Positions 1 to 64,000 of a DNA stretch of 64,000 nt are shown in pieces. The stretch lies in the NCBI RefSeq assembly GCF_003368325.1, contig NZ_CP031467.1, positions 3,596,001 to 3,660,000 on the forward strand, read 5' to 3'. Position numbers and translations under genes: made by a program. Origin of the DNA: Paraburkholderia caffeinilytica. GTDB lineage: Bacteria; Pseudomonadota; Gammaproteobacteria; Burkholderiales; Burkholderiaceae. The notes under the pieces are model-generated. The model saw nothing but the letters and a program-made list of their open reading frames with translations, was not told the origin of the DNA and ran no database searches. How positions within the stretch are numbered: position 1 is the stretch's first letter; each line of letters starts with the position of its first letter.

Positions 1-964
1 CTACGTCGTCGGCGTCGAAACGATGGCGCGCCTCGGTCTGGCACTCGGCAGCCGGCACTACGAGCAGGGTTTCCATAACACCGCCACGTTGGGCACGCTC
101 GGCGCGGCGGCTGCCGCGTCGTATCTGCTGAAGCTCGATGCCGGCGCCATCGAGAACGCGCTGGGTCTTGCCGCCACGCAATCAGCCGGCTTACGCCTGC
201 AATTCGGCAGCGAAGCGAAACCCTTGCATGCCGGGCTCGCCGCCCGCGCCGGCCTGTTCGCCGCCGAACTCGCGGCGGCGGGACTGCAGGGCTCGCCTGA
301 AGCACTGGACGGGCCGGTCGGTTTTTTCGCCGTGTTCAGCGGCGGCGCCGCGCAACCCGAACGCGTGCTGGAAGGCTGGGGCGCGCCCTGGCAAATCGTG
401 GCGCCGGGTCTGTACTTCAAGCCGTGGGCGTGCTGCACGGCGACGCACTACGCCGTGCATGCCGCATTGACATTGCGAGACACACACCGGCTCACACCCG
501 ACGACATCGCCGGCGTGACGGTGACCTTTCCACCCGGCGGCGACACACCGCTTGCCCGACATTTGCCTTCGACCGGACTCGAGGCGCGTTTCAGCGTTGC
601 CTACGCGGTCGCCGCCGCGCTGACGGATGGTTCGCCCGGCGTCGCCATCTTCGCGGATAGTCCGGTGCGCGAGGACCTGATTGCGCTCGCCGGGCGCGTG
701 ACAAGCCGTCACGATGAAACCGCGGCGCGCGCGTCGACCGATCCGGCCACGCGTTTCTCGACTGTCGAGATCGCATTGCGCAACGGGACGGTGCTGAGCC
801 ATAAGACCGACCGTCTCTACAGCGCGGAAGATCTGCCCGCGAAGTTCGCGGACGCCACCGGCCACGACGCACGCGTCGCGTTTCTCCCCGCGCATATCGA
901 CACCATGCAGAGCAGCGCCGACCTCGCTTCCCTTTTCAATGTCCTCGCATCGATCCACGTATGA
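1..964 (+). CDS. MmgE/PrpD family protein, 5'-truncated by the window edge
   Basis: About 320 residues are visible; the frame is open back to base 2 (preceding residues YVVGVET), so the real start lies upstream. The family (2-methylcitrate dehydratase PrpD, MmgE, and B. subtilis YxeQ) is usually about 450 residues, so roughly the N-terminal third is missing. Family features are the GLAATQSAGLR helix, the HAGLAARAGLFAAELA segment and FKPWACCTATHYAVHA. Members are cytosolic and often act as dehydratases or isomerases on small carboxylic acids. Its stop overlaps the ATG of the next gene (ATGA), so the two are translationally coupled. Neighbouring NtaA-type monooxygenase and amino acid ABC transporter genes suggest a YxeQ-like role in S-(2-succino)cysteine use rather than the methylcitrate cycle; that is inference. 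Confidence 0.85.
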   Translation, partial: YVVGVETMARLGLALGSRHYEQGFHNTATLGTLGAAAAASYLLKLDAGAIENALGLAATQSAGLRLQFGSEAKPLHAGLAARAGLFAAELAAAGLQGSPEALDGPVGFFAVFSGGAAQPERVLEGWGAPWQIVAPGLYFKPWACCTATHYAVHAALTLRDTHRLTPDDIAGVTVTFPPGGDTPLARHLPSTGLEARFSVAYAVAAALTDGSPGVAIFADSPVREDLIALAGRVTSRHDETAARASTDPATRFSTVEIALRNGTVLSHKTDRLYSAEDLPAKFADATGHDARVAFLPAHIDTMQSSADLASLFNVLASIHV

Positions 965-2289
965 GCACGAATAACGGCAGTACCCGCAGGCAGATGCGTC
1001 TCGGGCTCTTCATCCAGGGCGCGGGACATCACGTCGCCGGCTGGCGGCATCCCGACGCGCAGGCGGGCAGCGAGAATCTCGCGCTGATGCAGCGCATCAC
1101 GCAGACCGCCGAGCGCGCGAAGTTCGACATGGTTTTTCTCGCCGACGGCCTCACCAGCGGCCCCGATGCGCATCCGTCGATGGCGATGCGGTTTGAGCCG
1201 CTGTGCCTGCTGTCGGCGCTTGCCATGGGCACGCGCCACATCGGTCTCGCCGCCACCGCGTCGACCACGTATAGCGAGCCGTATCACGTCGCGCGCGCAT
1301 TTGCGTCGCTCGATCATCTGAGCAGCGGACGGGCGGCCTGGAACGTCGTGACGACTTCGTACGATCGCACAGCCGCCAACTTCACACGCGGCAATCATCC
1401 GGATCATGCGCTGCGTTACGAAATGGCGGGTGAATTCGTCGACGTCGTCAAGGGACTGTGGGACAGCTGGGACGACGACGCGGTGCTCAAGGACAAGGCG
1501 CGCGGCGTCTACTTCGATCCCGCCAAGGTCCATACGCTGGACCACCAAGGCCCGTTCTTCGCCGTCAAGGGCCCGTTGAATGCGTCGCGCCCGCCGCAAG
1601 GGCACCCCGTGGTGATTCAGGCCGGCTCGTCCGGACCGGGGCAGGACCTGGCCGCGCGCACGGCGGAAGTGGTGTTTACCGCGCAGCAGACCATTGAAGA
1701 AGCGCAGGTCTTCTATCGCGATCTGAAAGGCCGGTTGCCGAAGTTCGGCCGCGAAGGCGCGCAGTTGCACGTAATGCCGGGCGTGTTTCCTGTCATCAGC
1801 AGGACGGAACAGGAAGCGAAAGACAAATACGCGCAGTTGCAGGAATGGACCGACACATCGGGCGCGCTGTCGCTGTTGTCCGACCGGCTCGGACACGACG
1901 TGTCGAAGTACCCGCTCGATGGTCCGCTGCCGGAGCTGCCCGAGTCGGATCAGTTGAAGAGCCGCGCCAAATTGCTGACCGATCTCGCGCGCCGCGAGAA
2001 TCTGACCTTGCGCGAGCTGTATTACCTGGTGGCCGGCGCGCGTGGGCACCGCATCGTATGGGGTACGCCTGTGCAGGTGGCGGATGCGCTCGAGGAGTGG
2101 TTCACGGGCGAAGCGGCCGACGGCTTCAATATCATGCCGCCGTATTTCCCGGGCGGTCTCGACGACTTCGTCGAACTCGTCGTGCCGGAGTTGCAACGCC
2201 GCGGGTTATTCCGCACGGAATATAGCGGCACCACCTTGCGCGATCATCTCGGCTTGCAGCGGCCGGTTAGCCGCTACGCAGGGCAGTGA
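961..2289 (+). CDS. NtaA/SnaA/DszA-type FMN-dependent monooxygenase (YxeK-like)
   Basis: 442 residues, the normal length for the nitrilotriacetate monooxygenase A branch of the luciferase-like superfamily. The N-terminus MRLGLFIQGAGHHVAGWRHP is typical, followed by AERAKFDMVFLADGL and the SGRAAWNVVTTS segment of the flavin site. PVVIQAGSSGPGQDLAARTAEVVF in the middle and the C-terminal DGFNIMPPYFPGGLDDFVELVVPELQ complete the TIM barrel. These enzymes use reduced FMN from a separate reductase and O2 to break C-N or C-S bonds. No flavin reductase is seen nearby. The start overlaps the preceding MmgE/PrpD gene by 4 bases. Together with that gene and the opposing ABC transporter it matches the YxeK-YxeQ-YxeMNO set of B. 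subtilis; the substrate is inferred. Confidence 0.9.
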   Translation: MSTNNGSTRRQMRLGLFIQGAGHHVAGWRHPDAQAGSENLALMQRITQTAERAKFDMVFLADGLTSGPDAHPSMAMRFEPLCLLSALAMGTRHIGLAATASTTYSEPYHVARAFASLDHLSSGRAAWNVVTTSYDRTAANFTRGNHPDHALRYEMAGEFVDVVKGLWDSWDDDAVLKDKARGVYFDPAKVHTLDHQGPFFAVKGPLNASRPPQGHPVVIQAGSSGPGQDLAARTAEVVFTAQQTIEEAQVFYRDLKGRLPKFGREGAQLHVMPGVFPVISRTEQEAKDKYAQLQEWTDTSGALSLLSDRLGHDVSKYPLDGPLPELPESDQLKSRAKLLTDLARRENLTLRELYYLVAGARGHRIVWGTPVQVADALEEWFTGEAADGFNIMPPYFPGGLDDFVELVVPELQRRGLFRTEYSGTTLRDHLGLQRPVSRYAGQ

Positions 2290-2306
2290 AGCGCGGAAAG
2301 TAAAGC

Positions 2307-2331
2307 GCGGCGTCTGCCAGGCAAACGCCGC
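2307..2331. terminator. Candidate terminator hairpin between convergent genes
   Basis: Arms GCGGCGT and ACGCCGC enclose an inner TGCC/GGCA pairing, 18 bases after the monooxygenase stop and before the ABC ATPase stop. There is no clear T-tract, so it may be a weak or factor-assisted terminator for either strand. Confidence 0.45.
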
Positions 2332-2375
2332 GTCGTTCAGACCTGCATCGGCAGACGCGCCCGAGTGGCTGCCTT

Positions 2376-3245
2376 TCAGATCGCGAAGTGACGCAGATCC
2401 AATGCCAGCGGCGTGCGGGCTGGCGCCGCGCGTGCCGGCTCGGGCGCGGACTGGGTATGCGCCAGAAACTCACGCGTACGCGGACTGAGCGGCGCGCGGA
2501 ACAGCGCGTTGGCCGGACCGTGTTCGACAATCACACCGGCCTCGGTGAAATACACCGCATCGCTTACTTCCTCGGCAAAGCGCATCTCGTGCGTCACGAG
2601 CACGCAGGTCATGCCGTCCTTCACCAGATCGCGGATCACGGTCAGCACTTCGCCCACGGTCTCCGGGTCCAGCGCTGAGGTCACCTCGTCGAACAGGATC
2701 AGATCCGGCTGCATCGCGAGCGCGCGTGCAATCGCCACGCGCTGTTGCTGACCGCCCGACAGTTCACCTGGATACGCATGGGCCTTGTCGGCGAGGCGCA
2801 CCTTCTTCAGCAGATCGTAGGCGGCGCGGGTGGCGCCGGCTTTGTCGCGCCCCAGAATGCGCACGGGCGCGACAACCAGGTTGTCCAATACGCTCAGATG
2901 CGGAAACAGGTTGTATTGCTGGAACACGAAGCCGACGCGCTTGCGCAACTCGATTTCGTCGCGTTCGGAGGCGAGCCGGTCGACCCGGGTGCCGTCGACC
3001 TCGATCTCGCCTTGCTGGGGGCGCAACAATCCGGTGATGCAGCGCAGAATCGTCGACTTGCCCGACCCGGAGGGTCCGATGATCGACACGGCCTGCCCGC
3101 GGAACACGTCGAGATCGATGCCCTTGAGGACCGGCGTCGAGCCGAACGACAGATGCACGTCGCGCAACCGGACCAGGGGGCGCACGGCCGCTGCGGCGGC
3201 TGCAGGTGCGGATGCGGATGCGAGCGGGACATCAACTGAAAGCAT
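2376..3245 (-). CDS. Polar amino acid ABC transporter, ATP-binding protein
   Basis: 289 residues. Walker A GPSGSGKST (57-65), Q-loop region FVFQQYNLFPH (about 106-116), signature LSGGQQQR (162-169) and Walker B LILFDE (182-187) are all intact. The fold matches the GlnQ/HisP/YxeO class that energises uptake of polar amino acids. The first 22 residues are an Ala-rich extension absent from most homologues. The start overlaps the upstream permease gene by 14 bases, and the gene is last in the order binding protein, permease, permease, ATPase. Cystine, S-substituted cysteine or another amino acid is likely; specificity cannot be read from the ATPase. Confidence 0.93.
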   Translation of the reverse strand: MLSVDVPLASASAPAAAAAAVRPLVRLRDVHLSFGSTPVLKGIDLDVFRGQAVSIIGPSGSGKSTILRCITGLLRPQQGEIEVDGTRVDRLASERDEIELRKRVGFVFQQYNLFPHLSVLDNLVVAPVRILGRDKAGATRAAYDLLKKVRLADKAHAYPGELSGGQQQRVAIARALAMQPDLILFDEVTSALDPETVGEVLTVIRDLVKDGMTCVLVTHEMRFAEEVSDAVYFTEAGVIVEHGPANALFRAPLSPRTREFLAHTQSAPEPARAAPARTPLALDLRHFAI

Positions 3246-4038
3246 AGCGTTTCTCGAGAAGACGGGTGAAGCGCGCGATCGGGTAGCAGTAAGCGAAGAA
3301 CAACCCGAGCACAGTGAAATAGACGGCGACCGTGAAATCCGCCCGCGCCACGGTATTGCTCGCCACCTGCGCGGTGTCCAGCAGATCGTGCACCCCCACC
3401 AGCGAGGCGAGCGCGGTTGCCATCGTGATGCTGGCGTACAGGTTCATCCACGGCGGCAGCATCCGCTTCACGCATTGCGGCAGGATGATCCAGCGGAACA
3501 CCTGGGTTCGGCTGAATGCAAGCGAACGTGCCGCGTCCCACTGCGCGTGAGGGATCGACTGGACGGCGCCGCGGAAGATCTCGGCGAAGTTGGCGCTGGC
3601 AGGCAACGCGAGACCGAGCGTGACCTTGAACCAGTCGGGAAACGGCACGATGTGGTGGCCGAGCGCGATTTCGAACGGGAACACGTAGGTCGAGAAATAG
3701 ATCAGCACGAGTAGAGGGGCGTTTCGGAACACCTGCACGTAGCCGCGCGCAATCAGACGCACGCCGCGGATCGGCGACAGCAGCAAGGGGCCGAGCACGA
3801 GGCCGGCGAGTGTGCCGAGCGCGATGGCCAGCAGGCTGATTTCGATGTTGACCCACAGGGACTTGCCGAGCGCCGGCGCCCACGTGATGAGCGCCGCGAG
3901 CGCGGGATAGCTTGGACCATGAGCGATCTCGTGTTCGGCGAGAGCGAGCAGGGCGGCGACGCCGACCACGCCGGCAAGCGCAAAAGCGGAACGGTAGCGT
4001 CCGTCCTGCGTGGATACGGTGATGGATTCAGTGGCCAT
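3232..4038 (-). CDS. Polar amino acid ABC transporter permease (second)
   Basis: 268 residues of the HisM/GlnP family. Hydrophobic segments include FALAGVVGVAALLALA near the N-terminus and LWVNIEISLLAIALGTLAGLVLG. The permease-ATPase coupling (EAA) loop reads EIFRGAVQSIPHAQWDAARSLAFS. It overlaps the preceding permease by 11 bases and the following ATPase by 14, so the four genes form one operon. It probably forms a heterodimer with the neighbouring permease in the inner membrane. Confidence 0.92.
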   Translation of the reverse strand: MATESITVSTQDGRYRSAFALAGVVGVAALLALAEHEIAHGPSYPALAALITWAPALGKSLWVNIEISLLAIALGTLAGLVLGPLLLSPIRGVRLIARGYVQVFRNAPLLVLIYFSTYVFPFEIALGHHIVPFPDWFKVTLGLALPASANFAEIFRGAVQSIPHAQWDAARSLAFSRTQVFRWIILPQCVKRMLPPWMNLYASITMATALASLVGVHDLLDTAQVASNTVARADFTVAVYFTVLGLFFAYCYPIARFTRLLEKRYAFS

Positions 4039-4789
4039 AGCCGGGCATCCTCAGGCGGACTTCGAGCCAGCGTCCCGCGCGATTGATCGCAAAGGTCAGT
4101 GCGCCGAAGAACAGCAGGATCAGGATCATCAGCTCGAGCACATTGTCGCGCTGCGTCCAGATCATGATCGATGCATACGTGATGTCGCCGACCGCGATCG
4201 CCGAGGCGACGGTGGTCATCTTCACGAGGTCGACCATGTTGTTGACGAGCGCCGGGAGGGCAAAGCGCAGCGCGAGCGGCAACTGCACGCTCCAAAGGCG
4301 CTGGCGGCGGCTGAAACCGAGCGACTGTGCCGCTTCGAGCGTGGTGCGCGGCACCGCTTCGATACCGGCGCGCAGCGCTTCGGCATGAAACGCGCCCTTG
4401 TGCAGCGAAATCACGATCGCGCTCCAGATGAACGGCGTCAGCGGATTGCCGCCCAGATTGCGCAGTGCCTCGCTGAGCAGCATATTGATCACCAGAAAGG
4501 CGCAGAACAGTTGCACGAGCGTCGGCGTATTGCGCGTGATCTCGACGAACACGCGAGCCGGGCGCGCGAGCGCCGGACGCGGTGAGGTGAGCAGCGCCGC
4601 CAGCACGATGCCGGCGACGAGGCTGCCGATTATCGTGACGAGCGACAGTTCGAGCGTGACCAGCATGCCGTGCAGGAACGACGCAAGTTCGTCGGGCGCG
4701 AGCACGAAACCGTAGTTCAGCCCGATCTTGCCGATCGCATTCACCACGACCCCGGCGGCGCGCGAGAGCGCTTCAGTCGATGCGCTCAT
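4028..4789 (-). CDS. Polar amino acid ABC transporter permease (first)
   Basis: 253 residues of the HisQ/GlnP family. The membrane segments include LHGMLVTLELSLVTIIGSLVAGIVLAAL (quoted in part) and the coupling loop is EALRAGIEAVPRTTLEAAQSLGFS. The end of the protein is polar and Arg-rich. The start overlaps the stop of the substrate-binding gene by 4 bases and the end overlaps the second permease by 11 bases, indicating translational coupling. Confidence 0.92.
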   Translation of the reverse strand: MSASTEALSRAAGVVVNAIGKIGLNYGFVLAPDELASFLHGMLVTLELSLVTIIGSLVAGIVLAALLTSPRPALARPARVFVEITRNTPTLVQLFCAFLVINMLLSEALRNLGGNPLTPFIWSAIVISLHKGAFHAEALRAGIEAVPRTTLEAAQSLGFSRRQRLWSVQLPLALRFALPALVNNMVDLVKMTTVASAIAVGDITYASIMIWTQRDNVLELMILILLFFGALTFAINRAGRWLEVRLRMPGYGH

Positions 4790-5631
4790 GCACCTTGCGC
4801 CTTGTACTTCGCGTGCAGATCGAGCACGGCTTGCGAGGGCTGCATGCCGTTCTTGCGCTCGGTGTCGATCAGCCAGCCGCTGCGGTGCCAGTCCTGGACG
4901 ATTTTTTCGAGCGCGCTTTGCGTATCCGTTTCACCCTTGCGAACCCAGATCACGGACGGCGACGGAATCAGCTCGTTCGATACGGGAATCGTGTAATCCT
5001 TCCAGTCCGGATTGCGCGCGACGAGCAGCCGCAGCGTGGGGGCGACGTGAACCGCGGCGACGCAGTTATTGCCGCGCAGCGCGAGCAGCGACTCCGGCTG
5101 GCCGCGAAATGCCTTGACCTGGGCGCCATATTCCTCGGCGAGCGGCTTCGTATAGTTGCTGCCCTGCGAGACGCACACGGGCTTGCCGCGCACGTCGTTC
5201 CACGTCTTGATGCCGCTGTCCTTGCGGGTGATGAGCGCGCCGCCGATTTCCTCGAACGGCGTGGGCGGATAGGAGAGGATCTCCGCGCGTTCTTTAGTGA
5301 GTTCCATGTTGGCGATCAGCGCATCGACCTTGCCTTGCTGCAGGAACTGCACGCGGTTCGACGGCTGGACCGGCGTCAATTCCACGTCGACGCCGAGGCG
5401 CTTCGCGACGTCGTTTGCGAGATCGACGTTGAAGCCGAGCGGTTTCTGGGTGGCCGGGTCCAGCGAGCCGAACGGCGGCCCCGACAGGATCACGCCGATG
5501 ACGATCTTGTGGCGTTGATGAATCCGCTCGAGTGTGGTGTCGGCGTGGGCGGCACTGGCGCCCAATGCTGCAAGGAGAGTCACGGCGCGCAATGCGCGCT
5601 GAAGGGCGGGGCGGGTCGGTCGGCTGAACAT
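4786..5631 (-). CDS. Amino acid ABC transporter periplasmic substrate-binding protein
   Basis: 281 residues from the ATG at 5631. That start gives a clear Sec signal peptide (MFSRPTRPALQRALRAVTLL then a hydrophobic core ending ASAAHA), so the longer TTG frame starting at 5787 is unlikely. The mature part is a family 3 periplasmic solute-binding protein (SBP_bac_3): KIVIGVILSGPPFG, KPLGFNVDLANDVAKRLGV, VDALIANMELTKERAEILSYP and the hinge region KPVCVSQGSNYTKPLAEEYG. It is the first gene of the ABC operon. Ligand identity is unknown; the neighbouring YxeK/YxeQ-like genes make S-(2-succino)cysteine or a related S-substituted cysteine a reasonable candidate. No strong Shine-Dalgarno sequence is visible. 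Confidence 0.88.
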   Translation of the reverse strand: MFSRPTRPALQRALRAVTLLAALGASAAHADTTLERIHQRHKIVIGVILSGPPFGSLDPATQKPLGFNVDLANDVAKRLGVDVELTPVQPSNRVQFLQQGKVDALIANMELTKERAEILSYPPTPFEEIGGALITRKDSGIKTWNDVRGKPVCVSQGSNYTKPLAEEYGAQVKAFRGQPESLLALRGNNCVAAVHVAPTLRLLVARNPDWKDYTIPVSNELIPSPSVIWVRKGETDTQSALEKIVQDWHRSGWLIDTERKNGMQPSQAVLDLHAKYKAQGA

Positions 5632-5958
5632 GAAAGGATAGGCGGAAGTCAGGTTGAGTCCTGCTATCGCTCCGGCCGATCGGTGCGGCGTCGTTGCTAT
5701 GAGGCCGCCAGGACTCGCCGGAGGAGAAAGACAGGATGCGATTCGGGACTGTCTATTCTCGGCATGTGCGACGCCGGAAAGAACCAAGGATTTTTCATAC
5801 CGATATCTGATTCGCGCATTTATGCAGACGCGAGCGCCGTTGAAGCGGAGAAATGGATGTTGCGGCGGATTTGAGCGGCTATGCGCCGATTCGAATCGCG
5901 GCGCCCGTATAGCGTATTCAGCAGCTGCACGCCGCGCGACGCCAGAATATCTGCCGGC
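5632..5958. other. Intergenic region between ABC operon and acyltransferase gene
   Basis: 327 bases. A comparatively AT-rich tract at about 5785-5840 stands out from the GC-rich surroundings and is the likely promoter area of the ABC operon on the minus strand. I could not fix -35/-10 boxes or a regulator site with confidence. Confidence 0.4.
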
Positions 5959-7107
5959 TCAGGCAGCCGGCGCAGCAGGCGCATTCGGCGTGTATTTCCG
6001 CAGCCGCTGGGAAATCAGATGCGAAGGCTTTTCGATCACCCGGTAAAACGCATAGCTGATGGCGAATGCCAACGCCACCTGCACGAACCAGGCGAATCGG
6101 GATGTGTCGTCGAATCGCGTCATTTCCAGCAGGGCGAGCGCCATCTTGTGGCAAAGATAGAGGCTATAGGACCACGCGCCGAACGCAGCCAGCCTGGACC
6201 AGACGCCGCTTCGGGAAGGCGTGGCTGTCTCCGCCGCGATCCAGACCGCCGCAAGGAACTGAAACAGCGGAAGCGTGATATCGGGCGTAATCAGCGGCAC
6301 AAGGGCCGGCTTGAGATTCGATTCGGACAGCAAAATCATGATGGCGGCCCCGGCCGCGACAATCACCACTCTCAGCGCGACCAGGTGGTGCGCGAGAAAA
6401 CGGGTGCTCCGATCGAGGCCGCGCTTGATCGTCAGCGTGAGCGGCGAATACGCGCCACGAACGTGGAATCGCTCCGCATTGCGCTGGGTCTCCGCGATCA
6501 GGCAACCGAAGATCCAGCCGGCCGCGTACAGTAAAGCCGTGCCCGGCACGCCATACGTTTCAATCACGCAGCCGTGGCAAACCGGATGCCCGATCAGACG
6601 AACCACGGCCACCATCACGCCTGCCGCAACCGCGCAGCCCACGATCATTTCGCCGAGGTAGCGAAAGCGGGCGCGCAGGATCGGATAAGCGGCGTAATAC
6701 ACCATTTCGCAGTAGAGCGACCACAGCACGGATTCCAGATAATTTTGCCCCGTCGGTAAAGGTTGGACGAGGCATAACAGGATGAGCAGCGGCAATCCAA
6801 TGCGAATGAATCTGGACGCGTAATAGTTGATCGGCTTGAGCGCCACATCCTTTTGATATGCGTTATGGATGCAATAGCCGGAAATGACAAAGAATACGAT
6901 GACGGCGGCGGGGCCCGCGAATAGCGCTGTCGAGCCGGACCATAATGCGCCGCCGAGGAAGGCGAATTGATGAGGCAGAAGTTCTTTAAACGCGGGTGGC
7001 TTGAAGTGATACATCAGAACCCAGACTGCCGCGAGGAATCGAATAGCGTCGATCTTCAACGATTTGTTCAGATTCGCGGACGCCGACAGATTCAAGGTGA
7101 TCGCCAT
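5959..7107 (-). CDS. Acyltransferase family 3 membrane protein (OafA/YrhL-like)
   Basis: 382 residues with about ten hydrophobic segments. The N-terminal signature KIDAIRFLAAVWVLMYHF contains the conserved Arg and the catalytic-type His (R-x10-H), followed by FFVISGYCIHNAYQKD with Arg in YASRFIRIGLPLL. The end, YRVIEKPSHLISQRLRKY, is the usual C-terminal motif. Such proteins O-acylate sugars of lipopolysaccharide, capsule or exported glycans at the inner membrane. It stands alone with no glycosyltransferases nearby, so the acceptor is unknown. An AAGGGG-type ribosome site precedes the ATG at 7107. Confidence 0.88.
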   Translation of the reverse strand: MAITLNLSASANLNKSLKIDAIRFLAAVWVLMYHFKPPAFKELLPHQFAFLGGALWSGSTALFAGPAAVIVFFVISGYCIHNAYQKDVALKPINYYASRFIRIGLPLLILLCLVQPLPTGQNYLESVLWSLYCEMVYYAAYPILRARFRYLGEMIVGCAVAAGVMVAVVRLIGHPVCHGCVIETYGVPGTALLYAAGWIFGCLIAETQRNAERFHVRGAYSPLTLTIKRGLDRSTRFLAHHLVALRVVIVAAGAAIMILLSESNLKPALVPLITPDITLPLFQFLAAVWIAAETATPSRSGVWSRLAAFGAWSYSLYLCHKMALALLEMTRFDDTSRFAWFVQVALAFAISYAFYRVIEKPSHLISQRLRKYTPNAPAAPAA

Positions 7108-7369
7108 TTTCTGCCCCTTCTTCTATTCAGGCTGCGGCGATCTTACGTCTGTCGTGAACGACAAAATTCGAAAAAAATGGGGAAATAAATGTCCCTTCAG
7201 GTTTCGACAGGATGCAATGTCGAACGGTCGCATTTACCTGAGTCAGGGGCGGTTGATAACCATTTTTTACAGATCTGGAACAGGTTTCGGCATCGAATGG
7301 ATTGATGCTGGCGCAATTCAAGGCTAGGCTCTGTCGACCGGGACTCGAATTCGAGGCATAAAGAATCCA

Positions 7370-7789
7370 ATGAATCCATCGGAAAACATTGACCAGCTGA
7401 TCGCGGGCATTACGGACTGGCGCGGTAAAACGTTCGCCGGCATCCGCAAGACCATCCTTGAAGCCGACGCGCAGATCATCGAGGAATGGAAGTGGATGGG
7501 AAGCCCGGTGTGGTCCCGCGACGGAATGATCGCGGTCGCCAACGCGCACAAAGGGAAGGTGAAGCTGACCTTTGCACACGGGGCGCATCTTCCGGACCCT
7601 GACAGGCTCTTCAACGCGGGCCTCGACGGCAACGCGCGACGGGCGATCGATTTTTTCGAGGGCGACAAGCTCAATGGCCCTGCTTTAAAAAAACTCGTGC
7701 GCGCTGCGATTGAATACAACCAGACCCAATTGAAGAAGAATGCGCCCGCGAGTAGCCGAGCCAAAGTGCGTAAAGCTCAAGAGACGTGA
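7370..7789 (+). CDS. DUF1801 domain protein
   Basis: 139 residues. The sequence NIDQLIAGITDWRGKTFAGI, then WKWMGSPVWSRDGMIAVANAHKGKVKLTFAHGA (partly quoted here) and the lysine-rich C-terminal helix match the YdhG-like DUF1801 fold. Members are small cytosolic proteins of unknown biochemical role, distantly related in shape to frataxin-like proteins. The gene is monocistronic, with unrelated neighbours on the opposite strand. The Shine-Dalgarno sequence is weak. Confidence 0.82.
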   Translation: MNPSENIDQLIAGITDWRGKTFAGIRKTILEADAQIIEEWKWMGSPVWSRDGMIAVANAHKGKVKLTFAHGAHLPDPDRLFNAGLDGNARRAIDFFEGDKLNGPALKKLVRAAIEYNQTQLKKNAPASSRAKVRKAQET

Positions 7790-7948
7790 AGCGATAGCGC
7801 CGTCGTTTTTGCGCGCGTGTGTTTCGCCGATTTCGGATATGGAAATGTCGGCGAAATTAGCGCGCTGAAACGGGAATTCTTTCGAGTCGTGCGGACACGA
7901 CTAACGTGGGCCACGACGGCATCGACTGACGCATTCAGCGCCCGGTTT

Positions 7949-8329
7949 TCATCGCGACAGCAATGAAACGGTTGCGATGCCGAGAACAGTCATCACGAGC
8001 GAAGCCGCCACGTGAATCACGATCTCGCCTGCCGCCCAGCCGAGCCGGCCGTCCTGCAAACGCTGCACGACTTCCGCTGAGAACGTCGAGAAGGTCGACA
8101 GGCCGCCCATCAAGCCGGTGATGACGAAGAGCCGCCATTCAGGCGCGATCTGCGGCGCCCGCGCGAACCCCGCGACCGCGACGCCGATGACGTAGCCGGC
8201 GATCACGTTAGCGGCGAAGGTGCCGAGCGGCATACCCGCGAACAGGCCGTTCAGACGGATGCCGAGAAACCAGCGGAACAGCGAACCGAGCGCGCCGCCA
8301 ATACCGACCGCGAGAATGGACAAATACAT
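7949..8329 (-). CDS. crcB: Fluoride ion channel CrcB (Fluc)
   Basis: 126 residues from the ATG at 8329, starting [20 protein letters not shown], the conserved CrcB N-terminus. The central motifs [16 protein letters not shown] (pore Asn) and [18 protein letters not shown] (Phe-box and sodium-site loop) are intact, and four membrane helices are predicted. The protein forms an antiparallel dimer that exports fluoride. A fluoride riboswitch lies 80-140 bases upstream on the same strand, fixing both function and regulation. A longer frame from 8353 adds only eight non-conserved residues. Confidence 0.96.
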
Positions 8330-8408
8330 GCAAAAGTACTCTGGCGAAGCCAAAAGGTCGACAAACCGGGCTTGGGCGGGAGGCGCGATGCCGCGTCCGC
8401 AGTCGTCC

Positions 8409-8470
8409 GGGCGAAGCAGGCATCATCAGCCATCGAGGGCGGTTAATGGAGAATGCCATCTCCAGCGCGC
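8409..8470 (-). promoter_or_regulatory. Fluoride riboswitch (crcB RNA motif)
   Basis: Read on the minus strand from 8470, the RNA contains GGAGATGGCATTCTCC, then ATTAACCGCCC, a short hairpin and GGCTGATGATGCCTGC. These are the conserved aptamer blocks: the GGNGAUGGCAUU-CUCC-AUUAACCGC core and the CUGAUGAUGCCUGC end. The GAUGCC segment can form the pseudoknot with GGCAU. It precedes crcB by about 80 bases, so fluoride should turn expression on. Confidence 0.95.
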
Positions 8471-8614
8471 AAGTCTAGCATCGGCAGGGCATTGGGGACA
8501 GGTGAGCGCAAGCGTGGTCCGTATGGCTGGGGCGTGACCTAGAATGAATGGAGGGCCTGTGAGCGTGTGCCGCGGGCCGGTTGCGACCGCGCTGCGGCTG
8601 CACGGGAGGCTGAC

Positions 8615-8962
8615 ATGACGAAGGGTTACCAGCTCACGTTCTATACCGAGCAGAACCGGCATCACGGCCATCAAACGGTCGTGGAATGTCTGCTGTCGAT
8701 CGCGAAGCTTGTCGGCATTCATGGCGCGACCGTCGTGGCGGCGGCCGAAGGTGTCGGCCACGCGGGCGCGCGGCATGCAGCGCGTTTCTTCGAGCTGGCG
8801 GATCAACCGCAACAGGTGATCTTCGCGGTCACTGAAGGGGAGGCGGAAGCCTTGCTCGAGGCGGTGCGCGCGGGCGGCGTCCCGGTGTTCTACACGCGTT
8901 GCCCGATCGAATTCGGCCTGCTCGGCGAGCATGGGGACGCCAAACATCCGGCGCGCCGCTAA
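8615..8962 (+). CDS. DUF190 family protein (crcB-associated)
   Basis: 115 residues from the ATG at 8615, which has a GGGAGG ribosome site 5 bases upstream. The sequence MTKGYQLTFYTEQNRHHGHQ, an alpha/beta core and the conserved HAARFFELADQPQQVIFAV match DUF190, a small PII-like ferredoxin-fold family that often sits beside crcB. It is divergent from crcB here and lies outside the riboswitch-controlled transcript. A nucleotide- or anion-sensing role is suggested by the PII resemblance but is not proven. Confidence 0.87.
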   Translation: MTKGYQLTFYTEQNRHHGHQTVVECLLSIAKLVGIHGATVVAAAEGVGHAGARHAARFFELADQPQQVIFAVTEGEAEALLEAVRAGGVPVFYTRCPIEFGLLGEHGDAKHPARR

Positions 8963-8983
8963 CCCGTTTTTGCGGCTTACTCT

Positions 8984-10186
8984 TCAGCCGACGCTTTCGC
9001 GCTCCGGCGTCGCCGAAATCTTGTGGATCGACAGGTCCGCGCCGTTGTATTCGTCTTCCTGATCGAGCCGCAAGCCCACCGTCAGGCGAATGGCGCCGTA
9101 CACGAGCGTGCCGCCGAGCGACGCCACCACGATGCCGCCCAGCGTGCCGAGCAGCTGAGCGCCGAACGATACGCCGCCGAGGCCGCCGAGCGCATGCAGG
9201 CCGAAGATGCCGGCTGCCAGGCCGCCCCACGCGCCGCACAGACCGTGCAAGGGCCACACGCCGAGCACGTCGTCGATGCGCCAGCGGTTCTGCACGCAAG
9301 TGAACATATAGACGAACAGCACGCCCGCGATGCCGCCCGTCACCAGCGCGCCCAGCGGATGCATCACGTCGGAGCCGGCGCAGACCGCGACCAGCCCGGC
9401 AAGCGGGCCGTTGTAAGTGAAGCCGGGATCGTTGCGGCCCGCGAGCCACGCGGTCAGCGTGCCGCCGACCATCGCCATCAGCGAATTGACCGCCACGAGG
9501 CCGCTGATCTTGTCGATGGTCTGCGCGCTCATCACGTTGAAGCCGAACCAGCCGACCGCCAGCACCCAGGCGCCCAGCGCGAGGAACGGAATATTCGACG
9601 GCGGATGCGCGGCGATGCCACCGTCGCGGTGATAGCGGCCGTGACGCGCGCCGAGCAGCAGCACGGCCGGCAGTGCGACCCAGCCGCCGAACGCGTGCAC
9701 CACCACCGACCCGGCGAAATCGTGGAACGGCGCGCCGAACACCTGGGTGAGCCAGCCCTGAATACCGAAGCGGCCGTTCCACGCGATCCCTTCGAAGAAC
9801 GGATAGACGAAGCCGACCAGCACGAAGGTGGCGAACAGCTGCGGATTGAATTTCGAGCGCTCGGCGATGCCGCCCGACACGATCGCGGGAATCGCCGCCG
9901 CGAAGGTCAGGAGAAAGAAGAAGCGCACCAGCGCGTAGCCGTTGTGCGCGGCCAGCGACTCGGCGCTGCCGAAGAACTGCACGCCGTAGGCGATCGTGTA
10001 GCCGATGAAGAAGTACGCGATCGTCGAGACCGAGAAGTCCACCAGAATCTTGACCAGTGCATTGACCTGATTCTTTTTGCGCACCGTGCCGAGTTCGAGA
10101 AACGCGAACCCCGCATGCATGGCCAGCACCATCGCGGCACCCAGTAAAAGGAAGAGGGTGTCGGTGCCGGTTTTCAGACTTTCCAT
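8984..10186 (-). CDS. amtB: Ammonium transporter (Amt family)
   Basis: 400 residues, 11 membrane helices expected. Typical Amt segments include MVLAMHAGFAFLELGTVRKK, AIPAIVSGGIAERSKF, the twin-histidine helix region DFAGSVVVHAFGGWVALPA and GVWPLHGLCGAWGGLAAGIF (second pore His). It conducts NH4+/NH3 across the inner membrane. There is no adjacent glnK (PII) gene, unlike the usual glnK-amtB pair. A sigma-54 promoter is present upstream, which fits nitrogen control. Confidence 0.95.
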   Translation of the reverse strand: MESLKTGTDTLFLLLGAAMVLAMHAGFAFLELGTVRKKNQVNALVKILVDFSVSTIAYFFIGYTIAYGVQFFGSAESLAAHNGYALVRFFFLLTFAAAIPAIVSGGIAERSKFNPQLFATFVLVGFVYPFFEGIAWNGRFGIQGWLTQVFGAPFHDFAGSVVVHAFGGWVALPAVLLLGARHGRYHRDGGIAAHPPSNIPFLALGAWVLAVGWFGFNVMSAQTIDKISGLVAVNSLMAMVGGTLTAWLAGRNDPGFTYNGPLAGLVAVCAGSDVMHPLGALVTGGIAGVLFVYMFTCVQNRWRIDDVLGVWPLHGLCGAWGGLAAGIFGLHALGGLGGVSFGAQLLGTLGGIVVASLGGTLVYGAIRLTVGLRLDQEDEYNGADLSIHKISATPERESVG

Positions 10187-10224
10187 TGATGTGTCCCGCT
10201 TATGCCAAAAAAGGGGGCACTGGA

Positions 10225-10240
10225 TGCAAGAAGTGGGCCA
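10225..10240 (-). promoter_or_regulatory. Sigma-54 (RpoN) promoter of amtB
   Basis: On the minus strand the sequence is TGGCCCACTTCTTGCA, with the invariant GG (-24) and GC (-12) at the required spacing and only one departure from TGGCACR-N4-TTGCW. It lies 39 bases before the amtB start codon. NtrC activation would be expected, but no clean NtrC dyad was recognised. Confidence 0.8.
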
Positions 10241-10368
10241 AAGTTGTGCCTAATAGCGCAAATCAGGTGCAAAGCCGCACCGGTATGGGATTCGCACTGG
10301 CCGTGCTGATCAACATGCGCACCACCTGTTGCATCTTGCACAACTGCAGAGGCACTACATAAGTGCAT

Positions 10369-10400
10369 ATTTGGTTCACGTCAGCTGTCGTGAACCAAAT
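10369..10400. repeat. Perfect inverted repeat, 12-base arms, 8-base spacer
   Basis: ATTTGGTTCACG and its exact complement CGTGAACCAAAT flank TCAGCTGT. No T-tract follows on either strand, so an operator is more likely than a terminator. It lies about 195 bases before the histidine kinase start and 130 bases upstream of the amtB sigma-54 promoter. Confidence 0.85.
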
Positions 10401-10594
10401 AGGGGCAAACATTCGATTTTATTTACGTTCCATTCAAAAGCCTGACGTTTTATGCGGATTCATTGCGCCTGGGTCCGCATTTGGCGGCAGAAGCCTGGTC
10501 GGTGGCGCGTCGTCTTTGTCTTCCTGCTCAAACGCCGACATAATGTGCGCGTCCCGCGCACGATCTGCGGGCCATCGACCTTCAATGCGCACGC

Positions 10595-12376
10595 ATGAGA
10601 CTGACCACTAAAGGCCTGTTGCTGATCGCAATTCCGGCCGTCTTCGAACTGGCGTTGCTGTCCGGCCTGGTCATGGCGCAGGCCGACGCAACGCAAGCCG
10701 AACAGTGGGCCGTCCATAGCCAGGACGTGCTGCGCCAGACCGCCGCGATTCTCGATCCGGTGCTGGGTGAGTCGGTGGCGCTGCGCGGCGCGGTGCTCGC
10801 GAACGATACCCGCTTCGCGACGCCGGTCACCTTGTGGATGGACGTCGACCGTCGCATCGATCAACTGGCCGAGCTGGTTGCCGACAACCCGGCGCAAGTC
10901 GAGCGCGTGGTGCAGGTGCGCCAGGCCGTGCAGGGGTATCGTCAATGGTCGGACCGCGTTCAGGATATGCTGCATTCGGGACGGCGGCGCGATCTGCTCG
11001 AGCGTTTCCGCGACCTCGCCTCGGCCGACGTGCTCGATCGCTTCCGTCAGCAGGTGGTGGCTTTCCAGACCGAAGAGCGGCGCCTCGACACGTTGCGCTC
11101 GAATGCCGCCGGCGCCGCGCGTGAACGGCAAGAGACGCTGGTCGTCGCGGCCGTGTTCGGTTCCTTGCTGTTCGTCGCGCTGGCCGTCTGGCTATTCACG
11201 CGCGGCGTGCGCGGCCGGCTCGCGCTGCTGTCCGATAACGCCGGGCGCCTCGCGGGCAACGAGCCGCTGGCGCCGATCAGCCCGGGTCGCGATGAAATCG
11301 CCCGGCTCGATCTGACCTTGCATGAAACCAGCCGGCGGCTGCTCGAAGCCGAGCGCATCCAGGCGCGTTTCCAGTCCGATCTGGCGCGGCGCACCAGCGA
11401 ACTCGCGCGCATCAACGAGACCTTGCGGCAACAGACTCAGGAAAACGAAATGTTCATCTACAGCGTGTCGCACGACTTGCGTGCGCCGCTGGTGAACCTG
11501 CAAGGCTTCTCGAAGGAACTGATTCGCGCGTGCGACGAACTGCGCGTGGTGCTGCGCCAGTCGTCGCTCGCGGCGGAACCGCGGCAGCGCATCGAACGGG
11601 TGGTGGACGAGGATATCGGCGAGGCGCTGCACTTTCTGCAGACGGCCGTGCTGCGGGCGTCTCATATCATCGACGCGCTATTGCGGCTGTCGCGTGTCGG
11701 CCGTGTGGAGTACCGGCAGCAAAAGGTCGAAGTGCGCGATATCGTGCCGCGCGTGGTCGATGCGATGCAGGGGTCGATCCGGGCGCGCCGGGCGCGCGTC
11801 ATCGTCGACGATTTGCCGGCGGTGTGGGGCGACCCGACTGCGCTCGAGCAGGTGTTCGCGAATCTGATCGGCAATGCGGTCAATTATCTGGCTCCCGCGC
11901 GTGAAGGCCGGATCGAAATCGGCACGACGCCGGCACCGCCGGGCGTGCATTCGCTACGGATTTTCTACGTGCGGGACAATGGCCTTGGCATCCCGGCGGT
12001 CGCGCTGCCGCGGCTCTTCAACGCCTTTCAGCGGCTGCACGGCAATGTGGCGCCGGGTGAGGGCATCGGCCTCGCGCTCGTGCGGCGCGTCGTGGAGCGG
12101 CACGGCGGGCGCGTGTGGGCGGAGTCGAAAGAGGGTATAGGCACGACGTTTTATCTGTCGCTGCCGGAAGCCGAGGCGCGCACGGCGCAACGGGCGGTCG
12201 ACGTGCAGGGCGCGCCGGTGGACAGCGTTCAGGCGGTTCGTGGTGCGCGCGAAGTGCACGAGAGCCCTGGTGATTGCGATGGCCCGGGCTTGAGCGGCGG
12301 TCCGCCGGTGCATGCCGCCAGCGCTGCCAATGCAGCCAATGCAGCCAATGCCGCGCCCGGCATCAGTACGCGCTAA
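10595..12376 (+). CDS. Orphan membrane sensor histidine kinase
   Basis: 593 residues. One N-terminal membrane helix (about 6-27), a helical periplasmic sensor (about 28-185, CHASE3-like), a second helix (VVAAVFGSLLFVALAVWLFT) and a HAMP linker precede the kinase core. The H-box is SVSHDLRAPLVNLQGFSKEL with His293 as phosphorylation site. The N-box (NLIGNAVNYL), G1 (DNGLGIP) and G2 (GEGIGLALVRRVVERHGG) boxes are intact. The C-terminal 60 residues are Ala-rich and end in an ANA repeat encoded by 9-base units. No response regulator gene is adjacent. The core resembles phytochrome-type and CHASE3 kinases. Its last 14 bases overlap the convergent small membrane protein gene. Confidence 0.9.
   Translation: MRLTTKGLLLIAIPAVFELALLSGLVMAQADATQAEQWAVHSQDVLRQTAAILDPVLGESVALRGAVLANDTRFATPVTLWMDVDRRIDQLAELVADNPAQVERVVQVRQAVQGYRQWSDRVQDMLHSGRRRDLLERFRDLASADVLDRFRQQVVAFQTEERRLDTLRSNAAGAARERQETLVVAAVFGSLLFVALAVWLFTRGVRGRLALLSDNAGRLAGNEPLAPISPGRDEIARLDLTLHETSRRLLEAERIQARFQSDLARRTSELARINETLRQQTQENEMFIYSVSHDLRAPLVNLQGFSKELIRACDELRVVLRQSSLAAEPRQRIERVVDEDIGEALHFLQTAVLRASHIIDALLRLSRVGRVEYRQQKVEVRDIVPRVVDAMQGSIRARRARVIVDDLPAVWGDPTALEQVFANLIGNAVNYLAPAREGRIEIGTTPAPPGVHSLRIFYVRDNGLGIPAVALPRLFNAFQRLHGNVAPGEGIGLALVRRVVERHGGRVWAESKEGIGTTFYLSLPEAEARTAQRAVDVQGAPVDSVQAVRGAREVHESPGDCDGPGLSGGPPVHAASAANAANAANAAPGISTR
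12323..12349 (+). repeat. 9-base tandem repeat in the kinase tail
   Basis: Three copies of GCWGCCAAT in frame encode the ANAANAANA tail of the histidine kinase. Such repeats can change copy number by slippage without breaking the frame. Confidence 0.8.
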
Positions 12377-12689
12377 AGAGCCGGCGCGGTTTGAGCAGTT
12401 TGCTGCCGCGAATCGACCAGTAGCAGCCGCAGACGATCAGGATCGCCACGCCGGTCAGCGCCACGCGCGGCGCCGGGTGCAGGCCGGGAAGGCCGTCCAG
12501 GGCGAACAGGCCGCGTGCGGCAATCAACAGCGCCGCCCACAGCGAACACGCTGCCTGCACGAGCATGCGTGTGCCCGCCAGACGCCTTGCGCGGTTTTCT
12601 CGCGACCAGCCGGCCGGCGTGCGCGCGCAGAAAAAAGCAATTGCCATCAACGTGACGGCGAGAATGACGATCCAGTCAGTCAGTTCCAT
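12363..12689 (-). CDS. Small membrane protein of unknown function
   Basis: 108 residues from the ATG at 12689 (MELTDWIVILAVTLMAIAFF). Three hydrophobic segments are visible: 6-22, about 45-65 and about 80-98. The end, RGSKLLKPRRLFSAY, is basic and probably cytosolic. A longer frame to 12815 adds a low-quality basic sequence and is not favoured. It is convergent with, and overlaps by 14 bases, the histidine kinase gene. I do not recognise the family. Confidence 0.6.
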   Translation of the reverse strand: MELTDWIVILAVTLMAIAFFCARTPAGWSRENRARRLAGTRMLVQAACSLWAALLIAARGLFALDGLPGLHPAPRVALTGVAILIVCGCYWSIRGSKLLKPRRLFSAY

Positions 12690-12831
12690 CGAAAGGGGCT
12701 CCCAAGTCAACCGGCGACTATAGGAAAACCTTGCGCTGCGAACTATCGGACTAGTCCCAAATGCGGGGTGTTTTGGCGGGGGTGTTTTGGCGAGCGCGCG
12801 TTGCCGCGAGGGCAAGGCGCTCGCCTTGGTA

Positions 12832-13413
12832 TCAGAGTTCGATGCGGGTGCCGAGCAGCACGAGGAACTGACGCAGCCACTCAGGATGAGCCGGCCATGC
12901 GGGGGCCGTGACGAAATTGGCGTCGGTGATCGCCGCGTCGACCGGGATGTCGACGTATTCGCCGCCGGCCAGCTTCACTTCGGGCGCGCAGGCCGGGTAG
13001 GCGGAAATGCGCTTGCCGCGAATCACGTCGGCGGCAGCCAGCAGTTGCGCGGCGTGGCAGATCGCGGCGACCGGCTTGCCCGCCTCGGCGAACTGCCGCA
13101 CGAGTTCAATCACCTTGGGGTTGAGTCTCAGGTACTCGGGCGCGCGGCCGCCTGCAATCGCCAGCGCGTCGTATTGGGCGGGATCGGCGTCGTCGAAGCT
13201 TGCATTGAGCGTGAATTGATGGCCAGGCTTTTCGGTGTAGGTCTGGTCGCCTTCGAAATCATGGATCGCGGTCTTGATCCGGTCGCCCGCTTTCTTGTTC
13301 GGGCAGACCGCGTCGACGACGTGGCCGACCGCCTGCAGTGCCTGAAACGGCACCATCGTTTCGTAATCCTCGGCGAAGTCGCCGGTCAGGAACAGAATCT
13401 TCTTTGCTGCCAT
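12832..13413 (-). CDS. DJ-1/PfpI family protein (class I glutamine amidotransferase-like)
   Basis: 193 residues from the ATG at 13413, which is preceded by a strong AGGAGG ribosome site; the frame extends to 13602 but without conservation. [20 protein letters not shown] at the N-terminus and [14 protein letters not shown] contain the conserved acidic residue and the nucleophile-elbow Cys of the family (AICHA). The family includes PfpI-type proteases/deglycases and stress proteins; the exact activity is unknown. The gene is probably monocistronic. Confidence 0.9.
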
Positions 13414-13635
13414 CGCATGCCTCCTATTGATCAACGGAACACATCGAACGCTCAGGGAGTCTACTCCAACACGTTTGACAGAAGCGCGACGGAGCGTGCG
13501 ATGAAGCATTACGCATGGCATGCGCTGTACACCGACAGCACGGCGACAGCTCGCCGAAAAGACCGTGCGGCGCAACGGCGTATCATTGGCGCGTTTTCGC
13601 ATGCGAAAGCCGCTCGATGCGGCTCACACTCAAAT

Positions 13636-14109
13636 ATGACTTTATCCATTCATTCACCGTTGTTGCGCCGCGTCGCGGTCGTCGCCCTCATGTTCGGCGG
13701 CCTGACGGCTTGCCAGAAGAACGACGCGTCGGCACAGGTCGCCGGCAAGCTCAACGATGCGGCACAAGCCGCCGGTCAGAAGCTCGATCAGGCGGCCAGC
13801 TATGTCGGCCAGCAGGTCGATGCGACCAAGGCCGCTGCGCAGCAGAACCTCGGATCGGCGTCCGCGCCATCGATCACGATCGATCCAGCCTCGCTGGCAT
13901 CGACCGCGCAAGCCAATCTGCAAGGTGCGGCGAGCGCGGCGAACGCGCAATTCGGCAAGGCGGCGGCATTGACCGGCCAGGGCCTCGAGACGGCGGGGCG
14001 CAAATTGCAGGAATGGTCGGCGCAAAGCTCGGCGTCGGCGGCGGGCGCTTCGGCTTCTGCGTCGGCTTCGGGCGATTCCAGCGATGCGCAAAAGCAGATG
14101 GACAAGTGA
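13636..14109 (+). CDS. Small Ala/Gln-rich lipoprotein
   Basis: 157 residues from the ATG at 13636. The N-terminus MTLSIHSPLLRRVAVVALMF leads to the lipobox LTAC, so the mature protein would be lipidated on Cys. The rest is helical and rich in Ala, Gln and Asp with repeated AAGQKLDQAA-like stretches and an Ala/Ser tail, suggesting an extended or coiled-coil periplasmic protein. No strong ribosome site is visible. The frame is open far upstream, but the lipobox decides the start. Function unknown; such proteins are common in Burkholderia. Confidence 0.72.
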   Translation: MTLSIHSPLLRRVAVVALMFGGLTACQKNDASAQVAGKLNDAAQAAGQKLDQAASYVGQQVDATKAAAQQNLGSASAPSITIDPASLASTAQANLQGAASAANAQFGKAAALTGQGLETAGRKLQEWSAQSSASAAGASASASASGDSSDAQKQMDK

Positions 14110-14180
14110 GATGGCGGCGCGCGTGTCCGTCCGCTCGTTCGTCCGTTTTCGTCCTTTCGTCCATTTGACAGCGGGATTAA

Positions 14181-14201
14181 ATGTAATTACTATGGTTACA
14201 T
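14181..14201. promoter_or_regulatory. Rrf2 operator candidate 1 (autoregulatory)
   Basis: ATGTAA-N9-TTACAT dyad located 26-46 bases before the GTG start of the Rrf2 gene. The same dyad with the same 9-base spacer is found before the downstream NmrA-like gene. Confidence 0.75.
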
Positions 14202-14226
14202 ATAGTCGTCGCCGGGCAGGTTTGTT

Positions 14227-14676
14227 GTGAATACGAGTAGCCGGTTTGCGTTTGCTGTGCATGTGCTCGCGCTGCTGTCGTTGCAGGAAGGCGCGCCGCT
14301 CTCGTCGGAGATGATCGCGGGCAGCGTGAATACGAATCCTGCGTTGATCCGGCGTCTGTTGACCATGCTGGCCGATGCGGGACTCACGACCTCGCAACTC
14401 GGCGCGGGCGGCGGCGCGCTGCTCGCGAGGCCACCTGATGAGATCACCTTGCTTCAGGTGTATCGTGCGGTGGACGACGCACAATTGTTCGCCATGCATC
14501 GCGAGGAGCCGAACCCGGCGTGCATGGTGGGGCGGAATATCCAGGTCGTGCTGCGCGGCATCATCGACGAAGCGCAGCAGGCCATGGAAGCGTCGCTCGG
14601 CGCACGCACGCTCGCCGATGCCACTTCCGACCTGGTGCGCGCCGAGCGGGCACGTGAGCGGAAGCGTCGTTCGTAG
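14227..14676 (+). CDS. Rrf2 family transcriptional regulator (YwnA-like, no Fe-S ligands)
   Basis: 149 residues starting at a GTG codon. An N-terminal winged helix (SSRFAFAVHVLALLSLQEGA, VNTNPALIRRLLTMLADAGL, GAGGGALLARPPDEITLLQV) is characteristic. Only one Cys (NPACMVG) occurs where IscR/NsrR-type members have three, so a [2Fe-2S] cluster is unlikely and the protein belongs to the YwnA/CymR-like group. A dyad ATGTAA-N9-TTACAT lies just upstream and again before the next gene, which predicts autoregulation and control of the NmrA-like target. A good terminator follows. Confidence 0.9.
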   Translation: MNTSSRFAFAVHVLALLSLQEGAPLSSEMIAGSVNTNPALIRRLLTMLADAGLTTSQLGAGGGALLARPPDEITLLQVYRAVDDAQLFAMHREEPNPACMVGRNIQVVLRGIIDEAQQAMEASLGARTLADATSDLVRAERARERKRRS

Positions 14677-14748
14677 ATGACGCAGTAAAGAAGCAGTACC
14701 GAAGAGCGCGTGTTCTGCAGTCGGGACACGCGCTCAGCAAAACAGACG

Positions 14749-14770
14749 GGGGCCCAAGCCCCTCTTTTTT
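14749..14770 (+). terminator. Rho-independent terminator of the Rrf2 gene
   Basis: GGGGC, a CCAA loop and GCCCC are followed by TCTTTTTT. It separates the Rrf2 transcript from the next operator and gene. Confidence 0.85.
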
Positions 14771-14776
14771 CAATGG

Positions 14777-14803
14777 TATATGTAATCAACATAGTTACAT
14801 ATA
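14777..14803. promoter_or_regulatory. Rrf2 operator candidate 2
   Basis: TATATGTAA and its exact complement TTACATATA flank a 9-base spacer. The inner 6-base arms and the spacing equal those of the operator at 14181-14201. It lies 23 bases before the NmrA-like start codon, a position suited to repression. Confidence 0.8.
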
Positions 14804-14825
14804 AGCAAATCACAGGAGTATCGAA

Positions 14826-15473
14826 ATGAGCAAACAGTTGAAAATCGCGTTGTTTGGCGCCACCGGCACGATTGGTTCGCGGATCGCCGCGGAAGCCGCC
14901 CGCCGTGGGCATCAGGTGACGGCGCTGGCGCGCAATCCGGCGCGTGTGCCGGCCGGCGTGGCGAATCTCAAAGCCGCGCAGGCCGATCTGCTCGACGCCG
15001 CGAGCGTCGGCGCCGCCGTGCGTGGTCACGACGTGGTGGCGAGCGCCTATGCACCGCCGCATGACGATCCCGCCGCGGTGTCCAGGGCGGCGCATGCGCT
15101 CGTCGACGGCTTGCGTGCAGCGGGTCTCAAGCGCCTCGTGGTGGTGGGCGGCGCGGGTTCGCTCGAAGTGGCGCCTGGCAAGCAACTGGTCGACGCGGCC
15201 GGATTCCCGGACGCCTACAAAGCGGTTGCACTGGCCCACCGCGACGCATTCAATTACTACCGGGGCGTTACCGACCTCGACTGGACGTTCTTCGCGCCGG
15301 CCGCGCTGATCGCCCCGGGCGAGCGCACCGGCACGTTCCGCACGGGCGCGAACGCGCTTCTGGCCGACGCCGAGGGCAATAGCCGCATTTCCGCGGAAGA
15401 TTACGCAATCGCCTTCGTCGACGAATTGGAGCAGGGCCGTTTCGTTCATCAGATCGCGACGGTGGCTTATTGA
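14826..15473 (+). CDS. NAD(P)-binding NmrA-like oxidoreductase (YwnB-like)
   Basis: 215 residues, atypical SDR fold. The Gly-rich dinucleotide loop is LFGATGTIGSRIAAEAARRG (about 9-28), followed by the VTALARNP strand and the VVVGGAGSLEV segment. The sequence ends YAIAFVDELEQGRFVHQ, typical of the NAD(P)H-binding family PF13460. AGGAG sits 5 bases before the ATG. The shared operator with the upstream Rrf2 gene suggests induction when the Rrf2 regulator is inactivated, for example by electrophile or disulfide stress; that trigger is inference. Confidence 0.88.
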   Translation: MSKQLKIALFGATGTIGSRIAAEAARRGHQVTALARNPARVPAGVANLKAAQADLLDAASVGAAVRGHDVVASAYAPPHDDPAAVSRAAHALVDGLRAAGLKRLVVVGGAGSLEVAPGKQLVDAAGFPDAYKAVALAHRDAFNYYRGVTDLDWTFFAPAALIAPGERTGTFRTGANALLADAEGNSRISAEDYAIAFVDELEQGRFVHQIATVAY

Positions 15474-15493
15474 GCCTTGACGGAGGGCGGGGC

Positions 15494-15517
15494 CACGTGC
15501 CGCTTGTGTGGCACGTG
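15494..15517 (+). terminator. Possible hairpin after NmrA-like gene
   Basis: CACGTGCC and GGCACGTG around an 8-base loop, starting 21 bases after the stop codon. There is no T-tract, so termination is uncertain. Confidence 0.4.
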
Positions 15518-15682
15518 CCGCGTCTGGTCGGTTGCCTGCGCCTTGACGGCGGGTCGAGGGGATGAAGACGGCCCGCCATTTCTCGACCTTGCGCAAGCGC
15601 CCTAACAATCGGTTACGCATGTTCGGGCGCCGGCGGTGAAACTGCGGCTACACTGACGTCTCCCGTTTTCTTACGGATCGCC

Positions 15683-18295
15683 ATGCAGTCATGCCCATCA
15701 CGGCGTGAGTCCGGGGCCGCGCCGTCTAACGGCGGGCAACCGGCGACTCGCGCCGTCTTTCATTTTTCTTTCGATCATGCCGGACGCGGTGCGCGCCGCG
15801 GCATTCGCGCCCACGCCGCGGCGTGGTTCAGCGCGTGGGCGGCCACGGTCTGTCTCGCACTGATCCTCGGCATCGGATGGATACCCGCGCCGGCCCAGGC
15901 CGCCGGCACGCCGGTCATTCCGGCCTTGCAGAGCCTGATCAACAGCGCGACGGCGACGGCAACGCCGGCGTCCGCCGCCTCGGGCGCCTCGGCCGCGCAA
16001 GCGGCCTCCGCGCCGTCGCCCGCGAGCCAGGCGGAGCTGGCGCGCTCGCTCGACAGCGTGATCGCCACGCTCGACAACGACCGGCAACGCACCGCGCTCG
16101 TCGCCCAGCTCAAAAAGCTGCGCGACGTCTCGCAAAACGTCACGCCGGCCGCGCCCGCGACCGCTCAACCGAGTCCCGGCTTGCTCGGCGCGATTGCGTC
16201 GGGTATCGCGTCGTTCGAAACCCAGGTGCACCAGGGCCGCACGCCGGTGCGCTATTGGGGCGGACGCTTCAACGCGGCCGGCAACGAGCTTTTCACGATC
16301 ATTTCGGGGCAAGGGCAAGAGAGCTTCGGCCGCGTGATCTTTTCGATGATTGCCATGCTGGCCGGCTGGGGCGCGTGCGCCGGCACGCTGATCTACTTTC
16401 AACACCGGCTTTACCGGCGCTTCGGCATTCTCATGGGACTCAACCCGAATCCCACCACGCGCGAGTTGCTGATCTTCGCGCTGCGCCGCGTCGGGCCGTG
16501 GATCGTCGCCTTTCTCGCAGCGCTGCTGTTCGTGCGCGCCATGCCGGATGCGCTCGGCCGCACGCTCGGCATGGTGGTCGCCTATGCGATCGTCGCGGGC
16601 GCGGTGTTTTCGGCGATCTGCCTGATCATGTTTTCGCTGTTCGGCTCGGGGCATCGGCGGGTGGCGGTGCGCCTCCTGATCGAGCACGCACGGCGCGTGT
16701 TGTTCGTGGTGGGCGTATGCGCCGCCCTCGGCGATGCAGCGGTCAACTACGACGTCGAACATCAGCTCGGATCGAATCTCGCCGCGCTGATTTCGACCGC
16801 CGCCAACATGACGGCCGCCGTGCTCACCGGCTATTTCGCGCTGGCGTTCCGCCGGCCGATCGCGCATCTGATCCGCAACCGGCCTTACGAGCAGCGCCAC
16901 GATCACCGGGCCGCGACCGACGCATTCGAGGTGCTCGCTGCGCTCTGGCACGTGCCCGTGCTGGTGCTCGCGGCGGCATCGGTGGCTGCGACGCTCGGCG
17001 GCTCGGGCTCCAGTGAGAACGTGCTGCAGATTTCGGTGGTGACCGCGCTGCTGCTGGTGCTGGCATTTTTCCTGTCGGCCATCGTGCTGCGCATGACGCG
17101 CCCGCGCAGCGCGCGCTCGCGGCGCCGCTCGCCGTATCTGTCGCGCCTGCTGCGTTTCTGCGGCACGTTGCTGACGCTTTTTATCTGGCTGTTCTTCTTC
17201 GAACTGGCGGCGCGTTTGTGGGGTGTATCGCTTGCGGCGGTGGTGGAGGAAAACGTCGCGGCGCGCGGGATTGCGCACGCCGTGACCGCGATCGTCGCGA
17301 CGCTGTTTATTTCATGGCTGCTGTGGATTCTGGTCGACACCGCGATTACCGAAGCCCTCCATCCGGGTGGGCCGCGCAACAAGGCGCTCAATCCGAGCAT
17401 GCGGGCGCGCACGATGCTGCCGCTGCTGCGCAACGTGCTGCTGGTGTCGATCATGACGATTGCGGGCATCGTCACCGCGGCGAACCTCGGCATCAATGTC
17501 ACGCCGCTACTGGCCGGCGCCGGCGTGATCGGCCTCGCGATCGGTTTCGGCGCGCAGTCGCTTGTGACCGACCTGATCACGGGCCTGTTCATCATTATCG
17601 AAGATACGATTTCGGTCGGCGACTGGATCGACGTGGACGGCGGTCATGCGGGCACCGTCGAGCATCTGTCGATCCGGACCGTCCGCCTGCGCGATGGACA
17701 AGGCGCGATTCACGCCATTCCGTTCTCGCAGATCAAGATCGTCAAGAACCTGTCGCGCGACTTCGCCTACGCGGTGTTCGAAGTGCGCATGTCGTTCTCG
17801 ACCGACGTCGATCAGATCACGCAACTGATTCGCGAAGTCGGCGCCGATCTGATGGCCGACTTCCGCTACCGGCGCGAAATGCTCGGGCCGATCGAGGTGT
17901 GGGGACTCGACCGTTTCGATCCGAACTGGATGGTCGTGAAAGGGCAGATCAAGACGCGGCCGTTGCAGCAATGGAGCGTGGCGCGCGCCTTCAATCTGAG
18001 GCTCAAACGCAAGATGGACGATTCCGGCATCGAGATTCCGGTGCCGCAGATGCGTGTGTACACGTCATCGAAGGATGGTGAAGGGCAGCCTTTGCAGGAC
18101 GATGAACTGCCCGAGGCCGGTCCGCATGGACACGCGCATGCCGGGACGGGGGCGTCGACGCGGACCGCGCACGCCGCCATGGCGGTGGCGCGCGATGTGT
18201 CGCACGAACCGCGTCCGGCGCCGCCGCCCACCGGGCAGACCGCGCCGATTCCGCCGCAGATTCCGACAGCCGGGGAAGCGGGCAGCAAAAGCTGA
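15683..18295 (+). CDS. Large MscS-family mechanosensitive channel
   Basis: 870 residues. An N-terminal hydrophobic signal segment (about 45-72, ending PAQA) is followed by an Ala/Ser-rich periplasmic region. About ten membrane helices follow, and then the MscS core. The pore helix is LLAGAGVIGLAIGFGAQSLV with VTDLITGLFIIIED after it; the beta domain includes VGDWIDVDGGHAGTVEHLSI and the upper alpha/beta domain follows. The polar, Pro-rich tail of about 70 residues is not conserved. It protects cells against hypo-osmotic shock at the inner membrane. Size and N-terminal extension are like the YnaI/YbiO class. The true start may be downstream of 15683, because the first 40 residues are poorly defined. 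Confidence 0.9.
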   Translation: MQSCPSRRESGAAPSNGGQPATRAVFHFSFDHAGRGARRGIRAHAAAWFSAWAATVCLALILGIGWIPAPAQAAGTPVIPALQSLINSATATATPASAASGASAAQAASAPSPASQAELARSLDSVIATLDNDRQRTALVAQLKKLRDVSQNVTPAAPATAQPSPGLLGAIASGIASFETQVHQGRTPVRYWGGRFNAAGNELFTIISGQGQESFGRVIFSMIAMLAGWGACAGTLIYFQHRLYRRFGILMGLNPNPTTRELLIFALRRVGPWIVAFLAALLFVRAMPDALGRTLGMVVAYAIVAGAVFSAICLIMFSLFGSGHRRVAVRLLIEHARRVLFVVGVCAALGDAAVNYDVEHQLGSNLAALISTAANMTAAVLTGYFALAFRRPIAHLIRNRPYEQRHDHRAATDAFEVLAALWHVPVLVLAAASVAATLGGSGSSENVLQISVVTALLLVLAFFLSAIVLRMTRPRSARSRRRSPYLSRLLRFCGTLLTLFIWLFFFELAARLWGVSLAAVVEENVAARGIAHAVTAIVATLFISWLLWILVDTAITEALHPGGPRNKALNPSMRARTMLPLLRNVLLVSIMTIAGIVTAANLGINVTPLLAGAGVIGLAIGFGAQSLVTDLITGLFIIIEDTISVGDWIDVDGGHAGTVEHLSIRTVRLRDGQGAIHAIPFSQIKIVKNLSRDFAYAVFEVRMSFSTDVDQITQLIREVGADLMADFRYRREMLGPIEVWGLDRFDPNWMVVKGQIKTRPLQQWSVARAFNLRLKRKMDDSGIEIPVPQMRVYTSSKDGEGQPLQDDELPEAGPHGHAHAGTGASTRTAHAAMAVARDVSHEPRPAPPPTGQTAPIPPQIPTAGEAGSKS

Positions 18296-18360
18296 TTGGG
18301 CTGGATGCGGGGTGAGCGGATTCTGACGCGGTCCGCAGCTTTACGCGGGACGTGCCGGTG

Positions 18361-19005
18361 TCAGGCGAGCGCCGGCGCGTCGGCTGCGCGCACGATGTCG
18401 TTGACGTGCGTGGCGATCTGAGCGCCCGCGACGCCGTAGATATGCAACGAAATAGCGGGCGCGTCACTGGAATTGCCCAGGCGGTGAATGCCGCCCTTGC
18501 CGCCGCGCACAAACGACACGGCGCCCGTCTTGCGCGCCTGGGTACGGGTGGCGCTCGCGCAGTGCTGTGCGCCATTCCATTCGAAGACCGTTTCGCTCAG
18601 CGTGCCGTCGACCACGGCGTAGCCGCACCATGTGTGGTGCGCATGCACCGGGCTTGCCTGACGCGGCAGCCACACCAGCGCGGCGATCGCATAGCGGCCG
18701 TGCGGATCGGCGGCCAGCAGATGACGCCGGTAAGTGTCGGCGGAGCCTTCGCGTTGCGCCGGTGTGAGCAGATCAGGGCTTGCCGCGGCTTCGGCCAGCG
18801 CGATGCGCATGCTGCGCGCGAAGAAGGTCGAATCAGACGGTTCGGGAAATGTCGCGCAGGCTTCGAACATTGCGTCGAGCGCCTCGCACAGGTGCACGAG
18901 CGGCATGCTGCGCAGCGCGCGCGAGGGCGTTTCATTCGCTCCGGCAAACGATGCGGCGTGGGCGGAGGAACGGGCGACGGGCGGTGAACGGAGGTCTTGG
19001 CTCAT
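18361..19005 (-). CDS. Cysteine dioxygenase-type thiol dioxygenase (cupin)
   Basis: 214 residues from the ATG at 19005. The metal site is HAHHTWCG (His121, His123) plus His174 in GGIHRLG, the three-His site of cysteine dioxygenases. The Ser-His-Tyr triad of the family is visible in ISLHIYG (Ser186, His188, Tyr190). The position matching the mammalian Cys93 crosslink looks like Gly128, as in many bacterial enzymes. It would oxidise cysteine to cysteine sulfinate, but 3-mercaptopropionate dioxygenase activity cannot be excluded. It is divergent from an Lrp-type regulator, which probably controls it in response to an amino acid. Confidence 0.82.
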   Translation of the reverse strand: MSQDLRSPPVARSSAHAASFAGANETPSRALRSMPLVHLCEALDAMFEACATFPEPSDSTFFARSMRIALAEAAASPDLLTPAQREGSADTYRRHLLAADPHGRYAIAALVWLPRQASPVHAHHTWCGYAVVDGTLSETVFEWNGAQHCASATRTQARKTGAVSFVRGGKGGIHRLGNSSDAPAISLHIYGVAGAQIATHVNDIVRAADAPALA

Positions 19006-19067
19006 GATCGCGGCGCAGCGGCATGGCTGCTTATCGGCTATTTTTGGATAGACATATTTATACCGGT

Positions 19068-19095
19068 TTGCCCGGAGAAAGAGTTTCCATATAAT
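19068..19095 (+). promoter_or_regulatory. Sigma-70 promoter candidate of the Lrp-type gene
   Basis: TTGCCC, 16 bases, TATAAT, placed 49 bases before the regulator ATG in an AT-rich tract shared with the divergent dioxygenase gene. Confidence 0.6.
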
Positions 19096-19143
19096 TCCCC
19101 TCGAAATCTTAAAAGTAGAATAATTTCCTATGGGGGTGTGAGG

Positions 19144-19626
19144 ATGGGAATGGATATCATCGATCGGAAGCTGCTTGAGCTGCTGCAGGAAGACGCAACC
19201 ATGCCGATCGCCGAACTCGCGCAGCGCGTGAATCTGTCGCAAACGCCGTGTTGGAAGCGGCTGCAGCGCCTGAAAGAGACAGGCGTGATTCGCTCCCAGG
19301 TGGCGCTGTGCGATGCGCGCAAGCTAGGCGTGGGCACGACCGTGTTCGTCGCGGTGCGCACCAACCAGCACACCGAGGCATGGGCGCAGACCTTTACACG
19401 CGCGGTGCGGGATATTCCGGAGGTGGTGGAGGTGTACCGGATGAGCGGTGAAACCGATTACCTGCTGCGTGTGGTGGTGTCCGATATCGACGACTACGAT
19501 CGCGTCTACAAGCTGCTGATCGCCGCCGTGCCGCTGTACGACGTGAGTTCGAGTTTCGCGATGGAACAGATCAAGTACTCGACGGCGCTGCCGGTGCGGC
19601 CTTCGGCGGTGGTGGAGGGGCGCTGA
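19144..19626 (+). CDS. Lrp/AsnC family transcriptional regulator
   Basis: 160 residues from the ATG at 19144 (a second ATG two codons on is also possible). MDIIDRKLLELLQEDATMPI and LAQRVNLSQTPCWKRLQRLKE form the helix-turn-helix. The RAM effector domain contains VVEVYRMSGETDYLLRVVV and a conserved Asp-rich stretch. It is divergent from the cysteine dioxygenase-type gene and shares a 138-base AT-rich intergenic region, the usual layout for a local Lrp-type regulator sensing the substrate amino acid. Confidence 0.93.
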   Translation: MGMDIIDRKLLELLQEDATMPIAELAQRVNLSQTPCWKRLQRLKETGVIRSQVALCDARKLGVGTTVFVAVRTNQHTEAWAQTFTRAVRDIPEVVEVYRMSGETDYLLRVVVSDIDDYDRVYKLLIAAVPLYDVSSSFAMEQIKYSTALPVRPSAVVEGR

Positions 19627-19712
19627 CTGCAAGCCGTGTGCAAGCTCAGTGGGCGTAGAATGCCGCCTTCCCAGACACCATCCGCGACTGACTCGCGAAC
19701 CGAGCCCGCCCC

Positions 19713-19931
19713 ATGAACAAACCGCCGCGCAAGAAGAACCCGACCTTTGGCATTGCTGTTTTCATCGTGGTCGCGGTGCTGCTGGTGATCGCCACGCTCT
19801 TCTATAACGCCATCACGGAAAAGCGCGAATTCGACCGCCTGGATGCGCAGGCGCCGGCAGTTTCGTCGGATGTCGCGGCTGCATCGGCTGCGGCCACCGC
19901 AGCGAAGCCCGCAAGCGGCGCCGCTCAATAG
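19713..19931 (+). CDS. Small single-pass membrane protein
   Basis: 72 residues. A short basic N-terminus (MNKPPRKKNPT) precedes one membrane helix (GIAVFIVVAVLLVIATLFYN, about 13-32) and an Ala-rich tail outside the membrane. No enzymatic motif. It lies 86 bases after the Lrp-type gene on the same strand. Function unknown. Confidence 0.65.
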   Translation: MNKPPRKKNPTFGIAVFIVVAVLLVIATLFYNAITEKREFDRLDAQAPAVSSDVAAASAAATAAKPASGAAQ

Positions 19932-19957
19932 GACGGCTCGGAGACGACTCGAGCGTC

Positions 19958-22522
19958 TCACTCGTCCGGCAGGCGAATTACGCTCGCATCCTTGCGAATC
20001 TGCGCCGACGCCGTCAGCATCTGCTTGCACTGATGGGTGAGCAACTTCATGTCGTGCACGGCGTCCGCCGAATAGTCCGGCGATTTCTCAGTCTCGACCA
20101 CCATCGCATCCAGCTCGCGCCTCAATAGTTTGACCTGCTCGCCCTGATCGGCAGGCAGCGCCTTACCGGCTTCGGCCTCGGTCAGGTTGTCGCGGACTAC
20201 GCTCAGGGCGCGTTGCAACGGCTGTAGCGAGACGCCGTCGGCCTGCTGCGCGGAGGTGCGCAGCAAAGGCGCGGCCGCCGTAATCTGCGAGGCGAGCACG
20301 TGGCTGCGCACCAGCAGGTCGTTCAACTCCGGCACGAACTTCTGCGCGGACTTCGGCTCGAGCATCATGCGCTGGAACGCCTGGCCCAGATTGGCGAACG
20401 CCACATGGACGTTCTTGCGCGCGAGCCGGTAGCGGTAATCGCGATCGAGCGCCGTTGCAGCGGCCACGGCGGCAGGGGACGCCCCGCCGGCCGGCTTGGC
20501 TGACGCGTTGTTGACTGTAGCGGCGCGAGAGCTGCTTGCGTTAGTGGTCGCACCGACGCTTGCACCAGCGCTTGCACCGGCGCTTGTACCAGAATACGCC
20601 CCAGCCCTTGCGCCAGGAATTGCGCCAGTGCTCGCACCGGACTTTTGGGTAGCGTTGCCGTTCGCATCCACTCCGGCGTTTGCCACCGCGAGCGCCGGCC
20701 TGGCAAATTCGATCGCAGGATCGGCCATTGCCGCGGCGGGTGCAAATGCACCGGCTTCGGTCACCGTCGCGACCACCGCTGCGGCCGGTTTGCCGCTCCA
20801 CCACCAGCTTGCTTCCAGATATTGCCGCGTCGCATTGATCATGTTGTTGACGAGCTTGCCCATCAACCGGTATTCCCAGTAGGGGAACAAGTGGCTCGCC
20901 GCAATCGCGATCGCGCAGCCCACCACCGTATCGATTGCGCGTTCGCCGATGATGCGCATGCTGCCCGGTGCGAGCAGATGAAACATGAGCAGCACATACG
21001 AGGACGTGAACACCACGCTCGCCGTGTAATTGAACAGCAGCAGGCTGTAGCTCATCACCATCGAGGCGAACATCACGACCAGCAGGATGTGCGGCTCCTT
21101 GACGAAGATCATCAACACGATGCTCGCCGCACAGCCGATCAGCGTGCCGACTATCCGCTGCCCGTTGCGCTGCTTGGTCAGCGAATAGCCGGGCTTCAGG
21201 ATGATGACGGTGGTCATCACGATCCAGTATGCGTTGGTGAGCGGCAGCAGACGACCAAGCCAGAAACCCACGGCAACCGCAATCGTCACGCGCAACGCAT
21301 GGCGGAAGCTCGGCGAGGCCATGGTCAGGTTCGAGAAGATCTGCCCGAACGGTACGCGGCGGCTCGATACGAAGCGGGAGAGCGCCTTGTCGAGGCGCAG
21401 CTCGGTCTCGGTCGTGCTGGGATCGCTCGACAGGCTTTGGTGCATCTTGTCGATCAGGCGCGTGGCGCTCCAGATCCGCCGGAAGGTGGACGATACCGCC
21501 GAATAGGCCTCGGGATTTTTGGCAGACAGGTCCTGCTTGCGCATCAGTTCGATCTCGAACTCGATGGCGCGCAATTCGGCTTTTACATTCACGCGCTTGC
21601 GCGGCGGCTGGTTTTGCAGCACTGCAAGTCCGATCTCTTCGAGATCGGCCGCGGATTTGCGAATCAGATCGCGGTAGAACACCAGCAGGTCGGAGCCGCC
21701 GAACGTGCTGCGCACCAGCGAGTAATCGACATGCGTGCCGACGAACAGCTCGTGCAGATCGACGGTATTGATGAACAGATTGAACAGCATCGCCCGGCGC
21801 GGTTCGAGCCGGCCGGATTTGAGCTTGGGCAGATTGCGCAGCACGATGTCGCGCGCCGCATCCTGACGATCGACCGCGGCGATCTGCTTGTCGACGAGAT
21901 TGCGATAGCAATCGTCGAGGTCGTTGTCGAGGTCGTAGAAGGCGGCGCGCGCGAGCAGATAGTCCGCGCACGCGAACACACTTTCGGCGAGCGCCTGCTG
22001 TTCGATGCGGTGCATCATCCAGCGGCTCACGAAGGTCGACCAGTACGTGTACCAGAGACCGCCCACCAGAATCCACGACGCATTGACGAGCGCCTGCATG
22101 GGCGTGAAATGCTCTTCCAGCGTCATGATCATCATGAATAGCGTGGCGAAGCTGATCTGCGGCCAGCGGTTGCCATACACGACGATCAACGAGAGCAGGA
22201 AGGTGAGTGGCACGACCGTGCACCACAGCGCCACCGGGTTGACGGTGGCAAGACCGGTGGCGAGTGCGGACAGGAAGCCGATCACCGTGCACGCCAGCAT
22301 CTCGTTGTGCTTGTACTTGAGCGGGCCCGGCATATCGACCACGCAGGCGCCGAGTGCGCCGGTCGCGATCGTGAAGCCGAGTTCGCGGTCGTGAAATACG
22401 ATCAAACACAAAATGGCCGGCAATGACACGCCGACTGCGATGCGCAGGCCGCCATAGAAGTACTGGCTGTAGAGGAATTTTCTTATTTCAACCGAATAGC
22501 GCATCGACTGCCTGGATTCCAT
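19958..22522 (-). CDS. FUSC family membrane transporter (YccS/YhfK-like)
   Basis: 854 residues. Two FUSC halves are seen: an N-terminal membrane block (about 20-175) and a second one around residues 400-550 (FWLGRLLPLTNAYWIVMTTV, IILKPGYSLTKQRNGQRIVG), each followed by a soluble helical part. The family is related to aromatic acid exporters (AaeB) and to fusaric acid resistance proteins. Residues about 600-690 are a low-complexity Gly/Ala/Ser/Thr insert that includes a tetrapeptide repeat encoded by 12-base units. A second ATG six codons in (22504) has a better ribosome site (AGGCAG) and may be the real start. It is divergent from recC. Confidence 0.88.
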   Translation of the reverse strand: MESRQSMRYSVEIRKFLYSQYFYGGLRIAVGVSLPAILCLIVFHDRELGFTIATGALGACVVDMPGPLKYKHNEMLACTVIGFLSALATGLATVNPVALWCTVVPLTFLLSLIVVYGNRWPQISFATLFMMIMTLEEHFTPMQALVNASWILVGGLWYTYWSTFVSRWMMHRIEQQALAESVFACADYLLARAAFYDLDNDLDDCYRNLVDKQIAAVDRQDAARDIVLRNLPKLKSGRLEPRRAMLFNLFINTVDLHELFVGTHVDYSLVRSTFGGSDLLVFYRDLIRKSAADLEEIGLAVLQNQPPRKRVNVKAELRAIEFEIELMRKQDLSAKNPEAYSAVSSTFRRIWSATRLIDKMHQSLSSDPSTTETELRLDKALSRFVSSRRVPFGQIFSNLTMASPSFRHALRVTIAVAVGFWLGRLLPLTNAYWIVMTTVIILKPGYSLTKQRNGQRIVGTLIGCAASIVLMIFVKEPHILLVVMFASMVMSYSLLLFNYTASVVFTSSYVLLMFHLLAPGSMRIIGERAIDTVVGCAIAIAASHLFPYWEYRLMGKLVNNMINATRQYLEASWWWSGKPAAAVVATVTEAGAFAPAAAMADPAIEFARPALAVANAGVDANGNATQKSGASTGAIPGARAGAYSGTSAGASAGASVGATTNASSSRAATVNNASAKPAGGASPAAVAAATALDRDYRYRLARKNVHVAFANLGQAFQRMMLEPKSAQKFVPELNDLLVRSHVLASQITAAAPLLRTSAQQADGVSLQPLQRALSVVRDNLTEAEAGKALPADQGEQVKLLRRELDAMVVETEKSPDYSADAVHDMKLLTHQCKQMLTASAQIRKDASVIRLPDE
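20544..20639 (-). repeat. 12-base tandem repeat array inside the FUSC gene
   Basis: Eight degenerate 12-base units of the type GCGCTTGCACCR (plus-strand reading) encode a GASA-like tetrapeptide repeat on the minus strand, residues about 628-660. The units are in frame, so copy number may vary without truncation. Confidence 0.85.
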
Positions 22523-22727
22523 TCACTGAGAAAACGCGGTTGAAAAGATCGACCCGGGGTTGGCCCGGGGCAGACCCAAACTGCCGTCGAGTCTAACTGA
22601 TTTTGTGCCTGATCTGACCTCGTCCATTCGGCCAGGTTCTGCCCTGGGAGCGCGTTTGTTATGCTGTCGCTTCAATGTCCGTCGCGGCCCGGGTGTCCCG
22701 CTCGCGTCGCATGCCTTCCCAGGATCC

Positions 22728-25700
22728 ATGCTCCAACTCTTCTACTCGAACCGCTACGAAACCCTTGTCGGCGCGCTGCTCGACGACCTGGCGCATGCGC
22801 CGTCCGATCCCTGGACCGCGCAGCCCGTGATCGTCCCGAGCGCGGCGGTGCGGCGCCGGCTCGAGCTCGACATCGCGGCGCGCCAGGGCATCTGCGCGAA
22901 TGTCAATTTCGGTTATCTCGCGCAGTGGTTGTGGGCGCAAATCGGCGGCGTGATCGACGTGCCGAAACACTCGCCGTTCGCGCCGGACCGGCTCGTCTGG
23001 CGTTGCTACCGGCTGCTGGGAGAGGCGGATGAAGCACTGCCTTGGAATGCCTCGCCGCGTCTGCGTACGTATCTCGACGCGGCGGATGCGTCAATGCGCT
23101 ACGAACTGGCGCGCCGCGTGGCCACCGTGCTCGACCACTATCTGACCTATCGCCCGGAGTGGCTGTTGCAATGGCAGAAGGGCGGTTCGATTTTCGCGAG
23201 CGGCGCCGCGGACGACAACGGTCCGCGTCTCGTCGGCGCGAGCGAAGCGGCGCGCGAGGACGAGCGTTGGCAAGCCGCACTGTGGCGTGCCGTGCTTGGC
23301 GAAGTGGCGGGCAACGCGCAAACGCCCGCGGCCGCCTTGCCGCCGGCTTATCGCTTTCTCGAGGAAATCGGCACGCTGGATCTGGAAGCCATCTCGAACG
23401 CGCAGTGGCCGGAAGCGGTCAGCGTGTTCGCACTGCCGACCATGCCGCCGCTGCATGTCGCTTTGCTGCGCGCGCTGTCGCGCTGGGTCGATGTGCGTCT
23501 GTACGTGATGAACCCGTGCCGCGAATTCTGGTTCGACGTGGTCAGTGCGGGCCGCGTCGAGGCGCTCGATGCCGCCGGCCAGCTCGACTATCAGGAAGTG
23601 GGCCATCCGCTGCTGGCCGAGTGGGGACGCCAGACCCAGGCGCAACTGCACATGCTGCATGAGCTGACCGAAAGCGCCGCATCCGGCGAGACGGGCGACT
23701 TCACCGGGAATCCGGAACCGAGCTGGCTCGCCGCCGTGCAGAACGGCATCCTCGATCTGCGCGCGGAAGTGGGAACAGGCGCGGACACCGACGAACTACC
23801 GATCGAGAACGGCATTGAAGTTCACGTGTGTCACAGCCTGTCGCGGCAGCTCGAAGTGCTGCATGACCGCCTGCTTGGCTGGTTCGACGAGTTCGACGAT
23901 CTGCAGCCGTCCGACGTGCTGGTTGCCGTGTCGGATCTCGCGGCCGCCGGGCCGTTGATCGATGCGGTATTCGGCACCGCGCCGCCTGGCGATACTCGCC
24001 GCATCCCGTATCGGATCACCGGCTTGCCGCCTTCGCAGGCCAATCCGGTCGCGCGTTTACTGCTGGACTGGCTGGCCTTGCCTGAGCGCAGCGTGGGCGC
24101 ACCGGATCTTATCGAATGGCTGCGGGTCGATGCGATCGCCGTGCGCTACGGGATCGACGCCAGCGCGCTCGAAGCCGCGCAGGAATGGCTCGCGGCAGCC
24201 GGTGCGCGGCGCGGGCTGGTGCCCGGCGAGCCGGCGGGCGAGCATGTACCGGTCGCGCGTCATACGTTCGCCGACGCGCTGACGCGTCTGTACCTTGGCT
24301 ACGCGATGCCGGATGGCGGCGACCCGGTCGACGCCTGGTTGCCCGTTGAAGGCGCCGATGGCTCGGATGCCGAGCTGCTCGGCCGGCTGTCGCGCTTCGT
24401 CGACGATATCGATACATTCGCGCGGCGCTGCGCGGTCGAGCAGGCACCTGCCGAATGGACGCAACTGTTGCTCGAAACGCTCGCGCAGTGTTTCGACGGC
24501 GGCGTGGAATTTGCCGATTCGCTGGCGGCGGTGCGCGACGCCATCGACAAGATGGGCGACGCGATGCGTGCGGGCGCGGAAGACGTCGCGTTGCCGGCCA
24601 CCGTGGTGCGCGGCGCCCTGACGGAGGCGCTCGACGACCCCGCGCGCGGCGGCGTGCCTTGGGGCAGCGTGACGTTTTCGTCGTTGACCAGCTTGCGCGG
24701 GTTGCCCTATCGCGTCGTCTGCCTGCTCGGCATGGACGACGGCGTGCTGCCGAGTCTCGCCCGCGCCGACGAATTCGACCTGATGGCCGCGTTCGGTAAG
24801 GCCGGCGACCGTCAGCGCCGCGACGACGAACGCAATCTCTTCCTCGATCTGCTGCTGGCCGCGCGCGACCGGCTGTTCATCGCCTATACGGGCCGCAGCA
24901 TCCGCGACAATGCACCGTTGCCGCCGGCCGCGCTGGTCGATGAATTGCTCGACCACCTCGCGCAAGTGTCGGCGGGAGACGGGGCGAGTCCCGCGGAAAT
25001 CGAAGCTGCGCGGCATGCGTTCATCATCGACCATCCGTTGCAGGCGTTCGCTGCGGATTATTTCTCGTCGCAGCGAGGCCTTTTCACGTATGACATGGAT
25101 CGTGCGGAACTGGCCAGTTTGCTGGCCGCGCCGCAGCATCCGGCGGCCGCGCCGTTCTTCGATCAACCGTTGCCGGCCGAAGAGGCGGCTCCCGTTGCAT
25201 TCGACGAATTCGTGCGCTTCTGGCGTCATCCGGCGCGTGCGTTGTTGCGCGACCGCCTGGGCATCGTGTTGTCGGATGCGCAGGGCGAATTGCTCGACAC
25301 CGAGCCGTTCGAACTCGATTGGGCCGGTCGGGACGCTCTCGCGGAGCGGCTCCTGCCGGTGCTGCTGGATACCGATGCCGATGACGACGACAGCGTGTTC
25401 GAACGCGTGCGCCGCGTTGCCGCGGCCAGTCCCGAATTGCCGGGCGGCGCGACCGGCGCGGTATGGCGCTCGCGCGAACTCGGCGCGCTGCGCCAGCTCG
25501 CCGACAGCGTGCGCCGCGAAGTCGCGTCGGGTGTCGAGCGTCTGCCGTTCGTGCTCGATATCGCGCCGCGCTGGCCCGATCGTGCCGATATCGCCGATGC
25601 GCTCTTCGGCGCCCACGACGAAGCGCTTCGTAAAGCGGCCGAAGCCCCCCTGCAACTGCATGGCACACTGAATTTGCTGACCGAAACCGGACAAGTGATT

Positions 25701-26117
25701 TTCCGCTACGCCAAGCCTACTGCGCGCGACTATCTGTCGGCGTGGCTTGCTCATCTGGTGTATTGCGCGGCGCTGCCGGACGGCCCACGCCGTACGGTTT
25801 GGCATGGCAGCGGCGAGAGCTTCGAGCTCACACCCGTCGCCGCGCCGCTCAATGAACTGGCGCCGCTTGCCGCGTTGTTCAGAGCAGGGCGCATGCTGCC
25901 GCTGCGCTTTTTCCCGAAGAGCGCATGGGTGAAGGTCAGCGAGAGCGATTCCGCGGCGCAGGGCGTGTGGATCAATGATCGCGTGCGTGGCGAATCCGAC
26001 GACCCGGCCTTGCGCATCGCGCTGCGCGGCACCCCGCTGACACTTGACGAACCGTTCGGCAGTCTTGCCGCGATCGTATTCAAACCGCTCGTGCAGCATC
26101 TGCGGAGCGCATCATGA
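22728..26117 (+). CDS. recC: RecBCD exonuclease V gamma subunit (RecC)
   Basis: 1129 residues from the ATG at 22728 (AGGA 4 bases upstream). The start MLQLFYSNRYETLVGALLDD, LNFGYLAQ-like segment NVNFGYLAQWLWAQIG and KVTFSS-like VPWGSVTFSSLTSLRGLPYR followed by VVCLLGMDDGVLP are RecC family features. RecC holds RecB and RecD together, recognises Chi and splits the DNA strands. The stop overlaps the recB ATG by 4 bases. Order recC-recB-recD is usual in beta-proteobacteria without an intervening ptrA. Confidence 0.95.
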   Translation: MLQLFYSNRYETLVGALLDDLAHAPSDPWTAQPVIVPSAAVRRRLELDIAARQGICANVNFGYLAQWLWAQIGGVIDVPKHSPFAPDRLVWRCYRLLGEADEALPWNASPRLRTYLDAADASMRYELARRVATVLDHYLTYRPEWLLQWQKGGSIFASGAADDNGPRLVGASEAAREDERWQAALWRAVLGEVAGNAQTPAAALPPAYRFLEEIGTLDLEAISNAQWPEAVSVFALPTMPPLHVALLRALSRWVDVRLYVMNPCREFWFDVVSAGRVEALDAAGQLDYQEVGHPLLAEWGRQTQAQLHMLHELTESAASGETGDFTGNPEPSWLAAVQNGILDLRAEVGTGADTDELPIENGIEVHVCHSLSRQLEVLHDRLLGWFDEFDDLQPSDVLVAVSDLAAAGPLIDAVFGTAPPGDTRRIPYRITGLPPSQANPVARLLLDWLALPERSVGAPDLIEWLRVDAIAVRYGIDASALEAAQEWLAAAGARRGLVPGEPAGEHVPVARHTFADALTRLYLGYAMPDGGDPVDAWLPVEGADGSDAELLGRLSRFVDDIDTFARRCAVEQAPAEWTQLLLETLAQCFDGGVEFADSLAAVRDAIDKMGDAMRAGAEDVALPATVVRGALTEALDDPARGGVPWGSVTFSSLTSLRGLPYRVVCLLGMDDGVLPSLARADEFDLMAAFGKAGDRQRRDDERNLFLDLLLAARDRLFIAYTGRSIRDNAPLPPAALVDELLDHLAQVSAGDGASPAEIEAARHAFIIDHPLQAFAADYFSSQRGLFTYDMDRAELASLLAAPQHPAAAPFFDQPLPAEEAAPVAFDEFVRFWRHPARALLRDRLGIVLSDAQGELLDTEPFELDWAGRDALAERLLPVLLDTDADDDDSVFERVRRVAAASPELPGGATGAVWRSRELGALRQLADSVRREVASGVERLPFVLDIAPRWPDRADIADALFGAHDEALRKAAEAPLQLHGTLNLLTETGQVIFRYAKPTARDYLSAWLAHLVYCAALPDGPRRTVWHGSGESFELTPVAAPLNELAPLAALFRAGRMLPLRFFPKSAWVKVSESDSAAQGVWINDRVRGESDDPALRIALRGTPLTLDEPFGSLAAIVFKPLVQHLRSAS

Positions 26118-29100
26118 GCGGCGCCGTTCACCAACACGCGCTGGTTGCGGAAGAACTCGACGTCTTCGCCTGTTCGCTCGACGGCGTCAATCAGATCGAG
26201 GCGTCGGCGGGAACCGGCAAGACCTGGAACATCTGCGCGCTGTATGTGCGGCTGCTGCTCGAAAAGAACCTGAACGCCGATCAGATTCTTGTCGTGACCT
26301 TCACCAAGGCGGCGACCGCGGAGTTGCACGAGCGGATTCGCGGGCGGCTCGCGGAACTGGACCGGGCTATCGATACGGCCGACGTCGGCGGCGATCCGTT
26401 CATCCAGCGTCTCTTTGAAACCACCCTTGCGCCGGAGCGCGGCATCGATCGTGAGACCGCGTTGAAAGTCGTACGCCGCGCGCTGCGCACCTTCGACCAG
26501 GCCGCGATTCACACCATTCACGCGTTCTGTCAGCGTGCGTTGCAGGAGGCGCCGTTCGCCGCGGCCATGCCGTTCGCGTTTGAAATGGAAGCCGACGACG
26601 CGGCCTTGCGTTTCGAACTGGCGGCCGATTTCTGGCGCGAGCAGGTGGAACCGGTGGCGTACGCGCATCCCGCTTTCGCCGCATGGCTGGTGGCCAGACG
26701 CGCGGGTCCGGCGTCGCTCGATGAACAACTCGCACGGCGCTTGAAGAAGCCGTTGGCGCAGTTGCGCTGGGGCGAGGTCGATGCAGGTGGCGGTGGCGCC
26801 GATCCGCAAGCCGATTTCGATGCTGCCCGCGCAGTGTGGCAGTCGGAGCGCGACGCGATCGTGAGTCTGCTTGGAGAAGCGCAAGACCGTCTGAGCAAGA
26901 CCTCGCACAAGCCTGACCTCGTCAGCGCCGCGATCGCCGCGTGGACCGAATACTTCGCTCAAGGCGATTGCCATGCGCCGCCGCCAAAGGCGGCCTTGAA
27001 ACTGACGGCTTCGGCGTTGAAGAAGGCCACCAAGGTCAAGTTCGAGCCGCCCGAGCATCCGTTCTTCGAGCACGCCGAAGCGCTGGCCGCAGCCGTGGTC
27101 GCGGCCGAAGCCGCACAACGCGCGCGCTGGCTCTCGCTCGTGGAAAGCTGGCTCGACTACGCGCCCGCCGAACTGATCGCGCGCAAGCGCACGCGCAGGG
27201 TGGTGTCGTTCGACGACCTGCTGTCCAATCTGTATCGTGCGCTCGCGGCCAACCCCTGGCTTGCCGATGCCTTGCGCACCCGGTATCCGGCCGCGCTGAT
27301 CGACGAGTTTCAGGATACCGATCCGCTGCAGTTCGCGATCTTCAGCCGTATCTTCGCGCCGGCCGGTCCGCTGTTTCTGGTCGGCGATCCGAAGCAGGCG
27401 ATCTACAGTTTCCGCGCGGCGGATCTGCATACCTATCTGGCGGCGCGCGCGGCGGCTTCAGCGTGCTACACGCTTGCCGTCAATCAACGTTCGACCGCGC
27501 CGATCGTCGAGGCCTGCAACCGGCTGTTCGAAGCCAATCCCCAGGCGTTCGTGCTCGACGGTCTCGACTATCAGCCGGTGCGGGCCGGCGAGCGGCGTCG
27601 TCCGCCGTTCTCCGAGCCCGATGCGAAGGCGGGCGATTTCCGCATCTGGACCTTGCCGCAAGGCGACGCCGCGTTGACCAAACGCGATGCGCAACGCGCG
27701 GCGAGCGAAGCCTGCGCCGCCGAGATCGTGCGGCTCCTGCGCGGCGCGCGCGAGGGAGCGGTGACGATCGGCGACGCACCGCTCGCACCGGGCAATATCG
27801 CGGTGCTCGTGCAGACGCATAAGCAGGGCAGTCTGATCAAGCGTGTGCTGGCGTCGTGGGGCGTCGGCAGCGTGGAGCTGGCGCAGGCCTCGGTGTTCGC
27901 GACGCTCGACGCCGAGCAGATCGAACGCGTGCTGGCCGCGGTCGACACGCCGGGCGACCTGCGCCGTTTGCGCGCCGCGCTCGCCACCGATTGGCTCGGC
28001 CTCGACGCCGCCGCGCTGTGGCGACTCGAGCAGGTTGCCGACGCTCCGGCAGTGCCCGACGATCCCGCGCATGCCGCGGACGCGATGGGGTGGGTCGAAC
28101 GTTTCTCGCGCTATCGCACGCTATGGCACGAGCGCGGCTTCGCCTTGATGTGGCGCACGCTGATGCGCGAGCTGCGCGTCGCGCAGCGGTTGGTGGCCGG
28201 ACCGGACGGCGAGCGTCGTCTGACGAACGTGAATCATCTGGCCGAACTTGTGCAGGCGCGTGCCGCCACGCAGCCCGGCATCGCGCCGACGTTGCGCTGG
28301 CTCGCCGCGCAACGCACGCAAGGTGGCGGCGAAGACGCGCAATTGCGGCTCGAGTCGGATCGCAACCTCGTGCAGATCGTCACCGTCCACAAATCGAAAG
28401 GGCTGGAATATGCGGTCGTGTTCTGTCCGTTCCTGAACGACGGCGCGCTGCGCGAGCCGCCGTCCTCCGGCTTGCCTGATGCGCGCGAGTATCACGACGA
28501 AGCGGGCGGTGCGGTGCTGCACTACGGTTGCGATGACGACGAGGCTGAACGCGCGTCGCGTTACGCGGCGCGCGAACAGGCGGCGGAACGGGCGCGGCTC
28601 GTCTATGTGGCGTTGACGCGGGCGGTGTACCGCTGCTATCTGGTCGCCGGTACGTATCTATCGTCGCGCTCCACCCGGGAATCGCGCCGCAGCGTGCTGA
28701 ACTGGCTGGTAGGAGGCAGCGGTTACAGCTTCGACGATTGGCTTGCCGACCCACCCGACGAGGCAGCTTTGTCATTGTCGTGGCAGGCGCTGGCAGGCGG
28801 ACCGATCACGTTGCAGGCGTTGCCAAAAGTGGAGCGCCGGGTACCGTTGGAAAGCCTTCAGGACCGCGGTGCGCGAATGCAGGCGCGCGCCAATCGGCGG
28901 CCGTTGCGCGACCAGTGGCGCATGGCGAGCTTCAGCGGCTTGATCGCCGCCCGCAGCAAAGCCGAGGAGGCGCCTACGCCGGCGGAAGAGGTGCGGCCCG
29001 ATCACGACGAGATTGCCGATGCGCTCGCGCCGACGCCGTTGCCGGTGCCGCAAACGCCGTCGTATGCGGAGGACGACATTCTCGCGTTTCCGCGCGGCGC

Positions 29101-29806
29101 GGCGGCGGGCGACTGTCTGCACCGCATGTTCGAACTTGCGGATTTCACCGATCCGCATACATGGCCGGATGCCATCCGGGGCGCGTTGCGCGAGCGCCCG
29201 GCGCCGGCCGCGCCTGAGCTCGCGGCACGCTTGCCCGCCATGATGCATAACCTGATCGCCGACGTGGTGAGCACCGAGCTCGTGCCCGGCATGGCGCTCG
29301 GCAGCTTGAATCCGCGGCGGCGCCTGAACGAGCTTGAGTTTCTGTTTGCCGCGCCTTCGCTCGATTTTCCGGCGTTGCGCGAGCTGCTGATCGAACACGG
29401 CTATCCCGACGTTGCGCTGGAGCCCGGCGTGTTGCGCGGTTTCGTCAAAGGATTTATCGACATGATCGTCGAGCACGACGGCCGTTTCTGGATCGTCGAC
29501 TGGAAGTCGAATCATCTGGGCGACACCGCCGCCGACTACGCCGCGAGACCGCTCGAAGCGGCCATGGCGATCCACGCATATCACCTGCAGGCGCTGCTTT
29601 ATACCGTGGCGCTGCATCGCTATCTGAAAACCCGGGTGCGCGACTATGCGTATGACACGCACATCGGCGGCTATCTCTATCTGTTCGTGCGCGGCGTTCG
29701 TCCGCAGTGGCGGGACGCCGATGGAGCGGCCGGCGTGCACATGCGGCGGCCCGCCTTCGAACTGGTCGCGTTGCTCGATGCGGCGATGATCGGAGGTGTC
29801 GCATGA
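26114..29806 (+). CDS. recB: RecBCD exonuclease V beta subunit (RecB)
   Basis: 1230 residues. The UvrD-type helicase begins with Walker A EASAGTGKTWN (about 29-39), and Walker B/motif II is LIDEFQDTDPLQ with SVDKQAIYSF-like GDPKQAIYSFR after it. Motifs with TVHKSKGLEYAVVF and VYVALTRAVYRCYL complete the SF1A core. The C-terminal nuclease domain has FIDMIVEHDGRFWIVDWKSN, with the catalytic D...D-x-K residues (about 1116, 1129 and 1131), so nuclease and 3'-5' helicase should be active. Both ends overlap neighbours by 4 bases. Confidence 0.97.
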   Translation: MSGAVHQHALVAEELDVFACSLDGVNQIEASAGTGKTWNICALYVRLLLEKNLNADQILVVTFTKAATAELHERIRGRLAELDRAIDTADVGGDPFIQRLFETTLAPERGIDRETALKVVRRALRTFDQAAIHTIHAFCQRALQEAPFAAAMPFAFEMEADDAALRFELAADFWREQVEPVAYAHPAFAAWLVARRAGPASLDEQLARRLKKPLAQLRWGEVDAGGGGADPQADFDAARAVWQSERDAIVSLLGEAQDRLSKTSHKPDLVSAAIAAWTEYFAQGDCHAPPPKAALKLTASALKKATKVKFEPPEHPFFEHAEALAAAVVAAEAAQRARWLSLVESWLDYAPAELIARKRTRRVVSFDDLLSNLYRALAANPWLADALRTRYPAALIDEFQDTDPLQFAIFSRIFAPAGPLFLVGDPKQAIYSFRAADLHTYLAARAAASACYTLAVNQRSTAPIVEACNRLFEANPQAFVLDGLDYQPVRAGERRRPPFSEPDAKAGDFRIWTLPQGDAALTKRDAQRAASEACAAEIVRLLRGAREGAVTIGDAPLAPGNIAVLVQTHKQGSLIKRVLASWGVGSVELAQASVFATLDAEQIERVLAAVDTPGDLRRLRAALATDWLGLDAAALWRLEQVADAPAVPDDPAHAADAMGWVERFSRYRTLWHERGFALMWRTLMRELRVAQRLVAGPDGERRLTNVNHLAELVQARAATQPGIAPTLRWLAAQRTQGGGEDAQLRLESDRNLVQIVTVHKSKGLEYAVVFCPFLNDGALREPPSSGLPDAREYHDEAGGAVLHYGCDDDEAERASRYAAREQAAERARLVYVALTRAVYRCYLVAGTYLSSRSTRESRRSVLNWLVGGSGYSFDDWLADPPDEAALSLSWQALAGGPITLQALPKVERRVPLESLQDRGARMQARANRRPLRDQWRMASFSGLIAARSKAEEAPTPAEEVRPDHDEIADALAPTPLPVPQTPSYAEDDILAFPRGAAAGDCLHRMFELADFTDPHTWPDAIRGALRERPAPAAPELAARLPAMMHNLIADVVSTELVPGMALGSLNPRRRLNELEFLFAAPSLDFPALRELLIEHGYPDVALEPGVLRGFVKGFIDMIVEHDGRFWIVDWKSNHLGDTAADYAARPLEAAMAIHAYHLQALLYTVALHRYLKTRVRDYAYDTHIGGYLYLFVRGVRPQWRDADGAAGVHMRRPAFELVALLDAAMIGGVA

Positions 29807-31986
29807 GCACGTTCGAGCGGATCTCTTCCTTGCCGCCGGAGCTCGACGATATCGGGGTGAATTTACCCGCGCCGGCCGATTTCAGCACCGCGCTTGCCGA
29901 AGGATTCGCGCGCCGCATCGGCATGCTGGCGCGGCGTGGCGGCGCGCCGGGCGAGGCGGTGAAGTGGGCGGCGCGGGCTGCCTTCGCCGCGAGCCGCGCG
30001 ACCGCCGAAGGGCACGTGTGCCTGCCGCTTGCCGTACTGGCGCGACGCTTCGATGCGTCGAGCGCGGAAGTGCGGGCGGCGCTGTTCGCAAGCGGCATGG
30101 CCAGCGACGGGTCGCCGAGCGCGGCGGCGTTGCGGCCGCTGGTGGTCGACGGGCAAGGGCGACTTTATCTGGCGCGCTACTACGACTACGAACGGCGTCT
30201 CGCACGCTCGCTGGTTGCGCACGCAGGCGGGGGGCAGGTGGAAGGTGTGAGGGCTCGTGAGCATGCGCGGGCTGCGGCGGATGTCGACGCTCGTGCGAGT
30301 GCGAGTTCCGGCGCAAGTGGCACGCCAGATACACAGACAGCTGCCGGTGAAAGTGGCAACGCCAACACCCGTGTGGCTTCACGCGCGGGTCAAAATGCAG
30401 GTGCCGGCGCAGATGCAGGCGCAAACGCGGACGCGACTGCCCAAACGCTGCACGAGCGTCTGTTGCGCTACTTCGGCCCGCCGCAGGACGACGAGGTCGA
30501 CTGGCAACGTGTCGCGGCGGTCATGGCGCTGTCTGGCCGCCTGACCATCGTCAGCGGCGGCCCGGGTACCGGCAAGACGACTACGGTGGTCGGTGTGCTT
30601 GCCTGTTTGCTGGACGCGCGGGCCGATCTGCTAATTGCACTGGCGGCGCCTACCGGCAAAGCCGCGCAGCGCATGCAGGAGGCCTTGCTCGCCCGTGCCG
30701 GCGATCTGCCGCCGGAGCTCGCCGCGCGCCTGCCGCAGACGTCTTACACCTTGCACCGGCTGCTCGGGTCCGGGCCGGGCGGGCGCTTCCGGCATCATCG
30801 CGACAATCCGCTGCCTTATGACGTCGTCGTGATCGACGAGGCGTCGATGATCGACGTGGCGATGGCAGCGCGTCTGCTCGATGCCATCGCACCGCAGACG
30901 CGTCTGGTGATGCTGGGTGACAAGGATCAGCTCGCGGCCGTCGAGGCGGGTGCGGTGTTCGCCGAACTCAGCGCGCGACCTGCTTTCACGCAGAATGGAC
31001 TGCAGGGGATCGCCGAGGCGCTTGGCATTGACGCGGCGCGGTTGTCGCAAGCATTGCCCGGCGTGTCGAGCGGCTTCGACGAAGGCCCCGACGATCTTTT
31101 CGCAGATACGGGTTCGTCGGACGATTCGGATACGCCGCCTTTCCCTTCGCCGGCTCAAAACCCGCTCGCGGACTGCGTCGTCTGGCTCGAGCGTAACTAT
31201 CGATTCGGTCTCGAATCGCCCATCGGGCGTTTGTCGCTCGCGATTCGCAACGGCGCGGCCGGCGCGGCGCTCGACGTCCTGCGCATCGATCCCGCCGAAC
31301 CGTGCGCGGCGGCGCTGTACGAAGATGCGCATGCGACGCTTGCCGATCGCACCGTCGCGCGGCTTGCCGCAGGTTTTGCAGCGTATGCTGATGCGCTTGC
31401 CGAAGCGCTGGCCGCCGATACGCCGGACCCGCTCCCTCTCTTCGACGCACTGAACCGTTTTCGAATTCTGTGCGCGACCCGTGCGGGGCCGCGCGGCGTC
31501 GATCAGGTGAATGCCGCGATGGCCGCGCAGGTGCGGCGTTCGGCGGGTGTGACGCTGGCCGTCGGTGCGCAGTGGTTCGCCGGGCGCCCCGTCATGGTCA
31601 CGCGCAACGATTACGCGCTCGGTCTGTTCAACGGCGACATCGGCATTGCGCTGCCGGGGGCGGGCGGTGCGTTGCGTGTGTATTTCCGTAGCGGCGACGG
31701 CGGTCTGCGTGCCGTATCGCCCGCGGCACTGCCGCCGCACGACACGGCATTCGCGCTCACGGTTCATAAGTCGCAAGGCTCGGAGTTCCAGCATGCGGTG
31801 CTGATGTTGCCGTCGGTGTTCAGCCGGGTGTTGTCGCGCGAGCTCGTGTACACGGCAATTACCCGTGCGCGCGAGCGAGTGGACGTGATTGGCGCACGCG
31901 CGGTGCTGGCGCAGGCCATCGCCACGCCGACACAGCGTGACTCGGGCCTGGCCGCGCGAATCGCGGAGGTGTGGCGCCTCGTCTAG
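29803..31986 (+). CDS. recD: RecBCD exonuclease V alpha subunit (RecD)
   Basis: 727 residues from the ATG at 29803, which has GGAGG 6 bases upstream and overlaps recB by 4 bases. Walker A is VSGGPGTGKTTTVV (about 248-261), motif II VVIDEASMIDVAM, and the C-terminal SF1B motifs are VHKSQGSEFQHAVLMLPSV and VYTAITRARERVDVIG. It is the 5'-3' helicase of RecBCD. It is longer than E. coli RecD (608 residues) because of a low-complexity Ala/Gly/Ser/Asp insert at about 145-212, between the N-terminal domain and the helicase core, and a second acidic insert near residue 430. The helicase motifs are unaffected. Confidence 0.96.
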   Translation: MSTFERISSLPPELDDIGVNLPAPADFSTALAEGFARRIGMLARRGGAPGEAVKWAARAAFAASRATAEGHVCLPLAVLARRFDASSAEVRAALFASGMASDGSPSAAALRPLVVDGQGRLYLARYYDYERRLARSLVAHAGGGQVEGVRAREHARAAADVDARASASSGASGTPDTQTAAGESGNANTRVASRAGQNAGAGADAGANADATAQTLHERLLRYFGPPQDDEVDWQRVAAVMALSGRLTIVSGGPGTGKTTTVVGVLACLLDARADLLIALAAPTGKAAQRMQEALLARAGDLPPELAARLPQTSYTLHRLLGSGPGGRFRHHRDNPLPYDVVVIDEASMIDVAMAARLLDAIAPQTRLVMLGDKDQLAAVEAGAVFAELSARPAFTQNGLQGIAEALGIDAARLSQALPGVSSGFDEGPDDLFADTGSSDDSDTPPFPSPAQNPLADCVVWLERNYRFGLESPIGRLSLAIRNGAAGAALDVLRIDPAEPCAAALYEDAHATLADRTVARLAAGFAAYADALAEALAADTPDPLPLFDALNRFRILCATRAGPRGVDQVNAAMAAQVRRSAGVTLAVGAQWFAGRPVMVTRNDYALGLFNGDIGIALPGAGGALRVYFRSGDGGLRAVSPAALPPHDTAFALTVHKSQGSEFQHAVLMLPSVFSRVLSRELVYTAITRARERVDVIGARAVLAQAIATPTQRDSGLAARIAEVWRLV

Positions 31987-32144
31987 CAGGGGGCGTGGGC
32001 AACGTGGGTTTGTTCGTGGGTTCAACGAGGCGTTTGGGCAATTCGGACAGTCCGGGTGGCGCAAGCAGGCGAGGCGACTCAGGGAGATTGAACAGCCGGG
32101 CCGCTGGGCATCAAGGCAGCCGAATAGCCGAATAGCCCGGCCCC

Positions 32145-32786
32145 TCAGCTCGCGATCCCGCCCGGCTGCGCGCGCGCCTCGACCCGGCTGGGCATGGTCT
32201 TGCGATACCACAGCGTCCACAACGTCAAGGCGCCGTAAATGCCGTAGCCGATGAACGGCGAGACCACCAGAAAGCGTTCGATCGGCCAGGTGAGCGCCAT
32301 CCAGGCGCGCAGCGCCGTTTCGCCGGTCAGGCCGACGCCCCAAACGAGCGTCATGAGCCGCATTGCAGTGACGAGGGCCGGCCGCTCGCGCCACAACGCT
32401 TCGAAGCGCTCGGCGCCGCCTTCCATTTCACGGGCGACGGTGGCGCGCGCAAGATAGAAGATCAACGGACGGCGCATCGGCAGCGACAGCAGAAACACCA
32501 CGCCCACCGCGCCGGACACCAGCGATTCGCGCAGCAACAACATGCGCGGACTGCCGCCCAGCGCCATCGCCGCGACCGACAGCACGATGCCCGCCACGAC
32601 CATCACGCTGAGCGCGTCGACGCGTCGAAAGCGCACCAGTTCGATCAGGCTCCAGATGATCGGCGGTACGGCGGACGCGATCAGCGCGCCGGTCTCGCCC
32701 AGGTGCGGCAGCGTGAAACGGTAAGCAAGCCACGGCAGCAGAAAATTGACGGCCAGTTCCAGTACAAAACCCGGACGGAGTTTCAT
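32145..32786 (-). CDS. VC0807-like membrane protein
   Basis: 213 residues with six hydrophobic segments: LELAVNFLLPWLAYRFTL, ALIASAVPPIIWSLIELV, ALSVMVVAGIVLSVAAMALG, GAVGVVFLLSLPMRRPLIFY, MRLMTLVWGVGLTG and FIGYGIYGALTLWTLWY. The RRVDALS loop and the SLPMRRPLIFYLAR segment are characteristic of the VC0807 family. Molecular role unknown; located in the inner membrane. Convergent with recD and divergent from arfB. Confidence 0.8.
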   Translation of the reverse strand: MKLRPGFVLELAVNFLLPWLAYRFTLPHLGETGALIASAVPPIIWSLIELVRFRRVDALSVMVVAGIVLSVAAMALGGSPRMLLLRESLVSGAVGVVFLLSLPMRRPLIFYLARATVAREMEGGAERFEALWRERPALVTAMRLMTLVWGVGLTGETALRAWMALTWPIERFLVVSPFIGYGIYGALTLWTLWYRKTMPSRVEARAQPGGIAS

Positions 32787-32936
32787 ATTAATTTACGCTG
32801 TAAGCGAAAACCGCAGTATCGGTGAACCGGGCGTGCCGATGCAAATAGTTTTTCGCATCGGCGGCCGTGGCCGATAGTCCGTAGTCGGTAATCGGTTGCG
32901 CCCTGTGTACACTTGCGTCTCTAACTCAATCCCGTC

Positions 32937-33341
32937 ATGACATCCCGTTATCCGATCCCGCCGAACGAAATCGAATTGACCGCAGTCCGCGCGCAAGGAG
33001 CGGGCGGCCAGAACGTCAACAAGGTTTCGAGCGCCATCCATCTGCGTTTCGACGTGCAGGCGTCGTCGCTGCCGGAGGTGCTGAAGATGCGCCTGCTCGC
33101 GCTGTCCGATCACCGGCTCACGCGCGACGGCGTGGTGATCATCAAGGCGCAGGAGCATCGCACTCAGGAGATGAACCGCGCGGCGGCGCTGGCGCGGCTC
33201 GACGAACTGATCGAAAGCGTCAGCGTGACGCGCAAGCCACGCGTCGCCACCCGGCCGACGCGTGCTTCGAATCGGCGTCGCCTCGACAGCAAGGCCCGGC
33301 GCAGCGAGATCAAATCCGGCCGTGGGCGGGTAGAGGACTAA
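32937..33341 (+). CDS. arfB: Alternative ribosome-rescue factor ArfB (peptidyl-tRNA hydrolase)
   Basis: 134 residues. The release-factor catalytic GGQ is at 23-25 within RAQGAGGQNVNKVSSAIHLR, and the basic C-terminal tail (RKPRVATRPTRASNRRRLDS, ending GRGRVED) is the part that enters the empty mRNA channel of stalled ribosomes. The protein releases peptides from non-stop ribosomes without a codon. Length matches YaeJ/ArfB. Confidence 0.94.
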   Translation: MTSRYPIPPNEIELTAVRAQGAGGQNVNKVSSAIHLRFDVQASSLPEVLKMRLLALSDHRLTRDGVVIIKAQEHRTQEMNRAAALARLDELIESVSVTRKPRVATRPTRASNRRRLDSKARRSEIKSGRGRVED

Positions 33342-33458
33342 GAGCTGATCCGGGACGGGACGCCGACACCCGGAAGGGCGATCAGAACGCCCCCGAAGGC
33401 GCTTTAGACGGCACCCGGGGAGTCTCGCCATAGAACCACCGGCAAGAGCCAGTCAGGT

Positions 33459-34778
33459 TCAGCGCTTGCCCCCGCGTCCACCAGAACGCGTATCGGCCGG
33501 GGACGTCGTCGGTACAAAGTCGACGCAAAGCACATGCATGCCGTCGCGGTCGAATGCGATTGCCGCGGTATAGCAGTCCTGGCCGTCCGCGAGCGAGTAG
33601 TGCGGCCCCATCATGGCGACGCGCCCCGGCGCGGCGAGCGCATGCTTGAAGTACGCGCGCCGCGACCAGTTGCTGCGCGTATCCGTGTAGAGCGGCGCGA
33701 GCCGCAGCGGAGGTGGCGGCACCGAGGCAGCGGTGACCGACGCCTGGGTCTGTTCGCCTTGACCGTCGGTGACGAACACGCGGCGGGCTTCGGGCAGATG
33801 CCACATCTTTTGCGCCGCCTGCCGCAGGTCGCCGGTGGCCTTGAAGGTGTCGGCCGCGGCGAGCACGGCCTCGGCGAATCCTTCGAAACCAAGCCGCTGA
33901 TGGCCGGCATGAGCGCGCTCATAGGCGGCGAACTTGCTCCACATCGACTCGATCAGCGCCGGTACCCTGGCGCACGCGGCCTGCACCGAACCCTTCGGCT
34001 GGCCGAGCCAGAAACCCTGCACGAAATCGACGTCGGCCTGCATCAGAATCATCAGCTCTTCGTCGGTTTCGACGCCTTCGGCCAGCACCAGCGTACCGGA
34101 CTGATGGAGCATTGCGATCAGGTGGCTGATCAGCGAATCGTCGCCCTCGCGCTTGCCCGCCCGCGCGACCAGCGAGCGGTCGAGTTTCACGATGTCGGGG
34201 CGAAAGCGCCACACACGGTCGAAGTTCGAAAAACCGGTGCCGAAGTCGTCGATCGCAATCAGGAAGTCGCGTGGCTGCGACGCCGCGAGCATGCTGGCGA
34301 CCGCGGATTCATCGTCGGCGGGCTGTTCGAGTACTTCGATGACGATGCGCTCCTGCGGCAGGCCGAAGTGCGCCGAGAGTTCATCGATGAAGGTGCGCTG
34401 CGGCCAGCCGGTTTCGAACACCTGTGGACGCGTATTCAGAAACAGCCAGCCGGTGCTGATGCCCTGTTCCATGAAATTCGCGACATGCAGGCAGCGTGCG
34501 ATGCGGTCGAGTTCGCGGGCGTCCGCGGCCGAACGCGTGCCGGAGAAAAGCACTTCCGGCGATACCGGCAAGCCGACCGGATCGAACGCGCGCAGCAAGC
34601 CCTCATAGCCGACCACTCGCTGATGCGTGACGGACAGCACCGGCTGGAACACGCTGTGCAGGGTCAGCGCGCGCCATGTCGCGGTCCAGCCGGACTCGTC
34701 CCGGACCAGATGCGGGAGCAGGCCGCTAAGGGTTAATTCGCGGACGGTCGGCATAAGAGCGGGCATGAGTGCGGGCAT
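33459..34778 (-). CDS. EAL-domain c-di-GMP phosphodiesterase with YkuI_C-like sensor
   Basis: 439 residues from the ATG at 34778; the upstream extension to 34928 is not conserved-looking. The EAL domain (about 40-280) has YEGLLRAFDP (EGL variant of EAL), FLNTRPQ, IVIEVLEQP, LIAIDDFGTGFSNFDRV, DIVKLDRSLV, LAEGVET and DFVQGFWLGQP, so the metal ligands and general base appear intact. The C-terminal 150 residues (FVTDGQGEQTQ, YTDTRSNWSRRAYFKHA, GPHYSLADGQDCYTAAIAF) resemble the PAS/Cache-like YkuI_C domain. No membrane segment is seen, so it is cytosolic. The start codon has a poor ribosome site, and MPALMPALMP at the N-terminus comes from a short 12-base duplication. Confidence 0.87.
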   Translation of the reverse strand: MPALMPALMPTVRELTLSGLLPHLVRDESGWTATWRALTLHSVFQPVLSVTHQRVVGYEGLLRAFDPVGLPVSPEVLFSGTRSAADARELDRIARCLHVANFMEQGISTGWLFLNTRPQVFETGWPQRTFIDELSAHFGLPQERIVIEVLEQPADDESAVASMLAASQPRDFLIAIDDFGTGFSNFDRVWRFRPDIVKLDRSLVARAGKREGDDSLISHLIAMLHQSGTLVLAEGVETDEELMILMQADVDFVQGFWLGQPKGSVQAACARVPALIESMWSKFAAYERAHAGHQRLGFEGFAEAVLAAADTFKATGDLRQAAQKMWHLPEARRVFVTDGQGEQTQASVTAASVPPPPLRLAPLYTDTRSNWSRRAYFKHALAAPGRVAMMGPHYSLADGQDCYTAAIAFDRDGMHVLCVDFVPTTSPADTRSGGRGGKR

Positions 34779-35317
34779 GGTGACATCGCGGCAAGCTGGT
34801 GACGGGGCGCGCAAACAGATCTGGCACGCAACGGATGCACAGCCCAGGCGCCGGCAGGGTAAGGCAAGTACAGCCCGGGAACGCGGAGAGCAAAGCCAGC
34901 CATGCTGGACTCCGGCGGGATTAGTCAAAACCAGTCTAGCAGTTCGAGGTTCGCATGAATGTGCGGGTTATCACAGACGCGGAACATGGCCGGGCGCCCG
35001 GCAAACCAGCCTTGGCGCGGTTGCCGGCGCTGGCGTCGCGGGCGTTTCGTGTGAGCTTCGCACTCGCTTGCCGCGCGCGAAATCGATCGTTTTAAACGAA
35101 ATCGATCGTGCGTATGAAGCCGAGGGTAGCAGGGCGGTGAGTGGCCGCCCGCCAAACTCCAGGCAAGGACGGTGCTCAGACGTTTCGCGCCGGCCGAAGG
35201 CTTCGCGCGAGGCTGATCCAGCCGTGGCCGCGGGAGCCCGCGGGCGGGCATGAGCGCCTGCAGGTTTGGCGGGCGGCGGGTATGCTGCTGCTTTTCCTGA
35301 ACAAACGGAGTACAGGC
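34779..35317. other. Intergenic region between the EAL gene and the ABM gene
   Basis: 539 bases between divergent genes. The only clear structure is the 13-base direct repeat at 35078-35109. Long open frames here are shadows of GC-rich DNA without recognisable domains. Confidence 0.55.
35078..35109. repeat. 13-base direct repeat CGAAATCGATCGT, 19-base period
   Basis: Two exact copies at 35078-35090 and 35097-35109, each containing the palindrome ATCGAT and separated by TTTAAA. The spacing is about two helical turns, compatible with a dimeric or cooperative DNA-binding protein. It could serve the EAL gene or the ABM gene. Confidence 0.7.
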
Positions 35318-35608
35318 ATGGCGGAAATCGCAGTGGTCGCAATCTCGGTGGCGAAGCCGGGTTATGAAGAACAACTGCGCGAAGCGCTCGAAGGCATCGT
35401 CAGGCCGACGCGCAAAGAGCTGGGTGCGCTTCAATACGATCTGCATCGTGACGTGCAGGAGCCGCGCCGGTTCGTGTTTGTCGAGCGTTGGGAAAGCCAG
35501 GAAGCGCTGGCGGCGCATGCAAAATCCGCGCACATCGCGGCCTATAAGAAGGCGGTGGCGGATTGGGTCGAGCACGCGGAAATTCGCGTCGTGTCGAAGA
35601 TCGCGTAA
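35318..35608 (+). CDS. Antibiotic biosynthesis monooxygenase (ABM) domain protein
   Basis: 96 residues from the ATG at 35318, preceded by CGGAG. The dimeric ferredoxin-like ABM fold is shown by VVAISVAKPGYEEQLREALE, LGALQYDLHRDVQEPRRFVF and ERWESQEALAAHAKSAHIAA. YgiN-type quinol monooxygenases are the closest common relatives; the substrate is unknown. It is followed by a repeat array and a strong hairpin terminator. Confidence 0.88.
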   Translation: MAEIAVVAISVAKPGYEEQLREALEGIVRPTRKELGALQYDLHRDVQEPRRFVFVERWESQEALAAHAKSAHIAAYKKAVADWVEHAEIRVVSKIA

Positions 35609-35648
35609 GCGTTTAAGGGACGGACGACGGGGGGCGTACCGCGGGGGC

Positions 35649-35713
35649 GAACTACGGGATCGAACTACGAGGTCGAACTGCGAGGTCGAACTGCGAGGTC
35701 GAACTGCGAGGTC
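35649..35713 (+). repeat. 13-base tandem repeat, five units
   Basis: Units GAACTACGGGATC, GAACTACGAGGTC and three exact copies of GAACTGCGAGGTC, lying 41 bases after the ABM stop. The last unit runs into the inverted repeat at 35708-35747. Confidence 0.9.
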
Positions 35714-35747
35714 GTGCTTCGGCGAGCGAACTCCGAAGCACGACCTC
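35708..35747. repeat. Perfect 15-base-arm inverted repeat
   Basis: GAGGTCGTGCTTCGG and its exact complement CCGAAGCACGACCTC flank a 10-base loop. There is no T-tract. It overlaps the end of the 13-base array, suggesting the array and hairpin arose together, for instance as a repetitive extragenic element. Confidence 0.88.
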
Positions 35748-35762
35748 CGAAGCCCGAACAAC

Positions 35763-35820
35763 GGCGAGTGAGGCGCGCGGCCTGATCCGGCCTGCGCGGC
35801 TCACTCGCCGTTTATCTTTA
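35763..35820. terminator. Hairpin terminator between ABM gene and small conserved gene
   Basis: GGCGAGTGAG and CTCACTCGCC enclose a further GC-rich inner pairing; TTTATCTTT follows on the plus strand. It would end the ABM transcript and protect the convergent minus-strand gene. Confidence 0.75.
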
Positions 35821-36075
35821 GTGCGTGGCTTGGGGGACGTCGAGGATCAGGATGATCGTCCAGTCGGCATCGCCGTCGTGGTGATACTGGCGTTCCGCAA
35901 CGATGAACGGTTGCTGCTTGCCGTCCGGGCCGAGAAACAGCACGTCGCCTTCCATCGGCAGGCACTCGACGGGCGGCAGCGCGAGGAACGCTTCCTGACC
36001 GCCGCGCGGCATCAGTTTTTCGATTTTGCGAGATGCTGCTTCAGTCCATTCGATATCTAGCTGGATGTTGCTCAT
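35818..36075 (-). CDS. Small conserved-looking protein of unknown function
   Basis: 85 residues with an excellent ribosome site (GGAGGACAGC before ATG at 36075). The sequence is mixed alpha/beta (DIEWTEAASRKIEKLMPRGG, VLFLGPDGKQQPFIVAERQY, DWTIILILDVPQ), soluble and without Cys. Not a recognised domain, but composition and start signal support a real gene. The YHHDGDADWTI stretch is reminiscent of small beta-proteobacterial proteins of unknown role. Confidence 0.72.
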   Translation of the reverse strand: MSNIQLDIEWTEAASRKIEKLMPRGGQEAFLALPPVECLPMEGDVLFLGPDGKQQPFIVAERQYHHDGDADWTIILILDVPQATH

Positions 36076-36224
36076 GCTGTCCTCCGCACCAAGGTGCGCA
36101 CAGGTTAGGGGGATTCCGGCCGGGCGACGGTCGCCGGGCGCCGGTTGGTGCGCGACTTTAGCATAACGTTAGCCGGGCGCAACGCGCCTGCAGCGAGTCC
36201 ATTAGACAACAAAAAAGAGACAAC

Positions 36225-36258
36225 AAAAAAGCCGAAGCCTGCGGTGCCGGCTTCGGCC
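36225..36258 (-). terminator. Terminator of the small secreted protein gene
   Basis: On the minus strand, GCCGAAGCC and GGCTTCGGC arms are followed by TTTTTTG. The plus-strand side also has CTTTT, so it could act in both directions. A 14-base A-rich duplication (GACAACAAAAAAG) lies immediately beyond. Confidence 0.85.
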
Positions 36259-36303
36259 TTTTACGTTCGCGGCGAGGCCGCGGGTGATGCGGTCAAACCG
36301 GGC

Positions 36304-36546
36304 TCACGAACTGGCGGCTTCGGCCTTGGCGGCTTTCTTGTGATGGTGCGGGGCCATCTTGTGATGTTTCTCCGGCATAGGCGCGCTTTCCATTGCTTGC
36401 TGGCGATTTTGCAATTCTTGCGCGCGCTGCTCGACGTCGGCGGCCTTGGCCGGATCGGTGCTCATCATGACGCCGTTGTCCTGCGCATAGGCCGCGCCTG
36501 TCACGGCACTGAGGGAAACCAGGATCGCCAGGGACACTTTCTTCAT
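36304..36546 (-). CDS. Small secreted His/Lys-rich protein
   Basis: 80 residues. MKKVSLAILVSLSAVTGAAYAQ is a clean signal peptide with cleavage after AYA. The ATG at 36546 has a strong GGAGGTAACA ribosome site, so longer upstream frames are not used. The mature part has a short helix (AADVEQRAQELQNRQQAMES) and a tail KHHKMAPHHHKKAAKAEA that could bind metal or polyanions. Family not recognised. Upstream lie a TAGAAT -10 and an RstA-like box, indicating two-component control. Confidence 0.8.
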   Translation of the reverse strand: MKKVSLAILVSLSAVTGAAYAQDNGVMMSTDPAKAADVEQRAQELQNRQQAMESAPMPEKHHKMAPHHHKKAAKAEAASS

Positions 36547-36608
36547 TGTTACCTCCGTAGAGTGGTAATGGACCCGAGTATTTGCCTGTCCAATCGGAAA
36601 GACAATGC

Positions 36609-36614
36609 ATTCTA
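36609..36614 (-). promoter_or_regulatory. -10 element candidate of the small secreted protein gene
   Basis: TAGAAT on the minus strand, 62 bases before the ATG, without a good -35 box. This fits an activator-dependent promoter with the RstA-like box centred about 60 bases upstream. Confidence 0.45.
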
Positions 36615-36665
36615 GCCAGCAATATCCGCTCCAGCGGACGTTTTGTAACGGCAATGACAATTAGT

Positions 36666-36679
36666 TACATCTTGTTACC
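36666..36679. promoter_or_regulatory. RstA/OmpR-type response-regulator box
   Basis: TACATCTTGTTACC matches the published RstA consensus TACATNTNGTTACA at all but the last base. On the other strand it reads as direct GTAAC half-sites spaced 10 bases apart; a further GTTAC half-site follows near 36645. It lies upstream of the small secreted protein gene. Confidence 0.6.
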
Positions 36680-36791
36680 TTCAATCCGCCGTTGCCGTCG
36701 ATGACGATTTCGCGTCAAGCTCGATAACGCGTTGCCGACGCAAAGAATATTCGCATCGCTAAGTAAATTACTTCGTTGCCGCGAGTGAGAT

Positions 36792-37580
36792 TCAGAACCA
36801 TCCGATTGCACGATAGACGTGAAATTGCGCGATTCCAATCAGTTCGTGCAGCGCAGTCTCCGCGTTCACCAGATTGTCATAGCGCGGCAGTACACCGGGA
36901 TCTACGCGCAGCGCGCTCGAAATCAACGGTTGCGGCGCGAGGCCGAAATGATGGAAGTCGAGCAACGCGCGCGGCATCTGATAGGCGGAGGTGACGAGTA
37001 TCAGGGAATCGTAACGTGACTGCTCGAGAATCGCCGAGACGTTGCGGGCGTTTTCGTACGTCGTGCGGCTGCGGTTTTCCAGCACGATGTCCGCACGCGG
37101 CACCTGTTTGCGCAGCAGGTAGGGCAGATAGGTATCCGCTTCGGTTGCGCTATGCCGCTGCGGATTGCCGCCGCTCACGATGATCTGACACGTGGCGGCG
37201 GTACGCTTGCAGGCCGCGTAGTTTTCGGCGCTCACCGCGATGCGCGCGAGTACGTCGCGCGGTGGCACGAGCACGTCGTCATCGTCGTAAATGGTGCCGC
37301 CGCCGAGCATGATGATCGCGGTACGTGGTGCAAAGCGGGCGGGCGTGTCGGTTTGCCGACGCGGCTGCGCCAATTCCAGCAATGGAGCCGTGAGCCAGCC
37401 GGCGGCGAGCAGCCAGAACAGGGCGATCGCGCCCATGACGAGAGGCCGGCGGGCGCGTTTCCATAGCACGATTGCTGCAAAAAAAAGCGCTAATAAAGTG
37501 AATAGAATCAATTTAAATGGGGTAACGTATGACTTTCGGGACAAATCTACGGGCTTGCTATCGCGCCGCAGCGGTTGCAT
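36792..37580 (-). CDS. YdcF/ElyC family (DUF218) membrane protein
   Basis: 262 residues. Two N-terminal membrane helices (FKLILFTLLALFFAAIVLW and LVMGAIALFWLLAAGWL) lead to the DUF218 domain: AIIMLGGGTIYDDDD, IIVSGGNPQRHSATEA, LENRSRTTYENARNVSAIL and LVTSAYQMPRALLDFHHFGL are the conserved blocks. ElyC-type members affect envelope (peptidoglycan/ECA lipid carrier) homeostasis. The upstream region includes a long A-rich stretch near 37480. Function here is inferred from the family only. Confidence 0.88.
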   Translation of the reverse strand: MQPLRRDSKPVDLSRKSYVTPFKLILFTLLALFFAAIVLWKRARRPLVMGAIALFWLLAAGWLTAPLLELAQPRRQTDTPARFAPRTAIIMLGGGTIYDDDDVLVPPRDVLARIAVSAENYAACKRTAATCQIIVSGGNPQRHSATEADTYLPYLLRKQVPRADIVLENRSRTTYENARNVSAILEQSRYDSLILVTSAYQMPRALLDFHHFGLAPQPLISSALRVDPGVLPRYDNLVNAETALHELIGIAQFHVYRAIGWF

Positions 37581-37778
37581 CGTCGGCCCATAGACAGAAC
37601 GCTAACATGGCGTTCGGACGGGGGTTCCGAAAATGAGACCAAGGCAGCACCTGGCGGAATTCGACCGCATGACAGCGATCATGCTTCCAGCCAAGGGCGG
37701 GTGCTATGCGCGTTACTGGTGGCGCGGTGACGTGTTGGGCATAGATGTGTCATAGCTGCACTTTAAGAAAGAAGTGAG

Positions 37779-38102
37779 ATGACCACGTATTCCAACGAAG
37801 CAGTACTTGAAGCGCTGCGGCGGGCGCAATATCGCCAGGTCCCGTGGGCCAGACGGCCGGGTGTCTTCCAATATCTTCGCGCGCTAGGCCTGATGGACAC
37901 TGTTCGGCAGCGCACTGTCGCGCCGGCACCGGGTTTTCACGCGCCGGTCGATATTGCGGTGCTCACCGACAGGGGCAGGGCCGAGTTCGCGAGGCTTGCG
38001 CACGACGAACGCCTGTTGAGCTGGACCGCACAGCGAATGAACGACTATGTCGTCGCGACAGCCGAAACGCGGCCTACTGCCGCTCTCGAAGCCCGGTCCT
38101 AG
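37779..38102 (+). CDS. Hypothetical protein
   Basis: 107 residues with a ribosome site AAGAAGTGAG directly before the ATG. It looks like a small winged-helix-type sequence (EAVLEALRRAQYRQVPWARR, YLRALGLMDTV, VDIAVLTDRGRAEFARLAHD), where LTDRGRAEFARL resembles the wing end of MarR/PadR-like domains. I do not assign a function. No close neighbour on the same strand. Confidence 0.6.
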   Translation: MTTYSNEAVLEALRRAQYRQVPWARRPGVFQYLRALGLMDTVRQRTVAPAPGFHAPVDIAVLTDRGRAEFARLAHDERLLSWTAQRMNDYVVATAETRPTAALEARS

Positions 38103-38472
38103 TGGCGGCGGGCGGGCTGGCGCTGTTTTCCCGGCCGCTCCAGCGGCAGGCGGTGGTTTTATTGCTCCCGCTTTATTGCTCAGCTGATGCGCCTGCCGCA
38201 GTGCGCGCCGCCCGTCTGTTGACACAAAAAAAGCCCGTATCGCAAGGATACGGGCGTACCGGAATTACTACTGCCACGCTGTGCTAATGGCGTTGAATCA
38301 GACTGCGTGCAGCCGTTGGTGGTTCCCCGATCGTTCAATTCGCCATACGGCGCGTTGTCTCGCAGTCACCATGTGCGCTGGCTATGGCGCACAACGGCAG
38401 CGCACAACAGCGGCGCCCCAACACAGACGATTCGACACACGCCGACCCATTCGCAAGCGCATCGGCGCATGC
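38103..38472. other. Intergenic region with a minus-strand terminator
   Basis: 370 bases. It holds the terminator at 38222-38252 and otherwise GC-rich DNA with no supported gene. Confidence 0.55.
38222..38252 (-). terminator. Rho-independent terminator for the small Arg/Pro-rich secreted protein gene
   Basis: On the minus strand GCCCGTATC and GATACGGGC arms are followed by seven T residues. The only upstream minus-strand gene is the one at 38473-38727, so its 3' untranslated region would be about 220 bases. Confidence 0.82.
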
Positions 38473-38727
38473 CTAGCGGCGGCGCGCCGGATCTTCGCGT
38501 GGCGGTTCAGGCCGCGTGCGTACATTGCTCGCGATATCGCCGCGCAAATCGCCCCGCGGCGCCGGCGGCTGGAAGTCGCGGTTGCGCGTTCCGCTTTGCT
38601 GCCAGGCTTCGACGCTGGCCGTGTGATCCGGCCGCCAGTTCCAGCCTTGGGGGCGCTGCTGTGCGAGCGCCGGTGCGGCCATTGATGAAACGACAATGCC
38701 GCACAGAAGCAGTGACATTGGTTTCAT
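38473..38727 (-). CDS. Small secreted Arg/Pro-rich protein
   Basis: 84 residues. MKPMSLLLCGIVVSSMAAPA followed by LAQ is a signal peptide. The mature part is rich in Arg, Pro, Trp and Asp (RPQGWNWRPDHTASVEAW, PPREDPARRR at the end) and probably unstructured. GGGAG precedes the ATG at 38727. No recognised family. A terminator lies well downstream on the same strand. Confidence 0.68.
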   Translation of the reverse strand: MKPMSLLLCGIVVSSMAAPALAQQRPQGWNWRPDHTASVEAWQQSGTRNRDFQPPAPRGDLRGDIASNVRTRPEPPREDPARRR

Positions 38728-39038
38728 GCTGAGCTCCCGTCAAGCCGATCGACTCATGGCCTGTTTGCATACCGATAAGGTATGCCGAGTGGCGAAAGCA
38801 CGCTGTAAGCAATAGTAAATGGATGTTTCACCTGCAGCCATTGAACCGCTTCAGGCGACTAAAGCGAGTTGACGATGAAATCGAAGGGATGAACCGGAAG
38901 AGGCGGGAAGGGACGACTGAGTTGGGCGCGCCGAGGAGCGGTGCCCATTGCTGGTCGGGCGGGCGTCGACAGACGGCGCGCGGCGGCCCCGGATAGACGC
39001 CGGGCGCCCACAGGCGCCCGGCGGCAAAACGATTCGCG
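38728..39038. other. Intergenic region with a GC-rich hairpin
   Basis: 311 bases between the small secreted protein gene and the transposase-like gene. The only feature seen is the perfect hairpin at 38998-39023. Confidence 0.5.
38998..39023. repeat. Perfect 11-base-arm GC hairpin after the transposase-like gene
   Basis: CGCCGGGCGCC and GGCGCCCGGCG around CACA. It begins 16 bases past the stop of the minus-strand gene. No T-tract follows; it could be a factor-dependent terminator or an mRNA-stabilising hairpin. Confidence 0.7.
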
Positions 39039-39440
39039 TCAGGCCATCTTGACCGGCGCGCGCCACGATTCCGGATTGGTCCAGAATGCGCCGCGCAGGC
39101 GGTCGCGGCTCGGCGGTGCCGGTGGCTTCGCCGCAGTCGCGCCAATGCGGCCGCGCAGCGAAATTTCACGGCCGCTCGTGCCGAGTCGCTTAACTATTTC
39201 GGCGAGCGTACCATCGGCTTGCCATTCGTCGAAGCGACGGCGGCAAGTCGGCGGCGACGGATAGCGGCCCGGCAGCTTGGACCAGCCCTCGCCCGTCGAC
39301 AGCACCCAAAGCACGGCATTGACGACTGCACGCGCTTCCACGCGTGGTCGACCACGACGTTCGCTCCGTGCTGGCTCCGCACAGAACAACGCCTCGACCA
39401 GCGCCCACTCGTTGTCTCTCAAATCGTCGAACAGCATCAT
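39039..39440 (-). CDS. Orphan IS5-type transposase N-terminal domain (DUF4096)
   Basis: 133 residues. MMLFDDLRDNEWALVEALFC, then RRGRPRVEARAVVNAVLWVL, STGEGWSKLPGRYP and SPPTCRRRFDEWQADGTLAE are the DNA-binding N-terminal domain of IS5/IS4-type transposases. The following 40 residues are unrelated to a DDE catalytic domain, and no second frame supplies one. No terminal inverted repeats or target duplications are visible. It is either an insertion-sequence relic or a domesticated DNA-binding protein; the intact start and reading frame favour the latter slightly. Confidence 0.75.
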   Translation of the reverse strand: MMLFDDLRDNEWALVEALFCAEPARSERRGRPRVEARAVVNAVLWVLSTGEGWSKLPGRYPSPPTCRRRFDEWQADGTLAEIVKRLGTSGREISLRGRIGATAAKPPAPPSRDRLRGAFWTNPESWRAPVKMA

Positions 39441-39846
39441 GTTTCACCTCAGCGAAGCTAACTCCGGTGCGCTGCCCCGCGCCGCGCACTCTCCATGCAC
39501 TCGATAGGCGAGTGCCAAGGGGGGTCGGGCTTGCCACGATCTGCTATTCAGTCAGAAGTCATGGCGCCGACCCTGTGTGCATGTAAATGCAGGAAGTGTG
39601 CCAAGCTGAATCCAACTACCTGAAAGCCCTGTGACAGCGGGCCAGCGCGGGCGCTAGCTAGGGCCGTATAAGAATCCAAAAAACCCATCTCGCAAATCGG
39701 GACAATCACCAATCTTGTGCAATCAGGCCCGTCCAGCGTGCGTTTGCGCCTTATTGCTGCGCTGCAGCGATTGCACTAAATACGGTTGTGGTGCGACGTT
39801 TCGCCATACAATGCGCATCAAACCGGGCTATTGATGAGGTTGGTAA
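39441..39846. other. Intergenic region between transposase-like gene and LysR gene
   Basis: 406 bases. A TACAAT -10-like word occurs close to the LysR gene and a CGCTGCAGCG palindrome lies near 39760. No complete promoter, T-N11-A operator or gene could be fixed with confidence. Confidence 0.45.
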
Positions 39847-40749
39847 ATGAATGTGACGCTGCGTCAGCTAAGGGTTTTCATTGAGGTCGCCCGTTTGCAG
39901 AGCTTCAGCCGGGCCGGCGATGAAATCGGCCTGACGCAATCGGCGGTGAGTCGTTGCGTACGCGAACTGGAGGGGGAGATCGGTCTGAAGCTGATCGATC
40001 GGACCACGCGCGAGGTGCAGCTCACGGATGTCGGCGGCAACCTGGTATCGAGCGTGTCGCGCCTGCTGACGGATCTGGACGACGCCTTGCGCGAGATCCG
40101 CGAAATCGGCGAGCAGCGCCGCGGACGGGTGGTGGTGGCCGCGAGCCCGACGGTGGCCTGCCGCTTGATGCCCGGCGTGGTAGCGGCCTGCGGACGCCAG
40201 TTTCCCTACATCGCATTGGGTCTGCGCGACGACGTGCAGAGCGACGTGGTGCGCAAGGTGAAGTCGGGCGAAGTCGATTTCGGCGTAGTCATCGGCCCGT
40301 TTTCCGCCGACGACCTGCTGAGCGAGTCGCTGATGACCGATTCCTTTTGCGTCGTTTCGCGCGACGATCACCCTTTGGCGGCGCGGAAGCAGGTGGCATG
40401 GACGGAGCTCGAAGGCGAGCAGCTCGTCATGCTCGATTACGCGTCAGGCAGCCGGCCGATCATCGACGCCGTGATGCAGGAGCACGGAGTGAGCGCGACC
40501 GTGGTGCAGGAGCTGGGGCATTCCGCGACCGTTTTTGGGTTGGTCGAGGCGGGCGTGGGCGTGAGCGTGCTGCCCTGGCTGGCATTGCCGCTGCCGGCAG
40601 GCGCCTCGCTGGTGGCGCGGCCGCTCGTGCCGCGCGCCGAGCGCACCGTCGAACTGGTCCGGCGGCGCGACCGCTCGCTGTCGCCCGCGGCGGAAGCGGT
40701 GTGGAGCCTGATTCGTCAATTGCCGGCGCGGGCTGAGGATCTGACGTGA
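39847..40749 (+). CDS. LysR family transcriptional regulator
   Basis: 300 residues. The N-terminal winged helix (MNVTLRQLRVFIEVARLQSF, AGDEIGLTQSAVSRCVRELE) is followed by the two-lobed effector domain (VVVAASPTVACRLMPGVVAA and GVGVSVLPWLALPLPAGASL). The closest group is the CynR/GbpR-like regulators with aromatic or small-acid ligands; the target is unknown. A likely target is the aminotransferase gene just downstream on the same strand, although these regulators usually control divergent genes and the divergent gene here is the DUF4096 protein. Confidence 0.92.
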   Translation: MNVTLRQLRVFIEVARLQSFSRAGDEIGLTQSAVSRCVRELEGEIGLKLIDRTTREVQLTDVGGNLVSSVSRLLTDLDDALREIREIGEQRRGRVVVAASPTVACRLMPGVVAACGRQFPYIALGLRDDVQSDVVRKVKSGEVDFGVVIGPFSADDLLSESLMTDSFCVVSRDDHPLAARKQVAWTELEGEQLVMLDYASGSRPIIDAVMQEHGVSATVVQELGHSATVFGLVEAGVGVSVLPWLALPLPAGASLVARPLVPRAERTVELVRRRDRSLSPAAEAVWSLIRQLPARAEDLT

Positions 40750-40888
40750 TGATTGTGGGCGCGCCTCGCCACCCGGTGAGCTCGCCGCCCCAAAAACAGG
40801 CGCCGCGCTAAACTGTCGCCTCCTCAGGCGTCAGGCCTGACTCATTACCCATTACCCACTGCCCGTCCATCTCTGTCTGGAAGTCTCG

Positions 40889-42112
40889 ATGAGCGAATCG
40901 GATCTGCCTGTGCCCTCTGTCCCCAACGCGCGCGATGCGGTGCGCGCACTGCGTCCTTCGCAGATCCGTGAAGTCGCGAATGCCGGTTTCGGCGTCGCGG
41001 ATGTGCTGCCGTTCTGGTTCGGCGAGTCCGACCGGGTGACCCCGGCCTTCATCCGCGACGCCGCGAGCGCTGCGTTGGCTGCCGGCGCCACCTTCTATAC
41101 GCACAACCTTGGCATTGCGCCGCTGCGCGTGGCGCTCGCGGATTACGTCAGCGCGTTGCATGGGGCGACGTTGCCCGATCACATCGCCGTGACGAGCGCC
41201 GGCGTCAACGCGCTGATGCTGGCCGCGCAGCTGGTCGTGGGCGCGGGTGACCGCGTCGTCGCGGTCACGCCGCTGTGGCCGAATCTGGTTGAGATTCCCA
41301 AGATTCTGGGCGCGCATGTGGAAACCGTCGCGTTGGGCTACGGTGAACGTGGCTGGCAACTCAATCTCGAGCAGTTGCTGGCAGCGCTGACGCCGGACAC
41401 GAAGATGCTGCTGGTCAATTCGCCGAACAATCCGACTGGCTGGGTGATGAGCCGCGACGAGCAGCGCGCCGTGCTGGCGCATTGCCGCCGCCACGGCATC
41501 TGGATCGTCGCCGACGAAGTCTACGAGCGTCTTTATTATGCTGACGCCGAGCCCGGCGCCGGCCACGCTCATTCGCGCACGGCGCCGTCGTTTCTCGATC
41601 TGGCCACGCGCGACGAGCGCGTGATCTGCGTGAATTCGTTTTCCAAGGCGTGGCTGATGACCGGCTGGCGGCTCGGCTGGATCGTCGCGCCGACGTCGCT
41701 GATGGACGATCTGGGCAAGCTCGTCGAATACAACACGTCGTGCGCGCCGGCGTTCGTCCAGCAGGCGGGCATCGCGGCCGTCCAGCAGGGCGAGCGCTTC
41801 ACTCAGGAACTGGTGCTCGATCTGAGGGCATCGCGCGACCATCTGGTGCGGGCGCTGTCCACGGTGCCGGGCGTGGATGTCAAGGCGCCGCCCGGGGCGA
41901 TGTATCTGTTTTTCTCGATGCCGGGTGCGTCGCGCAGCCTCGAGCTATGCAAGGCCATGGTGCGCGACGTGGGCCTTGGCGTGGCGCCCGGCAGCGCGTT
42001 TGGCCCGCAAGGCGAAGGCTTCGTGCGCTGGTGCTATGCCTGTGACACGGCGCGTCTGGACGCGGGTGTCGAGCGTCTGAAGCGATTCCTGGCGCAACCC
42101 GGCACGCATTGA
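40889..42112 (+). CDS. PLP-dependent aminotransferase, class I/II (AspC/YhdR-like)
   Basis: 407 residues, fold type I. The PLP lysine is Lys253 in NSFSKAWLMTGWRLGW; the phosphate-binding and cofactor residues are in LLVNSPNNPTGWVM and IVADEVYERLYY. The N-terminal substrate loop reads VLPFWFGESDRVTPAFIRDA, as in the aspartate/aromatic or alanine-type Igamma subgroup. It transfers amino groups between an amino acid and a 2-oxo acid; the exact pair cannot be read from sequence. It stands 139 bases after lysR. Confidence 0.92.
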   Translation: MSESDLPVPSVPNARDAVRALRPSQIREVANAGFGVADVLPFWFGESDRVTPAFIRDAASAALAAGATFYTHNLGIAPLRVALADYVSALHGATLPDHIAVTSAGVNALMLAAQLVVGAGDRVVAVTPLWPNLVEIPKILGAHVETVALGYGERGWQLNLEQLLAALTPDTKMLLVNSPNNPTGWVMSRDEQRAVLAHCRRHGIWIVADEVYERLYYADAEPGAGHAHSRTAPSFLDLATRDERVICVNSFSKAWLMTGWRLGWIVAPTSLMDDLGKLVEYNTSCAPAFVQQAGIAAVQQGERFTQELVLDLRASRDHLVRALSTVPGVDVKAPPGAMYLFFSMPGASRSLELCKAMVRDVGLGVAPGSAFGPQGEGFVRWCYACDTARLDAGVERLKRFLAQPGTH

Positions 42113-42460
42113 ATCGCGGCAAAAGGGCGGTCTGCGAGGTTCAAGGGCGATTTCAGTCCGATTCTCGTGCATATCCGCCCACTTTTCCGCGAAAGCGCGC
42201 AGGCGAGGGCATCGCTGAAAAATGCGCCGGGGATTTCGTCTTTACGCACTGGTTGTTTTTGCGTAATATGGCGCTCAGTCACGCGATTCCTTTCAGGAAT
42301 ATCGCTGCTCCGTCCGGCTGGGTTTGGCTCGATTGCCTGTTTCGCCTCCCCCCGGTGCGTGCTCCCATCAATATGACCGATCAGAATCGGGCGAGCGCGT
42401 CTTCAGTTCCACATCGTCTGTTTGATCCGGTTCTTTGACCACAGGGTCTGACCTAGCTGC
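42113..42460. other. Intergenic region before scpB
   Basis: 348 bases that carry the scpB promoter candidate (42241-42269). A shadow reading frame crosses it but has no ribosome site or recognisable domain. Confidence 0.55.
42241..42269 (+). promoter_or_regulatory. Sigma-70 promoter candidate for scpB-rluB
   Basis: TTTACG, 17 bases, TAATAT. The leader to the scpB ATG would be about 185 bases. Confidence 0.5.
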
Positions 42461-43609
42461 ATGAATACCCAAGAGGCGAAGATCGTCCTCGAGACTGCCT
42501 TGATCTGCGCGCAGGAGCCGTTAAAGCTCGGCGATTTGCGCAAGCTCTTTGCCGACGGCGTGTCGGCAGACACTGTTCGGAATTTGCTCGAAGACCTCAA
42601 GCAGGATTGGTCCGGGCGCGGTGTGGAGTTGGTCGGGCTGGCGTCGGGCTGGCGATTTCAAAGCAAGCCCGCGATGCGTTCGTACCTGGATCGCCTGCAT
42701 CCTGAGAAACCGCCGAAATATTCGCGTGCGGTGCTCGAGACGCTCGCGATCATTGCGTACCGGCAACCGGTCACGCGTGGCGATATCGAAGAAATTCGCG
42801 GCGTCACGGTGAATACGCAGGTCGTCAAGCAACTCGAGGATCGCGGCTGGATCGAAGTGATCGGCCATCGTGATGTGCCAGGCCGACCGGCGCTGTACGC
42901 GACCACGCGGCAATTTCTCGACGACCTCGGTTTGAAGGCGCTCGACGAATTGCCGCCGCTCGCCGATCCGTCGGCGCAGCTGAACGCGGATCTGCTCGGT
43001 CAGCATGCGATCGAATTTTCCGAGGTCGAGGCCGCACAGGCGCTGGCTTCGGGTGAAGAGGGTGCGCTCGCCGCGCCGTCGGAATCTACCGCAGACGAGG
43101 CAGGCGCTGCAGCGGGCGAATCCCTCGGCGAGATGGCCGATCGCGGTCACGTTGAAGAAGCCGGTGAGGCAGCGGGATCGGAAATCGCCGGCGAGCACGC
43201 TGAAGCGCATCAAACGCCGGTCGCTCAGGCGCAGCATGCTGATCCGGCTGAGGCAAGCGGGGCTGTTGAGCCTGCCGGGGCGGCGCATGGCATGGTGGGC
43301 ATGGTGGATATCGCACCGGCACCCGAGTCGCATCAGGGCGCTGTCGAAGTCCCGGCCGGGCAGGAACATGCCGAAGCGGCAAACGTTGAAACGCAGGCCG
43401 GCGGCGCCGAGCCCGCACTGAATCACGATCCGGTCATCCGGACCGATCCGGCAATACCCGCGCACGACTCGGGCGGACTCCGCGATACGGGGCACGCCGC
43501 CGAGCCGAACCCGACCACGGCGGCGCACGGCGATCCTGATGATTGCCGCGATGCCGCACAGGACGCAGGCATTCTGACCGACGACGAACCCGAGTCGCGC
43601 AGCGCCTGA
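42461..43609 (+). CDS. scpB: Segregation and condensation protein B (ScpB) with long C-terminal extension
   Basis: 382 residues. The two winged helices are seen in [40 protein letters not shown] and [20 protein letters not shown] with [20 protein letters not shown] after them. ScpB joins ScpA and SMC in chromosome condensation. The conserved part ends near residue 180; the following 200 residues are Ala/Glu/Gly/His-rich and disordered, roughly doubling the usual length (about 190). It is followed 63 bases later by rluB, the usual partner in operon order. Confidence 0.93.
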
Positions 43610-43672
43610 CGTAACCGAACTTTTTTGCCGCGCCCGCAATGGGCGCGCGCGACCTGACATTTTGAGGTTGTT

Positions 43673-45565
43673 TTGACACATACCCACGACACCGATTCGT
43701 CCGAATCCGAGCGCGCCGTGCCGTCGGCGCGCGCCGACGAAGCGCGCACCACGCAAGCGTCGGCAGGCGAGGGCGAGCGCCCGGCGCAAGCTTCGGAAGC
43801 AGACGGTGAAGACCGTCCGCGCCGCGGCCTGCGCCGCGGACCGCGCAGCCTGATCGCGCGGCGCCGCGCTGGAGCGAAGGCGAAGGGCACCGAAGGCACC
43901 CCCGCGCAAGCCGCGCCGGTCGTCACCGAGACGCCGCCGGACGGCGAGGTGGTCGCGCAGGTGCGCATGCCGCGCAAGGAAGGCGGCGCCAAGGGCCAGG
44001 GCCCGCGCCGCAATGCGGGCGGTGCGAAGCGGGAGGGTGGTCAACGCGAAGGCGCGCCCCGCGAGGGCGGACCTCGCGAAGGGCAGCGTGAAGGAGGGCG
44101 CGGCGAGCGTCAGCCGCGCGAAGGCAGTCAACGTCAGAATCGCCGTGGTGGAGCAGCACCGGCGGCAGCCGCAACTGAAGCAAGCCCGGACGACCTGTTC
44201 TCGTACGTCACTTCGCCCGCATTCGATGCGGACAACAGCGCCACCGGCGGCGTGCGCGCCCCGATGCTGCGCCGTGGCAAGCCGGCCGCGCCCAAGCGTG
44301 TCCTCGCCGCGGACGACGACGCGCCCAAGCTGCACAAAGTGCTGGCCGAAGCCGGCATGGGCTCGCGCCGCGACATGGAAGAACTGATCGTCGCCGGTCG
44401 CGTGTCGGTGAACGGCGAGCCGGCCCACATCGGCCAGCGCATCATGCCGACCGACCAGGTTCGCATCAACGGCAAGCCGGTCAAGCGCAAGCTGGCCAGC
44501 AAGCCGCCGCGCGTGCTGCTGTATCACAAACCGACCGGCGAAATCGTCAGTCACGCCGATCCGGAAGGCCGCCCGTCGGTGTTCGACAAGCTGCCGCCCA
44601 TGAAGACCGCTAAGTGGCTCGCGGTTGGCCGCCTCGACTTCAACACCGAAGGTCTGCTGATGCTGACCACTTCGGGCGATCTGGCAAACCGTTTCATGCA
44701 TCCGCGTTACAGCGTCGAGCGTGAATATGCGGTGCGCGTGGTCGGCGAGCTGGCGGAAGGCATGCGTCAGAAGCTGTTGCACGGCGTCGAGCTGGAAGAC
44801 GGCCCGGCGAATTTCCTGCGCATCCGCGATGGCGGCGGCGAGGGCACTAATCATTGGTATCACGTCGCGCTCGCCGAAGGGCGCAATCGGGAAGTGCGCC
44901 GCATGTTCGAGGCAGCCGGCCTGATGGTCAGCCGCCTGATCCGCACGCGTCATGGCCCGATCTCGCTGCCGAAGGGCCTGAAGCGCGGTCGCTGGGAAGA
45001 ACTCGAAGACAATCAGGTGCGCGCGCTGATGGCGTCGGTCGGCCTGAAGGCGCCGACGGAAGAAAAGGGCGGCCGCAGAGAGGCGCCGGAGCGCAAGCAG
45101 CCGGATCCGATGCAAACGTCGATGGGTTTCATTAGCCGCGAACCGGTGCTGATGTCGCATGGCCGTTTCGACCAGCAGCAGCCGCGCGGTCAAGGTCGGC
45201 GCGGCGCGGCGGGTGGTGGCTTCGGCGGTGGTGCGGGCGGTGGTGCTGGGTCTGGTTTCGGGGGCGGCTATGGCAACCGCGGCGCTGGCCGCAGTGCCGG
45301 CGGCTTCAGCGGTCCGATGGGCGGCGGTGCGGCTGGTCCGCGCGGTGGCCGTGACGTCGACGGCAATCGCGCGCCCTCGGGCAACGGCAATCGTGCGGCT
45401 GGCGGTGGTAAGCGCGCCGGCGGCCCGGGCGGCAATCCGGGCGGCGGCCGCGGGCCGGCCGGCAATCGCGGCGGCAACGCCAACCGCGCCGGCGGCGGCA
45501 ACGCCAACGCGGGCGGCGCCAATCGTGGCGGCGGCGCGCCGCGCGGTCGTTCGCGTGGCCGTTAA
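43673..45565 (+). CDS. rluB: 23S rRNA pseudouridine synthase RluB with disordered extensions
   Basis: 630 residues from a TTG start with GAGG five bases upstream; no better ATG is near. Residues 1-210 are Arg/Gly/Glu-rich and disordered. The S4 domain ([20 protein letters not shown], about 222-260) and the RsuA-type catalytic core follow; the catalytic Asp is in [34 protein letters not shown] is the characteristic end of the core. The final 140 residues are Gly/Arg/Asn-rich ([20 protein letters not shown] type). It modifies U2605 of 23S rRNA. Extensions of this kind are common in Burkholderia RluB and may bind RNA. Confidence 0.93.
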
Positions 45566-45840
45566 GCGGCAAGCGACCTAAGCAAGACGGTTGGCCGCTG
45601 ATCGTTCCTCAACGATCTGGCCTCGCCACCGTCAGAATCAATCGACGAGCGCTGTGGGTTTCGTGTAACGCATAAAATCGCGGCGTGCGCATAAGTAGGG
45701 GCAGAGTTTCCTGGCCCTGCTTGTCCGACGCGGGTCCGGGACGGCGCGAGCCGCCTTGCAAAAGACCCGGAGCGGCGCCATATCGTTGAAAGATTCCCAT
45801 GAAATCAAGCGGAAATGCGCTTCGCGCGGCGTTCTGCGGT

Positions 45841-45869
45841 TTGCGTTTGTCCCGAAAAATGGCTACAAT
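45841..45869 (+). promoter_or_regulatory. Sigma-70 promoter candidate of the rimP-nusA-infB operon
   Basis: TTGCGT, 17 bases, TACAAT. Expected transcription start near 45876. Confidence 0.6.
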
Positions 45870-45875
45870 CGCGAA

Positions 45876-45958
45876 GTCGCTGGGCGTGCGGCTTTTCATG
45901 TGCGGCTCAGGTGCGACCACCGGTAATAAGATGATGGGCGTTTAGCCCATTTTTTTTT
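45876..45958 (+). ncRNA. Possible short leader RNA ending in an intrinsic terminator
   Basis: A transcript from the promoter at 45841-45869 would run about 80 bases and end at the ATGGGC-GTTTA-GCCCAT hairpin with eight T residues. It could be an attenuation leader for the translation operon or a separate small RNA. The boundaries are inferred from promoter and terminator. Confidence 0.45.
45934..45958 (+). terminator. Intrinsic terminator in the rimP leader
   Basis: Stem ATGGGC/GCCCAT, 5-base loop GTTTA, then eight T residues. Located 127 bases before rimP, downstream of the promoter. Confidence 0.82.
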
Positions 45959-46085
45959 GCCGCTCAGTTCTAAGTGGTTCGGCATCTCGGGTAGCACGAA
46001 CGTGCGCCGGCTTGGCGCGCGGCCCGCATTGGTGTTTGCAGACAAACCCGGCAGGTCTCGCCGCGCGAACATCTTAGAGGGCACT

Positions 46086-46544
46086 GTGCAACTGACGGAA
46101 CTGATTGAAACCACGGTCGTGGGACTCGGCTACGAGCTCGTCGATCTCGAGCGCACCGGGCGCGGCATGTTGTGTATTTATATCGACCAGCCGGCCGGCA
46201 TCGCGATCGAAGACTGCGAGAAAGTCACGCGTCAGCTCCAGCACGTTCTGACGGTCGAAAATATCGATTACGAGCGGCTTGAAGTGTCGTCGCCGGGTCT
46301 CGACCGCCCGCTGAAAAAACTGGCGGATTTTGAACGCTTCGCAGGCAGCGAAGTGGTAATCACATTGAAAAAGCCATTGGACGGACGGAAATCGTACCGG
46401 GGCATTCTGCATGCTCCGCAAGGCGAGACGATCGGTCTGGAATTTGAAGGGAAGGAAGGCGCCGCGATGCTCGATTTCACCGTCGCGGATATCGATAAGG
46501 CACGCCTCATTCCGAAAGTTGACTTTAGGAGCCGCAAACAATGA
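46086..46544 (+). CDS. rimP: Ribosome maturation factor RimP
   Basis: 152 residues from the GTG at 46086, with AGAGGG upstream; this start matches the normal RimP length of about 150. [20 protein letters not shown], the [20 protein letters not shown] block and the C-terminal Sm-like domain ([19 protein letters not shown]) are characteristic. It assists 30S assembly. The stop overlaps the nusA ATG by 4 bases. Confidence 0.95.
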
Positions 46545-48016
46545 GTCGCGAAGTGTTGATGCTGGTGGATGCGCTGGCACGCGAGAAGAACGTCGATAAA
46601 GACGTGGTATTTGCCGCGCTCGAGGCGGCCCTCGCTTCGGCCTCCAAGAAACTCTTCGAAGAAGACGCGGACATCCGCGTCCAGATCGACCGTGAAAGCG
46701 GCGAGCACGAAACGTTTCGCCGCTGGAAAGTGGTGCCGGACGAAGCCGGCCTGCAGGAGCCGGACCAGGAAATCCTGCTGTTCGAGGCACGCGAACAGAA
46801 GCCGGAGATTCAACTCGACGAATACATCGAAGAACCGGTGCCGTCGATCGAATTCGGCCGTATCGGCGCGCAGGCTGCCAAGCAGGTGATCCTGCAGAAG
46901 GTGCGCGACGCGGAACGCGAGCAGATCCTGAACGATTTCCTCGAGCGCGGCGAGCACATCATGACCGGCTCGGTGAAGCGCCTGGACAAGGGCAACTTCA
47001 TCGTCGAAACCGGCCGTGTCGAGGCGCTGCTGCGTCGCGACCAGCTGATTCCGAAGGAAAACCTGCGCGTGGGTGACCGCGTGCGCGCCTATATCGCCAA
47101 GGTCGATCGCACCGCTCGCGGTCCGCAGATCGAACTGTCGCGTACGGCGCCCGAATTCCTGATGAAGCTGTTCGAAATGGAAGTGCCGGAAATCGAACAG
47201 GGCCTGCTGGAAATCAAGGCGGCCGCCCGCGACCCGGGCGTGCGCGCCAAGATCGGCGTGGTCGCTTACGACAAGCGCATCGACCCGATCGGCACCTGCG
47301 TCGGGATCCGTGGTTCGCGGGTACAGGCAGTGCGCAACGAGCTCGGTGGCGAAAACGTCGACATCGTGCTATGGTCGGAAGATCCCGCACAGTTTGTGAT
47401 CGGCGCGCTCGCGCCGGCAGCCGTCCAGTCGATCGTCGTCGATGAAGAAAAGCATTCGATGGACGTCGTCGTAGACGAAAACGAACTGGCGGTCGCGATC
47501 GGCCGCAGCGGCCAGAACGTGCGTCTTGCCAGCGAACTCACCGGCTGGCAGATCAACATCATGACGCCGGACGAATCTGCGCAAAAGCAGAATCAGGAAC
47601 GCGGTGTACTGCGCGACCTGTTCATGGCGCGTCTCGATGTCGACGAGGAAGTGGCCGACATCCTGATCGACGAAGGCTTTACGAGCCTCGAAGAGATTGC
47701 CTATGTGCCGCTCAACGAGATGCTCGAGATCGAAGCATTCGACGAAGACACCGTTCACGAACTGCGTAATCGCTCGCGCGATGCGTTGTTGACGTTGGCG
47801 ATCGCGAATGAAGAAAAGGTCGAGAATGTTGCCCTCGACCTGAAGAGCCTGGACGGCATGGATGCCGACCTGCTCGCCAAGCTTGCCGAACATCAGATCC
47901 AGACGCGCGACGAACTCGCCGAGCTGGCTGTGGATGAACTGGTCGAGATGACCGGAATGGAAGAGGATGCCGCTAAGGCGTTGATCATGAAAGCACGTGA
48001 ACACTGGTTCCAGTGA
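46541..48016 (+). CDS. nusA: Transcription termination/antitermination factor NusA
   Basis: 491 residues. N-terminal polymerase-binding domain (1-125), S1 domain ([20 protein letters not shown], about 135-200), two KH domains ([20 protein letters not shown] and [20 protein letters not shown]) and two C-terminal acidic helix-hairpin repeats (about 350-490), the latter typical of proteobacterial NusA. It overlaps rimP by 4 bases and sits 94 bases before infB; a small GCGGCC-GTCA-GGCCGC hairpin lies in that gap. Confidence 0.97.
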
Positions 48017-48110
48017 GAAATGACCATGGCGCACTAAATTGAACGCGGCCGTCAGGCCGCATGACCCGATGCTAACCGCAAGGAATCGGTCCTTGCATTA
48101 AGAGGAATGA

Positions 48111-51074
48111 ATGGCGAGTAACAACGTAGCCCAATTTGCCGCGGAACTGAAAATGCCTGCAGGCGTGCTGCTCGAGCAGCTGCAGGCGGCGGGCGTCACC
48201 AAAGCGAGCGAAGACGACAGCTTGTCCGAAACGGACAAGGCGCGTCTGCTCGACCACTTGCGCAAGTCTCACGGCTCGACTGATGCGGACAAGCGCAAGA
48301 TCACGCTGACGAAACGGCATACGTCGGAGATCAAGCAATCCGACGCGACGGGCAAAGCTCGCACCATTCAGGTCGAGGTGCGCAAGAAGCGCACTTTCGT
48401 CCGCCGCGACGAATCCGCCGCAGAAGGCGGCGATGCATCGAATCATGTGGCCGAGGCCGACGTCGACGATCTGGAACTCCAGCGCCGTGAAGAGGAAGCG
48501 CGTCATGAAGCCGAGCTGCTCGAGAAGCAGGCTCAGGAGTTGAAGGCGCGTCAGGAACAACTCGAACGCGAAGAAGCCGAACGTCAGGCGCGCGAACAGG
48601 CTGCCGAAGCCGAGCGCCGTCGTGCGGAAGAAGAAGCGGCGAAAAAGCGCGCGGCGGCTGCGGCCGAGGCGGCTGCTCGCGAACAGGCTCAGGCTGCGAA
48701 GCCGGCGCAGGCTGCCCAGCCGGCGGCGAAAGCCGAACCGGTCGCGGCCAAGGCTGCGGAACCGGCGGTCGCCAAAGAAAGCGAGCAGGACGACGAGCGT
48801 GCAGCGGCAGAACGCGCGGCACAACGCGAAGCAGCGAAGAAAGCGGAAGACGCAGCGCGTCAGGCCGCCGAGAAAACGCGCGCCGAGCAGGAAGAGGTCA
48901 GCAAGCGCCGCGCAAAGGCAGAAGCCGAAGCACGTGCGATTCGCGAAATGATGAACACGCCGCGCAAGGCGCAGGTCAAGGCGCCGGAACCGGCACCGAA
49001 GCCCGCTGAGCCGGCCAAGCCCGTGGAAGCCAAGGGCACGCTGCACAAGCCGGCGCGCCCGGCAGGTGAAGCACCGGCACGTCCGGCCGCCAAGAAGCCG
49101 GCTGCAGCGGCTCCGGCTGCAACGACCACGCCGTCGGCCGGCGACAAGAAGAAGCCGGGTGGTGGCAAGGGCGGCTGGCAGGACGACGCCGCGAAGCGCC
49201 GCGGTATCAAGACGCGTGGCGACACGAGCGGCGGCGTCGATCGCGGCTGGCGCGGCGGCCCGAAGGGTCGCGGCAAGCATCAGGATCAGAACACCACGTT
49301 CCAGGCGCCGACCGAACCGATCGTGCGTGAAGTGCATGTGCCGGAAACCATCACGGTCGCCGATCTGGCGCACAAGATGGCGGTGAAGGCGTCGGAAGTC
49401 ATCAAGTCGATGATGAAGCTCGGCCAGATGGTCACGATCAACCAGATGCTGGACCAGGAAACGGCGATGATCATCGTCGAGGAACTGGGCCACCACGCGG
49501 TCGCGGCCAAGCTGGACGATCCGGAAGCGATGCTGGTCGAAGGCGAAATCACGGACGCAGAAGCACTGCCGCGTCCGCCGGTCGTCACGGTCATGGGTCA
49601 CGTCGACCACGGCAAGACCTCGCTGCTCGACTACATCCGCCGCGCCAAGGTTGCAGCGGGTGAAGCGGGCGGGATTACGCAGCACATCGGCGCTTATCAC
49701 GTCGAAACGCCGCGCGGCGTCATCACGTTCCTCGATACGCCGGGCCACGAAGCATTTACGGCCATGCGTGCTCGCGGCGCGAAGGCAACCGACATCGTGA
49801 TTCTGGTGGTCGCAGCCGACGACGGCGTGATGCCGCAAACGAAGGAAGCCATTGCCCACGCGAAGGCAGGCGGCGTGCCCCTCGTCGTCGCGATCAACAA
49901 GATCGACAAGCCGGATGCGAATCCGGAGCGCGTCAAGCAGGAACTCGTCGCGGAAGGCGTCGTGCCGGAAGAATACGGTGGCGATTCGCCGTTCGTGTCG
50001 GTGTCGGCCAAAACCGGCGCGGGCATCGACGACCTGCTCGAAAACGTGCTGTTGCAAGCCGAAGTGCTGGAACTGAAGGCACCGGTCGAAGCGCCGGCCA
50101 AGGGTCTCGTCATTGAAGCGAAGCTCGATAAGGGTAAGGGTCCGGTCGCAACGATCCTGGTCCAGTCGGGTACGCTGAACCGCGGCGACGTGGTGCTGGC
50201 AGGTAGCGCTTACGGTCGCGTGCGAGCCATGCTCGACGAAACCGGCAAGCCGACCAAGTCGGCAGGCCCGTCGATCCCGGTCGAGATTCAAGGTCTGTCG
50301 GAAGTGCCGCAAGCAGGCGAAGAGATGATCGTCATGCCGGACGACCGCAAGGCGCGTGAAGTCGCGTTGTTCCGTCAAGGCAAGTTCCGCGACGTCAAGC
50401 TGGCCAAGCAACAGGCTGCGAAGCTCGAGAACATGCTGGAACAGATGGGCGAAGGCGAAGTGGCGTACATGCCGCTTATCGTCAAGGCCGACGTGCAAGG
50501 TTCGCAGGAAGCACTGGTGCAATCGCTGCTCAAGCTGTCGACCGACGAAGTCCGCGTGCAGATCGTGCACGGTGCAGTCGGCGGCATCAGCGAGTCGGAC
50601 GTCAACCTGGCTACGGCTTCGAAGGCGGTCATCATCGGCTTCAACACCCGTGCGGATGCACAGGCGCGCAAGCTGGCGGAAACCAACGGCGTCGATATTC
50701 GCTACTACAACATCATCTATGACGCAGTGGATGAAGTGAAGGCTGCGATGTCCGGCATGCTGGCACCGGAGAAGCGCGAAGTCGTGACGGGTACGGTCGA
50801 AGTGCGTCAGGTCTTCAAGGTACCGAAGATCGGCGCGGTGGCCGGCTGCATGGTCACGGACGGTTTCGTCAAGCGCTCGTCGTCGGTGCGCGTGCTGCGC
50901 AACAACGTCGTCATCTTCACGGGCGAACTCGATTCGCTCAAGCGCTTCAAGGACGACGTCAAGGAAGTCCGTCAGGGCTTCGAGTGCGGTATGTCGATCA
51001 AGAACTTCAACGATATCGTCGAAGGCGATCAGTTCGAAGTCTTCGAGGTGACTGAAGTCGCGCGTACGCTGTAA
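48111..51074 (+). CDS. infB: Translation initiation factor IF-2
   Basis: 987 residues. The N-terminal IF2N domain ([20 protein letters not shown]) is followed by a long Ala/Glu/Lys/Arg-rich linker (about 120-400), a second IF2N domain and the GTPase domain with G1 [17 protein letters not shown]3 DTPGHEAF and G4 NKID. Domains III and IV follow. It places initiator tRNA on the ribosome. The linker is rich in [19 protein letters not shown] heptads, predicted as a long helix. The gene is the third of the rimP-nusA-infB series. Confidence 0.97.
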
Positions 51075-51094
51075 TTCACGCGGCATTGGCTCAA

Positions 51095-51136
51095 CGGGCG
51101 GAGCGGGCTTAAGCGCCCGCCCCGCCCGTTGTTTTT
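51095..51136 (+). terminator. Intra-operon terminator between infB and rbfA
   Basis: CGGGCGG-A-GCGGGC pairs with GCCCGC-C-CCGCCCG across a short TTAAGC loop and is followed by TTGTTTTT. It starts 20 bases after the infB stop, so rbfA-truB may be partly uncoupled from infB. Confidence 0.75.
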
Positions 51137-51281
51137 GGGCCCACGCATTTTGTCGCGAATTGCGCCCTGCGGCGGCGGTTTGCAGTCTTCATCAAGCCGC
51201 TTCATTGCCGTCCGGGCAAGAACCGGCACGGCGCGCGCGAACCACTTTTTTGCATCCGTCAGAACGGATCACACAAACACC

Positions 51282-51647
51282 ATGCCTAAAAAACGTTCTT
51301 CTCCCAATCGCAACGTGCAGATCGCCGATCAGATCCAGCGCGATCTGTCCGAGTTGCTGCGCGAGGTCAAGGATCCGCGCATCGGCCTTGTCACGATTCA
51401 AAGCGTCGAGCTGACGCCCGACTACGCGCACGCGAAGGTCTACTTCACGACGTTGACCGGCGACCCGCAACAGACGCTCGAAGCGCTCACGCATGCGGCC
51501 GGCCATCTGCACAATCAGCTGTTCAAGCGCCTGCACATCCATACCGTGCCGACGCTGCATTTCCACTACGACCAGACGATCGAACGGGCCGTTGAAATGT
51601 CCCGTCTGATCGACGAGGCGAACGCCAATCGCGCGAAAGAAGACTGA
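51282..51647 (+). CDS. rbfA: Ribosome-binding factor A
   Basis: 121 residues from the ATG at 51282; upstream frame to 51129 is not conserved. [40 protein letters not shown] and AKVYFTTL form the KH-type RbfA fold. It is needed for 16S rRNA 5'-end maturation and cold adaptation. It is followed by truB after 132 bases. Confidence 0.95.
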
Positions 51648-51779
51648 GCGCGCGGGTTGAACGTTGTTATCCGCGTTCCGGGCTGCACGGTTTCAGTTGC
51701 ACGGCCCTGGTCGCAGTTCACTCAGTTGCAGTTCGTTTAGCGCTATTTCCGACCACTTCGAAGACCCTGTCTTTCTGAC

Positions 51780-52715
51780 ATGACCGCACCTCAACGCCCC
51801 CGCGTGCCACGTCGCGCGCTCGACGGCGTGCTGCTGCTCGACAAGCCGCTCGGCCTGTCGAGCAACGATGCGCTGATTCGCGCGAAGCGTCTCTACCTGG
51901 CCAAAAAGGCGGGCCACACCGGCACGCTCGACCCGCTTGCCACCGGTCTCCTGCCGTTGTGTTTCGGCGAAGCGACCAAGTTTTCGCAAGACCTGCTCGA
52001 AGCCGACAAGACCTATGAGGCGACCATGCGCCTCGGTATTCGCACGACCACCGGCGACGCCGAAGGCGAAGCAATCGACACGCGCGACGTGACGTGCGAT
52101 CAGGCCGCGGTCGAGGCAGCCATGCAGAAGTTTCTCGGCGACATCGTCCAGGTCCCGCCGATGTATTCGGCGCTCAAGCGCGACGGCAAGCCGCTATACG
52201 AATACGCGCGCGCCGGCCAGACGGTGGAACGGGAAGGGCGTCAGGTGACGATTCACGCGCTCGACATGCTTGCCTGTGCGCTGCCCGACGTGACGTTTCG
52301 CGTGACGTGCAGCAAAGGCACGTATGTGCGCACGCTCGCCGAGGATATCGGCGAGGCGCTCGGTTGTGGTGCGCATCTGGTGGCGCTGCGGCGTACGGGT
52401 GTCGGCGCGTTGACGCTGGAGAATTCGGTGACGCTCGACGCGTTGTCCGATGCGACCGAGAGCGAACGCGATACGTGGTTGCAACCGGTCGATGCATTGC
52501 TGTCCACCTTCCCGCTCGTCACACTGGACGAAGACGCGACCCGTCGCTTCCTGCATGGGCAGCGGTTGAAGCTTTCCGATTTGACTATCGCCGGTGATGC
52601 GATAAATGCGTCGCGCGTGAGAGTGTATGCCGCGGAAGGCCGCCTGCTCGGCGTGGCGAAGCAAGGTGAGGGTGTGCTGGCGCCGGAACGGTTAGTAGTG
52701 ACGGCTGCGAGCTAG
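51780..52715 (+). CDS. truB: tRNA pseudouridine(55) synthase TruB
   Basis: 311 residues. GVLLLDKPLGLSSNDALIRA, the catalytic motif GHTGTLDPLATGLLPLCFGE (Asp51) and the later KGTYVRTLAEDIGEALGCGA match TruB; the C-terminal PUA-like domain follows. It makes pseudouridine 55 in the T-loop of all tRNAs. It ends the operon; a strong terminator lies 150 bases on. Confidence 0.96.
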   Translation: MTAPQRPRVPRRALDGVLLLDKPLGLSSNDALIRAKRLYLAKKAGHTGTLDPLATGLLPLCFGEATKFSQDLLEADKTYEATMRLGIRTTTGDAEGEAIDTRDVTCDQAAVEAAMQKFLGDIVQVPPMYSALKRDGKPLYEYARAGQTVEREGRQVTIHALDMLACALPDVTFRVTCSKGTYVRTLAEDIGEALGCGAHLVALRRTGVGALTLENSVTLDALSDATESERDTWLQPVDALLSTFPLVTLDEDATRRFLHGQRLKLSDLTIAGDAINASRVRVYAAEGRLLGVAKQGEGVLAPERLVVTAAS

Positions 52716-52865
52716 CCACTGAAGTTCAGTGTTGTCACCGCAGTCACACTAGCTAGGTAGACCGAAGATCCGCAACGTGACCGCGACAGTCGATTCCGGC
52801 GACAAGCAAGCTGTAGCATCCGCCGCCTCACAACAACGGATCGAATTGAGACGTCGGCAACAACG

Positions 52866-52905
52866 AAAAAAGGCGGGACCGCTCAACAGCGGTCCCGCCT
52901 TTTTT
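52866..52905. terminator. Strong bidirectional terminator
   Basis: A6GGCGGGACCGCT, a CAAC loop and AGCGGTCCCGCCT6 pair perfectly over 18 bases. It ends the truB transcript on the plus strand and the emrAB operon on the minus strand. Confidence 0.95.
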
Positions 52906-52951
52906 CTACCTCCACCTACAGTCCGTTCCGCGGACTGAGCTAAAGCCTCAC

Positions 52952-54514
52952 TCAATGCGCTGCCGCAGCTGCCGCACCCGCATCGCCGCCGGCGCGCTCC
53001 GGCTTTGCCATCCAGATCAGCGCGATCAGCGCGACAAAGATCCCCGCCGATACAAAGAACAGATCGTTCACGCCCAACTGCGCCGCTTGCTGCGTAGCCA
53101 TCGTATTGAACAGACCATACGCCTGCGGCTGGCTGAAGCCCGCCGCACCCATCTGCCGGATCGATTGATCGAACACCGGGTTGTACGCGCTCGCCTGTTC
53201 GGCCAGTTGCGCATGATGCATGATGGTGCGGTGATCCCACGCGGTCTGGAAAATCGACGTGCCAATACCGCCGCACATGATCCGCACGAAATTCGACAGG
53301 CCCGACGCAGCCGGAATCCGGTTGCCCGGCAAACCCGACAGCGTGATCGACACCAGCGGGATGAAGAACCCGGCCATGCCGATCCCCTGAATCAACGTGG
53401 GTACCAACAGCGAATACGTATCGACGCCGGTCGTATAACGTGAGCGCATCCAGAAACATAGCGCGAACACGAGGAACGACAGGGTCGCGATATAGCGCGG
53501 ATCGGTGCGCGGCAACACCTTGCCGGTGATCGGCGACAGCAGCACGGCGAACAGACCCACCGGCGCCATCACCAGACCGGCTTCCGTCGCGGTGTAACCG
53601 ATATCGGTTTGCAGCCACAACGGCAACAGCACGAGATTGCCGAAATACAGACCGTAGCCGATCGAGAGCGCGATCGTGCCGCTCGTAAAATTGCGTCGGC
53701 TGAAGAGCGACAGATCAACCACCGGATGCTCGGCCGTCAATTCCCACACGATGAAGAACGCGAGCGAAATCACCGCGACCAGCGCCAGCACGACGATGGT
53801 GGTCGACGAGAACCAGTCGAGGTCCTTGCCCTTATCGAGCATCACCTGCAACGAACCGACCCAGAGGATCAGCAGGCCGAGACCGACGCCGTCGATCGGC
53901 GCCTTTTTGACGACCGAATCGCGGTTGCGGAAGATCGTCCACGTTGCCACGGCGGCGATCGCGCCGACCGGAATGTTGACGTAGAAAATCCACGGCCACG
54001 AGATGTTGTCCGAGATCCAGCCGCCCAGAATTGGCCCGGCCACCGGTGCGATCAGCGTGGTCATCGCCCACATCGATAGAGCCATCGGCGCCTTGGCGCG
54101 TGGGTAGCTCGCGAGCAGCAGCGTTTGCGACAGCGGAATCATCGGGCCGGCCACGGCGCCTTGCAGCACGCGCGAGGCAAGCAGGAACGGCAGGCTGGGC
54201 GCGAGACCGCACATCCACGACGAGATCACGAACAGGATGATCGACGCCATGAAGAGGCGCACCTGGCCGATACGGTCGGTGAGCCAGCCGGTCAGCGGCA
54301 CGGAGATCGCGTTTGCCACCGCGAACGACGTGATGACCCACGTGCCCTGGTCGGACGACACACCGAGGTCGCCCGAAATGGATGGGATCGATACGTTCGC
54401 GATCGACGTGTCGAGCACGTTCATGAACACGGCGAGCGACACCGCGATGGTGCCGATCACCAGTTGCGCGCCCTCGAGCGGCGGATGAGGGACTTGCGCC
54501 TGAGCCTGAGCCAT
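52952..54514 (-). CDS. emrB: EmrB-type drug efflux MFS transporter (DHA2 family)
   Basis: 520 residues with 14 membrane segments. The DHA2 N-terminal signature VFMNVLDTSIANVSIPSISG and WVITSFAVANAISVPLTGWL, then the motif A-like loop DRIGQVRLFMASI are intact. It probably exports hydrophobic drugs or fatty-acid-like compounds with the adjacent EmrA and outer-membrane factor. It is the last gene of the operon; 31 bases follow emrA. Confidence 0.92.
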   Translation of the reverse strand: MAQAQAQVPHPPLEGAQLVIGTIAVSLAVFMNVLDTSIANVSIPSISGDLGVSSDQGTWVITSFAVANAISVPLTGWLTDRIGQVRLFMASIILFVISSWMCGLAPSLPFLLASRVLQGAVAGPMIPLSQTLLLASYPRAKAPMALSMWAMTTLIAPVAGPILGGWISDNISWPWIFYVNIPVGAIAAVATWTIFRNRDSVVKKAPIDGVGLGLLILWVGSLQVMLDKGKDLDWFSSTTIVVLALVAVISLAFFIVWELTAEHPVVDLSLFSRRNFTSGTIALSIGYGLYFGNLVLLPLWLQTDIGYTATEAGLVMAPVGLFAVLLSPITGKVLPRTDPRYIATLSFLVFALCFWMRSRYTTGVDTYSLLVPTLIQGIGMAGFFIPLVSITLSGLPGNRIPAASGLSNFVRIMCGGIGTSIFQTAWDHRTIMHHAQLAEQASAYNPVFDQSIRQMGAAGFSQPQAYGLFNTMATQQAAQLGVNDLFFVSAGIFVALIALIWMAKPERAGGDAGAAAAAAH

Positions 54515-54545
54515 TAAAAAAGCCTTCTATGAATCGTCGCGCCGT

Positions 54546-55775
54546 TTACATCAGCTTCGCGGCCGGCCTGGCGGCGCCACCGGCTTGAGCCGACTTCTGC
54601 GAGCCGCCGTTCGGACCTGCATTCTCCGAAATGATGCGGGCGATTTCCGCGTCCGCCTCATCGCCGTACTTGTCGAACACATTGGTCTGGTAGACCGTGT
54701 TCGGCGCCTGGCCGAGCTGGCCGCCCTGGTCGTCCTTGATGCTCACGTCGGCTTGCATCGACAGGCCGATACGCAGCGGATGCTTTTCAAGTTCCTGCGG
54801 GTCGAGCGCAATCCGGACCGGCAGACGCTGGACCACCTTGATCCAGTTGCCGGTTGCGTTCTGCGCGGGCAGCAGCGAGAACGCCGAACCCGTACCCGCC
54901 GAGAAGCCGACCACCTTGCCGTGGTACACCACCGACGAGCCGTATACGTCGGCCGTCAACTCGACCGGCTGGCCGATGCGCATGTGCTTCAGTTGGACTT
55001 CCTTGAAGTTCGCGTCGACCCACACGCCACCCAGCGGCACGATGGCCATCAGCGGGGTGCCCGGCGAGACGCGCTGGCCGACCTGCACCGAGCGCTTCGC
55101 GACGTAGCCCGTGACCGGCGCCGGCAGGTTGTTACGCGCGTTGGCGAGATACGCGTCGCGCACCTTCGCGGCGGCCGCCTGGACATTCGGGTGATTGGCG
55201 ATCGTGGTGTTGGCGGTCAGTGCGCGGTTCGACGCCAGTTGTTGCTGGGCGGCGTCGACGGAGGCTTGCGCGCTCTTCACTGCGTCGCGGGCGTGCGAGA
55301 TTTCTTCCGCCGACACGGCGCCGGTTTGCGCGACCGTCAGGCGGCGCTTCAGGTCGTCCTGCGCACGCGACAGATCGGACTGACGCTGGGCAACTTGCGC
55401 CTGGTACTGGTTGTCGTCGGCGAACAGGCCGCGCACCTGGCGCACGGTCTGCGCAAGATTCGCTTCGGCCTGTTCGAGCGCGACGCGCGCGTCGGCCGGA
55501 TCGAGCACGACGAGCGGGTCGCCGGCCTTCACGGTTTGCGTGTCGTCCGCGTTCACGGCGACAACCGTGCCGGTGACCTGCGGCGTGATCTGGACGACGT
55601 TGCCGTTCACATACGCGTCGTCGGTGTCTTCATGGAAGCGTGCGTCGAGGAAGTAGTAAAGGCCGTAGGCGAGCGCGGCGATCAGGATCACGATGACGAG
55701 CAGCGTCATCATGCGCTTGCGTTTGCCGTTGTTCGCCGGTTGTGCGGGGGCAGCGGGCTGCTGGGGGGTGCTCAT
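54546..55775 (-). CDS. emrA: EmrA-type membrane fusion protein (HlyD family)
   Basis: 409 residues. One N-terminal membrane helix (MTLLVIVILIAALAYGLYYF) anchors it; the lipoyl/barrel-sandwich halves are GNVVQITPQVTGTVVAVNAD and NLPAPVTGYVAKRSVQVGQR, flanking a long coiled-coil hairpin (about 100-200). It bridges EmrB to the outer membrane protein. The C-terminus is variable and Ala/Gln-rich. Confidence 0.92.
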   Translation of the reverse strand: MSTPQQPAAPAQPANNGKRKRMMTLLVIVILIAALAYGLYYFLDARFHEDTDDAYVNGNVVQITPQVTGTVVAVNADDTQTVKAGDPLVVLDPADARVALEQAEANLAQTVRQVRGLFADDNQYQAQVAQRQSDLSRAQDDLKRRLTVAQTGAVSAEEISHARDAVKSAQASVDAAQQQLASNRALTANTTIANHPNVQAAAAKVRDAYLANARNNLPAPVTGYVAKRSVQVGQRVSPGTPLMAIVPLGGVWVDANFKEVQLKHMRIGQPVELTADVYGSSVVYHGKVVGFSAGTGSAFSLLPAQNATGNWIKVVQRLPVRIALDPQELEKHPLRIGLSMQADVSIKDDQGGQLGQAPNTVYQTNVFDKYGDEADAEIARIISENAGPNGGSQKSAQAGGAARPAAKLM

Positions 55776-55851
55776 TGATGTGCTCCGGGTTCTCTCAAGC
55801 GTCGTCGTTTGTTCGGGTGTTCGTGCGAGTGTGGGTCGCGTCGGGCTGGCG

Positions 55852-57360
55852 TCAGTTTGCCGCCGCGGTTGCGGCGGTGGCCGATGCCGGGGCGTCGGTC
55901 GGCACCACGAGACCGGTCTGTGTGGCGTCGAAACCGCCGCCGAGCGCCTTGATGAGGCCGATCTGCAAATCGCGGCGGCGCATCTTCAGGCCCGTGACCG
56001 TCTGTTCGGCGGCAAGGCGGTTCTGGTCGGCGGTCAGTACTTGCAACTGCGGGGACAAACCGGCCTTGTAGCGGATCACCGCCAGTTGATACGCCTTGGT
56101 CGACGCGTCGAGCGCGCGCTGTGCGTCGCCCGATTGCTGGTCGATCGAACGGATCGACGACACCTGCGTCGCGACATCCGAGAGGGCGCTGATCAGCGTC
56201 TGGTTGTAGTTCGCCACGTCCAGGTCGAAGTCTGCGTAGCGCCCCTTCAACTGGGAGCGCAGTGCGCCGGCGTCGAAGATCGGCAAGTGGACGGCCGGGC
56301 CGAATTGCATCTGACGGCTGCCCGACTTGAGGAAACGGCCCCAGCCGAACGCATCGAAACCGAAACCGGCGGCGAGGTTGACGTCCGGGAAGAATTCGGC
56401 CTTCGCTTCCTTCACGTCGTGCATCGCGGCTTCGACCTGCCAACGTGCGGCGACGATATCCGCGCGGCGCGCCACGAGGTCGGCGGGCAGATTGTTCGGC
56501 AGCGCCACCGTGTTGCCGCCGGTCAGGACCGGCTTGGCGATCTGCAGGCCTCGATCCGGACCCTTGCCGAGCAGCGCGCCCAACTGATAGCGCGCCACGG
56601 TGATCTGGCCGTCGAGATCGGTCAGGTTCTGCTGGCTGGTCGCAATGTTGCCGTTCGCAGTTTCCCGTTCGACATTTGTATCGAGGCCGGCGCTTACGCG
56701 ACCGTTGGTGATGCGGCTGATATCCTGACGATTGGCGATTTCGCGCGCGGCGATGTCGCGGAATGCGTACAGCTGGGCAAGCTGGTTGTACGTGCTCGCC
56801 ACGGAGGCGGCGAGCGTCACGCGCGCCTGCTGCATGTCGGCTTCCGCAGCCTTTTCCTGCGACACGGCCTGGCCCAGACGCGCGCGGTTCTTGCCCCACA
56901 GGTCCAGATCCCATGACGCGCTCGCCAGCACGTTGTTTTCGCTATACCAGGTGCCGCCGTACGGAGGCGGGTAGAGCGCGTTCGCCGAGAACAGCTCGCG
57001 AGTCCAAGAGTAGCTGCCGTTGACCTTCGGGTACAGCGCCGAGCGCGAGCTCTCAATATAAGACGAAGCCTTGGCGAGGCGTGCCTGCGCCTGCGCGATC
57101 GAGGGGCTGCCTTCCAGCGCTTCCGCGATCAGCTTCGGCAGTTGCGGGTCGCCGAACTGGTTGGCCCAGTCGAGCGACGGCCATTGGCCGCCCTGGCCGG
57201 ACAGGCTCTGGCTGGACTCGTACTGAGCCGGCGACGAGATCTGCTTGTCGCTCTTCATGCCGAAGTAGTTCGCGCACCCCGTGAGGGCGAGCGCCGTCAC
57301 CGCGGCGGCGACAGCGGCCCGGCTCGAAAACGCGGGCGCGGACAGGGAAAGGGATTTCAT
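55852..57360 (-). CDS. Outer-membrane efflux lipoprotein (NodT family)
   Basis: 502 residues from the ATG at 57360, giving a lipoprotein signal (lipobox LTGC). The frame runs to 57444 but without a better start. Two OEP repeats are seen: LAKASSYIESSRSALYPKVN and GLSPQLQVLTADQNRLAAEQ in related positions. It forms the trimeric outer-membrane channel of the efflux system. It follows marR by 49 bases and precedes emrA by 76. Confidence 0.92.
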   Translation of the reverse strand: MKSLSLSAPAFSSRAAVAAAVTALALTGCANYFGMKSDKQISSPAQYESSQSLSGQGGQWPSLDWANQFGDPQLPKLIAEALEGSPSIAQAQARLAKASSYIESSRSALYPKVNGSYSWTRELFSANALYPPPYGGTWYSENNVLASASWDLDLWGKNRARLGQAVSQEKAAEADMQQARVTLAASVASTYNQLAQLYAFRDIAAREIANRQDISRITNGRVSAGLDTNVERETANGNIATSQQNLTDLDGQITVARYQLGALLGKGPDRGLQIAKPVLTGGNTVALPNNLPADLVARRADIVAARWQVEAAMHDVKEAKAEFFPDVNLAAGFGFDAFGWGRFLKSGSRQMQFGPAVHLPIFDAGALRSQLKGRYADFDLDVANYNQTLISALSDVATQVSSIRSIDQQSGDAQRALDASTKAYQLAVIRYKAGLSPQLQVLTADQNRLAAEQTVTGLKMRRRDLQIGLIKALGGGFDATQTGLVVPTDAPASATAATAAAN

Positions 57361-57409
57361 CGCTCGACTCTTTGAGTGAAATGTAATGATGGACACTGCA
57401 AGCAATTTA

Positions 57410-57925
57410 TTACGATTTGCTGTCAAAATTGCTTGCTGCATCACGGGTTAGTCCCGTTTGTTCGCCGGAATTGATCAGCACGCGGCGCAGCATGCTCTTC
57501 AGAAAACCCACTTCTTCGGGGGTAAAGCCGCCCAGCAGGTTGTCCAGCACGCCGGTGAAAATCGCGGGCATTTTGGCTGCGATCGCATGGCCTTCCGGTG
57601 TCAGCGCGAGTCGCACGACCCGCCGGTCTTCGTTGCTGCGCACCCTCGTCAGCAGGCCGCGTTTTTCCAGGCGGTCGACCAGACGCGTGACGGCGCTTGC
57701 GTCGATGCCGTACTCGCGCGCCAGTTCGGCCGCCAGCAGGCACTTGCCGCTCGCCACCATGAACAGGATGCTGCCCTGCTGGCTGGTGATGCCCAGCTCG
57801 GCCATGCTGCGCTGCGTGACCAGGTTCGACATGGTCGATTTCACCCGCGAGACCAGATAGCCGACGCTTTCGCCCAGCTGATATTCGCTGATCTCTGAGC
57901 CGGGTGTTGAGGACGGATCCGTCAT
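57410..57925 (-). CDS. MarR family regulator of the efflux operon
   Basis: 171 residues. The winged helix is AELGITSQQGSILFMVASGK, AAELAREYGIDASAVTRLVD and RLEKRGLLTRVRSNEDRRVV (DRR wing). It is the first gene of the marR-OMF-emrA-emrB operon, so it probably represses its own operon, with release by the exported drug. Two 11-base operator-like repeats flank the -10 box. Confidence 0.92.
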   Translation of the reverse strand: MTDPSSTPGSEISEYQLGESVGYLVSRVKSTMSNLVTQRSMAELGITSQQGSILFMVASGKCLLAAELAREYGIDASAVTRLVDRLEKRGLLTRVRSNEDRRVVRLALTPEGHAIAAKMPAIFTGVLDNLLGGFTPEEVGFLKSMLRRVLINSGEQTGLTRDAASNFDSKS

Positions 57926-57940
57926 GATTCTCGTGCGAAT

Positions 57941-57978
57941 GCAATGGTTGACTAGGCAGGATTATAGGCAACGGTTGA
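57941..57978. promoter_or_regulatory. MarR operator candidates flanking the -10 box
   Basis: GCAATGGTTGA (57941-57951) and GCAACGGTTGA (57968-57978) are direct repeats 27 bases apart, each a nearly palindromic CAA-N3-TTG word. They lie on both sides of the TATAAT on the minus strand, a typical repressor arrangement. Confidence 0.7.
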
Positions 57979-57990
57979 TTGACGCGGCAA
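57961..57990 (-). promoter_or_regulatory. Sigma-70 promoter of the marR efflux operon
   Basis: On the minus strand TTGCCG, 18 bases, TATAAT. The transcription start would be near 57954, 29 bases before the ATG. Confidence 0.65.
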
Positions 57991-58150
57991 GCGTTATTAC
58001 AGCTTAGGCAAGGAACTTTTGCGGCTCAAGACAGAATGCGTGTGGATTTGCGTAGGGTTTCGCCGAAACGGGGCGGGTCTGTTTCCTACGCACCCTTGCA
58101 TGGAAGACGGTGGGGCTATCAGGGAATACCAGAAAGCTTCATTTGGGCGT

Positions 58151-58158
58151 GCTATAAT
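58151..58158 (+). promoter_or_regulatory. Extended -10 promoter candidate of typA
   Basis: TGCTATAAT (consensus TG-N-TATAAT) 86 bases before the typA ATG; no good -35 hexamer is present. Confidence 0.55.
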
Positions 58159-58243
58159 GTTGGGTTCCCAAAAGTGCGCTTTGGGCTTTGTTGGCTTCGT
58201 ACACAATGCTGCTGCTGGCGCACTCAACTGTCACCAGGTTCCT

Positions 58244-60070
58244 ATGACTCGCGCCCTACGCAACATCGCCATCATTGCCCACGTCGACCACGGCAAGACC
58301 ACGCTCGTCGACCAGCTCCTCCGCCAAACCGCCACGTTCCGTGACAACCAGCAGATCGCTGAGCGCGTGATGGATTCGAACGATATCGAAAAGGAACGTG
58401 GCATCACGATTCTTTCGAAGAACTGCGCGGTCGAGTACGAAGGCACGCACATCAACATCGTCGACACCCCGGGCCACGCCGACTTCGGCGGTGAAGTGGA
58501 GCGCGTGCTGTCGATGGTCGACTCGGTGCTGCTGCTGGTCGATGCAGTCGAAGGCCCGATGCCGCAAACGCGCTTCGTGACGAAGAAAGCGCTGGCGCTC
58601 GGCCTCAAGCCGATCGTCGTGATCAACAAGGTGGACCGCCCGGGCGCGCGGATCGACTGGGTGATCAACCAGACGTTCGACCTGTTCGACAAGCTGGGTG
58701 CAACCGACGAGCAGCTCGACTTCCCGATCGTCTACGCATCGGGTTTGAACGGCTACGCCGGCCTGACGCCGGACGTGCGCGAAGGCGACATGCGTCCGCT
58801 GTTCGAAGCCGTGCTGGAACACGTGCCGGTTCGCCCGGCTGATCCGGCAGCGCCGCTGCAACTGCAGATCACGTCGCTGGACTACTCGTCGTACGTCGGC
58901 CGTATCGGCGTCGGCCGCATTACGCGCGGCACGATCAAGCCGGGTATGTCGGTCGCGGTGCGTTCGGGTCCTGATGGCGCGATCCTGAACCGCAAGATCA
59001 ACCAGGTCCTGTCGTTCAAGGGTCTCGAGCGCGTGCAGGTCGACTCGGCTGAGGCTGGCGACATCGTGCTGATCAACGGTATCGAAGAAATCGGTATCGG
59101 CGTGACCATCTGCGCGCCGGAGCAACCGGAAGCGCTGCCGATGATCACCGTCGACGAACCGACGCTGACGATGAACTTCCTCGTCAATTCGTCGCCGCTG
59201 GCCGGCCGTGAAGGCAAGTTCGTCACGAGCCGTCAGATTCGCGACCGCCTGATGAAGGAACTGAACCACAACGTCGCGCTGCGCGTGAAAGAAACGGGCG
59301 ACGAAACCACGTTCGAAGTGGCAGGCCGCGGCGAGCTGCACCTGACCATTCTGGTCGAAAACATGCGCCGTGAAGGCTACGAGCTGGCCGTGTCGCGTCC
59401 GCGCGTGGTGATGACGGAAGTCGACGGCGTGAAGCACGAGCCGTACGAAAACCTGACGGTCGACATGGAAGACGGCCACCAGGGCGGCGTGATGGAAGAG
59501 CTGGGCCGCCGCAAGGGCGAAATGCTCGACATGGCGTCGGACGGCCGTGGCCGTACGCGTCTCGAGTATCGTATTTCGGCGCGCGGCCTGATCGGCTTCC
59601 AGTCGGAATTCCTGACGCTCACGCGTGGCACGGGCCTGATGAGCCACACGTTCGACTCGTACCAGCCGGTCAAGGAAGGTGCGGTGGGCGAGCGTCGCAA
59701 CGGCGTGCTGATTTCGCAGGACGACGGCGCGGCGGTTGCGTACGCACTGTGGAAGCTGCAGGATCGCGGCCGTATGTTCGTGTCGCCGGGCGAGCCGCTG
59801 TACGAAGGCATGATCATCGGCATTCACAGTCGCGACAACGACCTGGTCGTGAACCCGATCAAGGGTAAGCAGTTGACCAACGTGCGCTCGTCGGGTACGG
59901 ACGAAGCGGTGCGCCTCGTGCCGCCGATCCAGATGTCGCTGGAATACGCGGTCGAATTCATCGACGACGACGAGCTCGTCGAAGTCACGCCGCAATCCAT
60001 CCGTCTGCGCAAGCGTTACCTGAAGGAACACGAGCGCCGCAGCGCGAGCCGTAAGGGCGCAGTGGACTAA
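58244..60070 (+). CDS. typA: Ribosome-associated GTPase TypA/BipA
   Basis: 608 residues from the ATG at 58244, the normal length; a 75-residue upstream extension is not conserved. G1 [19 protein letters not shown]2 RGITI, G3 [17 protein letters not shown]4 NKVD, and domain V/CTD ([40 protein letters not shown]) are present. It aids ribosome assembly at low temperature and stress. A perfect terminator follows. Confidence 0.96.
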
Positions 60071-60517
60071 ATCGGCGCCGACCCCTAGCCTTGCTTGGTT
60101 CCAGGTTAGGGCGCGATGTCAGGCAAAAGCCACCTCCGGGTGGCTTTTGCCGTTTCTGGCCCAGCGGCATTCGCGGAGTGGTAGCCGGTAGTTTGCGCCC
60201 GGTCCCGAGGATCGCCCGCAGCTGTTGGATGCAGTTGTTTGCAGTTGGCGTTCCGTTTGTACCCGTTTGTCCCCATTTCTCGCAGAAGACTGTTGCGAGA
60301 GCCGGGTAATGTGGCTGAAAGCCCGCCGTGACGGGCTTGAGCGGCAATCCGTCTGCTATCTGCACTATCCGTTCTGTGATATGCTCCCCGGGTGCAAAGT
60401 TTTAGGTCCTTCCAAGCAAGACTTGATTCGCGCAATCCGCTAAACGGTCAGGCCGTGTCGCGGAAGGTTCTGTAACCCGCTATTTCTCGAGAAACTCGAA
60501 GAAAGGTGAGCGTAAAA
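60071..60517. other. Intergenic region between typA and odhA
   Basis: 447 bases. It starts with the typA terminator (60122-60151). No clear odhA promoter was found; TGTGATATGCT near 60380 is a weak -10 candidate. No gene is supported. Confidence 0.5.
60122..60151 (+). terminator. typA terminator
   Basis: GGCAAAAGCCACC and GGTGGCTTTTGCC pair perfectly over 13 bases around TCCG; the T-tract lies inside the stem arm, so the stem is bidirectional. Confidence 0.85.
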
Positions 60518-63379
60518 ATGATGAAGCAATTCCAGTCGAACTCTTATCTGTTCGGCGGCAATGCTCCGTACGTAGAAGAAATGTACGAAGCGTATCTCGA
60601 TAATCCGGCGTCAGTGCCCGAGAACTGGCGCAGCTATTTCGACGCGTTGCAGAACGTCCCTGCATCGGATGGCAGCAATGCCAACGACGTGGCTCACGGC
60701 CCGATCGTCGAATCGTTTGCGCAACGGGCCAAGGCTAACGCCTTCATCCCACGCACGGCAGCCGGCGGCGAAGATCTGGCTACCTCCCGCAAGCAAGTCT
60801 ATGTGCAGTCCCTCATCGGCGCATATCGTTTCCTCGGCTCGCAATGGGCCAATCTCGATCCCCTGAAGCGCCGCGAACGTCCCGCTATCCCCGAACTCGA
60901 ACCCGCGTTCTACGACTTCACCGAAGCCGACATGGACCAGGAGTTCAGCGCCACGAATCTGTATTTCGGATTCGAGCGTGCGTCGCTGCGCGAGATCGTC
61001 AAGGCCCTGCGTGACACGTACTGCGGCACGATCGGCGCCGAGTACATGTACATTAGCGATCCGGAGCAGAAGCGCTGGTGGAAAGAGAAGCTCGAGTCGA
61101 TCCGTTCGACGCCGAACTTCTCCAATGAAAAGAAGAAGCACATCCTGAATCGCCTGACGGCTGCTGAAGGCCTCGAGCGCTTCCTGCACACCAAGTACGT
61201 CGGTCAGAAGCGCTTCTCGCTCGAAGGCGGCGAAAGCTTCATCGCGTCGATGGACGAAGTCGTGCGTCACGGCGGCGCCAACGGCGTGCAGGAAATCGTC
61301 ATCGGCATGGCCCACCGTGGCCGCCTGAACGTGCTGGTCAATACGCTCGGCAAGATGCCGGCCGACCTGTTCGCCGAATTCGAAGGCAAGCACGTCGACG
61401 ACCTGCCGGCCGGCGACGTGAAGTACCACAAGGGTTTCTCGTCGGACGTTTCGACCGAAGGCGGCCCGGTTCACCTGTCGCTCGCGTTCAACCCGTCGCA
61501 CCTCGAAATCGTCAACCCGGTGGTCGAAGGTTCGGCGAAGGCTCGTATGGATCGCCGCGGCGACGACAGCGGCCTGCAAGTGCTGCCGGTGCAGATCCAC
61601 GGCGACGCGGCTTTCGCGGGCCAGGGCGTCGTGATGGAAACGCTGAACCTCGCGCAAACGCGCGGTTACGGCACGCACGGCACGCTGCACATCGTCATCA
61701 ACAACCAGATCGGCTTCACGACGTCGGACCCGCGCGACTCGCGCTCCACGTTGTACTGCTCGGACGTCGTCAAGATGATCGAGGCGCCGGTGCTGCACGT
61801 GAACGGCGACGATCCTGAAGCGGTCGTGCTGGCTACGCAACTGGCTATCGACTTCCGGATGCAGTTCCACAAGGACGTCGTCGTCGACATCGTCTGCTTC
61901 CGCAAGCTGGGTCACAACGAGCAGGATACGCCGGCTGTCACGCAGCCGCTGATGTACAAGACGATTGCCAAGCACCCGGGCACGCGCGCACTGTACGCCG
62001 AGAAGCTGGTCCAGCAAGGCGTGATCACGGCGGCAGAAGGCGACGAATTCGTCAAGGCCTACCGCAAGGCGATGGACGAAGGCCACCACACGGTCGACCC
62101 GGTTCTGTCGAACTACAAGAGCAAGTACGCGGTGGATTGGGTTCCGTTCCTGAACCGCAAGTGGACCGACGCAGCCGACACGGCCGTGCCGCTGGCTGAA
62201 CTGAAGCGCCTCGCTGAGCGCGTCACCACGATCCCGGAAAACTTCAAGGTTCACCCGCTGGTCGAGCGCGTCATCAACGACCGTCGCGCGATGGGCCGTG
62301 GTGAAGCGAAGCTCGACTGGGGCATGGGCGAACACCTGGCATTCGCATCGCTGGTCGCATCCGGTTATGCCGTGCGCCTGACCGGTCAGGACTCGGGCCG
62401 CGGCACGTTCACCCACCGTCACGCAGTGCTGCACGATCAGAACCGCGAACGCTGGAACGACGGCACGTATGTGCCGCTGCAGAACATCGCCGAAGGTCAG
62501 GCGAAGTTCACGGTGATCGACTCGGTGCTGTCGGAAGAAGCGGTGCTGGGCTTCGAATACGGTTACTCGACCGCTGAACCGAACACGTTCGTCGCGTGGG
62601 AAGCGCAGTTCGGCGACTTCGTGAACGGCGCGCAAGTCGTGATCGACCAGTTCATCTCGTCGGGCGAAGTGAAGTGGGGCCGCGTCTCGGGTCTCACGAT
62701 GCTGCTGCCGCACGGCTACGAAGGCCAAGGTCCGGAGCACTCGTCGGCACGTATCGAACGTTTCCTGCAACTGTGTGCGGATCACAACATGCAGGTCGTT
62801 CAGCCGACCACGCCGGCGCAGATTTTCCACCTGTTGCGCCGTCAGATGATCCGCCTGTTCAGGAAGCCGCTGATCGTCGCTACGCCGAAGTCGCTGCTGC
62901 GTCACAAGGAAGCCGTGTCGGATCTGTCCGAACTGGCGAAGGGCGCGTTCCAGCCGATCCTCGGCGAAATCGACGAAGCGATCGAGCCGAAGAAGGTCAA
63001 GCGCGTGGTGGCCTGCTCGGGTCGCGTGTACTACGACCTGCTGGCGCATCGCCGTGAATCGAAGTCGAACGACGTCGCGATCATCCGTATCGAACAGCTC
63101 TATCCGTTCGCACATAAGCAGTTCGAAGCGGAAATGAAGAAGTACGACAACGCGACCGAAGTGGTCTGGGTGCAGGACGAGCCGCAGAATCAAGGCCCGT
63201 GGTTCTACATCGAGCACCACCTGAAGGAAGGCATGAAGGAAGGGCAGAAGCTGGCATACAGCGGACGTCCGGCTTCGGCCTCGCCGGCAGTCGGCTACTA
63301 CGCGAAGCACTACGAGCAGCAGAAGGCGCTGGTCGAAGGCGCTTTCGGCCGCCTCAAGAGCGCGTCGATCGCTAAATAA
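60518..63379 (+). CDS. odhA: 2-oxoglutarate dehydrogenase E1 component
   Basis: 953 residues from the ATG at 60518; AAGGTGAG lies 8 bases upstream, so the GTG at 60506 is part of the ribosome site. MMKQFQSNSYLFGGNAPYVE is the usual N-terminus. The thiamine diphosphate domain has MAHRGRLNVLVNTLGK, HGDAAFAGQGVVMETLNLAQ, and the C-terminal transketolase part contains LPHGYEGQGPEHSSARIERF. It decarboxylates 2-oxoglutarate and acylates the E2 lipoyl group in the TCA cycle. The gene is also called sucA. odhB follows after a hairpin. Confidence 0.96.
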   Translation: MMKQFQSNSYLFGGNAPYVEEMYEAYLDNPASVPENWRSYFDALQNVPASDGSNANDVAHGPIVESFAQRAKANAFIPRTAAGGEDLATSRKQVYVQSLIGAYRFLGSQWANLDPLKRRERPAIPELEPAFYDFTEADMDQEFSATNLYFGFERASLREIVKALRDTYCGTIGAEYMYISDPEQKRWWKEKLESIRSTPNFSNEKKKHILNRLTAAEGLERFLHTKYVGQKRFSLEGGESFIASMDEVVRHGGANGVQEIVIGMAHRGRLNVLVNTLGKMPADLFAEFEGKHVDDLPAGDVKYHKGFSSDVSTEGGPVHLSLAFNPSHLEIVNPVVEGSAKARMDRRGDDSGLQVLPVQIHGDAAFAGQGVVMETLNLAQTRGYGTHGTLHIVINNQIGFTTSDPRDSRSTLYCSDVVKMIEAPVLHVNGDDPEAVVLATQLAIDFRMQFHKDVVVDIVCFRKLGHNEQDTPAVTQPLMYKTIAKHPGTRALYAEKLVQQGVITAAEGDEFVKAYRKAMDEGHHTVDPVLSNYKSKYAVDWVPFLNRKWTDAADTAVPLAELKRLAERVTTIPENFKVHPLVERVINDRRAMGRGEAKLDWGMGEHLAFASLVASGYAVRLTGQDSGRGTFTHRHAVLHDQNRERWNDGTYVPLQNIAEGQAKFTVIDSVLSEEAVLGFEYGYSTAEPNTFVAWEAQFGDFVNGAQVVIDQFISSGEVKWGRVSGLTMLLPHGYEGQGPEHSSARIERFLQLCADHNMQVVQPTTPAQIFHLLRRQMIRLFRKPLIVATPKSLLRHKEAVSDLSELAKGAFQPILGEIDEAIEPKKVKRVVACSGRVYYDLLAHRRESKSNDVAIIRIEQLYPFAHKQFEAEMKKYDNATEVVWVQDEPQNQGPWFYIEHHLKEGMKEGQKLAYSGRPASASPAVGYYAKHYEQQKALVEGAFGRLKSASIAK

Positions 63380-63394
63380 GGAAAACAGACGAAC

Positions 63395-63419
63395 CGGGAA
63401 AGCGCGCTGCGCTTTCCCG
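63395..63419 (+). terminator. Intercistronic hairpin between odhA and odhB
   Basis: CGGGAAAGCGC and GCGCTTTCCCG around a GCT loop: a perfect 11-base stem, 15 bases after odhA. No T-tract follows, so it may protect the odhA mRNA 3' end or reduce read-through into odhB rather than terminate fully. Confidence 0.6.
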
Positions 63420-63531
63420 TGCCGCGTTCCGCCATCACGTAATGGTTTGGTCCCGGCAGGCATGGTTCGCAGGCGGTCGTCGAGTACAAAGATCGCGCGC
63501 CGTCACCCGATACGTATTCAGGATATTCATA

Positions 63532-64000
63532 ATGGCTATTGTTGAAGTCAAGGTTCCCCAGCTCTCCGAGTCGGTCTCGGAAGCCACGATGCTGCAGTGG
63601 AAGAAGAAGCCCGGCGAGGCTGTTGCTCAAGACGAAATTCTCATCGAAATCGAGACCGACAAGGTCGTGCTCGAAGTGCCGGCACCCTCCGCCGGCGTGC
63701 TCGCACAAGTGATCTCGAACGACGGCGACATCGTCGTGGCGGATCAGGTGATCGCCAAGATCGACACCGAAGGCACGGCAGGCGCCGCTGCTGTCGAAGC
63801 CGAAGTGAAGCCGGCTCCCGCCGCCACGTCGGCACCGGCTGCTGCACCGGCGGCTCAGGCTGCATCCGCAACGGGTGCGAACACCGCTGCTTCGCCGGCT
63901 GCCGGCAAGCTGATGGCCGAGAAGGGTCTGGGCGCGGGCGACGTCGCCGGCACGGGCCGCGACGGCCGCATCACCAAGGGTGACGTGCTGACGGCAGGCG
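63532..64000 (+). CDS. odhB: Dihydrolipoamide succinyltransferase E2, 3'-truncated
   Basis: 156 residues visible; the gene runs past the window end (full length is usually about 400-430). The lipoyl domain is residues 1-77, MAIVEVKVPQLSESVSEATM, with the lipoylated Lys44 in EIETDKVVLEV. An Ala/Pro-rich linker (about 80-125) leads into the E1/E3-binding domain (AGKLMAEKGLGAGDVAGTGR). Also called sucB. It receives the succinyl group from OdhA and passes it to CoA. Confidence 0.94.
   Translation, partial: MAIVEVKVPQLSESVSEATMLQWKKKPGEAVAQDEILIEIETDKVVLEVPAPSAGVLAQVISNDGDIVVADQVIAKIDTEGTAGAAAVEAEVKPAPAATSAPAAAPAAQAASATGANTAASPAAGKLMAEKGLGAGDVAGTGRDGRITKGDVLTAG

What the first reader, a model, noticed from the sequence alone, without database searches (positions are those of the whole stretch)
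1..5631. yxe-like sulfur module: YxeQ-type and YxeK-type enzymes facing a YxeMNO-type transporter
Seen: an MmgE/PrpD protein and an NtaA-type monooxygenase (4-base overlap) converge on a substrate-binding protein, two permeases and an ATPase of the polar amino acid class. Known: in B. subtilis the yxeKLMNOPQ operon contains the same three families and supports disposal of S-(2-succino)cysteine. Inference: this window edge encodes a proteobacterial version. The YxeL (acetyltransferase) and YxeP (deacylase) counterparts would be expected upstream of base 1.
Basis: partly seen in the sequence, partly recalled or inferred. Interest (0 to 1): 0.7.

Follow-up and report, generated by a model that had tools for sequence, protein, structure and literature searches.

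The report
Six-gene salvage set for fumarate-capped thiols
This soil bacterium and relatives of it carry a compact six-gene set, related to a known Bacillus pathway but without two of its enzymes, that is predicted to import sulfur compounds capped by fumarate and would free their sulfur, with one long-unexplained protein likely flipping the molecule's handedness so that the next enzyme can cut it.

Summary
In detail: an MmgE/PrpD gene and an NtaA-family monooxygenase (4-base overlap) converge on a polar-amino-acid-type importer. The genome continues left of base 1, but no GNAT or M20 gene is there, so that prediction fails. The kinship holds: the MmgE/PrpD protein lies in one clade with YxeQ (100/100), and the monooxygenase (57% identical to YxeK) groups with YxeK and CmoJ. 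With three of five components the unit meets the published definition of a yxe locus, yet none of 38 such loci outside Firmicutes shows a YxeL-type acetyltransferase in the DNA held, against 12 of 15 in Firmicutes. It is a new variant of a known kind. I identify the crystallised 'B. subtilis IRG1' (7BRA) as YxeQ, whose function is stated as unknown in print. YxeQ and the window protein keep the His/Tyr pair and the arginine of iminodisuccinate epimerase, and YxeQ stays when a lyase replaces the monooxygenase. I therefore predict that it epimerises the succinyl carbon of S-(2-succino) compounds. Substrate and epimerase role are inference; nothing was assayed, and the monooxygenase tree does not make YxeK its exclusive sister.

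The parts
1..964 (+). YxeQ-type MmgE/PrpD gene, 3' part (residues 148-467 of 467; the gene starts 440 bases left of base 1)
   Evidence: PF03972/PF19305; 41% to B. mojavensis YxeQ; YxeQ clade 100/100
59..61 (+). Tyr167 codon, predicted second acid/base residue (Y146 of 7BRA, Y145 of IDS epimerase); its partner His121 lies left of base 1
   Evidence: residue roles from passages of PMC7347537
961..2289 (+). YxeK/CmoJ-type FMN-dependent monooxygenase (TIGR03860), 442 aa
1171..1173 (+). His71 codon, shared with YxeK (7 of 7) and the window clade (18 of 18), His in 1 of 26 other Burkholderiales relatives and 0 of 3 CmoJ-type rows
2306..2332 (-). Terminator-like hairpin (12 pairs, 9 G-C) in the 86-base gap between the converging genes
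   Evidence: 1 found, shuffles mean 0.1; a consensus match only
2376..3245 (-). ABC importer ATPase (GlnQ/TcyN class)
3232..4038 (-). ABC importer permease 1
4028..4789 (-). ABC importer permease 2
4786..5631 (-). Family 3 substrate-binding protein with an N-terminal stretch that looks like a signal peptide (judged by eye)

Best explanation
The left edge of the window holds a six-gene unit (importer, YxeQ-type MmgE/PrpD protein, YxeK/CmoJ-type flavin monooxygenase) that is predicted to take up S-(2-succino) thioethers, would interconvert the two stereoisomers at their succinyl carbon, and likely cuts the C-S bond to give a thiol and oxaloacetate. Shown by calls: the gene set and its order, its kinship to YxeQ and to the YxeK/CmoJ group, and the regular absence of a YxeL-type acetyltransferase beside it. 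Inferred: (1) import of an S-(2-succino) compound; (2) C2 epimerisation by the YxeQ-type protein with His121 and Tyr167 as acid/base pair, through an enolate, as proposed in print for iminodisuccinate epimerase and methylsuccinate isomerase; (3) oxygenolytic C-S cleavage with FMNH2 from an unlinked reductase, as published for YxeK. Because YxeL and YxeP are missing, the substrate likely arrives N-acetylated or has no amino group, or unlinked enzymes handle the acetyl group.
For: YxeQ clade 100/100; YxeK+CmoJ+window group 97/99 and 57% identity to YxeK; His71 shared with YxeK. Three of the five components of the published yxe definition are present (PMC9706529). Seven active-site residues plus Arg100 are shared by window, 7BRA and IDS epimerase; Arg100 occurs in 15 of 15 Firmicutes and 20 of 23 module rows but 2 of 20 other MmgE/PrpD rows. 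YxeQ stays with YxeK (8 of 15 Firmicutes loci) or with a 2SL-like lyase (4 of 15); starting from YxeL instead, YxeQ is in 8 of 10 newly fetched Bacilli loci and a YxeP at 59% or more in 4. ATPase-YxeQ fusion proteins exist. 38 of 38 module loci have all six genes, 13 of 13 congeners too.
Against: No assay. The monooxygenase tree puts YxeK with CmoJ (91/65), not exclusively with the window clade; an exclusive YxeK+window clade is not rejected (p-AU 0.108) but not shown. 26 other Burkholderiales enzymes are 47-60% identical to the window's, and the 14 stretches fetched around such genes have no YxeQ-type gene, so 57% to YxeK is not special. YxeK is reported to prefer the N-acetylated substrate strongly (PMC9706529), yet no YxeL is present. 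Three module rows (Inquilinus group) have Gly for Arg100; the other seven residues occur in 20 of 20 other MmgE/PrpD rows and do not discriminate. Two of 10 YxeL-found loci lack YxeQ, and 3 of 15 Firmicutes YxeQ loci show neither YxeK nor a 2SL-like lyase in the DNA held.
Confidence: 0.5

Rival explanations
1. The unit degrades N-(2-succino) compounds (iminodisuccinate, EDDS-like chelators, N-succinyl amino acids): an IDS-epimerase-like protein plus an NtaA/EmoA-like monooxygenase that cuts a C-N bond, for nitrogen or carbon rather than sulfur.
For: IDS epimerase is the closest solved relative of known reaction (229 bits) and acts on an N-succinyl compound; the monooxygenase family is named after nitrilotriacetate monooxygenase.
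Against: IDS epimerase lies outside the YxeQ/module clade. The monooxygenase falls with YxeK and CmoJ, which cut C-S bonds, and its fold matches CmoJ and the sulfone enzyme BdsA before EDTA monooxygenase (rank 23).
Confidence: 0.15
2. The unit is a full 2SC pathway whose acetyltransferase and deacetylase are encoded elsewhere: 2SC enters, is acetylated by an unlinked GNAT protein, cut, and deacetylated by an unlinked M20 protein.
For: The genome has four M20 proteins 37-40% identical to YxeP; B. subtilis itself has three N-acetylcysteine deacetylases that can serve (PMC12757645, abstract in listing and passages). Two of 23 module genomes tested have a strong YxeL-type match elsewhere.
Against: No good YxeL match in the own genome (E 8.7e-6), and 20 of 23 module genomes have none at E 1e-5. 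Unrelated GNAT proteins were not searched.
Confidence: 0.2
3. The MmgE/PrpD protein is a cis-aconitate decarboxylase or methylcitrate-type dehydratase, as the names 'IRG1' and PrpD suggest.
For: 7BRA was published as IRG1 (PMC7347537), and the protein family holds both activities (PMC12290011).
Against: Mammalian decarboxylases lack the Tyr (PMC7347537). PMC12290011 says bsIRG1 has no evidence of that activity and did not fall in the decarboxylase clusters. The genome has a separate PrpD far away in the tree. YxeQ persists with oxaloacetate-forming and fumarate-forming partners alike.
Confidence: 0.07

Closest known systems
yxe / scm locus of Bacillus (yxeKLMNOPQ), S-(2-succino)cysteine breakdown
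   Same: YxeQ-type protein (same clade), YxeK-like monooxygenase (57%), family 3 amino-acid-type ABC importer; meets the published threshold of three of five components.
   Different: No acetyltransferase, no deacetylase, two permeases instead of one, importer and enzymes on opposite strands in the window's genus (one strand in the Rhizobiales loci).
2SL variant of the yxe locus (S-(2-succino) lyase)
   Same: Keeps YxeQ while part of the pathway is exchanged.
   Different: There the cleaving enzyme is replaced; here the acetyl-handling enzymes are missing.
Iminodisuccinate epimerase (2HP0/2HP3)
   Same: Fold, seven active-site residues and Arg100; the proposed His/Tyr pair.
   Different: About 30% identity, outside the YxeQ clade; acts on an N-succinyl compound.
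(S)-(R)-methylsuccinate isomerase (MmgE/PrpD family, PMC12290011)
   Same: MmgE/PrpD protein shown to change a stereocentre at C2 of a substituted succinate, with a proposed His/Tyr mechanism.
   Different: Sits in itaconate/methylsuccinate clusters; not compared by sequence here.
CmoJ (YtnJ), alkylcysteine sulfoxide C-S monooxygenase
   Same: Top fold match of the window monooxygenase; cuts a C-S bond of an N-acetylcysteine derivative (PMC10863075).
   Different: 44% identity; acts on sulfoxides made by CmoO; Ile where YxeK and the window enzyme have His71.

Membership tests
yxe locus as defined in PMC9706529 | At least three of five components (YxeK, YxeL, YxeMNO, YxeP, YxeQ) clustered | tested here: met
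   K-like, MNO-like and Q present; the definition is quoted
yxe locus as defined in PMC9706529 | YxeK close homologue (>50% identity to the B. subtilis enzyme) | tested here: met
   56.8% to B. mojavensis YxeK (the B. subtilis sequence itself was not at hand)
Three-step 2SC pathway (acetylation, cleavage, deacetylation) | YxeL-type acetyltransferase in the locus | tested here: not met
Three-step 2SC pathway (acetylation, cleavage, deacetylation) | YxeP-type M20 deacetylase in the locus | tested here: not met
Three-step 2SC pathway (acetylation, cleavage, deacetylation) | Growth on 2SC as sulfur source | not testable with these tools
   Needs an experiment
YxeQ family | One clade with YxeQ apart from IDS epimerase and methylcitrate dehydratase | tested here: met
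   40 of 64 rows, support 100/100
YxeK family | Exclusive clade with YxeK | tested here: inconclusive
   Group with YxeK and CmoJ 97/99; YxeK with CmoJ 91/65; p-AU 0.108 for YxeK+window alone
MmgE/PrpD C2 epimerases (IDS epimerase, methylsuccinate isomerase) | Catalytic His and Tyr plus carboxylate-binding residues | tested here: met
   but shared by 20 of 20 other MmgE/PrpD rows except Arg100
MmgE/PrpD C2 epimerases (IDS epimerase, methylsuccinate isomerase) | Epimerase activity | not testable with these tools
   Needs purified protein
cis-Aconitate decarboxylase | Active site of the mammalian type (no Tyr at the Y146 position) | tested here: not met
   Tyr167 present; absence in mammals from PMC7347537

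The most novel reading that the evidence does not exclude
YxeQ, including the crystallised 'B. subtilis IRG1', is the missing S-(2-succino) epimerase of thiol-succination salvage, and the six-gene proteobacterial module is an acetylation-free third form of that salvage: import, epimerise, cut.
Probability: 0.35. Interest if true: 0.75.

Novelty: new variant of a known kind. Interest (0 to 1): 0.55.

Why it matters
Capping of thiols by fumarate is a known form of metabolite damage, and YxeQ is the one component of its bacterial salvage locus whose function is given as unknown (PMC9706529); separately, a 2025 paper says that bsIRG1 most likely catalyses a different, unknown reaction (PMC12290011). 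Recognising that these are one protein, with an epimerase-like active site and a place in the locus that does not depend on which cleaving enzyme is present, turns two open questions into one simple assay. The proteobacterial form also asks how acetylation, called critical but unexplained in Bacillus (PMC9706529, Discussion), can be done without.

Tried and rejected
Rejected: a YxeL- or YxeP-type gene left of base 1. Rejected: the SfnB / DmoA-like / ribose-type importer genes upstream as part of the unit; they lie beside it in only 4 of 13 congeners. Not useful: the missing amino-group Asp in the binding protein as a sign of an N-acylated ligand. That column is Val in the window protein and in 35 of 41 module binding proteins (Asp in 5, Thr in 1) and Ser/Gly/Ala in 12 of 12 YxeM, but three of three other binding proteins of the same genome, not family-checked, lack Asp too; that this Asp holds the ligand's amino group is recalled, not from a call. 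Not decisive: identity of the monooxygenase to YxeK, since other Burkholderiales enzymes reach the same values. The earlier monooxygenase trees had long branches; one search had placed YxeK, the window clade and two others together at 83/83 apart from CmoJ, and with 26 added relatives moved YxeK next to CmoJ with weak support (91/65).

Literature: YxeQ occurs in two held papers: PMC9706529, where it is given as unknown function (passage), and PMC8752978, which I saw only in the listing. Searches for YxeQ/ScmQ/IDS epimerase, iminodisuccinate+epimerase+lyase and succino+epimerase+MmgE (one unrelated paper) gave no paper that makes the epimerase proposal in what I saw. The 2018 JBC paper is not held, and the 2022 FEBS J paper on YxeK was seen only as a reference, so a statement there about YxeQ cannot be excluded. 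PMC9706529: abstract, introduction, passages and the Discussion; PMC12757645, PMC10863075, PMC7347537, PMC12290011: abstracts in listings and passages.
Full report
What is there. The monooxygenase gene overlaps the MmgE/PrpD gene by 4 bases (961-964). The four importer genes on the other strand overlap by 14, 11 and 4 bases, so each side looks like one transcript, and a terminator-like hairpin lies in the 86-base gap between them. The window is G000:C2:3596001-3660000 of an 8.3 Mb genome in three contigs. Loci L052 and L058 (Paraburkholderia sediminicola, P. aspalathi) carry the monooxygenase at 98% identity. Two same-genus genomes sit on contigs of the same lengths as those two records (423732 and 588940), so the genus is Paraburkholderia by inference.

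Left of base 1. The MmgE/PrpD gene is complete in the genome (L009:13561-14964, 467 aa). Upstream come a ribose-type binding protein, a DmoA-like monooxygenase, an SfnB-type oxidoreductase (TIGR04022, 647 bits), a permease and an ATPase of ribose-importer type, a GntR-like regulator (named by eye, no call), an AprA/FrdA-like flavoprotein, a ferredoxin and an aminotransferase-class-V protein that looks like a cysteine desulfurase. Models built from YxeL and YxeP relatives found nothing in L009 or in the window. In the whole genome the best YxeL match is E 8.7e-6, 31% over 103 residues, on another contig. Four of seven M20 matches are 37-40% identical to YxeP, the nearest about 135 kb away.

Kinship of the MmgE/PrpD protein. 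Its best solved relatives are 7BRA 'B. subtilis IRG1' (337 bits), IDS epimerase (229) and mammalian cis-aconitate decarboxylase (131). A scan of named genomes with an alignment led by the 7BRA segment kept the best 80 of 492 confirmed places: 15 Firmicutes loci, 38 others with the six-gene module, 27 with more distant MmgE/PrpD genes. L032 (B. mojavensis) is a complete yxeKLMNOPQ operon whose last gene is 86% identical to the 7BRA segment. So the crystallised bsIRG1 is YxeQ; the name YxeQ is not in the 2020 structure paper nor in the 2025 paper that calls its reaction unknown. In a tree of 64 rows (27 locus ids were taken out beforehand to thin relatives) YxeQ and the module proteins form one clade of 40 rows at 100/100; IDS epimerase lies outside, the genome's own PrpD far away.

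Active site. Residues named for bsIRG1 in passages of PMC7347537 (D91, R100, H102, Y146, H151, K200, K266, C271) were mapped on the 64-row alignment; the lysine called K200 there is one residue off by my count. All eight are present in the window protein, 7BRA and IDS epimerase. Arg100 is present in 15 of 15 Firmicutes rows and 20 of 23 module rows (Gly in 3), in 2 of 20 other MmgE/PrpD rows, in neither of two rows of the genome's second MmgE type, and not in PrpD; the other seven are present in 20 of 20 other rows and so do not discriminate. H99 and Y145 of IDS epimerase are the proposed two bases, and mammalian decarboxylases lack the Tyr (PMC7347537). PMC12290011 reports that three MmgE/PrpD proteins isomerise methylsuccinate and proposes a shared C2 proton transfer for the family (passages). 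A model of P0124 (92% identical to the window protein; mean pLDDT 91.0) matches 7BRA, then IDS epimerase, then mammalian decarboxylases, then methylcitrate dehydratases.

Kinship of the monooxygenase. It is 57% identical to B. mojavensis YxeK, 48% to 3sdo, 44% to CmoJ and 42% to DszA over aligned columns. In the broadest tree (57 rows) the window clade (18 rows, 100/100), the YxeK clade (7 rows) and CmoJ/3sdo/an own paralogue (3 rows) form a group at 97/99 against 26 other Burkholderiales relatives; YxeK joins CmoJ at 91/65. A YxeK + window clade is not rejected (p-AU 0.108). His71 is fixed in both clades and found in 1 of 26 and 0 of 3 of the others; it sits in a loop of low model confidence, so its role is open. 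Fold search: CmoJ, 3sdo and BdsA first, EDTA monooxygenase 23rd.

The unit and its limits. 38 of 38 module loci have all six genes: Rhizobiales, Methylobacterium, Comamonas, Burkholderia, Paraburkholderia, Inquilinus and one record labelled Mycobacterium. In 300 genomes of the order, own genome included, 19 had a match to the monooxygenase at E 1e-120; the 26 matches outside the own genome are 48-62% identical by that search, and the 14 stretches fetched around such genes hold no YxeQ-type gene. Locally built models found a YxeL-type protein in 0 of 38 module loci and 12 of 15 Firmicutes loci, and an M20 protein in 5 of 38 (the nearest 1.4 kb from the module, on the other strand, in L080) and 14 of 15. 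Some loci end at contig ends, so 'absent' means in the DNA held. Genome-wide, 3 of 23 module genomes (23 of the 38 were given) had a YxeL-type match at E 1e-5, two of them strong; 4 of 4 Firmicutes controls did. The model is of the YxeL type, so unrelated GNAT proteins may be missed.

Why an epimerase. In the 15 Firmicutes loci YxeQ sits with YxeK in 8, with a 2SL-like lyase in 4 (67-90% identical to the one in L048), and with neither in 3, two of which run into a contig end. That these lyases are 2SL is inferred from place and a motif; no 2SL reference was compared. Those loci had been chosen by YxeQ, so I repeated the test from YxeL: it was found in 11 of 398 Bacilli genomes; in the 10 loci then fetched YxeK is in 10, YxeQ in 8, YxeP at 59% or more in 4. 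A partner that stays while the product changes from oxaloacetate to fumarate and the deacetylase comes and goes likely acts on the shared substrate. That substrate has a stereocentre at the succinyl carbon, and thiol addition to fumarate is not expected to be stereoselective (general chemistry, not from a call; the papers' passages on stereochemistry, do not treat it). IDS epimerase makes such a change at the matching carbon of an N-succinyl compound. ATPase-YxeQ fusions (P0175, P0181, P0185) tie the protein to uptake; P0185 and a window-type monooxygenase (P0042) are both from Aliidongia dinghuensis on contigs of equal length.

Verdict. The unit is a yxe locus by the published definition and a consistent variant without the acetylation arm. 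Function, substrate and the epimerase reaction are untested.

Noticed in passing
L009:6805-13269 (left of the window): SfnB-type oxidoreductase, DmoA-like monooxygenase and a ribose-type importer: a second likely sulfur-acquisition set directly upstream, present beside the unit in only 4 of 13 congeners.
   Followed up: partly
L009:3664-5652 (left of the window): AprA/FrdA-like flavoprotein (NF006131) with a small two-cluster ferredoxin; role unknown.
   Followed up: no
L030 (G000:C2:22001-42000): A second MmgE/PrpD gene with an argininosuccinate-lyase-family gene, importer genes and a polysaccharide-deacetylase-like gene; here the Tyr is Asn and the Asp is Glu, so it is likely not the same reaction.
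   Followed up: partly
P0175, P0181, P0185: Single proteins that join the importer ATPase to the YxeQ-type protein (719-725 aa).
   Followed up: partly
L052:6311-8707 and L058, L177-L180: An extra YxeK-like monooxygenase (57%) between the ribose-type binding protein and the MmgE/PrpD gene, absent in the window's genome; in L052 it is followed by a 279-aa protein without a Pfam match.
   Followed up: partly
L151 (G282:C14:152001-171500): Three YxeK-like monooxygenases (43-57%) within about 14 kb in one congener, with no YxeQ-type gene.
   Followed up: no
L204-L208: Bacilli yxe loci that keep K, L, M, N, O and Q but show no YxeP at 59% or more (L208 has a 37% M20 gene nearby); L201 keeps only K, L and M.
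   Followed up: no
L075: Record labelled Mycobacterium sp. KBS0706 whose module groups with Inquilinus limosus in both trees; the label may be wrong.
   Followed up: no
PDB 7BRA / 7E9D: Named IRG1 (cis-aconitate decarboxylase), but by sequence and operon it is YxeQ; the name is likely a misannotation.
   Followed up: yes
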